From: Bacteroidales bacterium
GTDB taxonomy: Bacteria > Bacteroidota > Bacteroidia > Bacteroidales > UBA932
Reading direction: 5' to 3'
Length of the DNA stretch: 64,000 nucleotides
NCBI GenBank assembly: GCA_017452265.1
Contig: JAFTMS010000018.1
Coordinates: 62,001 to 126,000 of the forward strand
A model generated the notes under the pieces. The model was not told the DNA's origin. It worked only from the letters and a program-made list of their open reading frames with translations, and did no database searches. A program made the position numbers and the translations under genes. Below are positions 1-64,000 of this stretch, in pieces. Position 1 is the stretch's first letter; the number at the start of each line of letters is the position of its first letter.

Positions 1-722
1 GCCTTAGGGTAGTTCTTCGAAGGATTGTTCACGTCCATCACGTGGACACCCATCATCTCCATACCCGCATAGAACAGGAATATGCTGCTGGCAAGGACGA
101 GGTTGTCGAGTTTCGTGAGGTCTGGGAAGAAGCTCTGGCTCATGTCCATATGGTTGTGTCCTCCTGTCGCTATGTATATGATACCGAGGATGATAAGCAG
201 TGCGGCAGGGATGATTGTGCCTACGACGCCTCCCACCTTGCTGATCTTGCCCACCCAGCCGATGCCTTTCATTGCAATGAACGTCGCCACCCAATAGATG
301 GCCAGCACCGTCACGAGCGTGAATATCTTGTTCGAGGCGAGTGCTGCGTCGGAAGCGTCGTTCAGGCCGATGAAGGCGAGGGAGACGGCGCCGAACGTGA
401 GCACCGTCGGATACCAAATCGTGGATTCGATCCATTGGAGCCATATGGCAAGGAATCCTGTCCGCGGACCGAAGGCCTCTCCCACCCATCGGAAAACGCC
501 TCCCTGCTTGTCGGAAAACATCGCGGCAAGTTCGGCGGCTACCATCGACGTCGGAATCAGGAACACAATTGCGGCAAAGAGATAGTAGAACGCCGATGAA
601 AGCCCGTATACAGCTTCCGACGGCAGGCCTCGCAGGCTCACGACTGCCGTAATGTTCATGATTGCGAGGGTAGTTACGCTGAGCTTGAAAGCATTTCCAG
701 CATTTCCTTTCTGTGTCTTCAT
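1..722 (-). CDS. gadC: Glutamate:GABA antiporter, APC family (partial)
   Basis: The first 240 residues of an amino-acid permease can be read from an ATG at 722; the frame stays open to the window edge, so the C-terminal half is missing. Several hydrophobic spans are visible (about residues 17-40, 47-65, 90-110, 125-150, 165-190), and the start has the APC-type order of a broken first helix followed by the stretch VSLRGLPSEAVYGL. It lies 12 bp downstream of gadB on the same strand, the standard gadBC pairing. GadC exchanges extracellular glutamate for cytoplasmic GABA, so the decarboxylase next door can consume protons. The pairing makes the GadC assignment likely; from this fragment alone another APC permease cannot be excluded. 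Confidence 0.85.
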   Translation of the reverse strand, partial: MKTQKGNAGNAFKLSVTTLAIMNITAVVSLRGLPSEAVYGLSSAFYYLFAAIVFLIPTSMVAAELAAMFSDKQGGVFRWVGEAFGPRTGFLAIWLQWIESTIWYPTVLTFGAVSLAFIGLNDASDAALASNKIFTLVTVLAIYWVATFIAMKGIGWVGKISKVGGVVGTIIPAALLIILGIIYIATGGHNHMDMSQSFFPDLTKLDNLVLASSIFLFYAGMEMMGVHVMDVNNPSKNYPK

Positions 723-734
723 GGCCTTTTCCCG

Positions 735-2150
735 TTAATGTGTATATACGTGTCCCTTGTGCTTCTTTCCGTTGCCGGCCGCTATGCGTGACGGAGTCGG
801 ATATTCAAGCTTCTCAAGTTCTGCTACGGAATCCTTTATGTCTCCGATGAGCATGTCCGCCATGTCGCGCGACATTCCCTGACGCACGACGATGCGCATC
901 ACGACCATGTCCTCGATGTCCTTCGGCATCGTGTACGCCGGCACCATCCAGCCTTTCTGCATCAGTTTGTCCTGCAGGTCGAATAGCGTCCAGTTGGCTT
1001 TCTTTTCGTATTCCGGCTTCATCGTCCAGATGAAAAGCGGATTGTCAAGTGTCTTTGAATAGTTCTCAAAGCAGTGCATGCTGCCGATTGTTTCATGGCA
1101 GTATTCAGCGATGGCCATGGAATTGAAATGTATCTCCCTGTAGCCTTCTTCGCCGAGATGTATGAAGTTGTAATACTGCGCAAGAATCTGTGCTGCAGGA
1201 CGCGAGAAGTTCAGGCCGACCTGCGTGATGCTCGCTCCTAAATAATTGACGCTGAACGACATTTCTGCCGGGAGATACTTCTTGTCCTTCCATACGATCC
1301 AGCCCAGGCCAGGATATACGAGGCCGTATTTATGGCCGGATGTAGATATGGACAGCACCCATTTCAGACGGAAGTCCCATTTCTTTTCGGGATTGAGGAA
1401 GGGGAGAATGAAGCCTCCGGATGCTGCATCCACGTGAATCGGGATATCGTATCCGGTTCTGGCGTTGTATTCGTCAAGAGCTTTGTCGAGCGCCTCGATG
1501 TCGTCGTTCATTCCTGTCCATGTCACGCCTGCAATCGGCACTATGCATATCGTGTTTTCATCGCACATCCTGAGTGCTTCCTCAATGTCGAGCGTCGGGT
1601 GCTTCTTCGTGATAGGGACAGTGCGCATTTCGATCTGCCACAGCTGGCAGAACTTCTCCCAGACCACCTGATAGGCCGAACTCATGACAAGATTCGGCTT
1701 GTCGAACGGTTTCCCGGCAGCCTTTCTGCGTTCGCGCCATCTCAGCCATGCCGCAACTCCGCCCAGCATGCAGGCCTCTGACGAACCGATTCCCACGGCT
1801 CCGGTCTTCCAGTCGCCCGTTTCCGGTGTATTCCACATGTTCGCCACCATATTGATGCATCTTCCGCACATGACCGCTACGCGCGGATACTCGGTTTCAT
1901 CTATGTAATTTATACCCACGGCTTCATTCATGAGTCTTGTGCCGTAGTCGTCCATATATGTGGTCACGAATGTTGCCAGATTGAGTCTTGGCTGCGTCTG
2001 GGGAAATGTTTCGTCCTTGACCATCTGATAGGCGGTTTCTGCCGGTGTGCTGTGCTTTGGGATGTATTCCGAAGGAGCCGGTTTCCTCATTTCCTTAGAG
2101 CCGAAGATTGGCGCTGCGCCATCTGCGTAAGTTTTGTCCATCTTGTTCAT
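735..2150 (-). CDS. gadB: Glutamate decarboxylase
   Basis: This 471-residue protein has the length and order of GadA/GadB, a PLP enzyme that converts glutamate to GABA and CO2 in the cytoplasm while consuming a proton. The PLP lysine is Lys274 in STSGHKYG, the cofactor-binding aspartate lies in HVDAASGG (about 240-246), and a GSSEAC motif is present near 122. The C-terminus ends in HKGHVYTH, like the His-containing tail that closes the active site at neutral pH in the E. coli enzyme. The ATG at 2150 gives a normal N-terminus. gadC follows after 12 bp. Upstream are two RNA units with terminators, so expression may depend on read-through of the nearer terminator, which ends about 70 bp before the start. 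Confidence 0.96.
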   Translation of the reverse strand: MNKMDKTYADGAAPIFGSKEMRKPAPSEYIPKHSTPAETAYQMVKDETFPQTQPRLNLATFVTTYMDDYGTRLMNEAVGINYIDETEYPRVAVMCGRCINMVANMWNTPETGDWKTGAVGIGSSEACMLGGVAAWLRWRERRKAAGKPFDKPNLVMSSAYQVVWEKFCQLWQIEMRTVPITKKHPTLDIEEALRMCDENTICIVPIAGVTWTGMNDDIEALDKALDEYNARTGYDIPIHVDAASGGFILPFLNPEKKWDFRLKWVLSISTSGHKYGLVYPGLGWIVWKDKKYLPAEMSFSVNYLGASITQVGLNFSRPAAQILAQYYNFIHLGEEGYREIHFNSMAIAEYCHETIGSMHCFENYSKTLDNPLFIWTMKPEYEKKANWTLFDLQDKLMQKGWMVPAYTMPKDIEDMVVMRIVVRQGMSRDMADMLIGDIKDSVAELEKLEYPTPSRIAAGNGKKHKGHVYTH

Positions 2151-2218
2151 AGTTTTGAATTATTAAAAATAACTCACTACGGCAGGTCACAAAACATGCC
2201 AATCGGGGAGGGGACAAT

Positions 2219-2337
2219 AAAAAAATGAGACTTCGCCGCTCTCGCGGGGACGCCTCATACTAACCACATAATTAATAACACTAAAACTAATAACCAATAA
2301 GTTGTGAGAGTTTCAGAATCACTCTCCGAACAACTCG
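2219..2337 (-). ncRNA. Small RNA or attenuated leader, copy 1
   Basis: A promoter at 2342-2372 should start an RNA near 2337 on the minus strand. The RNA opens with a hairpin (2301-2311 pairing with 2321-2334), continues through an AU-rich linker and ends in a strong intrinsic terminator: outer stem 2225-2231 with 2252-2258, inner stem CCGC-GAGA-GCGG, then a U-run at 2219-2224. A second copy lies at 2621-2742. The 3' 85 nt are nearly identical in both, while the 5' hairpin has changed sequence but kept its pairing. This promoter-RNA-terminator layout matches the published description of the Bacteroidales-1 RNA motif; I could not test the consensus. It may act in trans or as the leader of gadB. 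Confidence 0.72.
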
Positions 2338-2341
2338 AATG

Positions 2342-2372
2342 CAAAGGTACTGCTTTTTTCGGTATCCGCAAG
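2342..2372 (-). promoter_or_regulatory. Promoter of RNA copy 1
   Basis: Minus strand: a -33 element CTTG (2369-2372), a 19-nt spacer with an A-tract, and a -7 element TACCTTTG (2342-2349). This fits the Bacteroidota sigma-ABfr consensus TTTG-N19-21-TAnnTTTG. Confidence 0.75.
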
Positions 2373-2620
2373 AACTGTTCCAGTCCTTTCTGACGAGTGG
2401 TTGAAATTTCGGAACAAATGAAATTGTCGGTTTTTGATTGATTGCAAGAAAATGATGGTGAATACTACGAATTTATAAATTTTTCTGTGGTGCAAGTGAT
2501 AAAATATTTGTTTTGGGGTAATGAGATTTATATATTGTTACTTTCAATTTGTTCCGACGAATTGAAGGCGAACTTTTGTGAATCATATCCTGTGTGGCTG
2601 TCGGGGAATACGGACCTATA
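2373..2620. other. AT-rich spacer between the two RNA units
   Basis: There is no credible gene. The stretch contains a 10-bp inverted repeat, CGGAACAAAT at 2410-2419 and its complement at 2547-2556. The second arm lies in a small hairpin, TTCAATT (2543-2549) with AATTGAA (2560-2566). These could be operator sites, but nothing links them to a known regulator. Confidence 0.4.
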
Positions 2621-2742
2621 TAAAAACAAATGAGACTTCGCCGCTCTCGCGGGGATGCCTCATACTAACCACATAATTAATAACACTAAAACTAATAACC
2701 AAAGGTTGTAGAGTTGCAGAACGCTTCTCTGATCAACCCGAG
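2621..2742 (-). ncRNA. Small RNA or attenuated leader, copy 2
   Basis: This is the second copy of the unit at 2219-2337. Its 5' hairpin pairs 2704-2713 with 2724-2738. Relative to copy 1 the outer stem has changed from GTTGT/ACAAC to GGTTG/CAACC with pairing kept. The terminator stem pairs 2630-2636 with 2657-2663, keeps the CCGC-GAGA-GCGG core and is followed by UUUGUUUUU. The two copies differ at one position in the 3' conserved block (2656). It lies 400 bp further upstream, with its own promoter, so it is likely an independent transcript rather than part of the gadB messenger. Confidence 0.7.
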
Positions 2743-2744
2743 TG

Positions 2745-2775
2745 CAAAGGTAGACACTTTTTTTGAATCTGCAAA
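2745..2775 (-). promoter_or_regulatory. Promoter of RNA copy 2
   Basis: This is a perfect consensus on the minus strand: TTTG (complement of 2772-2775), 19-nt spacer, TACCTTTG (complement of 2745-2752). The spacer carries the same A-tract as copy 1. Confidence 0.85.
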
Positions 2776-2803
2776 ATTTTGTAACGATTTTTTGCTAAAA
2801 TTT

Positions 2804-2831
2804 TGTTAAATGGTGTTAAAATTCTGTTAAA
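2804..2831. promoter_or_regulatory. Three phased TGTTAAA repeats
   Basis: TGTTAAA occurs at 2804-2810, 2814-2820 and 2825-2831, that is every 10-11 bp, or one helical turn. They lie 30-60 bp upstream of the -33 box of RNA copy 2, where an activator would bind. The regulator is unknown. Confidence 0.4.
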
Positions 2832-2889
2832 CCGCCTGAGATTCAATGCTTAAACGTTTTAATGAATTGTTAGGTGTTGTTTTTTCAGG

Positions 2890-2998
2890 CACTGGTGAGA
2901 TCCTCACGGCGTTTCACGCCTCAGGATGACGTCTTGTCCAACGTCATAGCGAATGCGGTTGCCCAATGTCATAGCGAATGCGAAGCCTGTGGCAATCT
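2890..2998. repeat. Dispersed palindromic intergenic repeat, copy A
   Basis: The segment begins ATCCTCACGGCG, includes CAGGATGACGT facing ACGTCAT, and ends TGGCAATCT. The same framework recurs at 46754-46827. Here the inner part is duplicated: GTCATAGCGAATGCG occurs twice, around 2943 and 2969. It abuts the stop codon of the PHP phosphatase gene and may end its transcript. Copies with this general look (CGTCATTGCGAG...GGCAATCT) are common in unrelated bacterial genomes. Confidence 0.6.
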
Positions 2999-3659
2999 AT
3001 ATGTAATCAGCAATTGCATTTCCTTCATCAAGCCAGCTCCCTATCACTTTGACGTAATGCTCATTGTGCATGTCGGTACCATATAGCGACACAAGGCCTT
3101 CCTCTACCAGATTGCGTGCATTCTGCTCTGCCGTATCCCCATACAGACCGGCAAGCGAGCCGTAGTTCGACTGTATGACCACACCGGCCTCCACAAAACC
3201 GAGCAGCTCTCTGCGTGACAGATAAAAATACCGCTCAGGATGCGGCAGGACAGGTGTCAGTCCCATGGAAATGACCTTCCTGAACTCGTCGAGCGGCTTG
3301 ATCCATCCCATTTCCTGAGGTTTTGATATAGGCAGCTCCATCAATATATATCTGTCCTCTATGGGCATCAGCCAGTTTCTTTCCAGCACTTCCGGCCAGG
3401 TTTCAGGCACAAGCCTGTATTCCGCTGACATTCTGAGCTCTACGTTTATGCCCCTGACAGCCGCTGCTTCTTCCAGCCTTTCAAATTCCCTGCGTATTTC
3501 TTCAGGCCTGTTCCTGTATTTGGCATTGATGTGCGGTGTGCATGTGATGCGCTCGAAGCCCCAGCCTGCCATTGCTGACAGAAGCCTCAGCGAATCTTCC
3601 GGATCTGTCGCCCCGTCGTCGAGCCCGGGCAGAATGTGGCTGTGAAAATCGAGCTTCAT
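2997..3659 (-). CDS. CpsB/CapC-type PHP-family phosphatase
   Basis: The 220-residue protein begins MKLDFHSHILPGLDDGA, the typical start of the CpsB/YwqE group of manganese-dependent protein-tyrosine phosphatases of the PHP superfamily. Metal ligands are visible in HSH (6-8), TCTPH, LPHPERY and GTDMHNEHY. In other bacteria such enzymes dephosphorylate BY-kinases that control polysaccharide export. No kinase or capsule gene lies nearby, so the target is open. The frame extends upstream of 3659 but only the ATG at 3659 gives the family N-terminus; it overlaps the maf stop as TAATG, so the two are translationally coupled. Confidence 0.88.
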   Translation of the reverse strand: MKLDFHSHILPGLDDGATDPEDSLRLLSAMAGWGFERITCTPHINAKYRNRPEEIRREFERLEEAAAVRGINVELRMSAEYRLVPETWPEVLERNWLMPIEDRYILMELPISKPQEMGWIKPLDEFRKVISMGLTPVLPHPERYFYLSRRELLGFVEAGVVIQSNYGSLAGLYGDTAEQNARNLVEEGLVSLYGTDMHNEHYVKVIGSWLDEGNAIADYI

Positions 3660-4240
3660 TATCCGATGAATTTTAGAAGTTCCTGATATACAAGGTGGAC
3701 AGGCAGGCCCATTATGGTGAAGAACGAGCCTTCTATCTTTCCGATTCCGATGTATCCTATCCATTCCTGGATACCATATGCACCGGCTTTGTCGAACGGT
3801 TTGAAATTATCTATATAATATTCTATTTCGCTGTCTGATAATTCTTTGAAATGTACAATTGCAGTGTCGCTTAAAGTCTCGCACCGCTCTTTGTCACGTA
3901 AGGTTATTGCCGTGGTAACCTTATGGCCTCGTCCGGAAAGATGCCTGAGCATGTCTATTGCCTCGTCACGTGAATGCGGTTTGCCCATGACACGTTCTCC
4001 GCACAGCACGAGAGTGTCCGAAGTGATGAGGATTTCACCATCTTCAAGCGGTCTGTGGAAACCGAAAGATTTGCATTCCGAAAGCACTTCAGGTATCATT
4101 TCGTGCGGTGTCTCAGGGCTGTATACTTCCTCGAAGTGATTACGTGTATCCACTTCAAAATCAATATTAAGCCCAGCCAGCAGCTCGCGTCTTCTCGGTG
4201 AACCGCTGGCAAGTATTATCTTCTTTCCCTTAGTGTCCAT
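3659..4240 (-). CDS. maf: Maf-like nucleotide pyrophosphatase
   Basis: The 193-residue protein has the Maf/YhdE signature ILASGSPRRRELL at residues 9-21, the conserved SDT-V metal site (ITSDTLV, about 73-79) and GKPHSRDEA. Family members hydrolyse non-canonical or modified nucleoside triphosphates (dTTP/UTP and m7GTP subfamilies) in the cytoplasm and are linked to cell-division arrest when overproduced. Which subfamily applies is not decided here. The start ATG at 4240 shares one base with the stop codon of the aldehyde dehydrogenase (TAATG), and its own stop overlaps the next start the same way, so SDR-ALDH-maf-PHP appears to be one operon. Confidence 0.93.
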   Translation of the reverse strand: MDTKGKKIILASGSPRRRELLAGLNIDFEVDTRNHFEEVYSPETPHEMIPEVLSECKSFGFHRPLEDGEILITSDTLVLCGERVMGKPHSRDEAIDMLRHLSGRGHKVTTAITLRDKERCETLSDTAIVHFKELSDSEIEYYIDNFKPFDKAGAYGIQEWIGYIGIGKIEGSFFTIMGLPVHLVYQELLKFIG

Positions 4241-5628
4241 TACAGTATCTTCTTCACTAATCCGAACATCTTGTACGGCATATATCGGAACGGCAGGTCG
4301 ATGAGGTTTCCTGTGGCTATTATCGCGCGCTCATGGCTGAATGCATCGAAGCTGAGCTTGCCGTGATAATGTCCCATGCCTGAATTACCGACTCCTCCGA
4401 AAGGAACGTTCTCGTTTGCAATATGCATTATCGCGTCGTTGATGCAGCCTCCGCCGGATGTGGTCCTGCGTATTATTTCCCAGCCGTCGGACTCCTTGCC
4501 GAAGTAGTAGAATGCAAGCGGTTTTTCGCGTGAGTTCACGAATTCAATGACTGTCTGAGCGAAATCGTCCGAAATTGTGATGACAGGGAAGACCGGGCCG
4601 AAGATTTCTTCGGTCATGACAGGGGAGTCGGGCGCCGGAGAATCCAGAAGGGTTGGCTCTATGAAACGTGTCTCCGCGTCGTGTCTTCCTCCGTAAAGTA
4701 TCCTTCCGTCCTTGAGATAGCCGGTCACGCGCTCAAATGCCTTGTCGCTGACCATGCGTACGTAATGTGTATCTTTCTGTATTTCAGCTCCGTGCAGGTT
4801 TCTTACTTCTTCTCCGAAGGCCTTCACGAATGCCTCCTTGACGTCCTTGTGTATGAGGATGTAGTCTGGCGCGATGCATGTCTGACCGCTGTTAAGGGTT
4901 TTGGCCCAGGCGAGACGGCGGGCGGCACGTCTTATGTCGGCAGTCCTGTCGATGATGCAAGGACTCTTTCCGCCGAGTTCGAGCACGACAGGTGTCAGAT
5001 TCTTTGCTGCAGCAGCCATGACGCGCTTTCCGAGCGACGGGCTTCCCGTGAAGAATATCACGTCCCAGCGCTGTTCGAGCAAGGCTGTATTCACGTCTCT
5101 GTTGCCCTGTACGACAGCGATGTACTTTTCCTCAAAAGTATCCGAAATCATGTCCTCGATCACTTTTGAAACCGTAGGAACGTATGGCGAAGGCTTCAGG
5201 ACAGCCGTACAGCCGGACGATATTGCGCCGACGAGCGGATTCAGAAGCAGCTGCACAGGGTAATTCCATGGCGAGATGATGAGCGAGTTGCCGAGCGGCT
5301 CCTTCACGATGTAGCTGCGCGACGGGAAAAGCTTCAGGGGGCTGCACTTCCTTTCGCGTCGTGCCCATTTCCTGAAATGCCTCATGTGATTACGGATTTC
5401 TCCTGTAACTATGCTTATTTCTGTTAGATATGCTTCTTCGTATGATTTGTGCAGGTCCGTCCAGAGGGCCTCGCTGAGCTTCTTTTCCCATTTGCCCATT
5501 GCATTGGCGAGTTTTTTCAGCATTTCCTTGCGGAAGCCGTAATCCAATGTCGCGCCGGACTTGAAATATGCCTTCTGGGCCTCTCTGATGGTGATTATTC
5601 TTTCTGTCGTGGTGTTTTCTATAGTCAT
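4240..5628 (-). CDS. NAD(P)-dependent aldehyde dehydrogenase, ALDH3-like
   Basis: The 462-residue protein oxidises an aldehyde to the acid. The general base Glu217 lies in LELGGKSP, the nucleophile Cys251 in NSGQTCIAPD, and NAD-binding motifs in SPWNYP (119-124) and FTGSPSLG. The length and the compact C-terminus match the ALDH3/fatty-aldehyde class rather than the 480-500-residue classes. The frame continues 64 codons further upstream, but that part overlaps the preceding gene; the ATG at 5628 is the plausible start. The substrate is unknown. The adjacent SDR suggests the pair handles the same alcohol/aldehyde or lipid-derived substrate, which is inference. Confidence 0.92.
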   Translation of the reverse strand: MTIENTTTERIITIREAQKAYFKSGATLDYGFRKEMLKKLANAMGKWEKKLSEALWTDLHKSYEEAYLTEISIVTGEIRNHMRHFRKWARRERKCSPLKLFPSRSYIVKEPLGNSLIISPWNYPVQLLLNPLVGAISSGCTAVLKPSPYVPTVSKVIEDMISDTFEEKYIAVVQGNRDVNTALLEQRWDVIFFTGSPSLGKRVMAAAAKNLTPVVLELGGKSPCIIDRTADIRRAARRLAWAKTLNSGQTCIAPDYILIHKDVKEAFVKAFGEEVRNLHGAEIQKDTHYVRMVSDKAFERVTGYLKDGRILYGGRHDAETRFIEPTLLDSPAPDSPVMTEEIFGPVFPVITISDDFAQTVIEFVNSREKPLAFYYFGKESDGWEIIRRTTSGGGCINDAIMHIANENVPFGGVGNSGMGHYHGKLSFDAFSHERAIIATGNLIDLPFRYMPYKMFGLVKKIL

Positions 5629-5690
5629 GTCGTTTCCGTAAAAAATATAATGGTGCAAAATTATGAAAAATTCTGCACCATGATGTAATT

Positions 5691-6518
5691 TTACTGTTTT
5701 TCTGACGGCTTGCGTCCTGTGAAGTTGTCCATCGTGTGGTAGATGCCGAGCCATTCTCCTACAATCGTGTCGAACCAGCTCATCGGAAGGAGTGCCTGAC
5801 AGATGCGTATGAAGTGCCATCCGAACGGCAGGCCCTTGAAGCGCGTGTTCTTTTCGATGGCCTTGATGATTTTTCCGGCTGCGTATTCCGGTTTCAGAAT
5901 CGGGATTATGCGTGACTTCACTCCGTCAAACATGCCTGTGCTTATATAATAAGGTGCGATTGTGGTCACGCCGACATTTGTCTTCATCTTCTTCATCTCG
6001 ATGTGCAGTGATTCCGACCAGCCTGTCGCTCCCCATTTGCTCGCTCCGTATGCGGACATGTTAGGGTTTCCAAGCATACCGGCAGCAGAAGTGATGTTGC
6101 AGATATGGCCTCTGCCGCGCTTTATCATATCCGGAAGGACGGCGCGTGCCACGAGCATAGGTGCTATGGTGTTGATGTTGATTGTGCGCGTGATCTCGTC
6201 GGCCGAGAGCTTGTCGAAAGTCCTGTTGCTGGTCACTATTCCGGCGCAGTTGATGAGTATGTCCACTGAGCCGCATTCAGCTGCCACTTTATTGTATGCT
6301 TCCGTAACAAGTTCATTCCTGGATACATCCACGATATAGCCCCTTACCTTGCCGTATTTTCCGAGCTCTGACTTCGCAGCCTCGATGTTCGCTGTGTTTA
6401 TATCCCATATTATCAGGCAGTCCGCTCCCTTTTTCAAAGCCATTCTGCCCATGATTTTTCCGATTCCGGATCCGCCGCCGGTAATCAGGACGTTGCTCCC
6501 GTTGAATTTCATAACCAT
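5691..6518 (-). CDS. Short-chain dehydrogenase/reductase
   Basis: This 275-residue classical SDR has the Rossmann motif TGGGSGIG (13-20), NCAG (90-93), catalytic Ser144 and the YxxxK pair Tyr157/Lys161. A longer hydrophobic C-terminal part (about 225-265) suggests membrane association, as in SDRs acting on lipids or sterol-like substrates. The start may be at 6518 or at the second ATG at 6512; both lie behind a -7 element at 6540-6547. The ALDH gene follows after 62 bp. The substrate cannot be deduced. Confidence 0.9.
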   Translation of the reverse strand: MVMKFNGSNVLITGGGSGIGKIMGRMALKKGADCLIIWDINTANIEAAKSELGKYGKVRGYIVDVSRNELVTEAYNKVAAECGSVDILINCAGIVTSNRTFDKLSADEITRTININTIAPMLVARAVLPDMIKRGRGHICNITSAAGMLGNPNMSAYGASKWGATGWSESLHIEMKKMKTNVGVTTIAPYYISTGMFDGVKSRIIPILKPEYAAGKIIKAIEKNTRFKGLPFGWHFIRICQALLPMSWFDTIVGEWLGIYHTMDNFTGRKPSEKQ

Positions 6519-6539
6519 TATCCCTTAAATTTTGGCCGG

Positions 6540-6547
6540 CAAAGATA
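6540..6547 (-). promoter_or_regulatory. -7 element before the SDR operon
   Basis: The minus strand reads TATCTTTG, a consensus TAnnTTTG, about 20 bp before the SDR start. No good TTTG box lies at the expected distance, so this is a partial match. Confidence 0.5.
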
Positions 6548-6550
6548 TTA

Positions 6551-6582
6551 CAATAAAAATACCGACTGCCACAGGCAGCCGG
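6551..6582 (-). terminator. Intrinsic terminator after the KdsC-type gene
   Basis: The minus strand has the stem CCGGCTGCC-TGT-GGCAGTCGG (6562-6582) followed by a U-rich run (complement of 6551-6559). It lies about 80 bp past the stop codon at 6663 and directly before the SDR promoter, isolating the two operons. Confidence 0.75.
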
Positions 6583-6662
6583 CAATGTCGTGAAATTCCG
6601 GAATTTGTTGCCAACCCTAAGGATTTGTGGTGAAATCCGTGGGCTGTATTTGCGGAAAATGG

Positions 6663-7190
6663 TCAGAAGCTGGCCTTGTATTCCTGCACATCGAGTTCCC
6701 ATGTGCCCTGCAGTCTCATCACCATTTCGACAGTCGCTCTTGCGCATCCTTTTCCTCCCGGTCTGTCGCTGGTGTAGTCTGCTATCTCCTTTACTTCGTC
6801 CACTGCATCGGCAGGACATACTCCGCAGCCGCATGCCTTCATCACGGGAATGTCCGGCACGTCGTCGCCGAAATACATCACCTCCTCCGGCTGCAGACCG
6901 TAGCGCGAGCAGAAATCCCTGAAATCCTCAATCTTGTCTCGCGATCCGAGATATACGTCTTCCGCCTTGATGCCGCAGGTCCTGAATCTTTTCCTGATGC
7001 TTTCTGAACGGCCTCCAGTAATGATGGCAAGGCGATAGCCGTGCATGGAGGCCATGCGCAGGCCGAATCCGTCCTTCGAGTCGAAGGTGCGGAACAGTTC
7101 GCCGTCGAGGTTTGCGAAGATGCCGCCGTCCGTCAGTACACCGTCTACGTCAAAGGCGAATGCCTTGATCTTTTTAAGTGTCTCTTCCAT
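6663..7190 (-). CDS. kdsC: KDO-8-phosphate phosphatase, HAD family
   Basis: The 175-residue protein is a C0-type HAD phosphatase without a cap domain, the size of KdsC. The catalytic motif FDVDGVLTDGG has Asp14 and Asp16; the third motif is GDDVPDIPVM. KdsC removes phosphate from 3-deoxy-D-manno-octulosonate 8-phosphate in lipopolysaccharide inner-core synthesis and works as a tetramer. Close relatives act on other nonulosonates (for example the KDN/CMP-sialate C-terminal phosphatases), so the exact sugar is not certain. The start is 6 bp after the stop of the DUF3467 gene, indicating co-transcription. Confidence 0.88.
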   Translation of the reverse strand: MEETLKKIKAFAFDVDGVLTDGGIFANLDGELFRTFDSKDGFGLRMASMHGYRLAIITGGRSESIRKRFRTCGIKAEDVYLGSRDKIEDFRDFCSRYGLQPEEVMYFGDDVPDIPVMKACGCGVCPADAVDEVKEIADYTSDRPGGKGCARATVEMVMRLQGTWELDVQEYKASF

Positions 7191-7196
7191 AAGGGC

Positions 7197-7508
7197 TTAT
7201 GACTTCGCTCCGTTTCCGAAACCGCCCATCGGGAAAGTCGCCTTAGGCTCGTTTCCGCCGAGGACTATCTGACCGTGCTGGCTTTCGTATTTGGTGATGT
7301 TGTCCTGAAGTGCGAGGAAAAGCCTCTTTGCATGCTCAGGTGTCATGATGATGCGGTTGCCGACCTCGGGCTTAGGGAGTCCCGGCAGCATGGTCGCGAA
7401 ATCGATGATGAATTCGCTGTGTGAATGTGTGATGATGGCGAGGTTTGAATATGAGCCTTTCGCCACGTCCTGCTTCAGCTCTATGCTGAATTCCTTTTCG
7501 TTTGCCAT
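7197..7508 (-). CDS. DUF3467 family protein
   Basis: The 103-residue protein matches the small Bacteroidota DUF3467 family: FSIELKQDVAKGSYSNLAIITHS, then FIIDFATMLPG and a conserved VGNRIIMTPEHAKRLFLALQDNI block. Its function is unknown. The ATG at 7508 is preferred over the one at 7529, because a -7 element (TATATTTG, 7531-7538) puts the transcript start near 7524, downstream of the earlier ATG. The C-terminal tail is glycine-rich. It is soluble with no signal peptide. Confidence 0.85.
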   Translation of the reverse strand: MANEKEFSIELKQDVAKGSYSNLAIITHSHSEFIIDFATMLPGLPKPEVGNRIIMTPEHAKRLFLALQDNITKYESQHGQIVLGGNEPKATFPMGGFGNGAKS

Positions 7509-7530
7509 AATATCTTGTGTTTGTTTCATG

Positions 7531-7538
7531 CAAATATA
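7531..7538 (-). promoter_or_regulatory. -7 element of the DUF3467-kdsC operon
   Basis: The minus strand reads TATATTTG, 22 bp before the ATG at 7508. It decides the start codon. A -33 box is not clear. Confidence 0.55.
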
Positions 7539-7552
7539 ATGATATTTTTTCG

Positions 7553-7560
7553 TATCTTTG
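7553..7560 (+). promoter_or_regulatory. -7 element of valS
   Basis: TATCTTTG lies 73 bp before the valS ATG. It is only 15 bp from the divergent -7 box at 7531-7538, so the two promoters overlap and may compete. Confidence 0.55.
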
Positions 7561-7632
7561 CATGATTTCGTGCCGGTTGTCGGCTGCTGCACGGCAATAT
7601 TATGGTAAACAATAAATTAGGAAGATAAATAT

Positions 7633-10278
7633 ATGGAACTGCCAGCAAAGTATGATCCTGCCTTGACGGAGGACAAATGGTATGCCTATTGGCTTGAGAA
7701 CAAGTTTTTTCATTCTGAACCTGACGGAAGAGAGCCTTATACGGTCGTGATTCCGCCACCTAACGTGACCGGTATCCTTCATATGGGACACGTGCTGAAC
7801 AATACCCTGAATGACGTGCTTGTGCGCAAGGCAAGGATGGATGGAAAGAATGCGTGCTGGGTTCCCGGTACTGACCATGCTTCAATTGCTACAGAAAATA
7901 AGGTGGTTCAGAAGCTTGCTGCAGAGGGAATTAAAAAGGAGGATCTTACACGTGAAGAATTCCTCGCTCATGCGTGGGAATGGAAGGAGAAGCATGGAGG
8001 AATCATCCTCAGCCAGCTCCGTAAGCTCGGTGCTTCATGCGACTGGGACAGGACGAAGTTCACTATGGATCCGGATCTTAGCGAGGCCGTGATCAGCACT
8101 TTCGTGTATTTCTACAATAAAGGCTATATATATAGAGGTGTGAGAATGGTGAACTGGGATCCGGTCGGCCTCACCGCTGTCAGCGACGAGGAAGTGGTGC
8201 ACAAGGATACCGTGAGCAAGTTCTATCATCTGCGCTATTTCATTTCAGACGGAAACGGAAATCCGACGGACAAGTACATAATCATAGCGACGACACGTCC
8301 TGAGACAATCATGGCGGATGCCGCCATCTGCATCAATCCGGAGGACGAGAGATATCATTGGCTGAAGGGCAAGAAGGTGCTCATTCCTCTGATAAATAAG
8401 GAAATACCTATTATAGAGGACGGCTATGTAGCTATGGATTTCGGAACAGGATGCCTCAAGGTCACTCCTGCACACGATGTGAACGACTACGAAATCGGAA
8501 TTCGTCATAATCTGCCAGTTCTTGATATCATAGACGACCACGGACGTCTCAATGAGAAGGCTCAGATTCTTGTAGGCGAAGACCGTTTCGATGCCCGCAA
8601 GAAGATCGTTGCAATGCTTCAGGAGGCAGGAAACCTCGAAAAGATGGAGGATTACACATCTCCCGTGGGTTATTCCGAGAGGACGAACGCCGTCATAGAG
8701 CCGAAGCTTTCGATGCAGTGGTTCCTCAAGATGGGAGACCTTGCGAAGGATGCCCTCGAGGCTGTGGAAAGCGGCAATGTGAAGCTGATACCGGACAAGT
8801 ACCGCAACACGTACCGTCACTGGATGGAGAACGTCCGCGACTGGTGCATCTCACGTCAGCTTTGGTGGGGACAGCGTATACCTGCGTACTATCTTCCTGA
8901 TGGTCAGGTGGTTGTCGCTGAAAATGCTGAAAAGGCTCTTGAGCTGGCGCAGCAGATTGACGCCAATCTCACCGCTGCAGACCTTCGTCAGGACGACGAT
9001 GTCCTTGACACATGGTTCTCTTCATGGCTCTGGCCTATTTCCGTGTTCGATACAAACAAGGCCGGACATCCTGAGGCTCAGCCGAATGCAGACCTTGCAT
9101 ATTATTATCCGACAAACGACCTCGTGACCGGTCCGGACATCCTTTTCTTCTGGGTTGCCCGCATGATCATGGCAGGAAACGAGTTCATGAACGATGTGCC
9201 TTTCCGTAATGTATATCTCACTGGAATCGTACGTGACAAGCTCGGACGCAAGATGTCCAAGACGCTCGGAAACTCTCCGGATCCGCTCGACCTTATAGAA
9301 AAGTACGGTGCGGATGCAGTCCGTCTCGGCATGCTTCTCTGCAGCTCTGCCGGAAACGACATCCTTTATGATGAATCGCAGATCGAGCAGGGACGTAACT
9401 TCAACAACAAGGTATGGAATGCCTTCCGTCTTGTGACCGGATGGAATGTCGATGATGCGGCTCAGCAGCCTGAGGCTTCGGCTGTGGCGGTGAAGTGGTT
9501 TGACGCAAAGCTCAGCCAGATCATCGAGACAGTAGAGGGTCATTTCTCGAAATTCCGCATCTCAGATGCCCTTATGGCCATTTACAAGCTCTTCTGGGAC
9601 GACTTCTGCGCATGGTATCTTGAGGCTGTGAAGCCGGCATATGGTGCTGGTATCGACAGGGCTACATATGATGCGACAATCGGTTTCTTTGATTCCCTAC
9701 TCAAGATGATACATCCGATCATGCCGTTCATCACGGAGGAACTCTGGCAGAATATGGCGGAGCGCAAGGCAGGGGAGACCATCATGAATCAGCGTTATCC
9801 TCAGGCGAAGCCTTACGATACGGACTTCATCACGAAGTTCGAGATGGCATGTGAGGCTGTTGCAGGCGTCCGCAATGTGCGCCAGAGCAAGAACATATCT
9901 CCGCGTGAGGCTCTTGAGCTGAAGGTGAAGGGAGATTTCCCTGCAGAGGTGCTTCCGGTTGCGGTGAAGCTGGCGAACGTGACTGTCGGTGAAGCTGAAG
10001 GTGATATGTCAACGGCGCAGCGCTTCATGGTCAGGACCGTGGAGATGTTCGTTCCTATGACAGGTCTCATAAATGTGGAGGAAGAGGTTGCTAAGCTTGA
10101 AGCCGAGCTCGCATACCAGCAGAAATTCCTTGAAAGCGTCCGCAAAAAGTTGTCGAACGAGCGGTTTGTGGCCAATGCACCGGAGGCTGTCGTGGCTGTC
10201 GAGCGCAAAAAGGAGGCTGATTCACTTTCAAAGATAGAAAGTATCACTGCTTCGCTTAAAGCGCTGAGGAAAAATTGA
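7633..10278 (+). CDS. valS: Valyl-tRNA synthetase
   Basis: The 881-residue class I synthetase charges tRNA-Val. The HIGH-type motif is GILHMGH at residues 47-53 after PPPNVT, the KMSKT loop is at 540-544 ([10 protein letters not shown]), the editing (CP1) domain lies between, and [10 protein letters not shown] is the conserved block before KMSK. The C-terminus (about 810-881) is a charged coiled coil that binds tRNA, typical of ValRS. The length is normal. It heads a plus-strand run of genes with short gaps. Confidence 0.98.
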
Positions 10279-10301
10279 TAAAACATAAAAGTTAATGGTT
10301 A

Positions 10302-10315
10302 TAACATTTTTGTTA
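10302..10315. repeat. 14-bp palindrome before the thioesterase start
   Basis: TAACATTTTTGTTA, a TAACA/TGTTA stem with a T4 loop, ends on the A of the ATG at 10315. Identical copies are at 16499-16512 (again against a start codon) and 25369-25382 (inside a coding region). Confidence 0.6.
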
Positions 10316-10722
10316 TGTCTAAGTTCGAGCATTTTCTGGATGTAAGATACTATGAAACTGATCAGATGGGCATAGTCCATCATTCAAATTATGTCAGATA
10401 TTTTGAGTGTGGACGCATGGCTATGTTGGATCAGGTAGGGCTGCCCATGCATAAGATTGAGGAGTCGGGAGTGATGCTTCCCATTATCTCTGTCGAGTGC
10501 AGATACAAGTGGCCTGCCAGATTAGGAGACCGTCTGAAGATAGTGACATATTTCAATGAACTCCCGAGAGCAAGATTTACAGTGATGTCGGAAGTATATA
10601 ATCAAGATGGGCAGTTGTTGGTTGAAGGTTCGGTTTCCATGGGCTTTATAGATTCAGTCACCAGGCGTCCTATCAGATGCCCTAAGGCTTTGTCAGATTT
10701 ATTTGCGCAATATTTAAATTAA
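10315..10722 (+). CDS. Acyl-CoA thioesterase, hotdog fold (YbgC/FadM-like)
   Basis: The 135-residue protein is a single hotdog domain of the 4-hydroxybenzoyl-CoA thioesterase/YbgC group. The N-terminal motif [21 protein letters not shown] (split: [14 protein letters not shown]) contains the catalytic Asp. Family members hydrolyse acyl-CoA or acyl-ACP in the cytoplasm; YbgC is often linked to the Tol-Pal system. Here it is linked to tat genes instead: its stop codon overlaps the tatA start by one base (TAATG). A 14-bp palindrome touches its start codon. Confidence 0.9.
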
Positions 10723-10934
10723 TGAATTATATGATAACACCTCTATTGTTCGGCAGCCTCGGCTTTTGGGAAATTACGCTTATCGTGCTGGCAATCATTC
10801 TTCTTTTCGGAGGAAAGAAGATTCCTGAACTCATGAAGGGACTTGGCAAAGGCGTAAAGAGCTTCAAGGAAGGCATGAAGGATGTCGAGGATGACGTAAA
10901 GGAAATCAAGAAGGATATTGAATCTGACAAATAA
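10722..10934 (+). CDS. tatA: Twin-arginine translocase subunit TatA
   Basis: The 70-residue protein has the TatA/E layout: short periplasmic N-terminus, one membrane helix (about 13-30, [18 protein letters not shown]), the hinge FGGKKIPEL, then an amphipathic helix [16 protein letters not shown] and an acidic/basic tail. TatA multimers form the pore for folded proteins. A start at 10731 (MITPLL) is also possible. No tatB is present, so this seems to be a minimal TatAC system. The stop overlaps the tatC ATG by one base. Confidence 0.94.
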
Positions 10935-11701
10935 TGGCGCAGACAGGTGAAATGACCTTCTGGGATCATCTGGAGGAGTTGAGAGGCAGTCTGTTCAGGA
11001 TGCTGGCAGTCTTCGGAATTGCTGTCGTGGTTCTTTTCTTCTTCAAGACATTTCTGTTTGACAATGTCATTCTGGCTCCTTCCAAATCAGATTTCTTTCT
11101 TTACCGCCTTCTTGGGGCTGATTTCTCATTGACATTGGTTAATATAGAAGTGGCTGCACAGTTCATGATACATATGAAGATCACCTTCATCTGTGCCTTG
11201 ATAGTCACTTTCCCATACCTTATCTTCGAGATCTGGCGATTTATTGCCCCTGCCTTATATAAGAAGGAGAAGAAGGCGGTAAGAGGGGCGTTTCTGTTTG
11301 CTTCTGTCCTGTTTTATGCTGGAGTCGCTGTGGGATATTCCATAGTCTTTCCGTTAATGCTGAACTTCTTTTCCGGCTATCAGGTCAGTCCTGACGTACC
11401 GAATACATTCTCATTGACGTCGTACATCTCCATGTTCACATCTATGGTCTTGATTTTCGGCATTGTATTCGAGTTTCCTACGGTCTCGGTAGTGTTGTCT
11501 TCCTTGGGCATAATCACCAAGGAAACATTGAAGACCTTCAGAAGACATGCGATATGCGCAGTTCTGATACTGGCGGCAGTCATAACCCCGTCCGGAGATC
11601 CGTTCTCACTGATGATCGTATCAGTGCCGTTGTATCTTCTGTATGAATTCAGCATACTGCTCTGCAGGAAGGGAGAGAATGTGGAAAACATTGAAGAATA
11701 A
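10934..11701 (+). CDS. tatC: Twin-arginine translocase subunit TatC
   Basis: The 255-residue inner-membrane protein is the receptor for twin-arginine signal peptides. It starts with the conserved MTFWDHLEELRGSLFR and has six predicted membrane helices, with FEIWRFIAPALYKKEKK in the first cytoplasmic loop region, as in TatC. It is coupled to tatA by a TAATG overlap; the ABC-F gene follows after 6 bp. Confidence 0.97.
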   Translation: MAQTGEMTFWDHLEELRGSLFRMLAVFGIAVVVLFFFKTFLFDNVILAPSKSDFFLYRLLGADFSLTLVNIEVAAQFMIHMKITFICALIVTFPYLIFEIWRFIAPALYKKEKKAVRGAFLFASVLFYAGVAVGYSIVFPLMLNFFSGYQVSPDVPNTFSLTSYISMFTSMVLIFGIVFEFPTVSVVLSSLGIITKETLKTFRRHAICAVLILAAVITPSGDPFSLMIVSVPLYLLYEFSILLCRKGENVENIEE

Positions 11702-11707
11702 CCTATT

Positions 11708-13642
11708 ATGATATCAATAAACAATCTGACTGTGGCATATGGTGGCTTCACGCTGCTCAATGAAATCAATTTTCATATCAGCGAGAGCGACAAGATAGGC
11801 CTTGTGGGAAAGAACGGTGCCGGAAAGTCCACGATTCTGAAGCTGATATGCGGTCTGCAGAATCCGACTTCGGGAAAGGTCGCTGTTCCCAGCGGTGTGA
11901 AGATAGGCTATCTGCCTCAGATAATGGAACATCATCGCGGAAAGAGTGTCATAGACGAGGCGATGACTGCCTTTGCAGACATGCATGAGTTGGAGGCTGA
12001 ACTGGAGCGTATCACAACGGAACTTGCTGAACGACAGGACTATGAGTCACAGGAGTACCAGAATCTCATTGTCCGTATGAATGAGGTGAACGACCGTTTG
12101 TCGTATACGCGTTCGGACAATCCTCAGGTGCAGGCCGAAAAGACTCTTGTCGGTCTGGGATTCAAGTACGACGAGCTTTCAAGACCGACGGAGACGTTCA
12201 GCCAGGGCTGGAACATGCGAATCGAACTTGCGAAGATTCTGTTTTCGAAGCCGGATGTCCTTCTGCTTGACGAGCCGACCAATCATCTTGACATTGAATC
12301 GATCGAGTGGCTTGAAGGCTATCTGAAGGATTATCGTGGCTCCCTCGTGCTGATTTCGCATGACAGAAAGTTTCTGGATAATGTGACCAACCGCACGGTG
12401 GAGATCATGCTTGGAAGAATTCACGATTACAAGGTGTCCTACAGCAAGTATCAGGAACTGCGTCGTGAGCGCATAGAGCAGCAGAGGGCTGCTTTTGAGA
12501 ACCAGCAGCGCATGATAGAGAAGACTGAGGAATTCATCGAGAGATTCCGCTACAAGCCGACGAAATCCAATCAGGTGCAGTCACGTGTGAAGCAGCTTGA
12601 GAAGCTTGAGCGCATTGAGGTCGATCTGGAGGACAAGTCTTCACTGACCGTGAAGTTTCCGCCGGCTTCTCGTTCCGGAGAAATCGCCTATAAATCTGTG
12701 GACATGAAGGTCGGGTATGGTACAAAGGTGGTATTTGACGATGCACAGATTGAGGTGAAGCGCGGGGAGAAGGTGGCGCTCGTCGGGCGTAACGGCGAGG
12801 GAAAGACCACACTTATGCGTGTGATAATGAACGAGTTGGAGCCGATGGCAGGGGAGTCGAAGGTCGGATATAATGTAAATATAGGCTATTACGCTCAGAA
12901 TCAGGAGGATATACTCGACAAGAACGATACGGTGTTTGAAACGCTGGACAGAATCGCTGTCGGTGATGTGCGTATGAAGCTGCGTGATATTCTCGGTGCC
13001 TTCCTTTTCAAGGGTGAGGATATAGACAAGAAGGTCGCTGTGCTCAGCGGTGGCGAGAGAGCGAGGCTTGCAATGGCGAAACTGATGCTGAAACCATACA
13101 ATCTGCTTGCGCTTGACGAGCCGACCAACCATATGGATATCCGTTCGAAGGATATTCTGAAACAGGCGTTGAAGTCATATGACGGCACATTGATCATCGT
13201 TTCCCATGACCGAGATTTCCTTGACGGTCTTGTGGACAAGCTGTATGAATTCCGTGATGGAAGAGTGAAGGAGCATCTTGGAGGTGTCCGGGAGTTTCTG
13301 GAACGCCGTCGTATAGAGAATCTTTCGGAGCTTGAACGTCATTACAAGACTGTGGAAGAGAAGCCTGCCGAGGTGGTGCAGAAGAAGGAAGAGGCGAAAC
13401 AGGAATATCAGGCAAAGAAGTTTGTATCTAAAGAAGAACGTAAGATAAGGAATCGTATCGCATTCTTGGAGAAAGGGATAGAGGAAATAGAAATAAAGAT
13501 GAAGGAGATTGAGGCAGTGCTCTCGAATCCAAAGCCGGAGGACGATGTGATGGAACTGACGAGGGCATATCTTGAAAACAAGAGGGAACTGGACTTAAAG
13601 ATGGAGGAATGGGAAAAGTTAAGTGAAAGTTTAGAAGAATAG
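11708..13642 (+). CDS. ABC-F family ATPase (Uup/YdiF type)
   Basis: The 644-residue soluble protein has two ABC ATPase domains and no membrane segments, the ABC-F hallmark. Walker A sites are GKNGAGKST (about 36-44) and GRNGEGKTT (about 358-366). The signature is degenerate in the first half (FSQGWNMR) and canonical in the second (LSGGERARLAMAK), both followed by DEPTNH. A linker of about 80 charged residues lies between the domains, and a coiled-coil C-terminal domain (about 540-644) follows, as in Uup. ABC-F proteins act on ribosomes or, for Uup, in recombination and ribosome assembly. The exact subtype is not certain. Confidence 0.93.
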   Translation: MISINNLTVAYGGFTLLNEINFHISESDKIGLVGKNGAGKSTILKLICGLQNPTSGKVAVPSGVKIGYLPQIMEHHRGKSVIDEAMTAFADMHELEAELERITTELAERQDYESQEYQNLIVRMNEVNDRLSYTRSDNPQVQAEKTLVGLGFKYDELSRPTETFSQGWNMRIELAKILFSKPDVLLLDEPTNHLDIESIEWLEGYLKDYRGSLVLISHDRKFLDNVTNRTVEIMLGRIHDYKVSYSKYQELRRERIEQQRAAFENQQRMIEKTEEFIERFRYKPTKSNQVQSRVKQLEKLERIEVDLEDKSSLTVKFPPASRSGEIAYKSVDMKVGYGTKVVFDDAQIEVKRGEKVALVGRNGEGKTTLMRVIMNELEPMAGESKVGYNVNIGYYAQNQEDILDKNDTVFETLDRIAVGDVRMKLRDILGAFLFKGEDIDKKVAVLSGGERARLAMAKLMLKPYNLLALDEPTNHMDIRSKDILKQALKSYDGTLIIVSHDRDFLDGLVDKLYEFRDGRVKEHLGGVREFLERRRIENLSELERHYKTVEEKPAEVVQKKEEAKQEYQAKKFVSKEERKIRNRIAFLEKGIEEIEIKMKEIEAVLSNPKPEDDVMELTRAYLENKRELDLKMEEWEKLSESLEE

Positions 13643-13645
13643 CAT

Positions 13646-14389
13646 ATGGAAGAAAAGAAGATGCAATATCTGTTCGGCATGCATCCGGTACTGGAGGCTG
13701 TCAGGGCCGGAAGGAAGTTTGACAAGGTTCTGCTGAAGCAGGGACTTGAAGGGGCTCAGTTCAGAGAGCTTATGGAACTGCTGAAGGTGAACGAAATCCC
13801 ATTCCAGTTCGTGCCTGGTGAGAGGCTGAACCGCGCGGTAAGGGGATCGCACCAGGGTGTGCTGGCATATATATCACAGATAGAATACGTTGATATAGAG
13901 CAGCTTGTGAACAATGCGCTTGGAAGAAGCGAAAACCCTCTTCTTGTCATTCTTGATGGAGTGAGTGACGTCCGGAATCTCGGAGCTATAGCCAGAAGCC
14001 TCGAATGCGCAGGAGGACACGGAATCATCGTTCCTGCAAAGGGCGGTGCTGCAATCAATGCGGATGCCGTCAAGGCGTCTGCCGGAGCGCTCATGAGGAT
14101 AGATACATGCAAGGTGCCTAATCTGCGTGTTGCGGCTTATTATCTGAAGCAGAGCGGCTTCAGGCTGGTTGCGGCAACAGAAAAGACAGACAGGCTCATA
14201 TATGATGTGGACATGACCGGACCGGTTGCAATCATCATGGGATCTGAAGGAAAGGGCATATCACAGTCGATGCTTGATCTAGCAGACGACAAGGCAGCGA
14301 TTCCGATGGCAGGAGAAATCACTTCGCTGAATGTGTCCGTTGCTTCAGCTGTCCTTATGTACGAAGCTGTAAGACAACGTATTAAGTAA
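13646..14389 (+). CDS. rlmB: SpoU/TrmH-family rRNA 2'-O-methyltransferase (RlmB-like)
   Basis: The 247-residue protein has an N-terminal L30e-like substrate domain (MQYLFGMHPVLEAVRAGR) and a SPOUT methyltransferase domain with motif 1 NLGAIARSLECAG (about 109-121), motif 2 IMGSEGKGIS and motif 3 SLNVSVASAV. This is the layout of RlmB, which methylates G2251 of 23S rRNA with S-adenosylmethionine. It starts 3 bp after the ABC-F stop. The window contains a second SpoU protein at 49203; this one is the better RlmB candidate because of its N-terminal domain. Confidence 0.88.
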   Translation: MEEKKMQYLFGMHPVLEAVRAGRKFDKVLLKQGLEGAQFRELMELLKVNEIPFQFVPGERLNRAVRGSHQGVLAYISQIEYVDIEQLVNNALGRSENPLLVILDGVSDVRNLGAIARSLECAGGHGIIVPAKGGAAINADAVKASAGALMRIDTCKVPNLRVAAYYLKQSGFRLVAATEKTDRLIYDVDMTGPVAIIMGSEGKGISQSMLDLADDKAAIPMAGEITSLNVSVASAVLMYEAVRQRIK

Positions 14390-14397
14390 TAGGATAA

Positions 14398-15459
14398 ATG
14401 TTCGTTCTGGATTCCCACTGCGACACTCCGTCACAGATTCTTCGTCTGCGGGACATATCCGTGGACAACGATCATGCACATGTCGATTTTCCTAAGCTGA
14501 AGCGCGGAGGTGTCGACGGCGTCTTTTTCGCTCTGTATGTGCCGGCTGGTCTGGATCAGGCTTCAGCTTTCAATCACGCTGAGCGACTTCTGGATGCGAC
14601 GAGACAGGCCGTGATGGAGAACGGTGACAAGGCTGCTTTTGCTTCGTCAGCTTCACAGGCGCTTGCAAATAAAGAGGCCGGTAAGTTTTCCGTTTTCCTC
14701 GGGCTTGAGAACGGTTCGCCTATAGGTCGGAATCTTGATATTCTTAAATATTTCTATGACAATGGAATAAGGTGTGTGACCTTATGCCATTCTGCAGATA
14801 ATGACATATGTGACTCATGCGCTTCAACCGACAAGCGTTGGGGAGGGTTGAGCCCGTTCGGTAGGGAAGTCGTTGCAGAGATGAACCGGCTCGGCATTCT
14901 CGTGGACGTTTCGCACGTCTCGGATGATGCATTTTATGATGTTCTGGAATGTTCCGATTCTCCGGTAGTAGCCACTCATTCATGCTGTAGGGCTCTTGCT
15001 GATCATCCTCGCAATATGACGGATGACATGATAAAGGCTCTTGCAGCCCGTGGAGGCGTAATCCAGATCAATTTCTATCCGCTTTTCATCGATGGGGCTT
15101 TCCGCTCCATATTGTCAAGCTCAGGTATATGTGGTAGGGGAGAACGCGTTGAAGCAGAGTTTATTGCAGATCCATCCAATCATGATAAACGTACAGCCTG
15201 GAATGCTGTTCAGGATGAGCTTCTGGCGTTGCCGCGCCCGTCGTATAAGCGTATTGTGGACCATATCGACCATGCCGTTTCTCTCGCTGGTATCGATCAT
15301 GTAGGTCTCGGATCAGATTTCGACGGTATTGAAGTCACTCCGCAGGGCCTCGAAGACATATCGATGCTTCCCAAACTCTTTGACGAAATGCGGCGCAGAG
15401 GTTATTCCGAATCGGATATAGAAAAGATTGCAGGAGCCAATTTCCTCCGCCTGCTCTAA
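14398..15459 (+). CDS. Membrane dipeptidase-like peptidase, family M19
   Basis: The 353-residue protein is a renal-dipeptidase-type zinc enzyme. Metal ligands are visible in DSHCDTP (4-10), the bridging Glu in LGLENGSPIG, and the histidines in DVSHVSD and ATHSCCRALADHPRNM; GLGSDFDG is conserved near the end. It hydrolyses dipeptides, often with a D-residue at the C-terminal side. There is no signal peptide, so it is likely cytoplasmic. It starts 8 bp after the methyltransferase stop and closes the plus-strand run. Confidence 0.92.
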   Translation: MFVLDSHCDTPSQILRLRDISVDNDHAHVDFPKLKRGGVDGVFFALYVPAGLDQASAFNHAERLLDATRQAVMENGDKAAFASSASQALANKEAGKFSVFLGLENGSPIGRNLDILKYFYDNGIRCVTLCHSADNDICDSCASTDKRWGGLSPFGREVVAEMNRLGILVDVSHVSDDAFYDVLECSDSPVVATHSCCRALADHPRNMTDDMIKALAARGGVIQINFYPLFIDGAFRSILSSSGICGRGERVEAEFIADPSNHDKRTAWNAVQDELLALPRPSYKRIVDHIDHAVSLAGIDHVGLGSDFDGIEVTPQGLEDISMLPKLFDEMRRRGYSESDIEKIAGANFLRLL

Positions 15460-15503
15460 CAGCGCAAAACACAATCCCTTGATTATCACTATTCTACGCA
15501 ATA

Positions 15504-15529
15504 TGCGTGCTCCCCAAAGTAAGCACGCA
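15504..15529. repeat. 26-bp hairpin repeat, copy 1
   Basis: TGCGTGCT (15504-15511) faces AGCACGCA (15522-15529) over a 10-nt loop CCCCAAAGTA. Flanking TACGCA and TGCGTA extend the stem to 17 bp with one mismatch. It lies between two convergent genes. A copy with 25 of 26 bases identical lies in inverse orientation at 54955-54980. It may also end both transcripts, although no U-run follows. Confidence 0.7.
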
Positions 15530-15574
15530 TTTTGCGTAAGCGATTCAGTGACAGGTGATTACATTTACGCGCCT

Positions 15575-16498
15575 CTATTTCTTCTGATGCATCACGACGA
15601 CTGTTACCGCGACGAGGATGAGCGTGATGCCGACAAGTGACTTGAAATACAGGTGTTCGTGCAGGAAAATGCAGCCGAGGATTACTGCTGTCAGCGGCTG
15701 GAGAGCTCCGAGGATTGATGTCAGCGTTGGACCGATGCGGCGTACGGCCTTGACTCCAGTGAAGTTTGAGACCATCGTTGACCATAAGCCGAGTCCGAGG
15801 ATGTACATCCATTCCTTTCCTCCGGTCACAATCGTCAGCTTTCCGTCAAAAATGAATGCGCAGACTATGAAGTAGAATGCACTGAAGAGCATCATCCAGG
15901 TGGTGAACTTGACGACTTCGATCTTGTCTGCCTTCACCTGCTTCATGACAATGTAGTATGCAGCAAAGGAAAAGGCCGAGATGATCGAGCATATCAGCCC
16001 GAGCGTCGTGTTTCCTCCTTCTATGATCAGGCTGTCTCCGGATGCAAGCAGATAAACACCGAATATGGACACTGCTATTGCCGCCAGATCCACCTTGGAT
16101 TTTTTCTCACCGAAGAATATCATCATGCACAAAGCGACGACTACCGGATACATGAAGTTGATCGTGGAGGCGATTCCGCTTGAAATGTTGGCATAACCGA
16201 TGAGAAGGGTGACCGATGTGACCGACCTCAATGCACTCATGAGGATGATCTTCCAGAACTCGTCGAAAGAATTCAGATGGAGTGTCTTCTTCTTACAGAG
16301 GGCATAGGCCATGAGCACGATTCCTGCCACGAGCCAGCGGTAGGAGAGCACATCAAAACTCGAAAGTCCGGCAGCCAGCAGTCCGATGCTGAACAGCGGA
16401 GAGAAGCCGAAGGAGGCAGACGATATCGCGGCGTAGAAAATGCCGTTTATGGTGATTCTTCGCTTCTTCTTTTCGTATCTTGTGTGTATTTTGCTCAT
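15575..16498 (-). CDS. EamA-family drug/metabolite transporter
   Basis: The 307-residue inner-membrane protein has ten predicted helices arranged as two EamA repeats; LGALQPLTAVILGCIFLHEHL is the conserved end of the second repeat, and MYPVVVALCMMIFFGEK of the first. Members export amino acids, sugars or other small metabolites; the substrate here is unknown. The ATG at 16498 is preceded directly by a 14-bp palindrome (16499-16512); a TTG further upstream would be unusual. It is 48 bp downstream of cinA on the same strand. Confidence 0.88.
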   Translation of the reverse strand: MSKIHTRYEKKKRRITINGIFYAAISSASFGFSPLFSIGLLAAGLSSFDVLSYRWLVAGIVLMAYALCKKKTLHLNSFDEFWKIILMSALRSVTSVTLLIGYANISSGIASTINFMYPVVVALCMMIFFGEKKSKVDLAAIAVSIFGVYLLASGDSLIIEGGNTTLGLICSIISAFSFAAYYIVMKQVKADKIEVVKFTTWMMLFSAFYFIVCAFIFDGKLTIVTGGKEWMYILGLGLWSTMVSNFTGVKAVRRIGPTLTSILGALQPLTAVILGCIFLHEHLYFKSLVGITLILVAVTVVVMHQKK

Positions 16499-16512
16499 TA
16501 ACAAAAATGTTA
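16499..16512. repeat. 14-bp palindrome against the DMT start
   Basis: On the minus strand TAACATTTTTGTTA is followed at once by the ATG at 16498. It is identical to the element before the thioesterase at 10302-10315, in the same position relative to translation. Confidence 0.6.
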
Positions 16513-16546
16513 TCTTGTTAAACTCTTTTGTTTCTCTTATTGATAA

Positions 16547-17821
16547 TTAAAGCTTTATCTCTTTAAGTATCTTTTTCCTTAAAATATCCAATGCTGACGA
16601 AGCAAAACGCTCGATATTACGTTTTCTGTCGTTCTTGAAGACAAGGCGATACGTTTCCGTACCCATTTCGGAACTTACTCCTATCCACACAAGACCGACC
16701 GGCTTCTCTTCGCTTCCGCCTCCCGGGCCGGCGATACCGGACGTCGCTACAGAATAGTCGCTTCCCGTCAGCCTGCGTACTCCATCGGCCATGGCTGCGA
16801 CGCATTCTCCGCTTACTGCGCCATGCCTTGCTATGATTTCCGCCGGAACTCCGAGCACTCCTGTCTTGACGCTGTTGGCATATGAAGTGACGGAGCCCAG
16901 ATAGTATTCCGAAGATCCCGGAACAGACGTGAACATGGCCGAAATGGTTCCTCCTGTGCATGACTCAGCTGCGCTTACCGTCTTCCCGGCAGCTGACAGC
17001 ATGCGTCCGATGCAGTGCTCGAGTGTGTCGTCCTCTTCCGAATATATGATGTCGCCGAGGATATCCTTCAGTTTCGCCGTTTCCGCCTCGATACGCGCTT
17101 CCTCGTCCTCATGGTTTCCTCCATAAATGGAAAGTCTGAGCCTTACACCTGTGAGTGCATTGGGGAGATAAGCCAGATGCATGTCTTCCGGCAGTGCATC
17201 CTCCCATTCCTCAAGCATCTTCGAGAGCGCCGATTCCGCCACACCGAACGTCATGAGCGTCCTGTGGCAGATGTCGGAAAGTCCGTGATGCGCCTTGATG
17301 TCGCCAAGAACATCCTGCAGTGCGCCCAAAGCCTCAAACGGCACTCCTGGAAGCGAATAAAGCGTGGCGGAATGGCCGAAACGCTCTTCCGGAAACCGGA
17401 ACACCATTATCGGAGCGGTTCCTTTCCTGTTCGGAATCACTTCACATGTCTCCGGTACCGAAGCCTGTGCAATGTTTATGTCGAGCACGTCAAGTCCACG
17501 GGCACTCAGAATGTCATGTATGATTTCAAGCTGTCTTTCATCTGTCCTGTATCCCGAAGCGCCGGACAATTCTGCAAGCGCAGCCTTCGTGATGTCATCT
17601 TTTGTCGGGCCAAGGCCTCCCGTTACGATCACAATGTCGTTCTTCCGGAGCTCTCCGGCGAGGTTCGATATGATTTCGTCATGGTCGTCCCCGATGGAAA
17701 GCATGCGCGTCACCCTCACTCCGCATGAGTTGAGAGCCTTGGAAATGTGCGATGAATTGGTGTCTACTATCTGTCCTATGAGGATTTCATCGCCTATCGT
17801 ACAGATTGATGCCTGTGTCAT
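16547..17821 (-). CDS. cinA: CinA-like protein (NMN deamidase / MoCF-binding fusion)
   Basis: This 424-residue two-domain protein has an N-terminal MoeA/MogA-type domain (ICTIGDEILIGQIVDTN at 5-21; TGGLGPTKDDIT near 68) and a C-terminal CinA domain with SAAESCTGG (about 290) and TSGIAGPGGG. CinA proteins have NMN deamidase and ADP-ribose pyrophosphatase activities in NAD recycling and are co-expressed with competence genes in some Gram-positives. Both catalytic regions look intact. It overlaps the pyrD stop by four bases (ATGA), so the two are coupled. Confidence 0.93.
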   Translation of the reverse strand: MTQASICTIGDEILIGQIVDTNSSHISKALNSCGVRVTRMLSIGDDHDEIISNLAGELRKNDIVIVTGGLGPTKDDITKAALAELSGASGYRTDERQLEIIHDILSARGLDVLDINIAQASVPETCEVIPNRKGTAPIMVFRFPEERFGHSATLYSLPGVPFEALGALQDVLGDIKAHHGLSDICHRTLMTFGVAESALSKMLEEWEDALPEDMHLAYLPNALTGVRLRLSIYGGNHEDEEARIEAETAKLKDILGDIIYSEEDDTLEHCIGRMLSAAGKTVSAAESCTGGTISAMFTSVPGSSEYYLGSVTSYANSVKTGVLGVPAEIIARHGAVSGECVAAMADGVRRLTGSDYSVATSGIAGPGGGSEEKPVGLVWIGVSSEMGTETYRLVFKNDRKRNIERFASSALDILRKKILKEIKL

Positions 17822-18864
17822 TTCGCCGTCTTTTCCGTTTCCAGATACCTGATGATGTCCTTCACGAGTCCCGGACCTTCGTAGATGAAGCCGGAATATA
17901 TCTCTACAAGTGACGCTCCTGCATCAAGCATATCCTTCGCATCCTCCGGCGACATGATGCCTCCGACGCCGATTATAGGCAGCTTGCCGCCCGATTTTTC
18001 ATGCACGTAACGGACAAGCTCCACATTCTTTGCATGAATAGGTGCTCCCGACATTCCTCCGTTGCCGATTTCCTTGATGCGTTCCTGTGATATGCTGGTG
18101 AGGCCGTCGCGGCTTCTGGTAGTGTTTCCAGCCACGATTCCGTCTATTCCGGAGCGCAGACTGTAGTCGATTATGTCATCGAGCTGCTGGTGTGAGAGGT
18201 CAGGGGAGACCTTGAGCAGAATCGGCCTGTATTCGTCGTAGTACATTCTGAGGTTCAGCAGCTTATCCACAATGTCGGAGAGGAATGTGATGTCCTGGAG
18301 GGCTGTGAGGCCGACAACATTAGGGCAAGAGATGTTCACCACGAACATGTCCACAAAGTCGTACAGCAGTGCGAAAGCCGTCTCATAGTCCTTTGCGGCA
18401 TCTTCGTTGATGCTTGTCGTATTCTTGGATATATTTGCAGCAACAATCACTTCCGGACGCACTTTCTTCAGGTGCTCTACTGCATTTTTCACACCTTTGT
18501 TGTTGATTCCGAAGCGGTTGATGATGGCTTTGTCGCCAGGTACACGGAAACAGCGCGGCTTAGGATTGCCGTCCTGAGGCTTCGGCGTGAGGGAACCTAT
18601 TTCAACGAAACCGAAGCCGAAATCAGCCATGTCGTTGTAGTATTCACCGTTCTTGTCGAGACCGCCGGCAAGGCCCACAGGATTAGGAAATTTCAGTCCG
18701 AACACTTCTTTTTCAAGAGCCGGGGACTCCTTTCTGTATATGGCGCGGACGATAGAACGCGCAAAAGGAATATGCCTGAGTATCGACAGGCCTTTGAAGG
18801 TCAGGTTGTGTGCCGTCTCCGGGTTGAATCTGAAGAGTATCGGCTTGAGAAAATGCTTGTACAT
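17818..18864 (-). CDS. pyrD: Dihydroorotate dehydrogenase (quinone), class 2
   Basis: The 348-residue FMN enzyme oxidises dihydroorotate to orotate in pyrimidine synthesis and passes electrons to the quinone pool. Class 2 is indicated by the N-terminal membrane-associating helices (MYKHFLKPILFRFNPETAHN) and the catalytic serine in VNISCPNV instead of a cysteine. FMN-site motifs NRFGINN and GVGGIMSPEDA are present. The reading frame extends 32 codons upstream of 18864, but the ATG at 18864 gives the family start and lies behind a -7 element at 18886-18893. Confidence 0.96.
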   Translation of the reverse strand: MYKHFLKPILFRFNPETAHNLTFKGLSILRHIPFARSIVRAIYRKESPALEKEVFGLKFPNPVGLAGGLDKNGEYYNDMADFGFGFVEIGSLTPKPQDGNPKPRCFRVPGDKAIINRFGINNKGVKNAVEHLKKVRPEVIVAANISKNTTSINEDAAKDYETAFALLYDFVDMFVVNISCPNVVGLTALQDITFLSDIVDKLLNLRMYYDEYRPILLKVSPDLSHQQLDDIIDYSLRSGIDGIVAGNTTRSRDGLTSISQERIKEIGNGGMSGAPIHAKNVELVRYVHEKSGGKLPIIGVGGIMSPEDAKDMLDAGASLVEIYSGFIYEGPGLVKDIIRYLETEKTAK

Positions 18865-18885
18865 CGTGTATCTTCTAAAATCACG

Positions 18886-18893
18886 CAAAGATA
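18886..18893 (-). promoter_or_regulatory. -7 element of pyrD-cinA
   Basis: The minus strand reads TATCTTTG, 22 bp before the pyrD ATG. There is no matching -33 box at 19-21 nt. Confidence 0.5.
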
Positions 18894-18922
18894 CGAAAAA
18901 AGTACAGCATCGTGATAACAAA

Positions 18923-19378
18923 TCATAACTCTTGATATGAATCGTCGTCGAAAAGTACAATGATTTTTTTTACTTTACGCTGCCTTGCAGGCTTTTGCGC
19001 AATCTCTTCTGAAGCTTTCAATGCGCTGGGGATATCGGCAGGAATGTTTTCTTCAGCAGGCCCTTCCTCTTCAAAGCTGAAGAGCTGCGGGGTGCCGTCT
19101 GATTCTGAATCCGATACGGCCTGAGGCGCTACGGATGATCTGTGTTCTGACGGCAGCTGTTCCGCAAGGTCCTTGTACATCTTTCCTTTGCCGAAGAAAA
19201 GCCATTCGATGTTCAGGCGAGGGTAGTTCTCCATGAGTCCCTTAATGAAGTCGTAGCTCGGATTGTTCCTGCCCGAGAGTATATGTGACACGCTTGCACG
19301 CACGACCTGTATTCTTTCGGCGAGCTCGGCTTGCGATATGTTTTCAGCAGCAAGAAACTGCTTGAGGCGTGTGTTCAT
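18923..19378 (-). CDS. XRE-family transcriptional regulator
   Basis: The 151-residue protein has an N-terminal lambda-repressor-type helix-turn-helix (about 12-40: ISQAELAERIQVVRASVSH), followed by PSYDFIKGLMENYPRLNIEWLFFGKG, a common continuation in Bacteroidota XRE proteins. The middle is low-complexity and acidic; the C-terminus is basic then acidic (RQRKVKKIIVLFDDDSYQEL). The ATG at 19378 is chosen because a -7 element at 19399-19406 leaves no room for the upstream TTG. The long upstream region holds three GGTTACAA sites, one touching this promoter, which suggests autoregulation. Confidence 0.85.
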   Translation of the reverse strand: MNTRLKQFLAAENISQAELAERIQVVRASVSHILSGRNNPSYDFIKGLMENYPRLNIEWLFFGKGKMYKDLAEQLPSEHRSSVAPQAVSDSESDGTPQLFSFEEEGPAEENIPADIPSALKASEEIAQKPARQRKVKKIIVLFDDDSYQEL

Positions 19379-19398
19379 GGTTGTTGACAATTAGGTTA

Positions 19399-19406
19399 CA
19401 AATGTA
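19399..19406 (-). promoter_or_regulatory. -7 element of the XRE gene
   Basis: The minus strand reads TACATTTG. It overlaps one GGTTACAA motif (19394-19401), so a protein bound there would block this promoter. Confidence 0.5.
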
Positions 19407-19830
19407 GTGAGAATTATTTGAATTCAGAACAATTCGAGGAGGTCAAATTTGTAAATAGGGGAGAGGAGAATAAAACAAGAATATTAAAGTATACATTTAA
19501 ATTGAATATTATAAATTTCTGATTATTAATCTATAAATGCATATTTACAAGCCGTTTTTTCAACTTTTTCCCGTTTTTGATGTCGTCTAACACTGAGGTT
19601 ACAAGCTTTATATATATAAAATATATAGGCAAGGCTATGTAAATTGCTGATATAATTATATATAAACAAATAAGGTTTTAATCATAAAATTTTCTGATAT
19701 CAGATTTGTTACAGTAACAAGAATAATCAGGAAAAACACCTGAGGCAGCATTCTGATTTACAAAAGTTACCAACGCAAGGGCAATTCGTATGGTTACAAG
19801 ATTGAATCACAAATGTAAACAAGCGGATAG

Positions 19831-19861
19831 TTTCAATATGATGTAAAATTGTGTAATTTAG
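19831..19861 (+). promoter_or_regulatory. Candidate queA promoter
   Basis: TTTC (19831-19834), 19-nt spacer, TAATTTAG (19854-19861); the ATG follows 25 bp later. It is one mismatch from consensus in each box. Confidence 0.5.
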
Positions 19862-19886
19862 CGGCCGAAAATGAAATGAAGAAGAC

Positions 19887-21095
19887 ATGATACCAGAAAT
19901 TCATATCGAAGATTACAATTACGACCTTCCGGACGAGCGGATCGCGAAGTACCCGCTTTCACGTCGCGACGAATCGAAGCTTTTGTGCTATAGTGACGGA
20001 ATTCCGCAGGAATACAGATTCAGAGACATCGCTTCCCTTCTTCCTGAGGACTCGCTCATGGTGTTCAACGACACCAAGGTGGTTCCTGCCAGGCTGCATT
20101 TCCAGCGCCCTACCGGTGCTCATATTGAGATATTCTGTCTTGAGCCGGTGCTTCCGAACGAATATGTCACAATGTTTGCCACAACCGGTAAGTGCCGCTG
20201 GAAGTGCATGGTGGGCAATGTGAAGCGCTGGAAGAACGACACGCTGGCGCTGTTTGATCCTGATGGAACGCCAGAGATAACATCCATGAACCTTAGGGCG
20301 GATCTGGTGGAGCGTGACGGAGAGACGTCCATTGTCGAATTCACGTGGTCGGATGGTGCTCCGTTCTCAAAGGTCCTTGAAGTGTGTGGTTCCGTGCCTA
20401 TTCCCCCGTATCTCAACCGTGAAACCGAAGCCGTCGACCTGGAACGCTATCAGACGCTCTATGCACGCTTCCGCGGCTCTGTCGCTGCGCCGACCGCCGG
20501 ACTGCACTTCACTCAGGAAGTGCTTGAGGAGGTCCGTGCAAAGGGAATCGACACCGGAACCGTATGTCTGCATGTGGGTGCGGGAACGTTTCTGCCGGTG
20601 AAGAGTTCTCTCGTTTCCGAACATACGATGCATAGGGAGCCTTTTGTCGTGACTCTTGATCTTCTGGAGTGTCTGAAGGCAAGGTCGGGCAAGGTCATTG
20701 CCGTCGGAACGACCTCTGTGAGGACTCTGGAATCCCTATATTATATAGGTGTGAAATGTATCGAAAGCGGAACGCCTTCCGACGTGGGGCAGTGGGAACC
20801 TTATGAAAGGGATTATGGATACACTTTGGAAGAGTCTCTTGATGGAATCATAAGGTATCTGAAGGATAACGGCTTGTCTGAACTTAAGGTCGGTACAAGA
20901 ATCATAATCGTACCCGGATTCCGTTTCCGCGTCGTTGACGTGCTGGTAACAAATTTTCACCAGCCGCAGAGCACTCTTCTGCTTCTGATATCCGCTTTTG
21001 TGGGCGGTGACTGGAAAAATATCTACGATTTTGCACTTGGGCACGATTTCCGCTTCCTGAGCTACGGAGACAGTTCGGTACTGTTCCGAAAGTAG
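19887..21095 (+). CDS. queA: S-adenosylmethionine:tRNA ribosyltransferase-isomerase
   Basis: QueA transfers and isomerises the ribosyl part of SAM onto 7-aminomethyl-7-deazaguanine at tRNA position 34, making epoxyqueuosine. Recognised blocks are YDLPDERIAKYPLSRRDESKLL (split: YDLPDERIAKYPLSRRDES), VFNDTKVVPARL, the catalytic-region GAGTFLPVKS, and TNFHQPQSTLLLLISAFVG near the C-terminus. At 402 residues it is longer than the usual 340-360, as in other Bacteroidota, because of insertions in the middle (about 120-150 and 290-320). A weak hairpin (CTCCCG...CGGGAG, 21112-21138) follows the stop. Confidence 0.96.
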   Translation: MIPEIHIEDYNYDLPDERIAKYPLSRRDESKLLCYSDGIPQEYRFRDIASLLPEDSLMVFNDTKVVPARLHFQRPTGAHIEIFCLEPVLPNEYVTMFATTGKCRWKCMVGNVKRWKNDTLALFDPDGTPEITSMNLRADLVERDGETSIVEFTWSDGAPFSKVLEVCGSVPIPPYLNRETEAVDLERYQTLYARFRGSVAAPTAGLHFTQEVLEEVRAKGIDTGTVCLHVGAGTFLPVKSSLVSEHTMHREPFVVTLDLLECLKARSGKVIAVGTTSVRTLESLYYIGVKCIESGTPSDVGQWEPYERDYGYTLEESLDGIIRYLKDNGLSELKVGTRIIIVPGFRFRVVDVLVTNFHQPQSTLLLLISAFVGGDWKNIYDFALGHDFRFLSYGDSSVLFRK

Positions 21096-21136
21096 ACCGG
21101 ATTCTCCCGGAAGACGGATTTTTCGGGAGTCCATGA

Positions 21137-21167
21137 TTTGATATTTTGCAATGTTTTTATAATTTTG
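21137..21167 (+). promoter_or_regulatory. Promoter of the acyltransferase gene
   Basis: This is a perfect consensus: TTTG (21137-21140), 19-nt spacer, TAATTTTG (21160-21167). The ATG is 29 bp downstream. Confidence 0.85.
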
Positions 21168-21195
21168 CAACTTGTACTAAATTTTTTGAACCGTT

Positions 21196-22368
21196 ATGAT
21201 AGATTTATCAGAATTTGAGAGCATCAGCCCTTATACAGATGCAGAGGCGGCGGAGGCGTTGAGCAAACTGGCTGACCATCCCGTATTGAGCGGGGTCTCT
21301 CAGCATTTTTTTCCTGATCAGTCTCCCGATTTTCTCAAGAACCTCCTCAAGAGCATCAAGACAATCGACGAGTTCCAGGTGCTGGTCATGTCGAAGTTCG
21401 TCGAATGGTGTCTGGAACATACCGCACGCAATTTCTCATATGACGGCGTATCGAACATCGATCCTAAGAAGAAGTTTCTTGCGCTTTCCAACCACAGGGA
21501 CATTATCCTTGATCCTGCGATAACACAGCTCGTCCTCTACAGGAACGGCATTCCTATGACAGAAATAGCTGTAGGAGACAATCTCATAACCAGCAAGACA
21601 ATTGAATATCTCATCCGCTCCAACAGGATGATCAGGGTGATGAGGGGGATAACGGCACGTGAGCTTTATCTTTCTTCGCAGCTCCTTTCAAGATACATAC
21701 GCCTGAACATAACCGAGCAGAGAAGCTCGATCTGGCTTGCACAGCGTCAGGGCCGCACCAAGAACGGCTATGACATCACCGAACAGGGGCTTCTCAAGAT
21801 GCTTGACATGAGCGGCTCGACGGATTTCCAGCGGAATTTCGAGGAACTGAACATCATCCCGATGAGCATCTCATATGAATATGAGCCTTGCGACATCCTT
21901 AAGGCGCGCGAACTTGTGATTTCCCGCAAGCATAAGTATGTGAAGGCGGAGGGAGAGGATCTCAACAGCATCCTTGTCGGCATCAAGCAGCAGAAGGGCA
22001 ACATCCATCTGAACATAGGCACGCCGCTTACGTCGGATGAAATCGCCGTGGCAGCCCTCTGTGACAAGAACGACCGCTATCAGCTCATCAGACATGCTGT
22101 GGATCTCCGCGTCATCGAAGGATACAGGCTGTGGAAGAACAATTATGTGGCATATGACCTGCTGAACCACACTTTCAAGTATTCGGAAATGTATGAGCCG
22201 TCAGATATAGAGCAGTTCGTGGACTACATGAGAAGGCAGCTTGATACCGTTGAACCGGCAATCAACCGAGAAGACCTCAGGAGAATATTCCTTGAGATAT
22301 ATGCAAATCCTGTGGTTACAAAAGAACTTCTCGCGAAGGAGAAGGCGACAGGAAGCATACTGCTTTAG
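21196..22368 (+). CDS. 1-acyl-glycerol-3-phosphate acyltransferase-like protein
   Basis: The 390-residue protein carries an acyltransferase core with LALSNHRDIILDPA (about 94-107), the catalytic NHxxxxxD-type motif of PlsB/PlsC-like enzymes, and EQRSSIWLAQRQGRTKNG (about 175-192) equivalent to the substrate-binding block (family FPEGxRS). No membrane helices are evident, in contrast to many PlsC proteins. It likely esterifies a glycerol-phosphate or another lipid precursor at the membrane. The exact acceptor is not known, and an aminolipid acceptor is possible. Its own consensus promoter lies at 21137-21167. Confidence 0.8.
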   Translation: MIDLSEFESISPYTDAEAAEALSKLADHPVLSGVSQHFFPDQSPDFLKNLLKSIKTIDEFQVLVMSKFVEWCLEHTARNFSYDGVSNIDPKKKFLALSNHRDIILDPAITQLVLYRNGIPMTEIAVGDNLITSKTIEYLIRSNRMIRVMRGITARELYLSSQLLSRYIRLNITEQRSSIWLAQRQGRTKNGYDITEQGLLKMLDMSGSTDFQRNFEELNIIPMSISYEYEPCDILKARELVISRKHKYVKAEGEDLNSILVGIKQQKGNIHLNIGTPLTSDEIAVAALCDKNDRYQLIRHAVDLRVIEGYRLWKNNYVAYDLLNHTFKYSEMYEPSDIEQFVDYMRRQLDTVEPAINREDLRRIFLEIYANPVVTKELLAKEKATGSILL

Positions 22369-22383
22369 AGATCTCCTGAAAAA

Positions 22384-22412
22384 CGGCGGCGGCCTCGAAA
22401 AGAGCCGCCGCT
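22384..22412. terminator. Bidirectional terminator between acyltransferase and mscS
   Basis: A GC-only stem, GCGGCGGC (22386-22393) with GCCGCCGC (22404-22411), has an A-rich loop. On the minus strand TTTTT follows directly, fitting termination of the long Hdr-like operon; on the plus strand TTGTCATTTATT follows. Confidence 0.8.
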
Positions 22413-22416
22413 GTTG

Positions 22417-23343
22417 TCATTTATTGTTGATGATGACGTCGAGTTTCGGATAAGGGAACTGTATGCCCTTATCCGGCAGCTCCTTGTATATCCTTTCATT
22501 CATGTCGTAGCACACGCTCCAGTAATCTTCAGCCTTCACCCATGCCCTCATGACGAAAGATATTCCGTTGTCGTCCAGGCTTTTCAAGGCAACAAACGGA
22601 AGAGCCGGTGCCTTTTCGTCCTGAATGATGCGCTTGTCGTCGTACATGAGGCTCATCAGAAGCTCCTTTGTGTCCTCCACGGATGCTCCATACTCTACAT
22701 TGATGGTCCAGTCAACCCTGCGTAAAGGGTTCTGTGAGAAATTATTGATTATCTCGTTCGAAAGTATTCCATTAGGTATGATTATACACCTGTTATCCAC
22801 TGTCGTCAGTTTCGTACTCACGATATTGATTTCGCTGACAGTGCCTTCAAAGCCCTGGGAGGCTATATAGTCTCCGGCCTTGAAAGGTCTGAAGACGAGC
22901 AGCATTATTCCTCCAGCAAAATTCTGTACTGTTCCGTTGAGAGCCATACCGACAGCCAGACCTCCACCTGTAAGCAGTGCTGCAAGTGATGAGGTGTCAA
23001 CCCCTAAGGTTCCGATTGTTACAAGTATGAGCACTATGGTCAGCGCTATGCTCACAAGGCTCTGGACGAAGGATGCTATCGCCGCATCGGTGTCCTTCTT
23101 GACGAAGAACCGTGTGAGCATTCCCTTGAACTTCCTTATGATCCATGCACCGATGAAATAGATGATGAACGCCGCAAGCACCTTAAGGCCGAAAATGATG
23201 GCCTTGTCCAGCAGTTCGCCCATCAGCTTATCAGCAGGTGTATTGGCTATGTGCTCCACGACGGAAGCGATTTCAGCCTGCACCTCGTTCAGGGAATCCG
23301 GCCTGGCCAGACTGTCAATCTTAGATATAGTGACAAGACTCAT
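22417..23343 (-). CDS. MscS-type mechanosensitive channel
   Basis: This 308-residue inner-membrane protein has three membrane helices (about 45-70, 88-110, 112-140), the last glycine/alanine-rich as in the MscS pore helix (LLTGGGLAVGMALNGTVQNF), then the beta domain with GDYIASQGFEGTVSEINIVSTKL. It releases small solutes on hypo-osmotic shock. The ATG at 23343 is preferred; the frame opens at a TTG at 23361 inside the preceding gene. It starts 1-2 bp after the cysteate synthase stop (TGATATG), so it is the last gene of the operon that begins near 30592. Confidence 0.9.
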   Translation of the reverse strand: MSLVTISKIDSLARPDSLNEVQAEIASVVEHIANTPADKLMGELLDKAIIFGLKVLAAFIIYFIGAWIIRKFKGMLTRFFVKKDTDAAIASFVQSLVSIALTIVLILVTIGTLGVDTSSLAALLTGGGLAVGMALNGTVQNFAGGIMLLVFRPFKAGDYIASQGFEGTVSEINIVSTKLTTVDNRCIIIPNGILSNEIINNFSQNPLRRVDWTINVEYGASVEDTKELLMSLMYDDKRIIQDEKAPALPFVALKSLDDNGISFVMRAWVKAEDYWSVCYDMNERIYKELPDKGIQFPYPKLDVIINNK

Positions 23344-23344
23344 A

Positions 23345-24631
23345 TCAGAAAAGCTTTTCAACCGCTGAAACTATGGTCTCTTCCGGGAGCGACGGATCGA
23401 GTACGAGATGCGGCTTTGCATATGTCATCTCATGCTCGGCCTTCGCCCTTTCTTCTCCACCGCCGGTGATGTTCAGCATGATGACTTCATCCTTCTTCAC
23501 TGCACCCTCATTCACTGCCATAGCAAGAGAGGCGACAGCAACAGCAGCAGCATTGTGGATGTCTATTCCTTCGATTTCACGGAATCTGTGCTTCCACTCC
23601 TGAAGCTCGCTGTTGCTGACCTTGTATATGTCTCCCGTCGCATCCTCCATAGCATCGAACAGGCCTCCTATGAGCGGATATGGCGGTTTTCTGTTCGAAA
23701 GCACCTTGGCGTCGATTTCGGCGGCGGCCTTGCGTGCCTCTTCCGGCGTCATTGGTACAAGATTGCGTGAGTGCTGTTTCCATGAATCATACATGATGGT
23801 GAACGGATCGTTCTGTGACGGATAAAGACGCATCTTGTGGGTTCCGTATCGACCATCCTCTATGAGGCGGAGGTTGTTCTCCCAAACGGCAATCGTACCG
23901 GTACCGCTGCCTATGGCCTGAAAATATGCATCAGGTATGCGTCCGATTGTCTCTACGGCAGAAAGAAGCGTCGTGCCCATTCCATCACGTCTTGCGATGT
24001 TCTTCGCTCCGCCTTCAGCCATGAAACGTGGAGATCTGCATACGGTATCGGCAAGAGCTATGGCGTCGCAGTAGTCTGAACCTTTGGGAGAGGCGATGAT
24101 CTTCACGCAGCCGTTCAGAGGCTTGCTGAACCAGAGGGCGTTGATGTTGTCCTCCGGAATCGATATCAGCACCGGTATTTTGTTGTCTGAGCACACTTTT
24201 GCAAATGCACGCGCTGTATTTCCGGCCGACGCCACTACCATGATCCTGTCGTTGTTTTCGGGAAGTCTTGCGCACACGGAATATGCTTCTGTTTCCTTGA
24301 ACGATGCCGTTTCCATGCGTGCTCCCTTCTCTGGCCAGTATCCGGAAAAGGTTATATAGAGATTCTCTAAGCCGAGATGAGCAGCAAGTGCTTCGGACTT
24401 GTATGTTACCGGTGCGCAGGAATTCTCCAGCGTCCTTCTTATCGGAAGCCAGTCCGCATATCTGTAGAATCCGTCAAGTTCGCTTCGGGGATTGAACTGC
24501 TTCATCTCATATTCGGCCCTGACGAGGCTCGGGCATTGACATGAAGGGTCTGCAAGAAGCCATCCTTCGTCTTCAAATCTCCTGCCGGTCGCGCAGCACA
24601 TGAGATTGTACTTTGTCGGTTTAAATGTCAT
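23345..24631 (-). CDS. Cysteate synthase (threonine synthase-like PLP enzyme)
   Basis: The 428-residue fold-type II PLP protein resembles archaeal cysteate synthase more than threonine synthase: a Cys-containing N-terminal segment (MCCATGRRF), FRYADWLP-like FYRYADWLP, SGYWPEKGARME before the PLP Lys112 in TASFKETEA, SAGNTARAF (135-143) and GGAKNIARRDGMG. Cysteate synthase makes L-cysteate from O-phosphoserine and sulfite. In Methanosarcina this feeds coenzyme M; in Bacteroidota cysteate feeds capnine-type sulfonolipids. Neither use is shown by the neighbours. The start at 24631 follows the HdrDE-like gene by 22 bp; an ATG at 24667 overlaps that gene. A plain threonine synthase is the alternative. 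Confidence 0.78.
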   Translation of the reverse strand: MTFKPTKYNLMCCATGRRFEDEGWLLADPSCQCPSLVRAEYEMKQFNPRSELDGFYRYADWLPIRRTLENSCAPVTYKSEALAAHLGLENLYITFSGYWPEKGARMETASFKETEAYSVCARLPENNDRIMVVASAGNTARAFAKVCSDNKIPVLISIPEDNINALWFSKPLNGCVKIIASPKGSDYCDAIALADTVCRSPRFMAEGGAKNIARRDGMGTTLLSAVETIGRIPDAYFQAIGSGTGTIAVWENNLRLIEDGRYGTHKMRLYPSQNDPFTIMYDSWKQHSRNLVPMTPEEARKAAAEIDAKVLSNRKPPYPLIGGLFDAMEDATGDIYKVSNSELQEWKHRFREIEGIDIHNAAAVAVASLAMAVNEGAVKKDEVIMLNITGGGEERAKAEHEMTYAKPHLVLDPSLPEETIVSAVEKLF

Positions 24632-24653
24632 AATATCAATTTTTACGTTAATT

Positions 24654-26501
24654 TCAACTGTTTTCATCCACTATCTGGGCAATGTCCTTCACCGGTCTGT
24701 CCGAATAGCGTCCGAATGTGCTCTGGCAAAGCGGACAGGCTGTGACTATCGCGTCCGGAGAACCGGCAGTGAGGTTTGCCAGAGCATTCTCTGTCAGAGG
24801 CTTACGCTTGTCAAAGCCAAGTGTGAGACTTCCGAGGCTTCCTCCACAGCAGACACTTTCCTTACCATTCTTTGCTGCTTCTACAAGTTCGCCGACGGCA
24901 CTTACGACATGGCGGGGCTGTTCATAAATGTTGCATCCGCGCCCGAGTTCACAAGGGTCATGGTACACATATCTTGTATCTGAACGTGAAAGATTCAGCC
25001 TCCCTTCAGAAACAAGACGGTCAATGTATTCTGTATGGTGCAGCACTTCAACTCCTTCAAGACTGTACCGCTCCTTGAAGATACGGTAGCATATCGGACA
25101 ACTTAGAAGGAGCATGTCCGCACCTGACGTCTTTATTATCTCAGTATTCTTTTCAGCCATCTGCTTTGCCTGCTCCAATCTTCCAGCCATCCACATAGGC
25201 CTTCCGCAGCAGATTCCTCCTTCTTCATCCATGAATCTCCAGTCCACGCCCGATTTGTTCAATATAGAGACCATGGATTTCCTGATTGAAGGAGTCAAAG
25301 ACGTCATGCATCCTGCGAAATATAAGACTTTCTTATTTTCAGTATATGAAACATTTTTGTTTGCAGTATTAACAAAAATGTTATTAGTGTTTATGAGGCT
25401 ATTTACATCAATTTTCGAATAATCCGGACTGAGATTATACTTGATCTGCGTACGCTGTGCAATCCTCAGCTTGTCTCCTTCCACGCCCACCTGACATACC
25501 GCAGAACATTTGCCGCAAAGAAGGCACTTTTCACTGATTTCGTTGATCCGCCTTTGGTTGCCTCGCTTGAGCTGCCGGTTGAGATACACGGTCGCATCCT
25601 TGTTGTTGGCCTTGACCGCACCCATAGGGCAGGCGTCTATGCATACGCCGCATCCGGGACAGGTATGGACATATAGGCGTGATACTCCTTTGCGTGAATG
25701 CGTGATCAGGATGCCGGCATTGCGCATCGGGATGAGAAGTATTTCGGCCGGTATGTGCATATACCGGCTGAAAGGAAGTATGCACATGAAGGTTCCAAGC
25801 GTAAGTGAATATGCCCACCATGTCGGAAGCATGTTCATTTCACTGCCTAAAAACGAATGCAGCACGTGATTGAGTGACATCGTGAGGAATGAACCTCCGC
25901 TTATGTCAGCTGTAAAGCCTTCTGCAAGAAGTCTCAGCGGAAATATCAGCCAAAGTGAATACAGCCCGATTCTGTCGGTAAAGCTCAGTCTTGTCGTCCT
26001 TCTCATTCCGAATGCTCTTGAACGCACTCTCTTGACAAGCGCAAGCAGGATTCCGCTCAGAATTATCAAAAGGAAGAAGTCCATAAGAAAGAAGAAGAAC
26101 GAGCCTTGCATCGTATTGTCGTTCACTGCCACGAAGTATCGGAAGAAGATCGGATACCACAGCTTGTGTATGCGGTCTGGAGTGTAAAGGAACACCTCGA
26201 TGTGCCCGAGGAGTATTATCATGAACCAGCCGAAGGCTATGCTGGAGTGCATGTAACCCAGAAGCTTGTTGCGCTTCCATAGCTTTACATGGAACAGGCA
26301 GTCGCAGAACCAGTCCCTGACATTTTGGGCCATTATCTTCGGATTGATGAGAGAAAGGAAGAACTTCTTCTTGTCGGAGGCCGGAAGCTCCAGAATTACC
26401 CTCACGGCACCGATGGCGCAGCAGGACAACACGAAAATCATCCCTATCATGAAGGGAAGGACGAAATTGTTGTAGCCGGAAAGATGCGTCACATTATTCA
26501 T
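24654..26501 (-). CDS. Membrane HdrE-ferredoxin-HdrD fusion (DsrMK-like)
   Basis: The 615-residue protein joins three parts. Residues 1-260 have about five membrane helices (12-36, 86-106, 134-158, 178-196, 226-246) with conserved histidines, as in HdrE/NarI-type cytochrome b subunits. Residues 281-336 bind two [4Fe-4S] clusters (C281-C284-C287-C291 and C326-C329-C332-C336). Residues 392-600 hold two complete CCG domains (C398, CC431-432, C468xxC471; C517, CC551-552, C589xxC592), the HdrD/DsrK catalytic module. This predicts a menaquinol- or menaquinone-linked thiol/disulfide oxidoreductase facing the cytoplasm. The ATG at 26501 overlaps the upstream gene by four bases. The substrate is unknown. 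Confidence 0.85.
   Translation of the reverse strand: MNNVTHLSGYNNFVLPFMIGMIFVLSCCAIGAVRVILELPASDKKKFFLSLINPKIMAQNVRDWFCDCLFHVKLWKRNKLLGYMHSSIAFGWFMIILLGHIEVFLYTPDRIHKLWYPIFFRYFVAVNDNTMQGSFFFFLMDFFLLIILSGILLALVKRVRSRAFGMRRTTRLSFTDRIGLYSLWLIFPLRLLAEGFTADISGGSFLTMSLNHVLHSFLGSEMNMLPTWWAYSLTLGTFMCILPFSRYMHIPAEILLIPMRNAGILITHSRKGVSRLYVHTCPGCGVCIDACPMGAVKANNKDATVYLNRQLKRGNQRRINEISEKCLLCGKCSAVCQVGVEGDKLRIAQRTQIKYNLSPDYSKIDVNSLINTNNIFVNTANKNVSYTENKKVLYFAGCMTSLTPSIRKSMVSILNKSGVDWRFMDEEGGICCGRPMWMAGRLEQAKQMAEKNTEIIKTSGADMLLLSCPICYRIFKERYSLEGVEVLHHTEYIDRLVSEGRLNLSRSDTRYVYHDPCELGRGCNIYEQPRHVVSAVGELVEAAKNGKESVCCGGSLGSLTLGFDKRKPLTENALANLTAGSPDAIVTACPLCQSTFGRYSDRPVKDIAQIVDENS
25369..25382. repeat. 14-bp palindrome inside the HdrDE-like gene
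   Basis: This third copy of TAACAAAAATGTTA lies in the AT-rich linker codons (N-N-I-F-V-N) between the ferredoxin and CCG parts. A partial inverted copy, AAACATTTTTGTTT, lies just beside it. Confidence 0.5.
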
Positions 26502-26836
26502 ATGCTTTCCTCCTTTCCGTAAATCCTGCTTATGGACAGGATGAGATGTCTCGTGTTTATGCCCCGAGGGCACACCATCAGGCATTTTCCGCAAAGCATG
26601 CATGACGACATCATTGCATATGCCTCCTTTTCCCGTCCCTGCTGCAGGCACAGCAGTACCTTGCGTACGCTCATGCCGGAAAATTCCGATGCGCTGCATG
26701 TAGCGCTGCAGGAGCCGCAGGCCATGCACTTGGACGCATCCGGTTCAAGAGCGCAAAGCTTCTTGAAACGGTTTCTGTCGACCTTGTCCAGATCTATGGT
26801 CGAACTCGGCGATATCCTGAATCCGAACATGCTCAT
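26498..26836 (-). CDS. HdrC-like ferredoxin, small
   Basis: The 112-residue protein has two [4Fe-4S] motifs, C37-C40-C43-C47 (CMACGSCSATC) and C79-C82-C85-C89 (CMLCGKCLMVC), separated by a helical stretch, as in HdrC/GlpC N-terminal parts. It probably shuttles electrons between the HdrA-like flavoprotein and the membrane subunit. Its stop overlaps the HdrDE-like start (ATGA), and its own start overlaps the end of the HdrA-like gene by four bases, which implies a fixed stoichiometry in a complex. Confidence 0.85.
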   Translation of the reverse strand: MSMFGFRISPSSTIDLDKVDRNRFKKLCALEPDASKCMACGSCSATCSASEFSGMSVRKVLLCLQQGREKEAYAMMSSCMLCGKCLMVCPRGINTRHLILSISRIYGKEESI

Positions 26837-27852
26837 CTGCGTGAAATTATCGAGTTGTGGATTTCAAGTACGGCAGAGCGTGCCTCTGCGAGCGTCTCAG
26901 GCACAGTCTTCGGCCCAGTACATGCTCCGGCGTAGAAGATGCCGTTCTTAGGTGAGACTGTGTTGCGTGACACATTGTCCGTGCTTCTGAGGAAGCCGTC
27001 GGAATCTATCGGAAGCGACATCATGCCGGCAACCCTCGTGCTGTCCGGATTGCATACCATTCCTGACATGAGCACCAGGAGGTCAAGAGTGACCTTCATC
27101 GGCCTGCCTGCAAGCGTATCCTCTGCCTTTACAATCACTTTTCCGTCTATATTTTCGCTTACTTCGGACACGCGGCCTCGTATGAAGTGGATTCCGCAGT
27201 CGCGCTGTGCCTTTATATAGAAGTCCTCGAACTTCTTTCCGAAAAGCCTCAGATCCATGTAGAAGCAGTATATTTCCGCATCGGGGAATTTTTCCTTGAG
27301 CTCGATTGCCTGCTTTATGGCTGTGATGCAGCATACCTTGGAACATTGCGTATTGCGTGCCTTTTCATCACGTGAGCCGACGCAGTGGACGAATCCTACT
27401 GCCTTCATTGCTGAATTATCGATACGGCTGTCCTTGGAAGTGTTAAACCACTTCTCAAGGTCTTGGTTTGTAATTACTTGATTGTAAACCCCATATCCGT
27501 ATTCTTCCTTTTTTGCGGCATCGAAAAGTCTGAATCCCGTCGTGAAAAGAATATAGCGTGAGGTGATTGAAATTCCGTTGGACAGCATGATGTTGTATCT
27601 GTCCTTAAGTCTGTTGATGAAGGATATTTCCGTATGAAGGAATATGTTGGCATCCTTGCTTGAGGAGACAAGTTCGTCAACGATATCCTTTGCCGGCTTC
27701 ATGTCCGGAAACAGCTTGTGCCAATCCGCGACATGACCGCCCAGATGATCGCTCTTCTCTATGACAATAGGGGAATGACCAAGCGCCAGAAGCTGTCTTG
27801 CTGCTTCCAGTCCGGCAATACCGCCACCAATAATTACAACTATCTCATTCAT
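26833..27852 (-). CDS. HdrA/QmoA-like FAD oxidoreductase
   Basis: This 339-residue flavoprotein has a Rossmann FAD motif VIIGGGIAGLEAA (about 6-18), the HdrA-type motif FVHCVGSRDEKARNTQCSKVCC (split: VHCVGSRD and QCSKVCCITAIKQA) and a C-terminal FAD block FYAGACTGPKTVPETLAEA. HdrA proteins are usually about 650 residues with extra ferredoxin domains; this one has only the flavin core, like QmoA. In Qmo/Hdr complexes this subunit passes or bifurcates electrons. The separate ferredoxin gene next door may replace the missing domains. Confidence 0.85.
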   Translation of the reverse strand: MNEIVVIIGGGIAGLEAARQLLALGHSPIVIEKSDHLGGHVADWHKLFPDMKPAKDIVDELVSSSKDANIFLHTEISFINRLKDRYNIMLSNGISITSRYILFTTGFRLFDAAKKEEYGYGVYNQVITNQDLEKWFNTSKDSRIDNSAMKAVGFVHCVGSRDEKARNTQCSKVCCITAIKQAIELKEKFPDAEIYCFYMDLRLFGKKFEDFYIKAQRDCGIHFIRGRVSEVSENIDGKVIVKAEDTLAGRPMKVTLDLLVLMSGMVCNPDSTRVAGMMSLPIDSDGFLRSTDNVSRNTVSPKNGIFYAGACTGPKTVPETLAEARSAVLEIHNSIISRR

Positions 27853-27862
27853 AAAAATTCAT

Positions 27863-28933
27863 CTAATAACATTTGAGATTTTGCGGAAGGCCCGGTCTCA
27901 TAATTTCCTTCCTGTCCAGACCTTTGTATTTGTCTTCCGGGACATACGGTATGCCTATCTTGTCGAGAAGTGGCTCTACTGCTACCTGATGCAGCTGCAG
28001 ACCGAGATCCCAAGGGTCGTATCCGAGCACCAGACCTGCGACCTCCTCATAGGTGAACACTGGGATTCCATATCCGTTCTGACCGTAGGTCTTGCCTTCG
28101 GTTTCTGCTATTACATACTGCCATCTGTCAAGGAAATACGGACAGCCCGGGCAGTTTGTTATGATCATGTCCGGCCTGTAGGGTTCCATGGATTCGAATT
28201 TCTTGTATGTGTTTGATACCGAGTACCCTCTGTTGGCCTTTATGTGATACTGACGGAAGCCGTATCCGCAGCAGTGCCGTCTTTCCGGATAATCTATCAC
28301 GTTTCCGCCCCATGCTTCCACCATGCCGGCAAGCACATACGGATATTCCGCTCCTCCTATTCCTTTTGACGGAAACATCTTGGCATAGTGGCATCCTATG
28401 TGTTCGACAACCCGTAACGGCTCTCCAGTCTCTTTGTTGACAAGGTGGTGCACGGCTTTTTCTGCAATTTCGTTGCGGTACTTGAATATGAGGTCGCTTG
28501 TATGGGCAAGATATTTCGGCTTCCTGAACTCCTTGCGGCATGCCTTCCACAGCAGTTCCCTTATCCGTGTCTCAAGTTCCGGGAATTCATGCCATGTCTC
28601 GAGTATCTCGGTATAATTTCCGAATGAAGTTATGCATGATGCGACATAGTTCTCGTATCCGGCCTCCGTCATTAGGGCGAACTGCCTTGCAACAATGGTC
28701 ATGGCCGTTTCCTGCGGAATCGTGTCGCAATGGTATGCGATGCCGCCGCATGTCGTATGATGTTCTGTCTCATGGAAATCCCTTCCGAGAACATTTCTGC
28801 ATATTTCAAGAAACATCCTTTCCGACCCCGGAAAGAAGTTCTGCCTTATGCAGCTTCGGACATAATACCAGTGGTCGTCTGGAATCTCCTTCTGATAGTC
28901 CGACCAGATCTTCTGTTTGCCTTGGTAAATCAT
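27863..28933 (-). CDS. HdrB-like CCG-domain protein
   Basis: The 356-residue protein has a complete C-terminal CCG domain (C181, CC221-222 in RRHCCGYGF, C261xxC264 in NCPGCPYF), the site of the non-cubane [4Fe-4S] cluster in HdrB. The N-terminal CCG domain is degenerate: TCGG (61-64) has lost one of the paired cysteines and C100 lacks its CxxC partner. It therefore probably binds one catalytic cluster instead of two. The HdrC-like stop overlaps its start by four bases. It is a soluble partner of the HdrC- and HdrA-like proteins. Confidence 0.84.
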   Translation of the reverse strand: MIYQGKQKIWSDYQKEIPDDHWYYVRSCIRQNFFPGSERMFLEICRNVLGRDFHETEHHTTCGGIAYHCDTIPQETAMTIVARQFALMTEAGYENYVASCITSFGNYTEILETWHEFPELETRIRELLWKACRKEFRKPKYLAHTSDLIFKYRNEIAEKAVHHLVNKETGEPLRVVEHIGCHYAKMFPSKGIGGAEYPYVLAGMVEAWGGNVIDYPERRHCCGYGFRQYHIKANRGYSVSNTYKKFESMEPYRPDMIITNCPGCPYFLDRWQYVIAETEGKTYGQNGYGIPVFTYEEVAGLVLGYDPWDLGLQLHQVAVEPLLDKIGIPYVPEDKYKGLDRKEIMRPGLPQNLKCY

Positions 28934-29631
28934 AATCCGTCATTGAAATGATTGTCTGAACATTGTTCGAATGTGTGTCTGAAGTATTCCTCCATTGTCA
29001 TCCCCATCTCCTTTGCCTTCTCCTGTGAACATTTCTCCACTGTCCCGATCCTTTCCGTCGCTCCGGTCACGTCAAAGATGCTTTTCAGTTCATCAAGCGA
29101 TTCCTGCGGAATCTTTCTGAGAATTCCCGGGCCTTCGCCCATGTAATTGGCTCCCAATCTTGCCAGACTGTCCTTGAGATGCTCGAAGTGCCATTTCCAT
29201 ACAGGCCCTGATTCCGTGTGGTCCTCCCAGCTGAATGTTTCCGGATGAATGCAGTAGCCGTATTTCAATATGTTTCCTGTCAAGAGCTTGGTGAGGGGGT
29301 AGAGCTGGCGTCCCTTTTCCGATTCCGTGAAATATCCGAGGCTGGCAGAGAGATTCCTCAGTGCCATGATTACGAGGCCAGGGCCATTTTTGCGCGGACA
29401 TCTTGTAACGCACGACATGCACTCGCCGCAGTACCAGATGGTGTCGCTTTTGAGCAGGTTCTCTATTTCCTCTTCGTCGCCGCGCTGGACTATGTCCACG
29501 ATCTTGCGCGGATCGTACCTGTAGAACTCTGCAGCAGGGCATATTGCTGTGCAGGTCCCGCAGTTGATGCAGGTCTTCAGACCTTCCTTTACGCGATAGT
29601 CCTCGCGAAGCATGTCATAAAGCTTTCCCAT
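28930..29631 (-). CDS. HdrC-like iron-sulfur protein
   Basis: The 233-residue protein has two [4Fe-4S] motifs near the N-terminus, C21-C24-C27-C31 (CINCGTCTAIC) and C68-C71-C74-C78 (CGECMSCVTRC), each followed by a proline, as in HdrC. A C-terminal extension of about 140 residues is unusual for HdrC (typically about 180-190 in all) and ends in an acidic helix. It overlaps the HdrB-like gene by four bases and starts 4 bp after the exchanger stop. Confidence 0.85.
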   Translation of the reverse strand: MGKLYDMLREDYRVKEGLKTCINCGTCTAICPAAEFYRYDPRKIVDIVQRGDEEEIENLLKSDTIWYCGECMSCVTRCPRKNGPGLVIMALRNLSASLGYFTESEKGRQLYPLTKLLTGNILKYGYCIHPETFSWEDHTESGPVWKWHFEHLKDSLARLGANYMGEGPGILRKIPQESLDELKSIFDVTGATERIGTVEKCSQEKAKEMGMTMEEYFRHTFEQCSDNHFNDGL

Positions 29632-29635
29632 TGTG

Positions 29636-30592
29636 TCATAGATTTGCTATGAGATACCACATATAGCCGGCTTCCATAAGCAGAAGCAGAACACCTTCCA
29701 TACGGTCGAGCTGTCTCTTCTTGAACATATATGCGCTGGCAAGGATGAAGACCGAGCACAGGAGTACAGCACCGAGGTCGACTGTCGTCATACCGCTGAA
29801 GGACAGCGGATTGATGAGGGCTGCACCTCCGAGTATCAGCAGGATGTTCGAGATGTTGGAGCCGAGGATGTTTCCGAGAGCCAGCTGTCCGCGTCCCTTG
29901 AGGGCGGCTACAACGCATGTCGCAAGTTCAGGCATCGATGTTCCGGCCGCCATGACCGTGATTGCTATGAACTTGTCGGAAACACCGAACATTTTTGCAA
30001 GCTCGGTCGCCGAATTGACGAAAAGCCTTCCACCGAAGATCAGGGCGGCAAGTCCGGCGATAATCAGGATTATGGAGACCCCGAGGCCGTACTGCTTCAC
30101 ACCTTCCCCTTCTTCTTCGTCAGCTGAATCCGATTTGAACGAACTCCAGAGATACCATGCGAAGATGGCAAGCAGGATGATTCCGTCGATTCTGCTGAGC
30201 TGGTCTGTTCCCTTGCCGAAAAGTGTGAAGTTCATACCGAGGAGGATCAGCAGCAGCGTCACTATTATATTAAGAGGTATATCCTTCTTCAGGTTGCTTT
30301 TTGTGATCACAAGCGGAGATATCAGGGCAGTCACTCCGAGTATCAGCATTGTGTTGAAGATGTTGGAGCCTACGATGTTTCCGATTGCCATGTCTGCCTT
30401 TCCCTGAAATGACGAAAGGAAGCTCACTACCATTTCCGGAGTCGACGTACCTATGCCGACTATCGTCAGTCCGATTATGAATTCACTGAGGCCGAACTTC
30501 TTGGCGAGGCTGGACGAGCCGTCCACAAGCCAGTTGGCTCCGAAAAGTATGAGCAGGAGTCCTGCAAGCAGGATCAGTATCTGCAATGTCAT
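29636..30592 (-). CDS. CaCA-family Na+/Ca2+ exchanger (YrbG-like)
   Basis: The 318-residue membrane protein has ten helices and two alpha repeats: GIGTSTPEMVVSFLSSF with GNIVGSNIFN in the first half, and AAGTSMPELATCVVAAL with GNILGSNISN in the second. The acidic residues in the GTS-PE motifs bind the cation. It exchanges Ca2+ for Na+ or H+ across the inner membrane. It is the first gene of the Hdr-like operon (4-bp gap to the HdrC-like gene), an unexpected partner. A second paralogue is at 35547. Confidence 0.92.
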   Translation of the reverse strand: MTLQILILLAGLLLILFGANWLVDGSSSLAKKFGLSEFIIGLTIVGIGTSTPEMVVSFLSSFQGKADMAIGNIVGSNIFNTMLILGVTALISPLVITKSNLKKDIPLNIIVTLLLILLGMNFTLFGKGTDQLSRIDGIILLAIFAWYLWSSFKSDSADEEEGEGVKQYGLGVSIILIIAGLAALIFGGRLFVNSATELAKMFGVSDKFIAITVMAAGTSMPELATCVVAALKGRGQLALGNILGSNISNILLILGGAALINPLSFSGMTTVDLGAVLLCSVFILASAYMFKKRQLDRMEGVLLLLMEAGYMWYLIANL

Positions 30593-30637
30593 GGTCTTTA
30601 GGTTTTAATAACTTATTAAAGTACTTCTCAATTTTGG

Positions 30638-30645
30638 CAAAGTTA
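30638..30645 (-). promoter_or_regulatory. -7 element of the exchanger/Hdr-like operon
   Basis: The minus strand reads TAACTTTG, 46 bp before the ATG at 30592. It is back to back with the -7 box of the NfeD-type gene at 30668-30675. Confidence 0.5.
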
Positions 30646-30667
30646 TTAAAAAATATCTGAAATTCGT

Positions 30668-30675
30668 TATATTTG
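30668..30675 (+). promoter_or_regulatory. -7 element of the NfeD-type gene
   Basis: TATATTTG places the transcript start near 30682, which rules out start codons before 30690. Confidence 0.55.
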
Positions 30676-30702
30676 TGCTCTATACGTCAAACAAGTATGT
30701 AT

Positions 30703-32028
30703 ATGAAGAAATTTTTGACCTTATTTTCCGCTATTGTGCTGTCATTTTCGGCTTTAGCTTCAGATTCGCTGACCGTGATCTACCGTATAAGGCTGGATCA
30801 GGACATTGACGCTTCTGCCCAGAGGCTCGTGACCTTCGGCCTTGAAAAGGCCTCCGAGGCTTCAGCCGACTATGTGCTTCTGGATCTGAACACCTATGGT
30901 GGTGCTTTGAATGCCGCCGACAGCATCAGAAGCGCAATCCTGCGTTATGATAAACCGGTTGTGGCCTATGTGAACATGCAGGCGGCATCGGCCGGAGCGC
31001 TTATAAGCATCGCATGTGATTCCATTTATATGAAGACGGGAAGCTCTATCGGTGCTGCGACCGTTGTGAATCAGGGAGGGGACGTGATGCCGGACAAATA
31101 CCAGTCGTTCATGCGCGGTATGATGAGGGCGACGGCGGAAGCGAGCGGAAGGGATCCGCATATCGCCGAGTCCATGACGGATACTGCCAATGTGCTGAGC
31201 ATGACGCCGACCGAGGCTATGGAGGTTGGCTACTGCGAGGGAATATGTGAGGATGAATATGAAGTGGCGCATAAGGTTACTGGTGGCAATGAGTTTATAA
31301 TCAAGAATATGACTGATGATATGACATGGGTGGACAAACTTATACAGCTGCTGCTCAATCCGTTCCTTCAGTCGATATTCATGATGATGATAGTCGGCGG
31401 CATATTCGTGGAGATACGCACTCCGGGTATCGGTCTGCCGCTTGTAACTGCAATCGTCGGTGCCTTGCTGTATTTTGCTCCGGCATATGTGGGGCATCTG
31501 GCATCCAACTGGGAGATTCTTCTTTTCGTCATCGGACTTATATTGATAGGACTGGAAATCTTTGTGATACCGGGTTTCGGGGTTTGCGGAATATCAGGAA
31601 TCATTGCTGTGGTCGTTTCCCTGGCCTTTGCTATGGTAGACAATATAGAGCTGCGCGAATGGGACGGTACTTTGAACCTTGAGCCTGTACTCATGCCGGT
31701 CGGTATCGTGATAATATCCGCGACTGTGGCCATATTCGGCTCTGTCTGGCTTGTGAAGAAGCTGTATGCCACCCGTACATTCGACCATATAGCTCTTCGG
31801 CAGGAACTGACTGCAGAAGAAGGCTTCACAGGAGTGGAATCGGGGTTGGAAACTCTTGCTGGTGAATCGGTTACTGTGTTTACTGATATGCGGCCTTCCG
31901 GAAAGGTCCGTACCGCTGACGGAAGAATCCTTGAGGCAGCATTGAAGTACGGAGGCTTTGCTTCCAAAGGTGAAACGCTGAAGGTGGTTTCGGCCGAGCA
32001 GGGTAGGGTTTACTGCGAGAGGGTATAA
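30703..32028 (+). CDS. NfeD-like membrane-bound serine protease (ClpP class)
   Basis: The 441-residue protein has a signal peptide (MKKFLTLFSAIVLSFSALAS), a ClpP/crotonase-type protease domain with the nucleophile serine in MQAASAGALISIACD, four to five membrane helices (about 225-330) and a C-terminal OB-like NfeD domain ending in a basic strand. Such proteins work with stomatin/SPFH partners in membrane quality control; no SPFH gene is adjacent. The ATG at 30703 is preferred (30697 is possible), because the promoter lies at 30668-30675. Confidence 0.88.
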   Translation: MKKFLTLFSAIVLSFSALASDSLTVIYRIRLDQDIDASAQRLVTFGLEKASEASADYVLLDLNTYGGALNAADSIRSAILRYDKPVVAYVNMQAASAGALISIACDSIYMKTGSSIGAATVVNQGGDVMPDKYQSFMRGMMRATAEASGRDPHIAESMTDTANVLSMTPTEAMEVGYCEGICEDEYEVAHKVTGGNEFIIKNMTDDMTWVDKLIQLLLNPFLQSIFMMMIVGGIFVEIRTPGIGLPLVTAIVGALLYFAPAYVGHLASNWEILLFVIGLILIGLEIFVIPGFGVCGISGIIAVVVSLAFAMVDNIELREWDGTLNLEPVLMPVGIVIISATVAIFGSVWLVKKLYATRTFDHIALRQELTAEEGFTGVESGLETLAGESVTVFTDMRPSGKVRTADGRILEAALKYGGFASKGETLKVVSAEQGRVYCERV

Positions 32029-32030
32029 GA

Positions 32031-32053
32031 AAAATCCCCGGTCCGAGCCGGGG
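32031..32053 (-). terminator. Terminator of rlmD
   Basis: Stem CCCCGG (32036-32041) with CCGGGG (32048-32053); on the minus strand ATTTTTC follows. It lies between two convergent genes and may also end the NfeD-type transcript. Confidence 0.75.
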
Positions 32054-32102
32054 ATCATGGATTTCAGCCTGTGCTGACGAAATGTCGGACGCCGGCTGTT
32101 TT

Positions 32103-33509
32103 TTATTTTCGTTTGAGTGCGACTACGTTTTCGACGTGGTGGGTGTGCGGAAACATGTCCACAGGACGTACTGCCGTAATCTCATAGTCCCTGCAGAGTA
32201 TCTCGAGGTCACGTGCCTGTGACGCCGGGTTACAGCTTACATAGACCATACGGTCCGGAGCGGCGTTGAGAATGACCTGGGCCACATCTGGATGTATTCC
32301 GGCACGAGGCGGATCAAGGATTATGACGTCCGGCCTTCCGTGCTCTTCCACGAATGCATCCGTAAGAATATCCTTCATGTCTCCGGCAAAGAAATCGCAG
32401 TTGGTGATTCCGTTGTTTTCAGCATTGATTTTTGCGTCCTCAATCGCTTCCGGCACATATTCGATTCCGATGACCTTTGATGCCTGTCGTGAAACGAACT
32501 GGGCAATCGTTCCCGTGCCTGTATAAAGATCGTAAACGACCTCAGAGCCTGTCAGAGCGGCATATTCGCGTGCCACGCTGTAGAGTTTGTACGCCTGCTT
32601 CGTATTGGTCTGATAGAACGATTTCGGCCCGATCTTGAACTTAAGGCCTTCCATGTATTCATATATCGCATCGTCACCCTTGTAGAGAACGCACTCCTGG
32701 TCGGAGATGGAATCGTTCATCTTTCCGTTTATGACATAGTAAAGCGATGTGATCTGCGGAAATTCAGCCGCCACGGCATTCAGAAGGGCAGTGCGTGCTT
32801 CGACATCCTCATGGTAGAAGCATATGATGAGCATCACGTTTCCTTCTTCGGTCGTGCGGATGAACATGTTGCGGAGGAAGCCACTGTGTTCACGTATATT
32901 GAAGAAACTGAGTCCATGCTCGAGGGCGTATTTCTTTATGAAGAGGCGGATTTCATTCGACGGAGACGGTTGGAGGTAGCAGTGGTCTATGTCGAGAACC
33001 TTGTCGAAGAAGCGGCCTACATGAAAGCCGAGACCGTATTTTTCCTGTTCGCTCAATGCTTCCGGATCCTCGTTTTCAAAAAGCCATCTGCGCTGCGAGA
33101 ATGTGAATTCCAGCTTGTTGCGATAGTACTGCGTCTGGTCGGAAGGCACAATAGGGGTGATTTCCGGCACGTCGAGATGGCCTATGCGGACGAGCTGGTC
33201 ATACACCTGCTGCTGCTTTGCCTGAAGCTGCATCTCGTACGGGAGGGGCTGCCATTTGCATCCGCCACATACGCCGAAATGGCTGCAGAACGGCTCCAGA
33301 CGATGTTCGGACGGTTTTACCATACGCACGATGATGCCCTCCATATAGTTCTTTTTCTTCTTTGTCAGCTTTACATCCACAATATCACCCGGCACAGCGA
33401 ACGGAACAAAAAGTACCGTGCCGTCAATCCTTGCCAAAGCCTTGCCCTCTGCAGCGACCGATTCGATCGCCACATTCTCCAAAATTATTTCCTGCTTCCT
33501 TCTTCCCAT
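32103..33509 (-). CDS. rlmD: 23S rRNA (uracil-C5)-methyltransferase, RlmD type
   Basis: The 468-residue enzyme has an N-terminal TRAM RNA-binding domain (about 1-62), an iron-sulfur motif with C75, C81 and C84 (FCSHFGVCGGC), and a Rossmann methyltransferase domain with VYDLYTGTGTIAQF, ILDPPRAG and the catalytic cysteine in VYVSCNPASQARD. It makes 5-methyluridine in 23S rRNA (U1939 in E. coli) from SAM. RlmC/RumB-like or TrmA-like activity cannot be excluded, but the TRAM plus Fe-S layout favours RlmD. Confidence 0.92.
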   Translation of the reverse strand: MGRRKQEIILENVAIESVAAEGKALARIDGTVLFVPFAVPGDIVDVKLTKKKKNYMEGIIVRMVKPSEHRLEPFCSHFGVCGGCKWQPLPYEMQLQAKQQQVYDQLVRIGHLDVPEITPIVPSDQTQYYRNKLEFTFSQRRWLFENEDPEALSEQEKYGLGFHVGRFFDKVLDIDHCYLQPSPSNEIRLFIKKYALEHGLSFFNIREHSGFLRNMFIRTTEEGNVMLIICFYHEDVEARTALLNAVAAEFPQITSLYYVINGKMNDSISDQECVLYKGDDAIYEYMEGLKFKIGPKSFYQTNTKQAYKLYSVAREYAALTGSEVVYDLYTGTGTIAQFVSRQASKVIGIEYVPEAIEDAKINAENNGITNCDFFAGDMKDILTDAFVEEHGRPDVIILDPPRAGIHPDVAQVILNAAPDRMVYVSCNPASQARDLEILCRDYEITAVRPVDMFPHTHHVENVVALKRK

Positions 33510-33567
33510 AAATACTTTAAGTTTTATAATTATTTATAGACTGTTATGCGGAATTGGCATTTTCGCA

Positions 33568-33611
33568 CCCCCGCGTAGGGGGAGGGGCCCATGCTTGCAT
33601 GGGAGGGGGCC
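33568..33611. repeat. GC-rich double hairpin
   Basis: CCCCC-GCGTA-GGGGG (33568-33582) is followed by CCCATGC-TT-GCATGGG (33588-33603) with flanking G-runs. It lies in an otherwise AT-rich gap between rlmD and the phosphate cotransporter. It looks like a mobile intergenic repeat, but I see no second copy in the window. Confidence 0.5.
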
Positions 33612-33640
33612 AATGGAGCATTCAGTCAATAAATAAATAT

Positions 33641-33660
33641 AGCCCCGAAAGATTCGGGGC
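33641..33660 (-). terminator. Terminator of the Na/Pi cotransporter gene
   Basis: Stem GCCCCGAA (33642-33649) with TTCGGGGC (33653-33660); the minus strand continues with TATATTTATTTATTG, a weak U-rich tail, 27 bp after the stop codon. Confidence 0.6.
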
Positions 33661-33686
33661 CACAAAAATACGTATTTTCTTTATAA

Positions 33687-35450
33687 TTAAGAAACTTTCT
33701 GCTGGCTCTTGAGCAGAACCTGCGACACATTGATCATGAAGTCACCCATCTTCTCAAGCTCACTCACCACATCCATGTAATAAACGCTCGTCTGATAGTT
33801 CTTGCGCTCGTTCTCAATGCTTTCTATCTCCTCGTCACGGAGGTTGTTTCTCATCACATTAATCTGATCCTCAGCCGCATAAGCGTTGGCAATCTCATTA
33901 AGCCTGCCTTCTCCGGCAGCTGTCAGGTTCGCGATCATCACCGCATACGCATTGTCCACGAGATCCACAAAACCGTTGAGCTTCTTGACTGTTTCCGCAT
34001 CAAATGACTTCTTGTGGATGTTCCTGCGCGAAAGGATACGGCTGATTGATTCACCGGAATCTCCAAGCGACTCAAGCTCGCCGATGATCTTGTACATGGA
34101 CTTGATCTCCACCGAAGTCTTCTGGCTGATTTCACCTGCAGAAACAGCATTGAGGAATGTTGCGATCTCGTACTCTATACGGTCTGAAATCTCTTCATAC
34201 TTCACCAGCTTTGCACGCAGTTCCTCGAACTTGTCCGGATTCGTTTCATTGATGGCAGCCCTCACATAGCCGAGGCCGTTTCGTGAAATGTTCGCGAAAT
34301 GGATGATTTCAAGAGATGCCTGCTCTGTCGCCATCTCAGGTGTTGCAAGAGGACCAGCGCTGATGTACTTGAGTCTGAACGCCTCGTCCTCCTTGTTCTT
34401 TGATCCCTTGATCACGAAGCATACGATCTTCTCGATGACAGGGATGAACCATATGAGGATAAATGTATTTATGGTATTGAAGAGAGTGTGCAGCATAGAA
34501 AGGCCGTATAGGGCAGATGTCTGCGTAGCTGTCTGGATGACAGTTCCGTCAGCAGCCTTTTCCACAACCACAGCAAAATCGTCAGCGGCAGGATTCGGCA
34601 CACCGAAGACCGATGATGTGATGAATCCGATGAGCTTAAGGAAGTAAGGGAATGTTATAAGTGCCCATATCACACCGAAAACATTGAATACGGTGTGGGC
34701 GAGTGCCGCACGCTTTGCGGAAGTGTTTCCGACTGCCGCAGCAATGTTTGCCGTAATCGTTGTTCCGATGTTCTCACCGAGCACCATTGCACATGCCATG
34801 TCGAACCTGATCCAGCCCATGTTCAGCATGATGAGCGTAAGAGCCATCGTTGCACTTGAAGACTGAAGCACAAGCGTCAGTACAGTACCGAACACGAGGA
34901 ACATGAGCACAGAGCCGAAGCCGTGTCCCTGCCATCCCTGGATGAATGAAAGGACTTCAGGATTCTGGCCGAGATCCGGCACTGAGTTTTTCATCAGTGA
35001 AAGTCCGAGGAAAAGCAGCGAGAAGCCCACAATCAGCTCCGAAATGTTCCTGTTCTGGCTTTTCTTCGAAATCGAAAGAATGAATCCGAGGGCCATGAGA
35101 GGCACTGCGAGTATCGAGATGTCAGCCTTGAATCCGAGCCATGAAACGAGCCATGCCGTAACTGTCGTACCGATGTTCGCACCCATGATCACGCTGATGG
35201 CCTGGGCGAGGGTGAGAAGTCCGGCGTTCACGAAGCTGACCACCATGACCGTCGTGGCGCTTGAGGACTGTATCACCGAAGTGATTCCCAGACCCGTGAG
35301 TACGCCTTTGAACGGATTTGATGTCATTGAAGAAAGAAAGTTGCGAAGCTTGTCACCTGCCGCTTTCTGCAGACCTGAGCTCATGAGGTTCATTCCGTAG
35401 AGGAACATACCTAAGGCTCCAAGGAGAGTAAAAAGTTGTAATATACCCAT
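33687..35450 (-). CDS. Na+/phosphate cotransporter family protein with PhoU-like tail
   Basis: The 587-residue protein has about nine membrane helices in the N-terminal 370 residues, with the duplicated signature QSSSATTVMVVSF and QSSSATMALTLIM of the NptA/SLC34-type (YjbB) family, and a cytoplasmic C-terminal region of about 200 residues rich in helices, as in PhoU. The family couples Na+ flow to phosphate transport; E. coli YjbB exports phosphate. A possible -7 box (TATTTTTG, 35479-35486) lies before it. Confidence 0.92.
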   Translation of the reverse strand: MGILQLFTLLGALGMFLYGMNLMSSGLQKAAGDKLRNFLSSMTSNPFKGVLTGLGITSVIQSSSATTVMVVSFVNAGLLTLAQAISVIMGANIGTTVTAWLVSWLGFKADISILAVPLMALGFILSISKKSQNRNISELIVGFSLLFLGLSLMKNSVPDLGQNPEVLSFIQGWQGHGFGSVLMFLVFGTVLTLVLQSSSATMALTLIMLNMGWIRFDMACAMVLGENIGTTITANIAAAVGNTSAKRAALAHTVFNVFGVIWALITFPYFLKLIGFITSSVFGVPNPAADDFAVVVEKAADGTVIQTATQTSALYGLSMLHTLFNTINTFILIWFIPVIEKIVCFVIKGSKNKEDEAFRLKYISAGPLATPEMATEQASLEIIHFANISRNGLGYVRAAINETNPDKFEELRAKLVKYEEISDRIEYEIATFLNAVSAGEISQKTSVEIKSMYKIIGELESLGDSGESISRILSRRNIHKKSFDAETVKKLNGFVDLVDNAYAVMIANLTAAGEGRLNEIANAYAAEDQINVMRNNLRDEEIESIENERKNYQTSVYYMDVVSELEKMGDFMINVSQVLLKSQQKVS

Positions 35451-35478
35451 AGTTTATGTATGATGGTTTTTTCGGGCG

Positions 35479-35486
35479 CAAAAATA
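35479..35486 (-). promoter_or_regulatory. -7 element of the Na/Pi cotransporter gene
   Basis: The minus strand reads TATTTTTG, 29 bp before the ATG; there is no clear -33 box. Confidence 0.4.
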
Positions 35487-35546
35487 TAGCCTTTGCTCCA
35501 AAGTGTCTTTCCGAATTGTGTTAATTTTTTGTTACAATTTACACAA

Positions 35547-36551
35547 TCATGCCATCTGAGTGCTCAGAAGATACCATGTATATCCGACGAATCCGGCAAA
35601 CATCACGAGGCCTGCAAGCCTGTTGATTTTTCCACCTGCAACGAGCGCTGCCTTTCCGTTGTTACGCGATATGCTGAATCCAAGCAGAAGCGGAACCACG
35701 GCGGCAATGATCATCACGATGTAGTCCACGGATGTGATACCCGCTGATGTGAGCGGCATCACCTGTGAACTGAGACCGAGGATCCATGTGATGTTGAAGA
35801 TGTTGGAACCGACGATGTTTCCGAGCGCAAGCTGAGTGTTCTTCTTGAAGGCAGCAGCAAGGGATGCGGCGAGTTCCGGCAGGGAAGTGCCGCAGGCGAT
35901 GAGTGTCAGCGAGATGAATGCATCGTTCACGCCGAAAGACTTCGCGATGAGCACGGCATTGTCAATAAAGAAGTCGCAGCTTGTGATGAGCACCGCAAGA
36001 CCGCCGGTCACCTTGAAGATAGCCAGCCAGAGGGGAGTCTTGACTTTCTCTGCGGCTTCCTCCTGTTTCATGACCGGAGCGTTTGCGGACTTCTTTCTGT
36101 CACGATAGAACGAGTACCACATATAAAGTGCAAACATGCACAGGAGAACGATTCCGTCGATCCTGCCGATTGTTGCTGCGGTTCCGTTGAAGAAGTTGAG
36201 TGCCAGCACGGTAAGGAGAACCGATACGAAGATGCAGAACGGAATCTCGAACTTCATGTTGTTCCTGTCGATGGCGATAGGGAAGAATACGGCCGTCAGT
36301 CCGAGGATAGCCAAGACATTGAAGATGTTTGAGCCTACCACATTGCCTATAGCCACGTCAGCATTGCCCTGAAGTGCTCCTATGAAACTCACGACAAGCT
36401 CGGGCATGGATGTGCCTACACCCACGATGGCTGCACCGATCACAAAATCAGAAACCTTGTATTTTTTCGCTATCGAAACCGCTCCGGCCACGAGATAGTC
36501 CGCTCCGAATACGATTCCGACGAGCGATATCAAAAGGATTACGTATTCCAT
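35547..36551 (-). CDS. CaCA-family Na+/Ca2+ exchanger, second copy
   Basis: The 334-residue membrane protein has two alpha repeats, GVGTSMPELVVSFIGAL with GNVVGSNIFN and ACGTSLPELAASLAAAF with GNIVGSNIFN. It is clearly paralogous to the protein at 29636, but has a longer charged loop between the halves (DRKKSANAPVMKQEEAAEK). The ATG at 36551 shares one base with the stop codon of the upstream small membrane protein, so the two are coupled. Confidence 0.92.
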   Translation of the reverse strand: MEYVILLISLVGIVFGADYLVAGAVSIAKKYKVSDFVIGAAIVGVGTSMPELVVSFIGALQGNADVAIGNVVGSNIFNVLAILGLTAVFFPIAIDRNNMKFEIPFCIFVSVLLTVLALNFFNGTAATIGRIDGIVLLCMFALYMWYSFYRDRKKSANAPVMKQEEAAEKVKTPLWLAIFKVTGGLAVLITSCDFFIDNAVLIAKSFGVNDAFISLTLIACGTSLPELAASLAAAFKKNTQLALGNIVGSNIFNITWILGLSSQVMPLTSAGITSVDYIVMIIAAVVPLLLGFSISRNNGKAALVAGGKINRLAGLVMFAGFVGYTWYLLSTQMA

Positions 36552-37000
36552 TACTTGCCGATAAGTTTAGAGGCTTTGGCCAGTTCGTATTCGTAAACCT
36601 CTGAGCAAGGCTCATATTTATAAGGTATATATTCGAAGAGCTGGAGATATGCCTTTCCGGCAGACTTGCTGTGATATATGTCAAGACGCACGGCATTTCC
36701 CTTGTCTTCCTTTGAAAGGTCGAGCTTGTCGGATCCGGCCTCGAGCATTTCCTTGATGTCAGCATGCATGTCCTGTGAGAAGTAACGCTCTATCTTACAA
36801 TATTTTGCACCGCTTCCAACTTCCTTATATCCTGTCTTGAGGATGAGAAGAAGGATGATTCCTGCGAAGATCATGAAGAAGCCGCAGATGTTTACCGGCG
36901 TCGATGTCGGCAGCGCTACAAGGATGCAGCCTGCGATGATGAGTGTCAATGTGATCACAATATCTTTGGTAGAGCGTACTCTGATGAATTCTTTTTCCAT
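36551..37000 (-). CDS. Hypothetical small membrane protein
   Basis: The 149-residue protein has two adjacent membrane helices (about 13-30 and 34-54) and a soluble C-terminal domain of about 90 residues (YFSQDMHADIKEMLEAG..., LDIYHSKSAGKAYLQLFEYIPY). I recognise no family. The one-base overlap with the exchanger gene suggests it may modulate or assist the exchanger. Confidence 0.75.
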   Translation of the reverse strand: MEKEFIRVRSTKDIVITLTLIIAGCILVALPTSTPVNICGFFMIFAGIILLLILKTGYKEVGSGAKYCKIERYFSQDMHADIKEMLEAGSDKLDLSKEDKGNAVRLDIYHSKSAGKAYLQLFEYIPYKYEPCSEVYEYELAKASKLIGK

Positions 37001-37044
37001 AATGTTTTGATTTTTAGTTGTTTATATATATACAAGACACATCG

Positions 37045-37092
37045 GACATTCTTTATGTCCGTGCGCTGAAAGATTGCCGGAAGAGACCGGCG
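37045..37092. other. Two small hairpins after the 37111 gene
   Basis: GGACAT-TCTTT-ATGTCC (about 37045-37061) and GCCGG-AAGAGA-CCGGC (about 37077-37092) lie between two minus-strand genes. They may form a terminator region, but no clear U-run is present. Confidence 0.4.
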
Positions 37093-37110
37093 CGGGCATT
37101 ATGGAGTAGT

Positions 37111-37515
37111 CTAAATCACTAATTTTCCGAGACTTATCAGATGATGTATGGTTTCCGAAAGCCCGGAAGGGTAGTGTCTCAATGAATTAAGTGATGATAT
37201 TATTGTCCTTTGATCCAGAATTCTGCCTGACTTGACGACTGTGCAGGCATAACCTCCTGAATTGCTGTTCCTTTTTGTTGTCGGCAATGTCCTGCCTGTC
37301 GCAGTGAAGCTTGTCGGTCTCGGCGGACTGACTGCTGTATCGCTTTCGCAGAGCCAGGTTCCGCAGCATGACTGTATGTCGATTGTCTCCGCTTTTTTTG
37401 CGAAATCCCGCAGTTCCCGATGTGTGGCTTCATCTGATGCATACGATTTATCGGCCCACGTCAATGCAACGATGCAGGCACAGAAGAGCGCGTATATGAG
37501 AAACCTTCTCCTCAT
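37111..37515 (-). CDS. Hypothetical secreted protein
   Basis: The 134-residue protein has a signal peptide (MRRRFLIYALFCACIVALTWA, cleavage near KSYAS), a pair of cysteines (SCCGTWLC) and a serine/threonine-rich middle. No family is recognised. The start is the ATG at 37515, behind the promoter CTTG-N20-TAATTTTG (37533-37564), which supports the gene being real. Expected location: periplasm or outside. Confidence 0.6.
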   Translation of the reverse strand: MRRRFLIYALFCACIVALTWADKSYASDEATHRELRDFAKKAETIDIQSCCGTWLCESDTAVSPPRPTSFTATGRTLPTTKRNSNSGGYACTVVKSGRILDQRTIISSLNSLRHYPSGLSETIHHLISLGKLVI

Positions 37516-37532
37516 CAATCTGATTACAGTTG

Positions 37533-37564
37533 CAAAATTAGCACTTTAAATTATCATTCGCAAG
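37533..37564 (-). promoter_or_regulatory. Promoter of the secreted-protein gene
   Basis: Minus strand: CTTG (complement of 37561-37564), 20-nt spacer, TAATTTTG (complement of 37533-37540), 18 bp before the ATG. Confidence 0.6.
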
Positions 37565-37635
37565 ATACTTCTGTTCGCATGTTAACATAATGTGCATTGT
37601 ATAACAAAAATCGGTAGCAAAAAAGGGGCGGAAAT

Positions 37636-37666
37636 TTTCATAATTTACTGCAATTGATTACTTTTG
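37636..37666 (+). promoter_or_regulatory. Promoter of the lipoprotein/DUF5723 pair
   Basis: TTTC (37636-37639), 19-nt spacer, TACTTTTG (37659-37666); the ATG at 37688 follows 21 bp later. Confidence 0.7.
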
Positions 37667-37687
37667 CGGGATAAAACCTTATTATTT

Positions 37688-39460
37688 ATGAACGGACTGT
37701 TATTTCGACGCCGTTTCGTGGCGTCAGCCGTCGGAATCTCAATTCTTGCTTTCGCAGCATGTACCAATGAGGAGTACGACCTTGAAGAACTTGACACGAA
37801 TATCACTCTGCTGAAGGATGTGGAAATGCCTTTGGGAGACATCGCCGAAGGAATCAGGCTGGACGAGATACTGGATCTCGGGGAAAGCCGGACATTCATT
37901 ACTGAAGACGGATCAGGTAACCTTTCATTCAGCTATTATCCTGAAGATGCATATTCGATGAGCTTCATTGTTCCTGAGCTCGATCTGGCGGGAAACGCAT
38001 TGTCAGACGGCTATGTGACCTACGCATTCCCTGAAGTGACTATCGCTTATGCGGGAACTGTCATATCAGATGATATCAGGCTGGACATGCCTGAAACCAT
38101 GGAATACGAGATCAGCATCGACAACGAGGAGCTTCCGAAGGAAATCAAGGACATCAGTAGAGTCGAATTCGAAAGCGTCGTGATGCTTGAACTCGGATTT
38201 GAGGCTACGACAGGCTGCCCTATCGGAGAAATCGACCTCTGCAAGGGTGCCACGCTCGTTTTCCCTGAATGGATGGAGATTTCGGAACTGACAAGCCTCT
38301 TCACACAGTCGGAGGACGGGCACAGCTTCACGCTTGATGAGGACATGGTGCTGGGCATCGGTGAGAACAAGGAGACTGACGTGGTGATGTTCGACCTTGT
38401 TGCCATAGATTTCGAGAAGATTCCTGAAGGACAGGGCATCAAGGACGGCAAGCTTCATATCGATGCAGTCGTGACTTTCGATGCAGACCTCAAGATTCCA
38501 GGCAGCAGAATTTCTTCCAACGGAACATTCTCACCAGTATTCTTCACTTCGCTGAGCATAGGTGAACTCTCTGTCACAAAGGTAATTGCCGACATCGACG
38601 TGGACATTGACCAGAATCTTGCAGACCTTAGCCTTGAGGGTCTTCCGGAGTTCCTCATGAACGATGAGAACGTGCTTGATTTCACTGATGCACGCGTAGA
38701 CCTTTCTTTCCATAACAAGACTCCCCTTTCGGGCAGCTTCAGCATAGACATAAAGACATCTTCAGCCACGGAAGAAATAGCAAAAGTCAGGCTCGCGACT
38801 CCGCAGTTCGCCGCTTCAGACAATGACGGGCAGACCTACCGATGGTCTTTCGCTGAAAAGGAAAGCATTGTCCCTGAGGGATATTCATATGTAAATACAG
38901 CAGGACTCAACGGACTGCTTGCACGGATTCCTGAACGTATCTCATTCGAGAACTTCGAATTCAACGAGACTTCCGAATACATCGAAATCGTTCCGGGAGC
39001 GAAGTATGAGGGTGTGATTTCATACGGCATCAGCGCTCCCCTTGCGTTCGGTGAGAACCTGAAGCTCTCGTTTGACATGGATGTAGAGAATCTCGGCGTC
39101 AAGCTTGAGGATATGACGGTGAAGTCGGCAGTGCTGTCGCTGGACATGACAAGCACGATTCCTCTCGGATTCACGCTAGCCGCCCAGGCGCTTGACAAGG
39201 ACGGCAACATAATTCCGGGCATCACTCTCGTACTTGCAGATTCGGCCCTTGCCGCAGGCTCGCTGGATTCTCCGCAGACCACATCACTCAGTCTTGAACT
39301 GAAGAATGAGGCGGACGAGCTTGCGTTCGACGGCATCAGACTCACCCTCAAGGCAGTCGGAAGCAGCGCTCATGCAGGCACGGCACTCAATATGAATCAG
39401 GGACTTGAACTCAAGAATATGGTCCTCAAGCTTCCTGACGGCATCTCGACAGAGCTTTAA
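37688..39460 (+). CDS. Large surface or periplasmic lipoprotein, unknown function
   Basis: The 590-residue protein has a lipoprotein signal with Cys25 (SILAFAAC) followed by TNEEYDLEELD, an acidic stretch that resembles the lipoprotein export signal of Bacteroidota surface lipoproteins. The rest is predicted all-beta, acidic, with repeated segments such as SLELKNEADELAFDGIRLTL. I recognise no enzyme motif. The ATG at 37688 fits the promoter at 37636-37666. It is followed after 32 bp by a DUF5723 barrel, and the two probably act together at the outer membrane. Confidence 0.82.
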   Translation: MNGLLFRRRFVASAVGISILAFAACTNEEYDLEELDTNITLLKDVEMPLGDIAEGIRLDEILDLGESRTFITEDGSGNLSFSYYPEDAYSMSFIVPELDLAGNALSDGYVTYAFPEVTIAYAGTVISDDIRLDMPETMEYEISIDNEELPKEIKDISRVEFESVVMLELGFEATTGCPIGEIDLCKGATLVFPEWMEISELTSLFTQSEDGHSFTLDEDMVLGIGENKETDVVMFDLVAIDFEKIPEGQGIKDGKLHIDAVVTFDADLKIPGSRISSNGTFSPVFFTSLSIGELSVTKVIADIDVDIDQNLADLSLEGLPEFLMNDENVLDFTDARVDLSFHNKTPLSGSFSIDIKTSSATEEIAKVRLATPQFAASDNDGQTYRWSFAEKESIVPEGYSYVNTAGLNGLLARIPERISFENFEFNETSEYIEIVPGAKYEGVISYGISAPLAFGENLKLSFDMDVENLGVKLEDMTVKSAVLSLDMTSTIPLGFTLAAQALDKDGNIIPGITLVLADSALAAGSLDSPQTTSLSLELKNEADELAFDGIRLTLKAVGSSAHAGTALNMNQGLELKNMVLKLPDGISTEL

Positions 39461-39492
39461 TCTGATGTGTAACTTCTAATCGAACCAAAGAA

Positions 39493-40947
39493 ATGAAAAA
39501 GATATCATATATGATTATGGCTGCTGCAATGATGCTTGGTCTTGGAGTCACCGCATCCGCACAGCAGAATCTCAGGTCCGGATATTTTCTTGACGGATAC
39601 ACCTATAAATATAAGATGAACCCGTCGGCTCAGGGTGAGCGCGGTTTCTTCGCGATTCCTGTCCTCGGCAACCTGAGCATCGGTCTTGAAAGCAACCTTG
39701 CCCTTTCGAACTTCGTGTATCCGGGTGAGAACGGCCCGGTGACTTTCCTTCATCCGAGTGTTTCCGACGCAACCTTCCTTGACGGCCTGAAGGATTATTC
39801 GGAGATAAACGCGAACATCAACACAAGCATACTTGCAGCAGGTTTCCGCATCGGAAAGAGCTATCACACGGTGGACCTCTCCTTGAGGACCGACATCGGC
39901 ACCGCCCTGCCTAAGGACATGTTCCGCTTCATGAAGGTCGGCGCTTCAGACGGCAATACGATGTACAATTTCAGTAATATCGCTGCAAAGGCTGACGCCC
40001 GCCTTGAACTGGCATACGGATATTCACGTCCGATCACATGGTGGCTTACAGCAGGTGCACGTGTGAAGCTCCTCATGGGACTTGCAAAGGCTGATATGTG
40101 CCTTGACGAGATGAACCTTGCTTTGAATGCAGATGCCTGGACGGTGAAGGCAAGCGGAGAGCTTGCACTATCCGCACCGGTCACGATTCCGACAAAGGCA
40201 GAATCTGCCGACCCGGCATCATATACATACAGTCCCGATGCCCTCGACTGGTCGAACATAGGGCTTCCGAGCACATCGGAGCTTCTGTCCATCATCAAGA
40301 ATCCGAGCAATTTCGGTGCAGCCATAGACCTCGGCCTCACTGCATATTTCCTTGACTATTTCACTGCTTCAGCTTCAATCCTCGACCTCGGATTCATGAA
40401 ATGGAACAATGCGATGACGGCTGCCACTCCAACGACTTCATGGACATTCGACGGATTCAAGGATCTGGGAGTCGAAGGCGGTGAATCCATCGGGAACCAG
40501 CTTTCAGGTATGGGTGAGGAACTTCTGAACTCATTCAATTTCCAGAAGACTTCTGAGGCTGCAGCCGAGACATCAAGACTTGCCATGACACTTCATGTGG
40601 GTCTGGAGGCGAGAATGCCTTTCTATGAAAGACTTTCGTTCGGCATACTCGGAACAAGACGCTTCGACGGCAACTTCTCATGGACAGAAGGCCGTGTGGC
40701 AGCAAATATAGCGCCTGTAAACTGGCTGTCCGCAACAGCAAACTATGCGGTTTCGGACTTCGGACATTCGGTAGGAGCTGCTTTGAACCTTCATACATCC
40801 TTCATCACATTGTTCGTGGGAACGGACTCGCTGCTTCCGTTCTCGAATGTCACTCCTCAGTTCATTCCGATCGACAGCTGGAATACCAATGTGACGGTGG
40901 GCCTCAATCTTGCCTTAGGCAAGTACAACGGCAGGTTCAGCGACTAA
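39493..40947 (+). CDS. DUF5723 family outer-membrane protein
   Basis: The 484-residue protein has a signal peptide (about 1-23, ending VTASA) and the DUF5723 pattern: QQNLRSGYFLDGYTYKYKMNPS near the mature N-terminus (residues 24-45), repeated amphipathic strands, and a C-terminal GLNLALGKYNGRF ending. Members are predicted beta-barrel or barrel-associated proteins of Bacteroidota with unknown function. Its partner lipoprotein lies immediately upstream. The last four bases overlap the convergent DUF1963-like gene. Confidence 0.85.
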   Translation: MKKISYMIMAAAMMLGLGVTASAQQNLRSGYFLDGYTYKYKMNPSAQGERGFFAIPVLGNLSIGLESNLALSNFVYPGENGPVTFLHPSVSDATFLDGLKDYSEINANINTSILAAGFRIGKSYHTVDLSLRTDIGTALPKDMFRFMKVGASDGNTMYNFSNIAAKADARLELAYGYSRPITWWLTAGARVKLLMGLAKADMCLDEMNLALNADAWTVKASGELALSAPVTIPTKAESADPASYTYSPDALDWSNIGLPSTSELLSIIKNPSNFGAAIDLGLTAYFLDYFTASASILDLGFMKWNNAMTAATPTTSWTFDGFKDLGVEGGESIGNQLSGMGEELLNSFNFQKTSEAAAETSRLAMTLHVGLEARMPFYERLSFGILGTRRFDGNFSWTEGRVAANIAPVNWLSATANYAVSDFGHSVGAALNLHTSFITLFVGTDSLLPFSNVTPQFIPIDSWNTNVTVGLNLALGKYNGRFSD

Positions 40948-41567
40948 AGAAAGGCCTTCGACCTCTTCCAGTTTCCGAACCCGAGGTCGGATTCCTTGAT
41001 CATGATATTCAGGACTTGGTTTTCAAAATCAAGTCCTGAAATTTTATCTGAAGCAATCTGAAGGAGGTTCAGCATGTCAGTATACTGACTACGTACGGTT
41101 TCACGTGAGGGAAGCCCGAGAAGCTTGGTGCAGTCCGCATCTTCTTCACATTCTGAAAATACTATCTCCAGTTCGCGGTCCGTCAGCGCCTGATCGTCAT
41201 CGTCCACCAGCATACATGTCTGGAAAGTCTCGAAATTGATGCTTTTCGCATATTTGACCATGACCGTCCCTTTCGGCCACTCGCCTGCCCCGTTCTCTGA
41301 CGGAGAATCATAGCCGAGCCATCTGTCGACAGCTGCAAAGAAATACAGCATACCCTCATGAGGCAGCCTTCCTTCCGGGTCGTACGGGGCAATGTCCTCG
41401 CAGTTTATCTGGCAGATGAATGTGAGCGGATAGTCGAAGGTCTCGCCGTCCTCCGTCACCTGCATTGTGGGGTACTGCATGTTTTCCGGCATGTCCGGGT
41501 CTCCCCACCATTTGCTGCCGCAGAAAAGTATTCTTTCAGTCTGTTGAAGTGTCAGTTTGATTGCCAT
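40944..41567 (-). CDS. DUF1963 (YwqG-like) protein
   Basis: The 207-residue soluble protein fits the YwqG/DUF1963 family: FCGSKWWGDPDMPENMQYPT, LTFICQINCEDIAPYDPEGRLP and GMLYFFAAVDRW are the family's conserved blocks. Function is unknown; family members often occur as single genes or with toxin-antitoxin-like loci. No partner is visible here. Its end overlaps the convergent DUF5723 gene. Confidence 0.75.
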   Translation of the reverse strand: MAIKLTLQQTERILFCGSKWWGDPDMPENMQYPTMQVTEDGETFDYPLTFICQINCEDIAPYDPEGRLPHEGMLYFFAAVDRWLGYDSPSENGAGEWPKGTVMVKYAKSINFETFQTCMLVDDDDQALTDRELEIVFSECEEDADCTKLLGLPSRETVRSQYTDMLNLLQIASDKISGLDFENQVLNIMIKESDLGFGNWKRSKAFL

Positions 41568-41580
41568 ATATACCTGATTG

Positions 41581-42201
41581 TTAAAAGCTTATTCCCATTC
41601 CGACAGAAAATGCACCGACATAGGCATTGTTCCTGTTCGTCCTTTTCAGAGATATCCTCACTCCGTCATGGATGACAGGAGGATGCGTGTATGTGATTCT
41701 TGCTGAAAGGAGAAAGTCCAGCTTGACGCTGCTGCTCAATGAAATCCTGTAGCCTCCGCCTATCTTGCCGACGAGTATCTCCTGCGGTTCCTTCTTGATG
41801 CATAAGCCGCTTCCGAGATCCACGAACGTGAACCATCGGTCCTTCAGAGGGTCATCGCCGAAATACCGTGTTCCGCGCAGACTCACAGGAATGACCTTGT
41901 GGATGTCGTGAACACCGGCATATCCTATATACATGGACACGTTCCAGTATTCGTTGAAATCGTATCCGCCGTGGATGTAGACGTCCGCGTTGCTGTAATA
42001 CAGGAATTCGTTTCCCCTTTCGTCTTCCCTGTAGCCGTCAGGAGAGAAATAGTTGTAGTGGAAGCCGGACTGCCATGTGGCTACATAGCCCCATTCAGCA
42101 CCGAACGTGAGCCTTCCGAGCCCCCGCGCGAAATCTTCCTGAGCCATGACCCTGACGCTGAAGAGGCTGATGCATAGCAATATGACAGCTGTTCTTCTCA
42201 T
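41581..42201 (-). CDS. Small outer-membrane beta-barrel-like protein
   Basis: The 206-residue protein has a signal peptide (MRRTAVILLCISLFSVRVMA) and alternating aromatic strands, ending in VGAFSVGMGISF, a C-terminal aromatic residue typical of barrels. The ATG at 42201 follows the stop of the next barrel gene by 5 bp; a longer frame upstream overlaps that gene and is rejected. Its function is unknown. The tandem with the gene at 42207 suggests duplication or a pair. Confidence 0.72.
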   Translation of the reverse strand: MRRTAVILLCISLFSVRVMAQEDFARGLGRLTFGAEWGYVATWQSGFHYNYFSPDGYREDERGNEFLYYSNADVYIHGGYDFNEYWNVSMYIGYAGVHDIHKVIPVSLRGTRYFGDDPLKDRWFTFVDLGSGLCIKKEPQEILVGKIGGGYRISLSSSVKLDFLLSARITYTHPPVIHDGVRISLKRTNRNNAYVGAFSVGMGISF

Positions 42202-42206
42202 TCCAC

Positions 42207-42752
42207 CTAAAAACTGTACTTTATACCGATTTCCGGGACGAGGCCGTATATGAGTCCGTTCCTGTATAACCTCGTTCCGATGGATTCGTCGAGACGGACT
42301 ATGTGCTGGCCGAAGACCGGAGCAATGCTTGCGGAGACGGTCACTCCCCTTGCGAAAAGGCATTCCACACCTACCTTTCCCTTCAGACCGAACAATGCGC
42401 CCGTCTGTGTCCTGTAGTCCCGGCCGAAACCGGCTGCAATTCCGGGACCGGCGAATAGCCTGACCGTTTCCCCGTCATGCGACGTCCATTCCTTCAGAAT
42501 CATGTTCCACGTGAACGACACCGACGCCCCCGGCCGCTCTTCCCTGCCGTTGAACATCTCCCCCGTCTCCGCCTTCAGGCATATCTCGACGAAGTTTCCA
42601 CGTCCGTCCACGGTGTGTTCGTATGCGAGAGCGATTCCGCTGTAGCACCAGTCGACGCCGACAGATTTAGGCTGGGCATATGCAGCACCCATCCATAGGA
42701 CGGCCGCCAACAGTGTCACCGGCAGCCTGTATCTGTCGTTTCCGGTCATCAT
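42207..42752 (-). CDS. Small outer-membrane beta-barrel-like protein
   Basis: The 181-residue protein has a signal peptide ending near AAYA|QPKSVGVDW, an OmpW/porin-like strand pattern and a C-terminal phenylalanine (EIGIKYSF). It lies 9 bp after pyruvate kinase on the same strand, so pyk and the two barrels may be co-transcribed. Function unknown. Confidence 0.72.
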   Translation of the reverse strand: MMTGNDRYRLPVTLLAAVLWMGAAYAQPKSVGVDWCYSGIALAYEHTVDGRGNFVEICLKAETGEMFNGREERPGASVSFTWNMILKEWTSHDGETVRLFAGPGIAAGFGRDYRTQTGALFGLKGKVGVECLFARGVTVSASIAPVFGQHIVRLDESIGTRLYRNGLIYGLVPEIGIKYSF

Positions 42753-42761
42753 CAGTCAATC

Positions 42762-44168
42762 TCATACATATTTGAACTCCATGTAGGATGCGCCCACTTC
42801 GTCATTGAAGCTGCCTCCGATGAAGCCCACAAGGTCTCCTTTCTCTATCTTTCCCTCCTGCACGAGAATCTTCAGCGAATTCCTCACGAATCCCTCCTTT
42901 GTGCCAGTCACCGGGAACCTGTAGCAGTAAATGTCGTATGTCAGCGCCAGTTCCCTCATTGTGAAGTCCTGATAGCACATCGCATATATCGGCACCTTCG
43001 GCCTGAATTCCGCAAGATAACGTCCCGTACGGCCTGTCCATGTGTCGAATATTATGGCCTTTACTGGCAGTTTCTGTGTCGCCGCCACCAGTGAACGGGC
43101 GAGCACAGCGGCAATCGGCTTGGTCACCATCTCAAGGTTCAGGTCCAGCGACGTGTCTATAGACTTTTCAGCCTCTTTCGCTATCTTCGACATGGTCCTG
43201 ACGGCCTCCACCGGATATTTTCCCGATGCGGTTTCTCCGCTGAGCATTATCGCGTCCGTGCTCTGGAAGATGGCGTTCGCAATGTCCGTCACTTCCGCTC
43301 TGGTCGGCCGCGGATTCTCGATCATGCTGTGCAGCATCTGCGTGGCCACAATCACCGGCTTCTTCCTTGCACGGCATTTGTGCACGATTTCCTTCTGTAT
43401 CTGCGGAATCCTTTCCGCCGGAATCTCCACTCCGAGGTCTCCCCTCGCGATCATCACTCCGTAACAGTACGACAGTATCTCATCAAGATTGTCGATTCCC
43501 TGCTGGTTCTCGATCTTCGAGATTATCTTGAGGTGGCTCCTGCGTGCATCAAGAATCTCCTGTATCTCCAGCAGGTCCTCCTTGCAGCGCACGAACGAAT
43601 GGGCTATGAAATCTATGTCCGCGTCAACCGCCCAGTTCACGAACATCCTGTCCTTTTCCGTCAGTGCAGGCAGGGAAATATGCACATTCGGCACGTTCAC
43701 GCTCTTCTTTCCCTTGATGACTCCGGTATTTTGCACGCTGCAAATCAGCTTTTTATCATCCTTTGCGATAACAAGGATATCCACCGATCCATCATCTATC
43801 AGCACGTGTGCTCCGACAGGCACATCCTTCACGAAAGAGGGGCAGCTCGTGTACAGAACCTTCGAATTGCAGAAACATTCCTGCCCGTCCTGTATCTCGA
43901 TCATATCCCCTTCCTTGGCCACAAAGCCGACAGCGCTTTCCATTGCCGTCAGCCTCACTTCAGGGCCTTTCGTATCGACGAGGACGGCAATCTTGTCCGA
44001 AACCGCCCTCACGTTGTCCACTACCTTCTGTGCCCCCTCTATAGAGGCATGGGCCGAATTTATCCTCACCACATTCATCCCGTTCTCATACAGTTCGCGT
44101 ATGAAATCCACATCGCACCTTATGTCTGAAATGGTGCAGATGATCTTTGTCTTCTTCTCGTCCATCAT
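42762..44168 (-). CDS. pyk: Pyruvate kinase
   Basis: The 468-residue glycolytic enzyme transfers phosphate from PEP to ADP. Motifs: KIICTISD at the N-terminus (KxxxTxG-like), VLVDTKGPEVRL, the catalytic-lysine block ISKIENQQGIDNLDEI, MIARGDLGVEIP for metal and phosphate, and ATQMLHSMIENPRPTRAE. The length is standard, with a C-terminal regulatory-type domain. The first residues read MMDEKK, so the start is 44168 or 44165. A small hairpin, TATGCCT/AGGCATA, lies upstream at 44197-44216. Confidence 0.97.
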   Translation of the reverse strand: MMDEKKTKIICTISDIRCDVDFIRELYENGMNVVRINSAHASIEGAQKVVDNVRAVSDKIAVLVDTKGPEVRLTAMESAVGFVAKEGDMIEIQDGQECFCNSKVLYTSCPSFVKDVPVGAHVLIDDGSVDILVIAKDDKKLICSVQNTGVIKGKKSVNVPNVHISLPALTEKDRMFVNWAVDADIDFIAHSFVRCKEDLLEIQEILDARRSHLKIISKIENQQGIDNLDEILSYCYGVMIARGDLGVEIPAERIPQIQKEIVHKCRARKKPVIVATQMLHSMIENPRPTRAEVTDIANAIFQSTDAIMLSGETASGKYPVEAVRTMSKIAKEAEKSIDTSLDLNLEMVTKPIAAVLARSLVAATQKLPVKAIIFDTWTGRTGRYLAEFRPKVPIYAMCYQDFTMRELALTYDIYCYRFPVTGTKEGFVRNSLKILVQEGKIEKGDLVGFIGGSFNDEVGASYMEFKYV

Positions 44169-44196
44169 TCGAAAATACTGCTGCTACTAACTGTTC

Positions 44197-44216
44197 TATG
44201 CCTTTGCTTAGGCATA
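44197..44216. other. Hairpin between pyk and the GNAT gene
   Basis: TATGCCT (44197-44203) pairs with AGGCATA (44210-44216) over a 6-nt loop. It lies in the probable 5' leader of pyk, where it could be an operator or RNA stem. Confidence 0.35.
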
Positions 44217-44263
44217 CGGAATGCGAAATTAACAAAAATAAGGGAAAATGAGAGAAATTTTCA

Positions 44264-44271
44264 TAACTTTG
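44264..44271 (+). promoter_or_regulatory. -7 element of the GNAT-rarA pair
   Basis: TAACTTTG, 34 bp before the ATG at 44305. It shows that an earlier in-frame start at 44248 is not used. Confidence 0.5.
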
Positions 44272-44304
44272 TCGTCTGTACTGAACCAAAACTTATATTT
44301 TTCT

Positions 44305-45435
44305 ATGGCTGTTCAAATTAAGACGGCATCTTCTGCGAAGGATATGAAGGCTTTCGTGAGGTTTGCCAACAATCTCTACAAAGGTAACGAATATTATGTT
44401 CCATGTATGCCGACGGACGACCTGAATACGCTGGACCGCAGCAGGAACGGGGCATTCGACTTCTGTGAGGCTGAATATTACCTTGCATACAAGGACGGAA
44501 ATCTCGTCGGAAGAGTTGCCGCAATAGTGAACCATAAGGCAAATGAGGCATGGAAGGTGAAGCAGGTACGTTTCGGATGGATCGACTTCATCGATGACAT
44601 GGAGGTGTCCGGGGCTCTGCTGGAGAAGGTCGTGGAGTTTGGAAAGGCCCGCGGCATGACACAGGTCGTGGGACCTCTCGGATTCACCGATTTCGACCCT
44701 GAGGGAATGCTTGTGGAAGGATTTGACCGTCTGTGCACGATGGCGCTTATATATAATTATCCGTACTATCCTGAGCATATGAAGAAGCACGGATATTACA
44801 AGGAGACCGGCTGGGTGGAATACAGGATCACGATTCCGCAGGAACTTCCGGAGCGTCATAGAAAGATTGCTCAGCTTGTGCAGGAACGTAACAAACTGAA
44901 AGTCAGAAAGCTGACTCGCAGCCAGATCAAGAAGGAGAATTACGGTCAGAAGCTTTTCGAGCTTATAAACGAAACATATTGCGTGCTTTACGGATATTCG
45001 CTCCTCTCGCCTAAGCAGATCGACCAGTATGTGGACCTGTATCTCGGGCTTCTGGATCTCAAGATGGTGACATTCATAGAGAACGAGGCCGGACAGCTGA
45101 TTGCGGCAGGGGTGTCCATGCCTTCGCTTTCGGAAGCTCTTCAGAAGTGCAACGGCGAGCTTTTCCCGACCGGATGGTATCATCTGCTGAAGGCAATGTA
45201 CTGGAAGAAGCCGGATACGCTGGATCTTCTTCTCATCGGAGTGAAGCCGGAGTATCAGCACAAGGGAATCAATGCCCTGCTGTTCGTGGATCTGTTCGAG
45301 AACTACAAGAAGATGGGCTTCAAGTATGCCGAAACGAATGCAAATCTCGAGACCAATGCGGCCGTACAGGCCATGTGGGATCCGTTTGAAAAGGAATTGC
45401 ACAAGAGGCGCTGGGTGTTCGGAAAGGATATATAG
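44305..45435 (+). CDS. GNAT-fold N-acetyltransferase-like protein
   Basis: The 376-residue protein has the pattern of a widespread Bacteroidota GNAT-like group: an N-terminal part with FVRFANNLYKGNEYYVPCMP, then a GNAT-type core with LVGRVAAIVNHKANEAW and DLLLIGVKPEYQHKGINALLFVDL (split: LLIGVKPEYQHKGINALL), whose Q/R-x-x-G-x-N stretch binds acetyl-CoA in the family. The substrate is unknown. It ends 2 bp before rarA, so the two are co-transcribed. Confidence 0.78.
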   Translation: MAVQIKTASSAKDMKAFVRFANNLYKGNEYYVPCMPTDDLNTLDRSRNGAFDFCEAEYYLAYKDGNLVGRVAAIVNHKANEAWKVKQVRFGWIDFIDDMEVSGALLEKVVEFGKARGMTQVVGPLGFTDFDPEGMLVEGFDRLCTMALIYNYPYYPEHMKKHGYYKETGWVEYRITIPQELPERHRKIAQLVQERNKLKVRKLTRSQIKKENYGQKLFELINETYCVLYGYSLLSPKQIDQYVDLYLGLLDLKMVTFIENEAGQLIAAGVSMPSLSEALQKCNGELFPTGWYHLLKAMYWKKPDTLDLLLIGVKPEYQHKGINALLFVDLFENYKKMGFKYAETNANLETNAAVQAMWDPFEKELHKRRWVFGKDI

Positions 45436-45437
45436 AC

Positions 45438-46754
45438 ATGACTGATGAAATGGACAACATAGGAAGGAGCAGGATGCTGCCACCGCTGCCGGAAAGGATG
45501 CGGCCTCATAATCTGGAAGGATATGTGGGCCAGCGTCATCTTATCGGGCCGGGCTGCATTCTTCGCAACATGATAGAAAGCGGCAACCTTTCGTCATTCA
45601 TCCTTTGGGGCCCTCCCGGAGTGGGAAAGACCACTCTGTCGCGTATAGTGGCAAAGTCCCTCGGCCGTGAATTCTTCACACTCTCTGCTGTCAGCGCCGG
45701 AGTGAAGGAAGTGCGTGAGGTTATAGACAAGGCTCGCTCCAACTCTTTGTTTTCCAACGGTTTGTCGCCGATTCTGTTCATTGACGAGATCCATCGTTTC
45801 AACAAGTCGCAGCAGGATGCTCTCCTTGGAGCTGTAGAAGACGGAACGATTGTCCTTATCGGCGCCACGACGGAGAATCCGTCATTTGAGGTCATCACTC
45901 CCCTTCTGTCCCGCTGTCAGGTCTTTGTTCTGAAGTCTCTCGGCAAAGAGGATCTGCAGCAGCTTCTGGACAGGGCGCTTAGGGAGGATGAGGTTCTGAA
46001 GCATCGCAAGATTGAGGTGAAGGAAACTGATGCACTCTTCAGGTATAGTGCAGGTGACGCACGTAAACTCCTTAATATACTGGAGATTGTGGTCGGTTCG
46101 TTCATCGGTGATGTGCCTGTGCTGATAGACAACAAGGCAGTGACTTCATGCCTGCAGGAGAATACGGCCATATATGACAAGGGAGGCGAGATGCATTACG
46201 ATGTGATTTCCGCCTTCATAAAGAGTGTACGAGGCTCTGATCCCAATGCTGCCGTGTATTATCTTGCGCGGATGCTTGACGGGGGCGAGGAGCCCCTGTT
46301 CATAGCACGTCGACTCTGTATACTTGCGGCCGAGGATGTCGGTCTGGCAAATCCCAATGCACTTCTGCTGGCGAATTCCACTTTCCAGATTGTCCATTCG
46401 ATAGGTATGCCGGAAGCACGTATTCCGCTTTCCGAATGTACGATATATCTTGCTTCATCTGCAAAGAGCAATTCCGCTTACTTGGCTATCAATGAGGCGC
46501 TTGCGGTAGCTAAGGATACGCAGACGGCTGCTGTTCCGCTATATCTGAGGAATGCGCCGACAAAGCTGATGGAAGAGCTGGGGTATAGTGACGGATACAA
46601 GTACGCCCATGAATATCCCGGACATTTCGTGGATCTTGAATTCATGCCGGAAGAACTTGCTGGCCATAAGTTCTATGAGCCGGCGGAAAACCGTCAGGAG
46701 GATGCTTTGCGCGGGCGGTTGGAAACTCTTTGGCCGAAATACTATAAGAAATAA
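45438..46754 (+). CDS. rarA: Replication-associated recombination protein A (MgsA/RarA AAA+ ATPase)
   Basis: The 438-residue AAA+ protein has Walker A GPPGVGKTT (58-66), Walker B LFIDEIHRFNKSQQDALL, sensor GATTENPSFEV and the arginine finger region LLSRCQVF, then a C-terminal tetramerisation domain (SDPNAAVYYLARMLDGGEEPLFIARRL) typical of RarA/WRNIP1. It acts at stalled replication forks. A large palindromic repeat begins at its stop codon. Confidence 0.96.
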   Translation: MTDEMDNIGRSRMLPPLPERMRPHNLEGYVGQRHLIGPGCILRNMIESGNLSSFILWGPPGVGKTTLSRIVAKSLGREFFTLSAVSAGVKEVREVIDKARSNSLFSNGLSPILFIDEIHRFNKSQQDALLGAVEDGTIVLIGATTENPSFEVITPLLSRCQVFVLKSLGKEDLQQLLDRALREDEVLKHRKIEVKETDALFRYSAGDARKLLNILEIVVGSFIGDVPVLIDNKAVTSCLQENTAIYDKGGEMHYDVISAFIKSVRGSDPNAAVYYLARMLDGGEEPLFIARRLCILAAEDVGLANPNALLLANSTFQIVHSIGMPEARIPLSECTIYLASSAKSNSAYLAINEALAVAKDTQTAAVPLYLRNAPTKLMEELGYSDGYKYAHEYPGHFVDLEFMPEELAGHKFYEPAENRQEDALRGRLETLWPKYYKK

Positions 46755-46827
46755 ATCCTCACGTCGCTCCGCTCCTCAGGATGACGTGGGTACGTCATTG
46801 CGAGGAGCGGAGCGACGTGGCAATCTT
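46754..46827. repeat. Dispersed palindromic intergenic repeat, copy B
   Basis: ACGTCGCTCCGCTCCTC (46761-46777) and its exact 17-bp complement (46802-46818) enclose a second inverted pair TGACGT/ACGTCA. The element fills the space between the convergent rarA and tamL stops and reaches the tamL stop codon, so it probably ends both transcripts. It shares framework and ends with copy A at 2890-2998. Confidence 0.75.
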
Positions 46828-48991
46828 AGAACGGATAGCCTACGCCGAAGTGGAAGGCATACCCGTCGTTCCGCAGCCAGTCCTTCGGCCCTACCCATTT
46901 GTTCTCCCGCGCCGGGTCATGAACCTTGAAGCCGACATCGATCCTCATGAGGAGGAAGCCGAAATTAAGGCGGACACCCAGACCCCAGTTCGCTGCAAGG
47001 CTCTCTCCGAAAGTCCTCCAGCGGAATCTTGAATCGTCGCTTGAAGTGCTGTCATTCAGTGTCCACACGTTTCCCACATCTACGAAAGCCGCACCGGCAA
47101 GCTTCCAGAACATGTTGAAACGATATTCCACATTTGCCTCCATCTTCATGTCACCGGTCTGGTTCGGGATGACGAATGAAGTGTCCCTCTGTGCGAATCC
47201 CGGTCCGACCGTTCTGGCCTGCCATCCTCGGAGGCTGTTTGCTCCTCCGCCATAGAAGTGCTTCTCGAAAGGAAGTGCCGATGAGTTCCCGTATGCATAA
47301 CCAGCTCCGACGAGGAAACGTGTCGCTATCGACTGGCCGTCGTTCCTGCCGAAGAACCATGTGCGTCCCAGCGTTACCTCTGCCCTTGCGAACTGCGAAT
47401 AAGGCGTGTTCCAAAGCATGCTCTCTCCGTTTTCATTCTTGCGCATCAGCGGCTTGAAGGCGCTGAGGAGATTTCCAGCGATGTCCAGCTGCAGCCTTGC
47501 GTAATGATAGTCGGAAGTCGGTATGCTTGATGTGTTCGTCGTGTAGTACAGCATTCCTCCAGAGCCGAAGTCAAAGTGGTTCTGGTAGGCATTGCGCAGG
47601 AACGGGTCGTTGGCAAGCGAGTTGTAGAACTTGTCCTGCATTTCGGAGAGCTTCACGATGTTGAGCTGCACAGGATAGACCTGATAGAAAAACTTGTTCC
47701 TGATGTTTCCGTTGTAGCCGAGAGACGTGGAAATCATGTTCCTGGTGTACTCGGGGCGGTTCTGATAGTTGTAGGATGCGTTGAATTCGGTTCTTGGAAT
47801 CGCTCCGTCGAAGAACCTGTACGGCAGCGGGAAGAACTTCGGAAAGCTCAGTCCGCCGGATACACCGAACTCGTTCGAACGTACGTCGTCGTTTATCTTG
47901 AACTGGAAGTTGCCCATGAAACTGAGGTTCAGCCACTCGCCTCCTCTGAATATGTTCTTGTGGTAGTACGAAAGCTGCGGAGACAGTCCAAGAAGACCGG
48001 AAGAGTTCGAGGAAGCTTCGAAACCGATCTTGAAACCCTGCATCTTCGACTGCGAGAGCACTATCCCTACGTTGACCTGATTCGTGTCCACAGGCGTCAT
48101 CCCGATGCTGACGCTGCTGAAGATGTTCAGGGCCGAAAGCCTTGTATATGTGTTGTTTACGGCTGTTTCGCTATACAGTTCACCGGGAACTATCGTGTTC
48201 AGTTCCGTCAGTACATTCTCACGCATCTTCATTGTCACCGGATATGAAATGGTGACGTCGTTGAAGCGGTACTTCCTTATCGGCTCGGCATCACGCGGAT
48301 TCTCGGTGCGGCTGAATTCGTTGATGCTCATACGCAGGATGGCGTTTCCGGGAGAAGTGAGCGTGTCGGCCTCAAAAGAGTAGTTGTTCTTGCTGAAGTC
48401 GTAATAGCCGAGGTTCCTCATGCGGGAAGCCGATCTTTCTGCCTCGCTTTCGAGTGCCGCCTCCGACAGAAAGTCTCCGACATGAACTGTCATGGCACTG
48501 TCCAGAAGGAAGTCTCGAGTGAATTCACCCTCAGGCGGGAGGTCGAGAATTATTTCTGATATCGGTATTCTCTTACCAAGTGTCACATAATAAGTTACGG
48601 TGGCTTTCCTGTTGCGCAGCTTTATGTTGCTGTCTACCTTTGAATCGAAATATCCCAGTTGTTCGAGACGGTTCGTTATGTTCGTTATCGTGTTTTCCAC
48701 CTTTGCCTCTTCAAAGACCAGAGGCTTCACACCGATCTTCTGCACCAGTCTGTCCCAGGCTTTTCCCCTGCCGTTGGTCCAGTTGTAGACGTAGAGCATC
48801 GGATTCCACGAATTGGCCTTCTGCTGAAGGTACGGCGTGAGCTGGTTCGTATTGAACTCTTCATCGTTCGTGACCTCTATTCTGTTCTTGGTCAGACGGT
48901 ACTCGTTCTCCTGGAGGACACGGGTCGTGCTGCAGGAAACTGCCAGAAGAAGTGCAAATACTGGGAATATATGGCGGTGAAACTTTTTCAT
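46826..48991 (-). CDS. tamL: TamA-like Omp85 lipoprotein (TamL)
   Basis: The 721-residue protein starts with a lipoprotein signal (Cys20 in FALLLAVSC), followed by POTRA-type domains (about 30-330) and an Omp85 16-strand barrel with GANSLRGW (VRGY/F-like motif) and a terminal ...HFGVGYPF. Lipidated TamA homologues of this kind are specific to Bacteroidota and pair with TamB in outer-membrane assembly. No tamB is in the window. The promoter at 49008-49038 is consensus. Confidence 0.9.
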   Translation of the reverse strand: MKKFHRHIFPVFALLLAVSCSTTRVLQENEYRLTKNRIEVTNDEEFNTNQLTPYLQQKANSWNPMLYVYNWTNGRGKAWDRLVQKIGVKPLVFEEAKVENTITNITNRLEQLGYFDSKVDSNIKLRNRKATVTYYVTLGKRIPISEIILDLPPEGEFTRDFLLDSAMTVHVGDFLSEAALESEAERSASRMRNLGYYDFSKNNYSFEADTLTSPGNAILRMSINEFSRTENPRDAEPIRKYRFNDVTISYPVTMKMRENVLTELNTIVPGELYSETAVNNTYTRLSALNIFSSVSIGMTPVDTNQVNVGIVLSQSKMQGFKIGFEASSNSSGLLGLSPQLSYYHKNIFRGGEWLNLSFMGNFQFKINDDVRSNEFGVSGGLSFPKFFPLPYRFFDGAIPRTEFNASYNYQNRPEYTRNMISTSLGYNGNIRNKFFYQVYPVQLNIVKLSEMQDKFYNSLANDPFLRNAYQNHFDFGSGGMLYYTTNTSSIPTSDYHYARLQLDIAGNLLSAFKPLMRKNENGESMLWNTPYSQFARAEVTLGRTWFFGRNDGQSIATRFLVGAGYAYGNSSALPFEKHFYGGGANSLRGWQARTVGPGFAQRDTSFVIPNQTGDMKMEANVEYRFNMFWKLAGAAFVDVGNVWTLNDSTSSDDSRFRWRTFGESLAANWGLGVRLNFGFLLMRIDVGFKVHDPARENKWVGPKDWLRNDGYAFHFGVGYPF

Positions 48992-49007
48992 CAGCTGTAA
49001 TTCTGCG

Positions 49008-49038
49008 CAAATTTATCTCAATCTGTCCGTTTCTCAAA
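49008..49038 (-). promoter_or_regulatory. Promoter of tamL
   Basis: This is a perfect match on the minus strand: TTTG (complement of 49035-49038), 19-nt spacer, TAAATTTG (complement of 49008-49015), 17 bp before the ATG. Confidence 0.85.
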
Positions 49039-49202
49039 ATTTTAGCCAGAATAAATGTGGGATATTTATATATAAATGATAAATTTGTACTGATTATAGA
49101 TGTCTTGTAGACAAGGAAAGTGCGGTGGGGAAAAGTTTCGCAAGCTTCACCAACTTTCATATTAAGAATAACTTACACTTGCGAAACTTGAGTTGATTGT
49201 TT

Positions 49203-49958
49203 ATGGGAATTATTTCAAATAATGAAATAAAGAGGATAAAGTCCTTGCAGCAGAAAAAGTTCAGGGACGAAAGCGGACTGTTTGTCGTTGAAGGAGAGAA
49301 GATGGTCGAAGAGGCACTGCATTCACGTTTCAAGGTGGAGAAGGTCTGCAGACGTGATGAGATCGGTGAAGAGGCCATGAAGAGGATTTCTGCGCTTTCC
49401 TCCCCTTCCCCTGTGCTTGCAGTTGTTCAGAAGCCTGATGATGTATATGTCGGTGATGCTTCTGAACTTGCCGTCATGCTTTCGAAAGGAGGGCTGTATC
49501 TGGGTCTGGATACGATACGGGATCCCGGAAATCTCGGTACGATACTCCGCATTGCGGACTGGTTCGGTATCGATGCCGTCTTTGCAGCGCGTGACACTGT
49601 GGATGTATTCAATCCGAAGGTGGTGCAGGCAACAATGGGAGCGGTTTTCCGTGTCCGGATGCACTATGTGGACCTTCCGGAAGTGTCAAGGATGGTGCTG
49701 GAGCTCGGTGGAAAGGTGTATGGAACGTTTCTGGACGGAAGGAACATGTATGCATGCGAACTGTCCGACGGCGTACAGTCGCCTGCCATGGTCGTCATAG
49801 GCAACGAGTCGGAAGGCATATCGGATGAAATGGCCTCCCTTGTGTCCGACCGCCTCTACATTCCCCCATACCCGGCAGACTCCCCCGGCTCCGAATCCCT
49901 TAACGCCGCCATCGCCACCGCCATCACAGTAGCAGAATTCAGACGCAGAATGCTTTGA
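49203..49958 (+). CDS. SpoU/TrmH-family RNA 2'-O-methyltransferase
   Basis: The 251-residue protein has an N-terminal substrate-binding domain (IKRIKSLQQKKFRDESGLFVVEG, split: KSLQQKKFRDESGLFVVEG) and the SPOUT core with LDTIRDPGNLGTILRIADWFG (split: DPGNLGTILRIADWFG), VVIGNESEGIS and SLNAAIATAI. This N-terminus is typical of the RlmH-unrelated TrmH/RlmB-like rRNA methyltransferases often labelled TsnR-like. The RNA target is unknown. The ATG at 49203 is used; a TTG two codons earlier is not. Its 3' end forms one arm of a long hairpin (49952-50008). Confidence 0.88.
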   Translation: MGIISNNEIKRIKSLQQKKFRDESGLFVVEGEKMVEEALHSRFKVEKVCRRDEIGEEAMKRISALSSPSPVLAVVQKPDDVYVGDASELAVMLSKGGLYLGLDTIRDPGNLGTILRIADWFGIDAVFAARDTVDVFNPKVVQATMGAVFRVRMHYVDLPEVSRMVLELGGKVYGTFLDGRNMYACELSDGVQSPAMVVIGNESEGISDEMASLVSDRLYIPPYPADSPGSESLNAAIATAITVAEFRRRML

Positions 49959-50008
49959 ATACGGTGATCCCGTCTCGGGGGTCATTGGAACATCATCGTA
50001 TTCAAAGC
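49952..50008 (+). promoter_or_regulatory. Long hairpin at the methyltransferase/PPDK-like junction
   Basis: GCTTTGAATACG (49952-49963) pairs perfectly with CGTATTCAAAGC (49997-50008), with CCG-TCT-CGG inside. The left arm contains the stop codon of the methyltransferase; the right arm ends 16 bp before the next ATG. No U-run follows, so it may be a processing or attenuation stem rather than a terminator. Confidence 0.55.
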
Positions 50009-50023
50009 CAAAATAAAGTACAT

Positions 50024-53008
50024 ATGAACACTATTGAACCTGTAATACTTACGGAACTGAAAGAGACTGACTATGAAGCTCTTATCAAGCAGCGCATCCG
50101 TAAGATCCTCATGATCTGCAGCAATTACGACGCCTTCATCCTCGAAGAGGACGGCCAGATCGAAGCACAGATCTACAGGGAATACATAGACCTTAACCTC
50201 AGTAATCCTCCGCAGTTTGTCTGGGTGAAGACATCCTCCGAAGCACGCGAAGTGCTGAATACGGTCGTCGGCATAGACATGGTCATGTGCATGTACAACG
50301 TCGGAGACAAGGACATACTTACGCTCGCCTCCGAACTAAAGCAGGAGCGCCGCAACCTCCCTTTCGTCCTCCTGACGCATTTTTCCAAGGAAGTCTACCG
50401 CCGTCTCGCCCTGCAGGACACGTCAGCAATCGACTATATGTTCAGCTGGCACGGAAATGCAGACCTCATCGTGGCCATCATCAAGCTTTTCGAGGATCTG
50501 AAGAACGCCGACAATGACATTCTGGAAGTGGGTGTACAGGCCATTCTGCTTGTAGAGGACTCCGTCAGATACTATTCGACCTATCTACCGGAACTTTACA
50601 AGATCATTCTCAAGCAGAGTGCCGAATTCATAAAGGAGACGATAAACTACCAGCAGAGGAAGTTCCGCAAACGTTCCCGTCCGAAGATTCTTCTCGCCAC
50701 AAATCTCGACGATGCGATGGAGATGTACCGACGTTACAAGACAAATCTGCTCGGAGTCATTTCCGATGTCGGATTCTGTGTCCACAAGGGTGATTCTCCT
50801 GAAATGGAAAAGCTCGATGCCGGAATCGACCTCGTGAAGATGATACGCTCGGACGATCCGATGATGCCTATCCTCCTGCAGTCTTCGCAGGAAAGCATAT
50901 CCACTGTGGCAGAGGAACTTGGAGTCGGTTTCTTGAGGAAATACTCCAAGACGCTCATGCTTCAGCTATCAGACTATATCAAGGAGGAGTTCGGCTTCGG
51001 AGACTTCGTGTTCAGAGATGCGGACAGGATGGAATGCGGACGCGCGGCGAACCTGCGCGAGCTGGAGCAGATGATGAAGTCCGTACCTGACGAAGTACTT
51101 CTCGCAAACGCTTCCAAGAACATGCTTTCCAAATGGTTCATGGCACGAGGGCTCTTCACCCTCGGCGCGAAGTTCAAGGCCGTGCAGGAAAGTCATTTTG
51201 CCAATGTCGGAGAAATGAGAGCATACGTATCGCAGCAGATACATGATTTTCACGCACTTATGGGACGTGGCGTGATAGCTCATTTCGATGCGCAGAGCTA
51301 TGGAAGACACATCTGGTTCGCACGTATGGGAGAAGGTTCGCTCGGAGGAAAGGCCCGTGGACTTGCCTTCCTTAACAGCCTCGTTTACAAACACACGCTT
51401 GCGGCAAAATATGAGAATGTACGCATTTCCATACCTCGTACCGTCGTCATCGCGACTGACTATTTCGACCAGTTCATTCTTGAGAACGACCTTCAGTACG
51501 TGATCGATGCCACCGACATTTCCGATGACGAGATTCTGTCCGAATTCGTGTCATCGCGTCTTCCTGAGGCGCTTGTGGAAGAGCTCAGGGCCTTCATCGA
51601 GACCGTGCGCTCCCCTCTTGCCGTCCGTTCGAGCTCCAAGCTTGAAGACAGCAGCTACCAGCCTTTCGCAGGCGTATATTCCACATATATGATACCGCTT
51701 GTGGAGAACAAGGACCAGATGCTGCGTATGCTCGGAAAGGCAATCAAAAGCGTCTATGCATCGGTATTCTACAACGGCAGCAGGACATATATCCAGACGA
51801 CGGCGAATCTGCTCAGCGAGGAAAAGATGGCTGTTGTCGTGCAGAGCATATGCGGCAGCGAGCATGACGGACTTTATTATCCGATGCTCTCCGGAGTGGC
51901 CCGTTCAGTCAACTTCTATCCTATCGGCAGCGAAAAGCCTGAAGACGGCATCGTGAATCTTGCATTCGGCCTTGGAAAAACGGTGGTCGATGGAGGCAAT
52001 TCATTGAGGTTCAGTCCGAAATATCCTAAGAAGATTCTTCAGCTTTCTGAGCCGAAGCTTGCTCTACGCGACACCCAGAAGCAGATGTATGCCCTCGACC
52101 TCAGGCCGGGAGCCTTCAAGATTTCACGCAACGAAGGCGTCAATCTTGCCCATCCTCAGGTGGCGGAGATTCTTCCGCATTTCCCGCATCCTGAATTCGT
52201 GGCTTCCACATTCAGCATAGAGAACAACAGGATGGTTCCGGGAGTCACTGCAAAAGGACCTCGTGTCATCTCGTTCGATTCGATATTGAGATACGGACGC
52301 TTCCCTCTCGCCCAGATAATACGTGACCTGCTGGAAATCTGCCGCAAGGAGCTGATGTGTGACGTGGAGATGGAGTTTGCAGCGGACATAATTCCGGATT
52401 CCAACGGTCAGGGAATTGTGTTGAAACTGCTTCAGGTGCGCCCTGTGGCTGAATTCTACGATGACAGGAACTCTTCTGTCGAAAAGGTGCGGGAAGAGAT
52501 GTCGGACATTCTTGTGCATTCCGGAAAGGCTTTAGGATCCGGTTTTGTTGAAGGCATGAAATATATCCTCCATGTGCCGTCGGAGAGTTTTGACAGTGCA
52601 AAGACCAAGCAGATGGCTGAAGAAATAGCTGAACTGAACGGACTCATGAAGAAGGAAGGCGCCTCATACCTTCTCGTCGGTCCGGGACGCTGGGGCTCTT
52701 CGGATCCGTGGCTCGGCATACCTGTGATCTGGAGCGACATTTCAGAGGCAAGGATGATTGTCGAATGTGCGATTCCGGGATACCGCATAGAGCCGAGCCA
52801 GGGAACGCATTTCTTCCAGAACATCACGTCGCTCGGTGTCGGTTATCTCACCGTGGACACTGTCACCGGAGATGGATTTGTGGATGAAACGGCATTCGCC
52901 GCCATGGAGTGCGTCCACAACGGCGAATTCGTCAAGATGTACAAGGCTCCGGAGGGAATGACCGGCTATATCGACCGGTCGTCCAACGAAGCAGTCGTCG
53001 GCTGTTAG
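50024..53008 (+). CDS. Receiver-PEP/pyruvate-binding domain fusion, unknown function
   Basis: The 994-residue protein has two receiver-like domains (about 25-165 and 180-330) before a pyruvate-phosphate-dikinase N-terminal (ATP-grasp) region (about 420-960). The second receiver keeps the key residues: acidic ILLVEDS, phospho-acceptor in GVISDVGF, and lysine in GFLRKYSK. The ATP-grasp part has GEGSLGGKARGLAF, VRSSSKLEDSSYQPFAG and LLVGPGRWGSSDPWLG. The phosphohistidine swivel domain and the PEP TIM barrel are missing, so it cannot be a normal PPDK or PEP synthase. It may phosphorylate or regulate another protein in response to ATP or pyruvate. The ATG at 50024 follows a long hairpin. Confidence 0.82.
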   Translation: MNTIEPVILTELKETDYEALIKQRIRKILMICSNYDAFILEEDGQIEAQIYREYIDLNLSNPPQFVWVKTSSEAREVLNTVVGIDMVMCMYNVGDKDILTLASELKQERRNLPFVLLTHFSKEVYRRLALQDTSAIDYMFSWHGNADLIVAIIKLFEDLKNADNDILEVGVQAILLVEDSVRYYSTYLPELYKIILKQSAEFIKETINYQQRKFRKRSRPKILLATNLDDAMEMYRRYKTNLLGVISDVGFCVHKGDSPEMEKLDAGIDLVKMIRSDDPMMPILLQSSQESISTVAEELGVGFLRKYSKTLMLQLSDYIKEEFGFGDFVFRDADRMECGRAANLRELEQMMKSVPDEVLLANASKNMLSKWFMARGLFTLGAKFKAVQESHFANVGEMRAYVSQQIHDFHALMGRGVIAHFDAQSYGRHIWFARMGEGSLGGKARGLAFLNSLVYKHTLAAKYENVRISIPRTVVIATDYFDQFILENDLQYVIDATDISDDEILSEFVSSRLPEALVEELRAFIETVRSPLAVRSSSKLEDSSYQPFAGVYSTYMIPLVENKDQMLRMLGKAIKSVYASVFYNGSRTYIQTTANLLSEEKMAVVVQSICGSEHDGLYYPMLSGVARSVNFYPIGSEKPEDGIVNLAFGLGKTVVDGGNSLRFSPKYPKKILQLSEPKLALRDTQKQMYALDLRPGAFKISRNEGVNLAHPQVAEILPHFPHPEFVASTFSIENNRMVPGVTAKGPRVISFDSILRYGRFPLAQIIRDLLEICRKELMCDVEMEFAADIIPDSNGQGIVLKLLQVRPVAEFYDDRNSSVEKVREEMSDILVHSGKALGSGFVEGMKYILHVPSESFDSAKTKQMAEEIAELNGLMKKEGASYLLVGPGRWGSSDPWLGIPVIWSDISEARMIVECAIPGYRIEPSQGTHFFQNITSLGVGYLTVDTVTGDGFVDETAFAAMECVHNGEFVKMYKAPEGMTGYIDRSSNEAVVGC

Positions 53009-54669
53009 ACCAGTCTGATTATGGTTCCGTCCATCGGCGGCACCTTCACTTCGATGACCTTTCCGGGGTGCATGTCTTCTGTGACAGGTATGCCCATCCA
53101 CTCGAAGGCATGTGCCGGAATCGTTATCTTCATGTCGGCTTCACTGCCGGAGAAGTTCGATGCAATCAGCAGCGTATGTTCCTCAAAATCACGAAGGAAT
53201 ACGAAATGTCTGTCTTTGTCGAAGCCGTCCGAACCGGCATTGCAGTAGCACAGATCGTATGTCGTACCCTTTCTGATGGCTTCGTCATGCGCAGCAAGCC
53301 TCATGGCCTCTGCAAAGCGGACGAACACCTCGGCCTCGTCCTTCTTCATGCCGGCCTTCACGAGTTTCGCGACATCAAGTGTCCTGTACTCCCCTGCTGC
53401 AATCACCTTTCTGAGGCGGCGGACCGAGCCGATGCTCCACCAGTCGAAGATGGTCGTGCGTCCGTCCTTGCCGCTGAAGCCTTCCTCGTCCATGCCTTTT
53501 TCGCCCACTTCCTCTCCGAAATATATCATGAAAGGGGCTGTATTCATATATAATGACGTGTACAGAGGCGCAAACGTCCTGTGGGCATCCTCCCCGAAGT
53601 ATTCTGAACCGAAACGTTGCTCGTCGTGATTCTCAAGGAAGTTCAGCATATATGGTTGAAGGTCACCGAGCGACTGCCAGCACCTTGTGATGCCGGAAGC
53701 GGACTGCCAAAGCTCCACAGGCATACCGTCTTCCCGTACGTTCTTTCCGACGATTGTGCGCAGGGTGTCATATAGGCCGGACTTGTCGTAGAGGTAGTCG
53801 AAGCCGACTTCGCGCACATATTGGCCATAGAGCTCTTTCTTGTACACTTCGGCAATGAATATCACGTCCGGATACTTCGCCTTTATGCCGGATATAAGCC
53901 ATTTCATGAAGTTCTGAGGCACCAGCTCCACCATATCGCAGCGGAAGCCGTCCACTCCTTTCGATGCCCAGAAATCCACCACATCCATCATCTTATCCCA
54001 TGTCGGCGTGTGTTCGTCTCCGTAATTCAGCTTTACGGTCTCGTACCAGTCGTTGATGCCGGGATTGGGGCTGTAGCAGTTGTTTCCTGTTGCCATTGCC
54101 GGGAATTCCTCGTATGGCTTCATGCCTTTCTGAACAGGAGTCGGGAGTGTCAGGCTCTTGCCGGGATAATAGAAGAAGTCGTTTTCAGGACTCCAGTGTA
54201 CGTCTTTATCGTCTTCCGCTCCCAGAACAGGATGGCCGGGAACAGGATTCACCTTGCCGTAATCCCTTGACACATGGTTTGGGATATAGTCCATTATAAG
54301 CTTCAGTCCGGCATCGTGCGTCCTCTTTATCAAGTCCTCGAATTCGGCCATTCTATCTTCCGGATTGTCAGCAAGATATGGGTTTACGTCGTAATAGTCG
54401 CAGATTGCATATGGAGAACCGGCCTTGCCTTTCACGAACTGAGGGTGTGAGGGCATGCAGCCGCATTCGGATGATTGTGTCGAATGTCTGAGGATTCCTG
54501 TGTACCAGACGTGGCTGCATCCGAGCCATTTGAGGTAGTCGAGGGTGCCCTCGTCTATGTCTGAGAATTTTCCGGTGCCGTTCTCGGCGAGCGAGCCGTT
54601 CTTCTTTGGCCTTGATTTTTCGTTGCCCCATAGACGCGGGAGCATCTGATATATTATAGGTTTGTTCAT
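53005..54669 (-). CDS. Alpha-amylase family glycosidase (GH13)
   Basis: The 554-residue enzyme has the GH13 regions DYIPNHVSRD (127-136), GFRCDMVEL with nucleophile Asp245, FIAEVY with acid/base Glu274, and FLENHDEQR with Asp349, then a short C-terminal beta domain. There is no signal peptide, so it is cytoplasmic and probably acts on maltodextrin or glycogen. A hydrolase is the simplest reading; a transferase is possible. The last four bases overlap the convergent PPDK-like gene. The promoter is at 54700-54731. Confidence 0.92.
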   Translation of the reverse strand: MNKPIIYQMLPRLWGNEKSRPKKNGSLAENGTGKFSDIDEGTLDYLKWLGCSHVWYTGILRHSTQSSECGCMPSHPQFVKGKAGSPYAICDYYDVNPYLADNPEDRMAEFEDLIKRTHDAGLKLIMDYIPNHVSRDYGKVNPVPGHPVLGAEDDKDVHWSPENDFFYYPGKSLTLPTPVQKGMKPYEEFPAMATGNNCYSPNPGINDWYETVKLNYGDEHTPTWDKMMDVVDFWASKGVDGFRCDMVELVPQNFMKWLISGIKAKYPDVIFIAEVYKKELYGQYVREVGFDYLYDKSGLYDTLRTIVGKNVREDGMPVELWQSASGITRCWQSLGDLQPYMLNFLENHDEQRFGSEYFGEDAHRTFAPLYTSLYMNTAPFMIYFGEEVGEKGMDEEGFSGKDGRTTIFDWWSIGSVRRLRKVIAAGEYRTLDVAKLVKAGMKKDEAEVFVRFAEAMRLAAHDEAIRKGTTYDLCYCNAGSDGFDKDRHFVFLRDFEEHTLLIASNFSGSEADMKITIPAHAFEWMGIPVTEDMHPGKVIEVKVPPMDGTIIRLV

Positions 54670-54699
54670 TTATGTAGTGTTGGTTTCCTGTTATAAGGC

Positions 54700-54731
54700 G
54701 AAAGTTACTAAATTTCGCAATCTGAAACAAA
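54700..54731 (-). promoter_or_regulatory. Promoter of the amylase gene
   Basis: Minus strand: TTTG (complement of 54728-54731), 20-nt spacer, TAACTTTC (complement of 54700-54707), 30 bp before the ATG. Confidence 0.65.
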
Positions 54732-54954
54732 CGGTCGGACACTTTTCCGTGAATTTCTTTGTGTCTCTCTTTCTGCTCCGGAAATTTGCCTGATTTCCCG
54801 GAGCACTTCCAGTAATTTTCGACGTTTCTGAGATCGCTGCAACTATTGCCGCTATCCTTCAGCTGAACCAGTTTATGGGAAGTTTGACAGGTGGTGATTT
54901 GCTTGAATGTGATGCGAAAATGTAATTGATTGGTGGTTAGGATGTTGGAGAAGG

Positions 54955-54980
54955 TGCGTGCTGACTTTGGGGAGCACGCA
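54955..54980. repeat. 26-bp hairpin repeat, copy 2
   Basis: TGCGTGCT (54955-54962) faces AGCACGCA (54973-54980) over GACTTTGGGG. The reverse complement matches the element at 15504-15529 at 25 of 26 positions, including the loop, so loop as well as stem is conserved. Confidence 0.7.
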
Positions 54981-55070
54981 GTTTCTATAAGGGACTGGGA
55001 ATCAGATGGTTGGGTTTTACGAGGCGGTTTTGGAGGCGTGGGTATGATGATGAGGGGTGTAAAACGAACA

Positions 55071-55095
55071 GTGGCTTCCGGAGTATGGAAGCCAC
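55071..55095 (-). terminator. Terminator of the DUF6562 lipoprotein cluster
   Basis: Stem GTGGCTTCC (55071-55079) with GGAAGCCAC (55087-55095); on the minus strand TGTTCGTTTT follows. It lies 33 bp after the last lipoprotein stop. Confidence 0.7.
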
Positions 55096-55128
55096 TAAAA
55101 ATAGAATTATACTTTATAGTGAAAGTTT

Positions 55129-57870
55129 TTAGTTTTTCTTAAGGAAAACTAGACCATATTTTAAAGTATCTTCGTTTTTATATGAACGAATAAGTTTGGA
55201 TGCAGCACCAGCAGTACCGAGACTGATAGTTCCTTCAGTCATAGTTGTTTTTAATGTAATTCCTCCGTTAGCGTTGTCAGTAGCAACCCATTCGACAGGT
55301 GTTTCCGATACGGCAAGTTTTCGGTTATTATAGGCTGATGAATATAAATAACCATCTGCAAACTTCACATAGAATGTGGCTGCCTTGTTATTAACAGCTT
55401 CAAGGATAATTTCTACAGGGCTAGTTTCAGACGTTTCTTCAGGATCAACTATCAAACTTCCGTTGGTAATAGAATATCTTATTGTTGATAAATCTGTACC
55501 AGTTCCTGTACAGACATGATATGGATAGTTTGCCCAATCGTAAGTTATCTCTTCGCCATTGCTTTTATATGAATAGTTAGAAAGGTAACCGGCCATATAA
55601 TAAGTTCCTGCAACAAGGTCTTCTGTTTTATCAATTATTGTATACGTATCGTTTGAACCTGTATTACCTTCGCCTTCGCCTTCACCTTCTGTATTATCTT
55701 CAGATGAGGATGATGCTTCGGCAAGATTTGTGACGATTGTATTAATATATTTGCCTCCTGATGTGTATACATAGTAGCCTGTTACAGTTACGTTCTTATT
55801 TTTAAGGTCAGCAGCACCGAGTTCGCTTACCGGATAAACGAGACTTCCGATAGCTGTGCTTGCACCATCAACTGCAACATTGTAGTAATTTCCGCTTATA
55901 TTCAATTTGCCTGTATACTGAATATACTTAATTTCAGTTGTAGAAACAAGATTATCCATAGCTGCGCCATCACATACTGTTACGGTTGGATAAGTCACTG
56001 CATTGTTGCTAGATACGACTTCATCGATAGTCGGATCAGAAATCTGTGGCATATTTGAATATACGGCCTTCTTTCCAGAAACATTAATCTGGTCTCCGAC
56101 AGAAACTTTCGACGCAGATGTAGATCCATAAACGAGGATAATACCAGTTTCATCTTGAATAAGGAAGCTTGAAGTTGCCTTAGCAATTACAAGTCCCGCT
56201 GTAGAAACTTCGCTATCTAATTCTGCAGCGATTACCTCTGCAATTGAAGATACTGACGGTTCTACAGGCTCTGCTGGAGTTTCCTCTTCGCCTACTGTGT
56301 AGTAGTTGGTTTCTTCGTTGTAAACTACTGCCGGTGCGTTTGTGCCGAGCTTTGCTTCTGGGGACATCTTACCACCGTTGAGACCTGATTTGCCTGGCTC
56401 GAAGCCGAGGAAAGAACCGCCGTTGACTGTGATTGCGGCTTTGCCATTATTGTAGGCATTGTCTTCACAGTTGAGTGTCGCGCAGTATACATTATCGAAT
56501 CCGGTGTTCAGCTGCAGGATGCTGAATGTACCGCCGTCTATCGTTGCGCTTCCGCTGTTCACGTATACGGCTGAAAGGTTGCCGACGTATGTTCCGTCCT
56601 TGATTGTAAGGCCTGCACCATTGCGGACGTCGATTGCGAAGCAGTCATCCTCGAGCGCTGCGACTGTTCCGGCGCCTTCAATAGTTACATTTCCTGCCTG
56701 AACTGAGATGAGAGACCATTGATTCTGGCTTTCGTTGTAGATGCCTTTGCTGTTGCTGATGGTGTGGCCGTCAAGATTGAGGGTGAAGTTCCTGTCTGCT
56801 ACTGCAAATACAAGTGGCTCTTCGATTACGACATCTGACTTGAGGGTGTAAGATGTTACGGTCGGGTCTGCGAAGATCTCATTGAGTTCTGCCTCGTCGA
56901 GGTCTACGTCATTGATGTTTGCGAATTCCTGGTCGAGGGATACGTTGAGTGAGCCGTTGGCTGTGAAGAGTGAGCCGTAGAAGTTTGTACGGTAGTTAGG
57001 CTGGATGGCAACGTTGTTCATGGCTGACTTGCCTGTCCAGTTTACTATAACGTCTTCTGAATTTCTTGTGGCTACGAAAGTTGCTTCGAGGTCTGCTACT
57101 GTCGAAGTTGCTTCGCCGTCAATGAGTGCATAGAACATGAGGACATAACCGTCATATTCTGCTTCACCTACTGTGAATGTTTCATTGATAAGATCAGTTG
57201 ATTCAAAAGTCTGATTCTCTGGTGTGATGCCGCAGCCGTTTACTGCATCATAGACAGTAGCAAGGCCCGGAACCTTTACAGTCGCAGACTTCAGAGTGAG
57301 GTCGCCAGCTGTAACGCCCTTGTCTTTTCCGAGGTCATCTGTTGCGAAGTTGATCTGTGCGAAAGGACGCACGAGGGTCACATCTTCAATCTCGAAATCG
57401 TAAGAAGCATCGATGTCGCCGGTGCTGCCTGCAAATGCGTCATTCTCGATGTTCGGTGTGTAGTCGATAGCGACTTTCTGAAGACCTTCATCTGTTGTCC
57501 ATGTGTGCTTTGCATTCTCTCCCTGAGCCCAGAAGAACACGCGGTAAGTCTTGAAACGGACAAGCTTGAGAGAAAGCTCGGTAGACTTATTGTCTTCCGC
57601 ATCTGTCTTGTCAAATTCCTTGATATCTGCAAGAAGGCGCTTGTCATAAGCACCTGTCTCCAGATTCTTCTCCCAGACTTCATAGTAGAAGCTGTTGATA
57701 CCGCTGGCGTCACCAAAAGCCTTGGTGCCCATTGCGTCAGGGATTGTGACGTTGAAGGTCGCGGTCACGACATCGCCTGATTCGTTGCCTGCCGGAAGCT
57801 GCTCCTGCTGGCATGACGCTGCTGCGAAAAGGAGGGCAGCTGCGCTGATCAAACCAATAATTCTTTTCAT
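55129..57870 (-). CDS. DUF6562-type multi-domain surface lipoprotein
   Basis: The 913-residue lipoprotein (Cys20 in LFAAASCQQEQ) has the N-terminal module shared by the cluster: VTLVRPFAQINF near 165 and PNYRTNFYGSLFTANGSL near 295. A beta-helix-like part with DGHTISNSKGI, VTIEGAG and ATIDGGTFS (about 340-510) follows, then two OB-fold-like segments (about 540-725), a GEGEGEG linker and a C-terminal beta domain of about 160 residues. It is probably a surface adhesin or binding protein. Codon and base use in the last 380 residues is clearly more AT-rich than in the first half, suggesting a later-acquired C-terminus. Confidence 0.82.
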   Translation of the reverse strand: MKRIIGLISAAALLFAAASCQQEQLPAGNESGDVVTATFNVTIPDAMGTKAFGDASGINSFYYEVWEKNLETGAYDKRLLADIKEFDKTDAEDNKSTELSLKLVRFKTYRVFFWAQGENAKHTWTTDEGLQKVAIDYTPNIENDAFAGSTGDIDASYDFEIEDVTLVRPFAQINFATDDLGKDKGVTAGDLTLKSATVKVPGLATVYDAVNGCGITPENQTFESTDLINETFTVGEAEYDGYVLMFYALIDGEATSTVADLEATFVATRNSEDVIVNWTGKSAMNNVAIQPNYRTNFYGSLFTANGSLNVSLDQEFANINDVDLDEAELNEIFADPTVTSYTLKSDVVIEEPLVFAVADRNFTLNLDGHTISNSKGIYNESQNQWSLISVQAGNVTIEGAGTVAALEDDCFAIDVRNGAGLTIKDGTYVGNLSAVYVNSGSATIDGGTFSILQLNTGFDNVYCATLNCEDNAYNNGKAAITVNGGSFLGFEPGKSGLNGGKMSPEAKLGTNAPAVVYNEETNYYTVGEEETPAEPVEPSVSSIAEVIAAELDSEVSTAGLVIAKATSSFLIQDETGIILVYGSTSASKVSVGDQINVSGKKAVYSNMPQISDPTIDEVVSSNNAVTYPTVTVCDGAAMDNLVSTTEIKYIQYTGKLNISGNYYNVAVDGASTAIGSLVYPVSELGAADLKNKNVTVTGYYVYTSGGKYINTIVTNLAEASSSSEDNTEGEGEGEGNTGSNDTYTIIDKTEDLVAGTYYMAGYLSNYSYKSNGEEITYDWANYPYHVCTGTGTDLSTIRYSITNGSLIVDPEETSETSPVEIILEAVNNKAATFYVKFADGYLYSSAYNNRKLAVSETPVEWVATDNANGGITLKTTMTEGTISLGTAGAASKLIRSYKNEDTLKYGLVFLKKN

Positions 57871-57955
57871 GTTGTTTTGGTATTAATTGTTGATAATATA
57901 TTTGTTTGTTTTCTTTATTGTCAGTCCACAACGGTCACATTATATGTTCCGCCGC

Positions 57956-58936
57956 TTAGTGAGCAAGAATATTCTCGTTTCCGGCATACTCCGCAAGATC
58001 CACCGTCAATTCTGTGCCGGCTGTGAAGAGGTTGCCGTAGATGTTGGTGCGGTGGTTGGCCTGGACCGGGATGTTGGTCAGGTTGTGCTCTACCATATGT
58101 GCGCCGCCCTGATTGACCATGAATCTGGCATTGATGTCGATCGTCTGTCTGCCGCGGCCTACAGGGATGATATAGTTCATGGCGAGATGGGTATATCCCT
58201 GGACGAGGTCTTCGGTCGTAGAGGCGAGTTCCGTCGCCGTGAAGGTATGAGTCCTCTTGTCGGCATCATCATGGGCCACTCCCCTGCCGCCGTCCACCAT
58301 CCGGAATGTCGTGGCTACGGGGATTTCGATTTCGTATCCTTTATAGTCTATGGCACCGAGGAGGGCATTTTCTTCAAGCAGACGGCTCATGTCGGCACCG
58401 AAGTTGACCTGGGCGAAAGGCCTCTTGAGGGTGAAATCGGTGTTTCCGAAGGCGTGGTGGCCGATCTTTAGGATGTCGCAGCAGTAGAAGGCGTCGCGGA
58501 TTTCCTTGTTGCCGGTCTCTTCGCCCTCGTTCTCGACGGCAGCGTAATCAATCCCGATGTTCTTCAGATCGGTGAATGAATATGCCTTGCAGGCGCTGTT
58601 CTGTGCCCAGAAGAGAATGCCGTAGCTGTCGCCGCGCACGAGCGTGAGATCTTCTATCACAGCCTTGCCATCTACGACTTCAGCCGAAACCGGTTCGTCT
58701 CCTGCCGGATAGAGTCTCGTCTGAAAGTCCGACGTCCACAATTCGTAATAGACCACATCAATTCCGGAGGCATCTCCAAAGGCCTTTGTATAGATGCCGG
58801 AAGGAATGCTGGCCGTGATGCTCACAGTCATTTCCTCTCCAGCGGCCATATCACCATCCAACTCACTCTGCTGGCAGGCAAGGGCCAGAAGGAAGGTGGC
58901 GGCAAGGGCCGGGATGTATCGCAGTGTCATTTTCAT
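57956..58936 (-). CDS. DUF6562-type lipoprotein, short form
   Basis: The 326-residue lipoprotein (Cys21 in LLALACQQSE) is the minimal form of the family: TLKRPFAQVNFG in the middle and QANHRTNIYGNLFTAGTEL near the C-terminus, with no extra domains. It therefore shows where the shared module ends. Starts at 58954 and 58936 are possible; the latter gives a signal peptide of the same length as its paralogues. It is 24 bp downstream of the giant lipoprotein and 85 bp upstream of the next one. Confidence 0.82.
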   Translation of the reverse strand: MKMTLRYIPALAATFLLALACQQSELDGDMAAGEEMTVSITASIPSGIYTKAFGDASGIDVVYYELWTSDFQTRLYPAGDEPVSAEVVDGKAVIEDLTLVRGDSYGILFWAQNSACKAYSFTDLKNIGIDYAAVENEGEETGNKEIRDAFYCCDILKIGHHAFGNTDFTLKRPFAQVNFGADMSRLLEENALLGAIDYKGYEIEIPVATTFRMVDGGRGVAHDDADKRTHTFTATELASTTEDLVQGYTHLAMNYIIPVGRGRQTIDINARFMVNQGGAHMVEHNLTNIPVQANHRTNIYGNLFTAGTELTVDLAEYAGNENILAH

Positions 58937-58960
58937 ATTGTTTCTGTCTTTCATTGCTTG

Positions 58961-61900
58961 TTATTGATTCGACGTTGAACCTAAACTTGGCTCTGTTATT
59001 ACGCTTCCGTTGTATTGGAAGGTTATGTTTGCATCACTGTCAGAATATTCACGACCTGGATCCACGACACCATAGCCTATGTCCTGAGCAAGCGTATACG
59101 TATCCTTGTAGTATTTATCGCCTGAAGTTGCATTCACGGTAACAGTGCTTTCAATGGCTCCGGAAAGATATGCGCTATGATAGCCTGTTCCTATACCGGC
59201 AGCATACTTACCACCTCTTGCAGTGATGTTGGAATTACCCTTGATCGAGATGCTGTTTTCCGCACCATACACCTGTTTACCATCTTCATCTTTTCCGCAA
59301 TGAGTGTCATATCCCGAACCGATTCCGGCTCCATACTGGCCACCCGCTGCAGTTATCGTTGAATTTTCAATCTCAATCCTGATGTTGTGTTTAGTCGAGG
59401 TATTTGCATAACGGCTTCCACCGATTCCTGCCGACGCATTGCCGCCTTGAATACCTGTCAATGTGCTGGAAACAATCTTTATCTCTACACCCTGATGGTA
59501 TTGCGCACCGATTGCTGCCGCCTTGCTTCCTCCTTCTGCCTTGGTGACGGTCGAACCATTGATATTGATGACAGAACCACCGATTGCAGGGGCTCCTTCC
59601 TTCTCTTCCTTGCCATATGGATTAGTAGAGATAAATGTCGCCGCAGGACATCCGCCACGCGCATAATCAATCGTAGAATTGCTTATCGTGACGGTCGAGC
59701 CGTTTCCGCCGATACCATATGCATGTGTTCCATATCCTTCGGCAGTCAATGTGAGGCCGCTGATGCTGATGTTTCCGGTGCTGCCGTATGCATTGCCGAT
59801 ACCGCTTCCGCCTGTGTTGTCATCGCTTGCATCCGCACCTTTGACCACAAGGACATCTGACGTGGCATCTGCATCTCCGACGAGTGACAGAGTTGCGCCA
59901 GACGGAACTTTGATTCCGTTTCCGCCTGTTGCGCCAGTAAGGGTGACATTGTCAACGATGGTGACTGTCGCTTCTGATCCGGATGCAAGCGCGATTGCAT
60001 CACCTTCTGCGGCGGTAATCTTGAGATTGTCGAGCAGGAGGTTACCGGTTCCGCTCACATTGACGGTATTTGTGACGTCAAGATTCGTTATTGCAGTTGT
60101 GTACTCCGATGTCAGCTCGACAGGAGTCTTGGTGCCGACATACCTTGTTCCGTCCACCATAAGGACAGGTGAGCATGTGTCAAGGCAGGTCATGTCTATG
60201 ATGTCAACTATGCTGCCTCCGTCTGACATCCTGCAGTCTGTGAACGTCAAGCTCTTGCCGTCAATGGAGCCCATGTAAGGATTGTCGAAGTCTATAGACA
60301 TACCGTCGTTGAAAGTACATCCGCTGACTTCGGCTGCCTGATAGAAGCGGAGTTTACCATATGTGCCGTTGTCATCGAATCTCGTATTCTTTATGGTCAC
60401 CTTTCCTGTCACTCCGAAGCTGTTCCATCCTATGATTTCACAATTATCAATGAGTACATCTGCATCACCGCTTATGTTTACTGCATATGCCCAGTCGGCT
60501 GTAATCTTACAGTTTTTAAGAGTTACCTGACCTGTGGCATATTCTTCCCCGTGGCCTTGATAAATACAGCATTCTCCAGTAAGTTCGCAGTTCTCAAGCG
60601 TACCTGAACCGATGAAACGGAAAGAGCCGTATTCATGAGAATCTTCGATTGTCTGGTCGAATTTCGCTCCCTTTATGGTGAAATTCTCAGCCTTGATGAC
60701 TTCAGGGGTCTGAAGTTCGGTTCCGGCCGCACATTCAATGGTCACGCCTTTCGCAAGTTCTGCCGGTATTCTGTATGTACCTTCGCTAAGGGAAACGATT
60801 GCGTTCTCTATCGAAAGAAGCTCAGCAAGCGAATGATTTACCGTCACCTTAACGTTGTCTGTCGTGTTGTCATCGGCAATCGTACCGTTATTGACATTTC
60901 TTCCGACAATTTCTCCTGCGTTGGCGGCTGAATCATCGACGTAAGGATGATCGAGTTCCCTGTTGACTATGACGGTCACATTCTTGAGACTGTTTCCGCC
61001 AACATATGAATTGGTGCCGTTGATCGCTCCGACAAGTCCTCCTGCGTCACGATACGCTGTCACGATCACGTCTTCCACTGAACAGTCCTCTACCCTGAGG
61101 TCTCCGGAACCGGCATCGAATGATACGTAACCTGCGACAGAACCGGCCTTGTCGCCGTTGTCGTATCTGTCATCGATGAGTTCCGGCAGTGCGGTTACGG
61201 CTGAAGTCTTCACATGGACGTTCCTGATATGGCCGAGGCCCTGTGTAAAGCCTACGACAGCTCCGGCATAGTGGTTCGAGATGATGGTTGCGCCCGAAAC
61301 CGTGAAGTTCTCGAATCTTCCTGAGGTCGAGTTACCGAAGAGGCCAGCAAATGCATCGGATTCTACAGTGAAGTTTGATACGGTCGTGGTTTCCTCAAGA
61401 CCTTTGAATGTGCCGCAGAACGGTGCTCCTTTCTGACCTATCGGTGTCCAGGCGGCATTCTTGAGGTCGATGTCGTTTTCAAGGATTATGGTCTGGCCGG
61501 AGAAGGTGTTGCCTTTGGTGTTGACCTGTTCAGCGAGCCAGTAGAGGCCTGCGACATCAAGGATCATGTATGGGGCTGAACCTTCTGCGAGGAGATCGAG
61601 CTGGACGCCGTCTGCAACGGTCTGCCTTATTGACAGATTCTCTGCATCATATGTGTTGCCTGCATCAGTAATCTCCGTGTAGTTCTTTTCTGCTTTGCGG
61701 CCTGTCACTGCATTGGCGTTGACTGCCTTGGCTTCTGGGAGCAGGGACTGGTCTACAGTAATACTGAGGCCATCCACGTGGCACTTTGTCGGGGTCTTGT
61801 GAGCAAAGCCGACGATTCCGGCCATGTCGCGCGTGCCTTTAATAGTTCCGTTGACTGCCTGACAGCCGGTGATTTCGTTTTCTATCGACGAGTTGCCCGG

Positions 61901-63598
61901 GCCCTGCTGGTAGCCGAGGATTCCGCCGATTTTGTCGCCGTTGTCGTAGACGCCGGTGTACTGGTCAGGAGTTCCGGTGAGGCTGTAGTTCTCGACGGTA
62001 CAGTTTGCGATACGGCCTGCGAGGTAGCCGGCGATGCCGCCGACATAGTGGTTCGAGCTGATCGTGCAGTCATAGACGTGGACATTCTCGATGATTGCGC
62101 CGTATGTAGCTGTGCCGACTGCTGCGCCTGAGCCGGAGAACATGTATGATCCACCGTCTCTGTCTGTATTGGTGATGCTGACCTTATTGAGGTTCAGGTT
62201 TCTGATTGTTCCTCCCTGCACGAGGCCGAAGAGACCGGCGCCCTTGTCCTGCACGTCAACGGTCATGTCGGAAATCGTGTAGCATTCTGTGCTGCCTGAC
62301 TTCACGGCTGTTTCCTTTGCGCCGTCGAATGTGCCGCGGAATGCATACGGGCTTTTTACGTCGCCTTCTGCAGCACCGATTGGAGTCCAGTTCGAACCTG
62401 CGAGGCTGATGTCTGCAGCGAGCCTGATGGTCTGTCCATTGAAGTCGTTAGCTCCGCTGTTCACCTGTTCTGCCACCCATGCGAGCTGCTCGACCGTCTC
62501 GATGATGTAGACGTTCTCTTCAGGAGTCACTTCCTCGGCTGAGCCGTCCCAGAGGTCGATGTTGATGTCGGAATCCGACCATGGTGCGAGGTCGACGGTC
62601 AGATCGCCTTCGCCGGTGAAGAGGTTTCCGACGATGTTGGTGCGGTAATTGCCTTTGAGAGGGACATTTTCGAGGGTATGCACAATCTCGTTCTCACCGG
62701 CCTTGAATGTCGCCTTTACGGTCACGGTGGTGCTGAGGCCGGCAGCAGCGCTTGAGGTCGGCATTATGTAGTCCATGGATACATGGATGTACTCTTCCGG
62801 GGTTGTCGTTGCGTCGGCGTCTGTGCTGCTAAGGACGAGGTAATTGCCGTCCACGCTGCCGTAGAGGGTCTGGGATGCGAAGGTTCTGCCGTCGGAGTTT
62901 TCGCTGTCCGACGCATCGGATGTTATGGCGTTGAAGGTGTCGGCAATGGTGCCGGTGACGGCGATTGTCGCGCCGTTATACGGATAGTATTCCTTTACGT
63001 CTGCGTTCCAGTAGGTTTCGATTGCCGGATCATTTTCGGCTGTGGTGGTCGGATCGTCGGCGACCATTTCATTCTTCTTCGCTCCGAAATTGAGCTGGGC
63101 GAACGGGCGGACGAGTGTGACTTCTGCAGACTCCCCTCCCTTTACCTTTATGCTGCCGTAGAAGGCTTCGCGGTTCTCATTTCCAGTAGAGCCGTAGTTC
63201 AATGAAATGTCGGAAAGGGTCGTCCAAGTGTATGGAGAGTCATTTTCCATCGCCCAGAATACGAAGCCGTACTCCTTGCCTTTGAGGAGTTCTACGGTGA
63301 TGGTGGCCTTGTTGTCCTTCACCTCGACTTTGTTTGTCATGTCGTCTGTCGGGTAGGTTACGTCGGTGGCTGCCGGGTACAGACGGGTGCTGAAATCCGT
63401 GTCATAGATTTCGTAATATACGTTCATGGCCGATGTCTCACCGTCAGCCTTCGACAGCGGCGTTCCATCCAGCTCCAACGTTATGCTGACAGTCCCGGCA
63501 TCCTCCGGTGCCGCAACGGGCTCAAGACGCTCCTGCTGGCAGGACCATCCGAAAGACAGCAATGAAGCTGTAATTACAAGATTAACAAATCTTTTCAT
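58961..63598 (-). CDS. Giant DUF6562-type lipoprotein with GLUG-like and beta-helix repeats
   Basis: The 1545-residue lipoprotein (Cys20 in LSFGWSCQQE) has the shared N-terminal module (RPFAQLNFG at 164-172; NYRTNIVGNLFTGEG near 330). Two homologous GLUG-like segments of about 300 residues each follow: ETVEQLAWVAEQVN...NWTPIG and DVAGLYWLAEQVN...AWTPIG, each with GGIAGY/GGLVGA-type turns. After that comes a long right-handed beta-helix (about 960-1280) and a serine/glycine-rich repeat part with GSGIGN, GIGGNGS, AAIGAQYHQG and AGIGSGYD turns. It is most likely a surface adhesin. No enzyme motif is seen. Confidence 0.84.
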   Translation of the reverse strand: MKRFVNLVITASLLSFGWSCQQERLEPVAAPEDAGTVSITLELDGTPLSKADGETSAMNVYYEIYDTDFSTRLYPAATDVTYPTDDMTNKVEVKDNKATITVELLKGKEYGFVFWAMENDSPYTWTTLSDISLNYGSTGNENREAFYGSIKVKGGESAEVTLVRPFAQLNFGAKKNEMVADDPTTTAENDPAIETYWNADVKEYYPYNGATIAVTGTIADTFNAITSDASDSENSDGRTFASQTLYGSVDGNYLVLSSTDADATTTPEEYIHVSMDYIMPTSSAAAGLSTTVTVKATFKAGENEIVHTLENVPLKGNYRTNIVGNLFTGEGDLTVDLAPWSDSDINIDLWDGSAEEVTPEENVYIIETVEQLAWVAEQVNSGANDFNGQTIRLAADISLAGSNWTPIGAAEGDVKSPYAFRGTFDGAKETAVKSGSTECYTISDMTVDVQDKGAGLFGLVQGGTIRNLNLNKVSITNTDRDGGSYMFSGSGAAVGTATYGAIIENVHVYDCTISSNHYVGGIAGYLAGRIANCTVENYSLTGTPDQYTGVYDNGDKIGGILGYQQGPGNSSIENEITGCQAVNGTIKGTRDMAGIVGFAHKTPTKCHVDGLSITVDQSLLPEAKAVNANAVTGRKAEKNYTEITDAGNTYDAENLSIRQTVADGVQLDLLAEGSAPYMILDVAGLYWLAEQVNTKGNTFSGQTIILENDIDLKNAAWTPIGQKGAPFCGTFKGLEETTTVSNFTVESDAFAGLFGNSTSGRFENFTVSGATIISNHYAGAVVGFTQGLGHIRNVHVKTSAVTALPELIDDRYDNGDKAGSVAGYVSFDAGSGDLRVEDCSVEDVIVTAYRDAGGLVGAINGTNSYVGGNSLKNVTVIVNRELDHPYVDDSAANAGEIVGRNVNNGTIADDNTTDNVKVTVNHSLAELLSIENAIVSLSEGTYRIPAELAKGVTIECAAGTELQTPEVIKAENFTIKGAKFDQTIEDSHEYGSFRFIGSGTLENCELTGECCIYQGHGEEYATGQVTLKNCKITADWAYAVNISGDADVLIDNCEIIGWNSFGVTGKVTIKNTRFDDNGTYGKLRFYQAAEVSGCTFNDGMSIDFDNPYMGSIDGKSLTFTDCRMSDGGSIVDIIDMTCLDTCSPVLMVDGTRYVGTKTPVELTSEYTTAITNLDVTNTVNVSGTGNLLLDNLKITAAEGDAIALASGSEATVTIVDNVTLTGATGGNGIKVPSGATLSLVGDADATSDVLVVKGADASDDNTGGSGIGNAYGSTGNISISGLTLTAEGYGTHAYGIGGNGSTVTISNSTIDYARGGCPAATFISTNPYGKEEKEGAPAIGGSVININGSTVTKAEGGSKAAAIGAQYHQGVEIKIVSSTLTGIQGGNASAGIGGSRYANTSTKHNIRIEIENSTITAAGGQYGAGIGSGYDTHCGKDEDGKQVYGAENSISIKGNSNITARGGKYAAGIGTGYHSAYLSGAIESTVTVNATSGDKYYKDTYTLAQDIGYGVVDPGREYSDSDANITFQYNGSVITEPSLGSTSNQ

Positions 63599-63657
63599 TC
63601 CTTCTACATTTATTTATTGGCAGCTCCGGGCACGGTCAGATGCCGGGAGCTATGGGG

Positions 63658-64000
63658 TTATTCTGTTATCTTTACACCGTCAATGGTAAGATTGATATTC
63701 GTCATATCGCTCTTGTTGTTCCAAAGTGTACTGCCGGAATTCAAGCCTTTAGGAAAACCTGTTGCAGTGCAATTAGTGATGATTACATTGAAAATCTCTC
63801 CATTGGAATTGATATCAATGGCAGTTACTGGCTTTCCATCCCACGTCTGGCCTTGTTTAGATGCAAAGAATTTACAATCCGTGATTTTCACTGTGTATTC
63901 GCCGGTATTGCCATCGTCATATATCTGAAGTGCTTTGCCTTCTGATGCGTTGAAAGTACATCTTTCAAAAACGCAGTCAGACGCATATGTGTAAAGATAT
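63658..64000 (-). CDS. C-terminal part of a beta-helix surface protein (partial)
   Basis: The frame is open from the window edge to a stop at 63658, about 113 residues. The visible end (CVFERCTFNAS, YTVKITDCKFF, FNVIITNCTATGF, INLTIDGVKITE) has the regular turns of a right-handed beta-helix, like the middle of the giant lipoprotein downstream. It is probably the end of another member of this cluster. The 59-bp gap to the next gene shows no terminator, so the cluster is probably one operon that begins outside the window. Confidence 0.65.
   Translation of the reverse strand, partial: YLYTYASDCVFERCTFNASEGKALQIYDDGNTGEYTVKITDCKFFASKQGQTWDGKPVTAIDINSNGEIFNVIITNCTATGFPKGLNSGSTLWNNKSDMTNINLTIDGVKITE

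Follow-up and report, generated by a model that had tools for sequence, protein, structure and literature searches.

A heterodisulfide-reductase-like gene unit of gut Bacteroidales is linked to sulfonolipid synthesis and is a candidate sulfite source for cysteate synthase

The window, a 64,000-nucleotide stretch of the genome of an uncultured Bacteroidales bacterium, carried on its minus strand a run of eight genes between positions 22417 and 30592; the sequence-only reading had spoken of seven genes while listing eight, and all eight were present. The run began with a Na+/Ca2+ exchanger family gene (CaCA, 29636..30592; PF01699 and TIGR00367, 237 bits, above the cut-off) and continued with an HdrC-like protein with two [4Fe-4S] motifs (28930..29631; the best profiles were HdrC models, PDB HdrC E 8e-15), an HdrB-like protein (27863..28933; PF02754, 42.5 bits; methanogen HdrB E 4e-31), a short HdrA-like flavoprotein of the sHdrA type (26833..27852, 339 aa; PDB 6tjr, residues 5–330, E 1e-58) and a small HdrC2-like dicluster ferredoxin (Fd, 26498..26836, 112 aa; Fer4 families with weak HdrC matches). 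These were followed by an HdrE–Fd–HdrD membrane fusion (HdrED, 24654..26501; PF02754 twice, 85 bits; two [4Fe-4S] motifs), called at 615 aa in an open frame that extended further upstream, by a PLP enzyme (CysS, 23345..24667) and, last, by an MscS-type channel (22417..23361; PF00924, PF21082). The junctions (gaps positive, overlaps negative) were +4 for CaCA/HdrC, −4 for HdrC/HdrB, +10 for HdrB/HdrA, −4 for HdrA/Fd, −4 for Fd/HdrED, −14 for HdrED/CysS (or +22 if CysS starts at the ATG at 24631) and −17 for CysS/MscS (or +1 if MscS starts at the ATG at 23343). Within HdrC-HdrB-HdrA-Fd-HdrED-CysS, overlaps and gaps were at most 14 bases.

The PLP enzyme scored 476.8 bits with TIGR03844, whose curated cut-off is 324.9, and 62.0 bits with the best threonine-synthase model; its best PDB match was 9k3c, 'Cysteate synthase' (E 2e-169, residues 14–440). 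Judged by sequence, it is a cysteate synthase. The earlier reading had named the threonine synthases as the group into which the enzyme might instead fall; by profile score it does not fall there, and a threonine-synthase identity was rejected on these scores.

The Hdr-like subunits scored far below the methanogen equivalog cut-offs (HdrC, 77.4 against 350 bits; HdrB, 127 against 450; HdrA, 247.9 against 1100) and, by score, are not coenzyme-M enzymes. The C-terminal CCG domain of HdrB was complete (C181, C221, C222, C261, C264) and the N-terminal one degenerate, with only C28, C62, and C100; all eight cysteines were invariant in 18 aligned sequences. HdrA, whose best PDB match over its full length was 6tjr, carried a cluster motif (C157/C170/C174/C175; C-x12-C-x3-CC) that was invariant in 16 sequences. 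The sequence-only reading had also raised the possibility that the complex reduces the heterodisulfide of a coenzyme-M-like or cysteate-derived thiol, an idea prompted by the Hdr fold and a cysteate synthase lying side by side. Against this stand the low scores, the 6tjr match of HdrA, and the degradation of the N-terminal HdrB cluster motif in 18 of 18 aligned sequences, and sulfonolipid use of cysteate accounts for the cysteate synthase; we regard such a reaction as highly improbable and rejected a coenzyme-M-type role on scores and motifs. Compared with methanogen HdrABC/HdrDE, the subunits are homologous and the membrane module is HdrDE-like, whereas the HdrA here is short and lacks the ferredoxin parts, HdrB has one degenerate cluster motif, and soluble and membrane modules share one operon. 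QmoABC was likewise rejected, the HdrC-like protein giving 51.7 bits with the QmoC model against 300.

HdrED had the motif set of HdrDE/EtfD-like quinone reductases. Its N-terminal part, a putative membrane region, was hydrophobic as judged by eye and contained H71, H85, H100, and H249, invariant in 16 sequences; two [4Fe-4S] motifs and two complete CCG domains accompanied it, with their key residues also invariant in 16 sequences. A distant PDB match was 9ojn, an iron-sulfur-binding reductase (E 3e-15). A membrane part, two [4Fe-4S] motifs, and two CCG domains in one chain are also features of mycobacterial EtfD and of DsrMK-type membrane proteins; for EtfD, a role in passing electrons to menaquinone has been proposed (PMC13083937). 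HdrED differs in keeping both second cysteines of the CX2C motifs, where EtfD is described with histidine and threonine and one of its clusters is called non-catalytic, and in that Etf partner genes were not recognized with it.

The operon of Hdr genes and cysteate synthase that had been read from the window alone proved to be real. For comparison we fetched the 42 other places with a strong HdrB match in the window's family (G000 being the window itself, and the half gene G365:C57 being left out). CysS directly followed HdrED in 29 of these, two of which begin inside HdrB at a contig end; since this adjacency recurred in 29 of 42 loci, it is not due to chance. Among the rest, one locus had CysS about 3.5 kb away, seven had no CysS beside the Hdr unit (with no HdrED recognized in one), two stopped at a contig edge, and three consisted of HdrC-HdrB only. 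Across the named loci, at least three of whose 80 members are the same DNA as loci in the other fetched family set, CysS lay directly 3′ of HdrED in 43 of the 68 with room downstream. CaCA was found in 9 of 80 and MscS after CysS in 26 of 80, some loci being cut short; these two genes are lineage-specific neighbors. In 79 other genomes of the order, Hdr genes lay within about 9 kb of CysS at 2 of 80 places, some on short contigs, and both were in the window's family; outside it, CysS was apart from Hdr at all 78 places. The operon, whose breaking apart in close relatives had been named as a refuting outcome, was intact in most family loci; CysS stood apart in a minority of the family and at every place outside it. 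CysS–Hdr linkage as an order-wide rule was rejected.

Several further genes were seen around these loci. A VOC-fold protein without a match in the PDB search shared the Hdr operon. SulP or FNT transporter genes adjoined CysS in some relatives. Two genomes belonging to one genus carried an FNT-family channel gene between MarR and CysS, the place taken by the Hdr unit in relatives (L224, from the scan; L225, assigned by its like sequence), and L222 had genes for a cysteine desulfurase and for a TmcB/DsrK-like protein 5′ of CysS. We count these last two arrangements in favor of the role proposed below for the Hdr unit.

The Hdr unit was also joined to other sulfonolipid genes. The window genome has a cysteate acyltransferase (CFAT; G000:C30:123518-124750, E 4.7e-209), whose best PDB matches were 7u7h (E 5e-162) and 28eh, 'Cysteate-C-fatty acyltransferase' (E 3e-161). 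Of the 65 named loci with enough sequence 5′ of HdrC, 12 had an SDR gene directly before it and 10 had both CFAT and SDR there; CFAT, a ketoreductase candidate, the Hdr unit, and CysS formed one run in 10 of 65; L146 and L153 of the other family set likewise join the Hdr unit and sulfonolipid genes. These relatives thereby combine CysS, SulA/CFAT, and a reductase of the 3-ketocapnine type (by SDR family only) with the Hdr genes. Outside the family, three loci picked because CFAT and Hdr share a contig within 10 kb showed CFAT, an intervening TIGR03844-like frame (108 bits), and then the Hdr unit (L318), the order CFAT-alternative PLP enzyme-HdrC-B-A-Fd-ED (L319), and the Hdr unit followed by CFAT (L320).

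The co-occurrence of the operon with cysteate acyltransferase, proposed earlier as a check, was strongly positive. A strong HdrB match was present in 41 of 99 family genomes (weak rows G319, G338, and G354 left out), all 41 of which had CFAT (E < 1e-90), and in none of the 44 CFAT-less family genomes. In the order, CFAT was present in 86 of 92 HdrB genomes, with one genome per family in 37 of 38; the order's CFAT negatives comprise 34 genomes with no match and 52 whose only matches, at about 1e-63 to 1e-75, were regarded as paralogues. G022 and G227, both fairly complete, had HdrB and no strong CFAT. In these counts, the HdrC-HdrB-only paralogue (L180, L181, L183) is included, genomes not among the matches listed are scored as lacking the gene, and related genomes are not independent. 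A general energy-metabolism module lying incidentally near sulfonolipid genes would fit the stand-alone five-gene Hdr units found outside the family (L316, L317) and the fact that, among the matches listed, only 5 of the 86 order genomes with both CFAT and Hdr had them within 10 kb of each other on a contig; it is hard to reconcile with linkages in several families and the almost complete nesting of HdrB within CFAT genomes, and we consider it quite improbable. Together, these results give good support to the sulfonolipid link, and HdrC-HdrB-HdrA-Fd-HdrED very probably belong to the sulfonolipid (capnine/sulfobacin) pathway.

Co-occurrence of CysS itself with HdrB was weak in the order (33 of 92 HdrB genomes versus 47 of 203 others, p 0.03), and therefore CFAT had been tested instead. 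A TIGR03844 CysS was missing from 6 of the 41 HdrB family genomes. An alternative PLP enzyme adjoined CFAT in three of these (L175, L182, L228) and none was recognized beside CFAT in G299 and G300 (L229, L230); the sixth, G370, was left out of this reading.

The window genome had no PF01507 match. Eight of the 41 HdrB family genomes had one of any strength, with a strong CysH-like frame in one (G336); such proteins occurred in 4 of 99 family genomes. Frame length served to separate CysH from CysD, on the assumption that this rule holds. Siroheme sulfite reductase was found in 3 of 99 family genomes and none of the 41. Because both are so scarce, sulfite is otherwise unexplained in the HdrB family genomes. 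None of the 14 family genomes with CFAT and without strong HdrB had a strong CysH-like frame either; these must obtain sulfite in some other way.

In the order, 182 genomes were scored positive for APS reductase (158 of 295 exceed the curated threshold; weak row G111 left out). Among the 209 CFAT genomes, it was missing from 30 of 86 with Hdr versus 17 of 123 without (p 6e-4; p 0.049 with one genome per family). Without the 22 weaker reductase matches the values were p 0.004 and, with one genome per family, 0.12; within CysS-positive genomes the trade-off was not significant (p 0.26). Hdr or APS reductase was present in 192 of 209 CFAT genomes versus 22 of 86 others (one genome per family, 79 of 88 versus 11 of 31). 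The two are not mutually exclusive, since 56 of the 86 CFAT genomes with Hdr have both. Over all 295 genomes no trade-off was seen (p 0.44), CFAT-less genomes leaning the other way (APS reductase in 4 of 6 with Hdr versus 16 of 80 without). The lack of a trade-off over all 295 genomes, the unexplained VOC-fold protein, the persistence of the Hdr–CFAT tie in the 6 of 41 family genomes without a TIGR03844 CysS, and the two of those six without a recognized alternative PLP enzyme would suit an Hdr unit serving another redox step in sulfonolipid synthesis or disposal, such as lipid modification or electron balance. However, a lipid-modifying role does not predict that, among CFAT genomes, Hdr should be commoner in those lacking APS reductase, and three of the six do have an alternative PLP enzyme beside CFAT; we judge such a role unlikely.

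The window, most family loci, and L316–L320 have the gene order C1-B1-A, which, with a short HdrA, is that of the sHdr core as described in PMC11582611 and PMC6067878. This order and the short, 6tjr-like HdrA are shared with sHdr, a complex with CCG proteins and a proposed sulfite product. What the sequences show is gene content and order, co-occurrence, cofactor motifs, and the identity of CysS and CFAT; from these we infer the sulfite-forming reaction, which way the electrons run, where the sulfur comes from, and which quinone is used. That the unit forms sulfite by oxidizing reduced sulfur has, in our estimate, about an even chance of being correct. The system differs from sHdr, whose definition includes a Hyp gene and a separate C2-B2 or B3 (PMC11582611), in having neither; instead, HdrA is followed by the 112-aa ferredoxin and by HdrED, in which a membrane domain and the second CCG protein form one chain, and the unit's ties are to the making of lipids by anaerobic gut bacteria. 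Neither a dedicated LbpA nor an Etf was seen for the unit, nor any PF01597 near HdrB in the family among the matches listed. LbpA and TusA, which serve sHdr, were not supported as specific partners, as GcvH occurred in 92 of 99 family genomes irrespective of Hdr (none in Hdr-positive G332, G357, and G366) and TusA in only 8 of 41 Hdr family genomes.

In the proposed pathway, a lipoate-free, membrane-linked, sHdr-like complex would act on sulfane sulfur carried as a persulfide, whose first source would be cysteine, sulfide, or thiosulfate. Its oxidation to sulfite would take place in the cytoplasm, at the only non-cubane iron-sulfur site that is complete in HdrB. HdrC would take up the electrons and hand them on, via HdrA (FAD and cluster) and the small ferredoxin, to the HdrE/D fusion in the membrane, from which they would reach menaquinone. 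CysS would consume the sulfite at once, converting O-phosphoserine and sulfite to cysteate, from which SulA/CFAT and then the ketoreductase would make the sulfonolipid base. With menaquinone as the acceptor, oxidizing reduced sulfur as far as sulfite lies near equilibrium, which counts against this direction. The reverse, in which HdrB would use electrons of quinol or of some other donor to split thiosulfate or an S-sulfo thiol (R-S-SO3) into a thiol or sulfide plus sulfite for CysS, would draw on the same genomic ties to CysS and CFAT, on the complete CCG domain that HdrB retains, as disulfide-cleaving Hdr does, and on the transporter genes beside CysS; menaquinol, though, is a poor source of electrons for that reaction, and the HdrA is of the type found in the oxidative system, so that we assign it a low probability. 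On balance, the view of the Hdr unit as a dedicated part of sulfonolipid synthesis, turning persulfide into sulfite for CysS, may equally prove right or wrong; the sequence-only reading had named the supply of electrons or sulfite to sulfonolipid chemistry as its second option, which the comparative evidence favors.

The literature searched does not state where cysteate synthase obtains sulfite in anaerobes and ties no redox complex to the sulfonolipid pathway. The sulfonolipids of gut Bacteroidales have drawn discussion in connection with inflammation (PMC11211663), and for them the Hdr unit is a concrete candidate sulfite source with a testable relation to APS reductase. More tentatively, and somewhat short of an even chance, anaerobic gut Bacteroidales might use an anabolic, lipoate-free sHdr-like complex with a membrane quinone reductase to turn cysteine sulfur into sulfite for sulfonolipid heads, replacing assimilatory sulfate reduction as the origin of sulfite and passing electrons to menaquinone. 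Such a reading would take sHdr chemistry from lithotrophic energy metabolism into lipid biosynthesis and suggests a form of it that works without a lipoate protein.

The gene run proposed at 22417–30592 by the sequence-only reading is real and lies on the minus strand of the window sequence. Its core consists of six genes, which encode HdrC, HdrB, a short HdrA, a small ferredoxin, a membrane HdrE–ferredoxin–HdrD fusion (HdrED), and cysteate synthase (CysS). The CaCA and MscS genes that abut the core are lineage-specific, being present at 9 and 26, respectively, of the 80 loci from named records (named loci). A second CaCA-like exchanger gene lies near the run (35547–36551), adjoining what is presumably a Na/Pi-cotransporter-like gene (33687–35450); the CaCA-like label is likewise our assumption. 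The window's genome (2.56 Mb, 45 contigs, 84.5% complete) belongs to a GTDB family that we take to be UBA932. The records of the closest named HdrB proteins are mostly gut metagenome assemblies, with Candidatus Cryptobacteroides accounting for 9 of the 80.

The PLP enzyme had been called a cysteate synthase, and profile and structure searches confirmed this: it scored 476.8 bits against TIGR03844 (cut-off, 324.9), and its best PDB match was 9k3c, "Cysteate synthase" (E = 2e-169, residues 14–440). HdrA was best matched by 6tjr (349-aa chain) over residues 5–330, an entry we take to be Hyphomicrobium sHdrA. HdrB and HdrC are related to the methanogen subunits, with scores far under the equivalog cut-offs. 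In 18 aligned HdrB sequences, five C-terminal cysteines were invariant, and the N-terminal domain retained only three. Throughout the 16 HdrED sequences, the two CCG motifs are complete, the two ferredoxin motifs are retained, and four histidines of the hydrophobic part are conserved. The fusion and EtfD are identical in domain order; however, HdrED keeps both full CCG motifs, whereas an excerpt of the EtfD source describes one cluster, termed non-catalytic, in which the bridging cysteine is replaced by histidine, and gives the other as a linear [3Fe-4S] cluster (PMC13083937).

Among the 99 family genomes, 41 had a strong HdrB match, 46 had CysS, and 35 had both. CysS directly followed HdrED in 29 of the 42 other HdrB loci of the family and followed the Hdr unit in 43 of the 68 named loci with room downstream, two sets that overlap, at least three named loci being identical in DNA to unnamed ones. 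All five Hdr genes were present in 73/80 named loci. Although CysS exceeded the cut-off in 80 of the 295 Bacteroidales (order) genomes, its positions across the order showed adjacency to Hdr only in the window's family; checked across Bacteroidales, as suggested, the CysS–Hdr linkage held within this family alone.

The suggested check for co-occurrence with the cysteate fatty acyltransferase gene (CFAT; E below 1e-90) was clearly positive: CFAT was present in all 41 strong-HdrB and all 46 CysS genomes of the family, and strong HdrB in none of the 44 family genomes without CFAT. Across the order, CFAT was found in 86 of 92 HdrB genomes (37/38 with one genome per family); four of the six lacking it are 76–82% complete, the other two 94% and 99%. 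In relatives' loci L146 and L153, genes for a VOC-fold protein, CFAT, and a short-chain reductase stand directly upstream of HdrC. The acyltransferase matched PDB entries 7u7h (5e-162), which we take to be Alistipes SulA, and 28eh, "Cysteate-C-fatty acyltransferase" (3e-161). SulA is the name given to the A. finegoldii cysteate acyltransferase in an excerpt of its source (PMC9304779). The short-chain reductase, by family alone a candidate ketoreductase, lies directly upstream of HdrC in 12 of the 65 named loci with room upstream, together with CFAT in 10. The VOC-fold (glyoxalase-like) protein (L146:13300–14379) heads the sulfonolipid run in several relatives, and no PDB match was found for it. 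Outside the family, CFAT adjoins the Hdr unit, in differing gene orders, at three loci (L318, L319, and L320) selected for having both genes within 10 kb, as holds for at least 5 of the 86 CFAT+Hdr genomes.

At L319 and in some family genomes, the CysS position is occupied by a different PLP enzyme, closest to threonine synthases. Of the six HdrB family genomes without a TIGR03844 match, five were read at this position: the enzyme was seen beside CFAT in three and not recognised there in two (L229 and L230). Its N-terminus is rich in cysteine, and at L175, L182, L228, and L319 it stands beside CFAT or Hdr. It may represent a second type of cysteate synthase.

Cysteate synthase requires sulfite. 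PF01507 had no match in the window's genome; it matched in 8 of the 41 family HdrB genomes, with a strong CysH-like frame in one. No siroheme sulfite reductase was found in 96 of the 99 family genomes, including all 41 with HdrB. Among the 209 CFAT genomes of the order, APS reductase (TIGR02055) was missing from 30/86 with Hdr versus 17/123 without (p = 6e-4), and, with one genome per family, from 14/37 versus 9/51 (p = 0.049); a stricter reductase set gave p = 0.004 and 0.12, respectively. Hdr or APS reductase was present in 192 of these 209 genomes versus 22 of the 86 others. Such a pattern would be expected were Hdr to act as a second source of sulfite. Several counts speak against that view: 56 of the 86 CFAT+Hdr genomes carry APS reductase too, 17 CFAT genomes have neither, the six Hdr genomes without CFAT lean the opposite way, and no trade-off between Hdr and APS reductase was seen over all 295 genomes (p = 0.44). 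Where relatives have the Hdr unit, between MarR and CysS, loci L224 and L225 carry a channel gene of the FNT (formate/nitrite) family, whose product might be a sulfite importer. At L222, the genes leading into CysS and SulP encode a protein resembling TmcB/HmcF/DsrK, a TIGR01977 cysteine desulfurase, and a KamA-like member of the radical SAM family.

Partial Hdr sets were also observed. Three loci (L180, L181, and L183) carry an HdrC–HdrB pair without HdrA or HdrED. What is presumably a CoA-disulfide-reductase-like gene adjoins the pair in two of them, and genes that we take to be NafY/DUF134-like lie nearby in all three, with presumably Mrp-like genes in two. The pair looks like a paralogue serving another persulfide or disulfide reaction. 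Locus L226 of genome G321 has the order MarR–HdrA–HdrED–CysS and is missing HdrC–HdrB. Since the sole HdrB match in G321 is the paralogue of L183, the HdrC–HdrB half may be shared between systems.

By gene order and HdrA type, the closest characterised relative of the Hdr unit is the Hdr-like sulfur-oxidising complex sHdr, which, according to excerpts of two sources, acts with LbpA to oxidise protein-bound sulfane sulfur to sulfite (PMC6067878, PMC11582611). Unlike in sHdr, the partners LbpA and Hyp are no part of the family's system, and the second CCG protein carries a fused membrane part; TusA was found in only 8/41 family Hdr genomes. In view of these features, we propose that the Hdr unit would deliver its electrons directly to menaquinone. 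We infer both its reaction and the direction of that reaction, in which it would make sulfite for CysS in sulfonolipid synthesis. Among the freely accessible papers searched, none of the matches listed joined sulfonolipids (capnine, sulfobacin) with heterodisulfide reductase.
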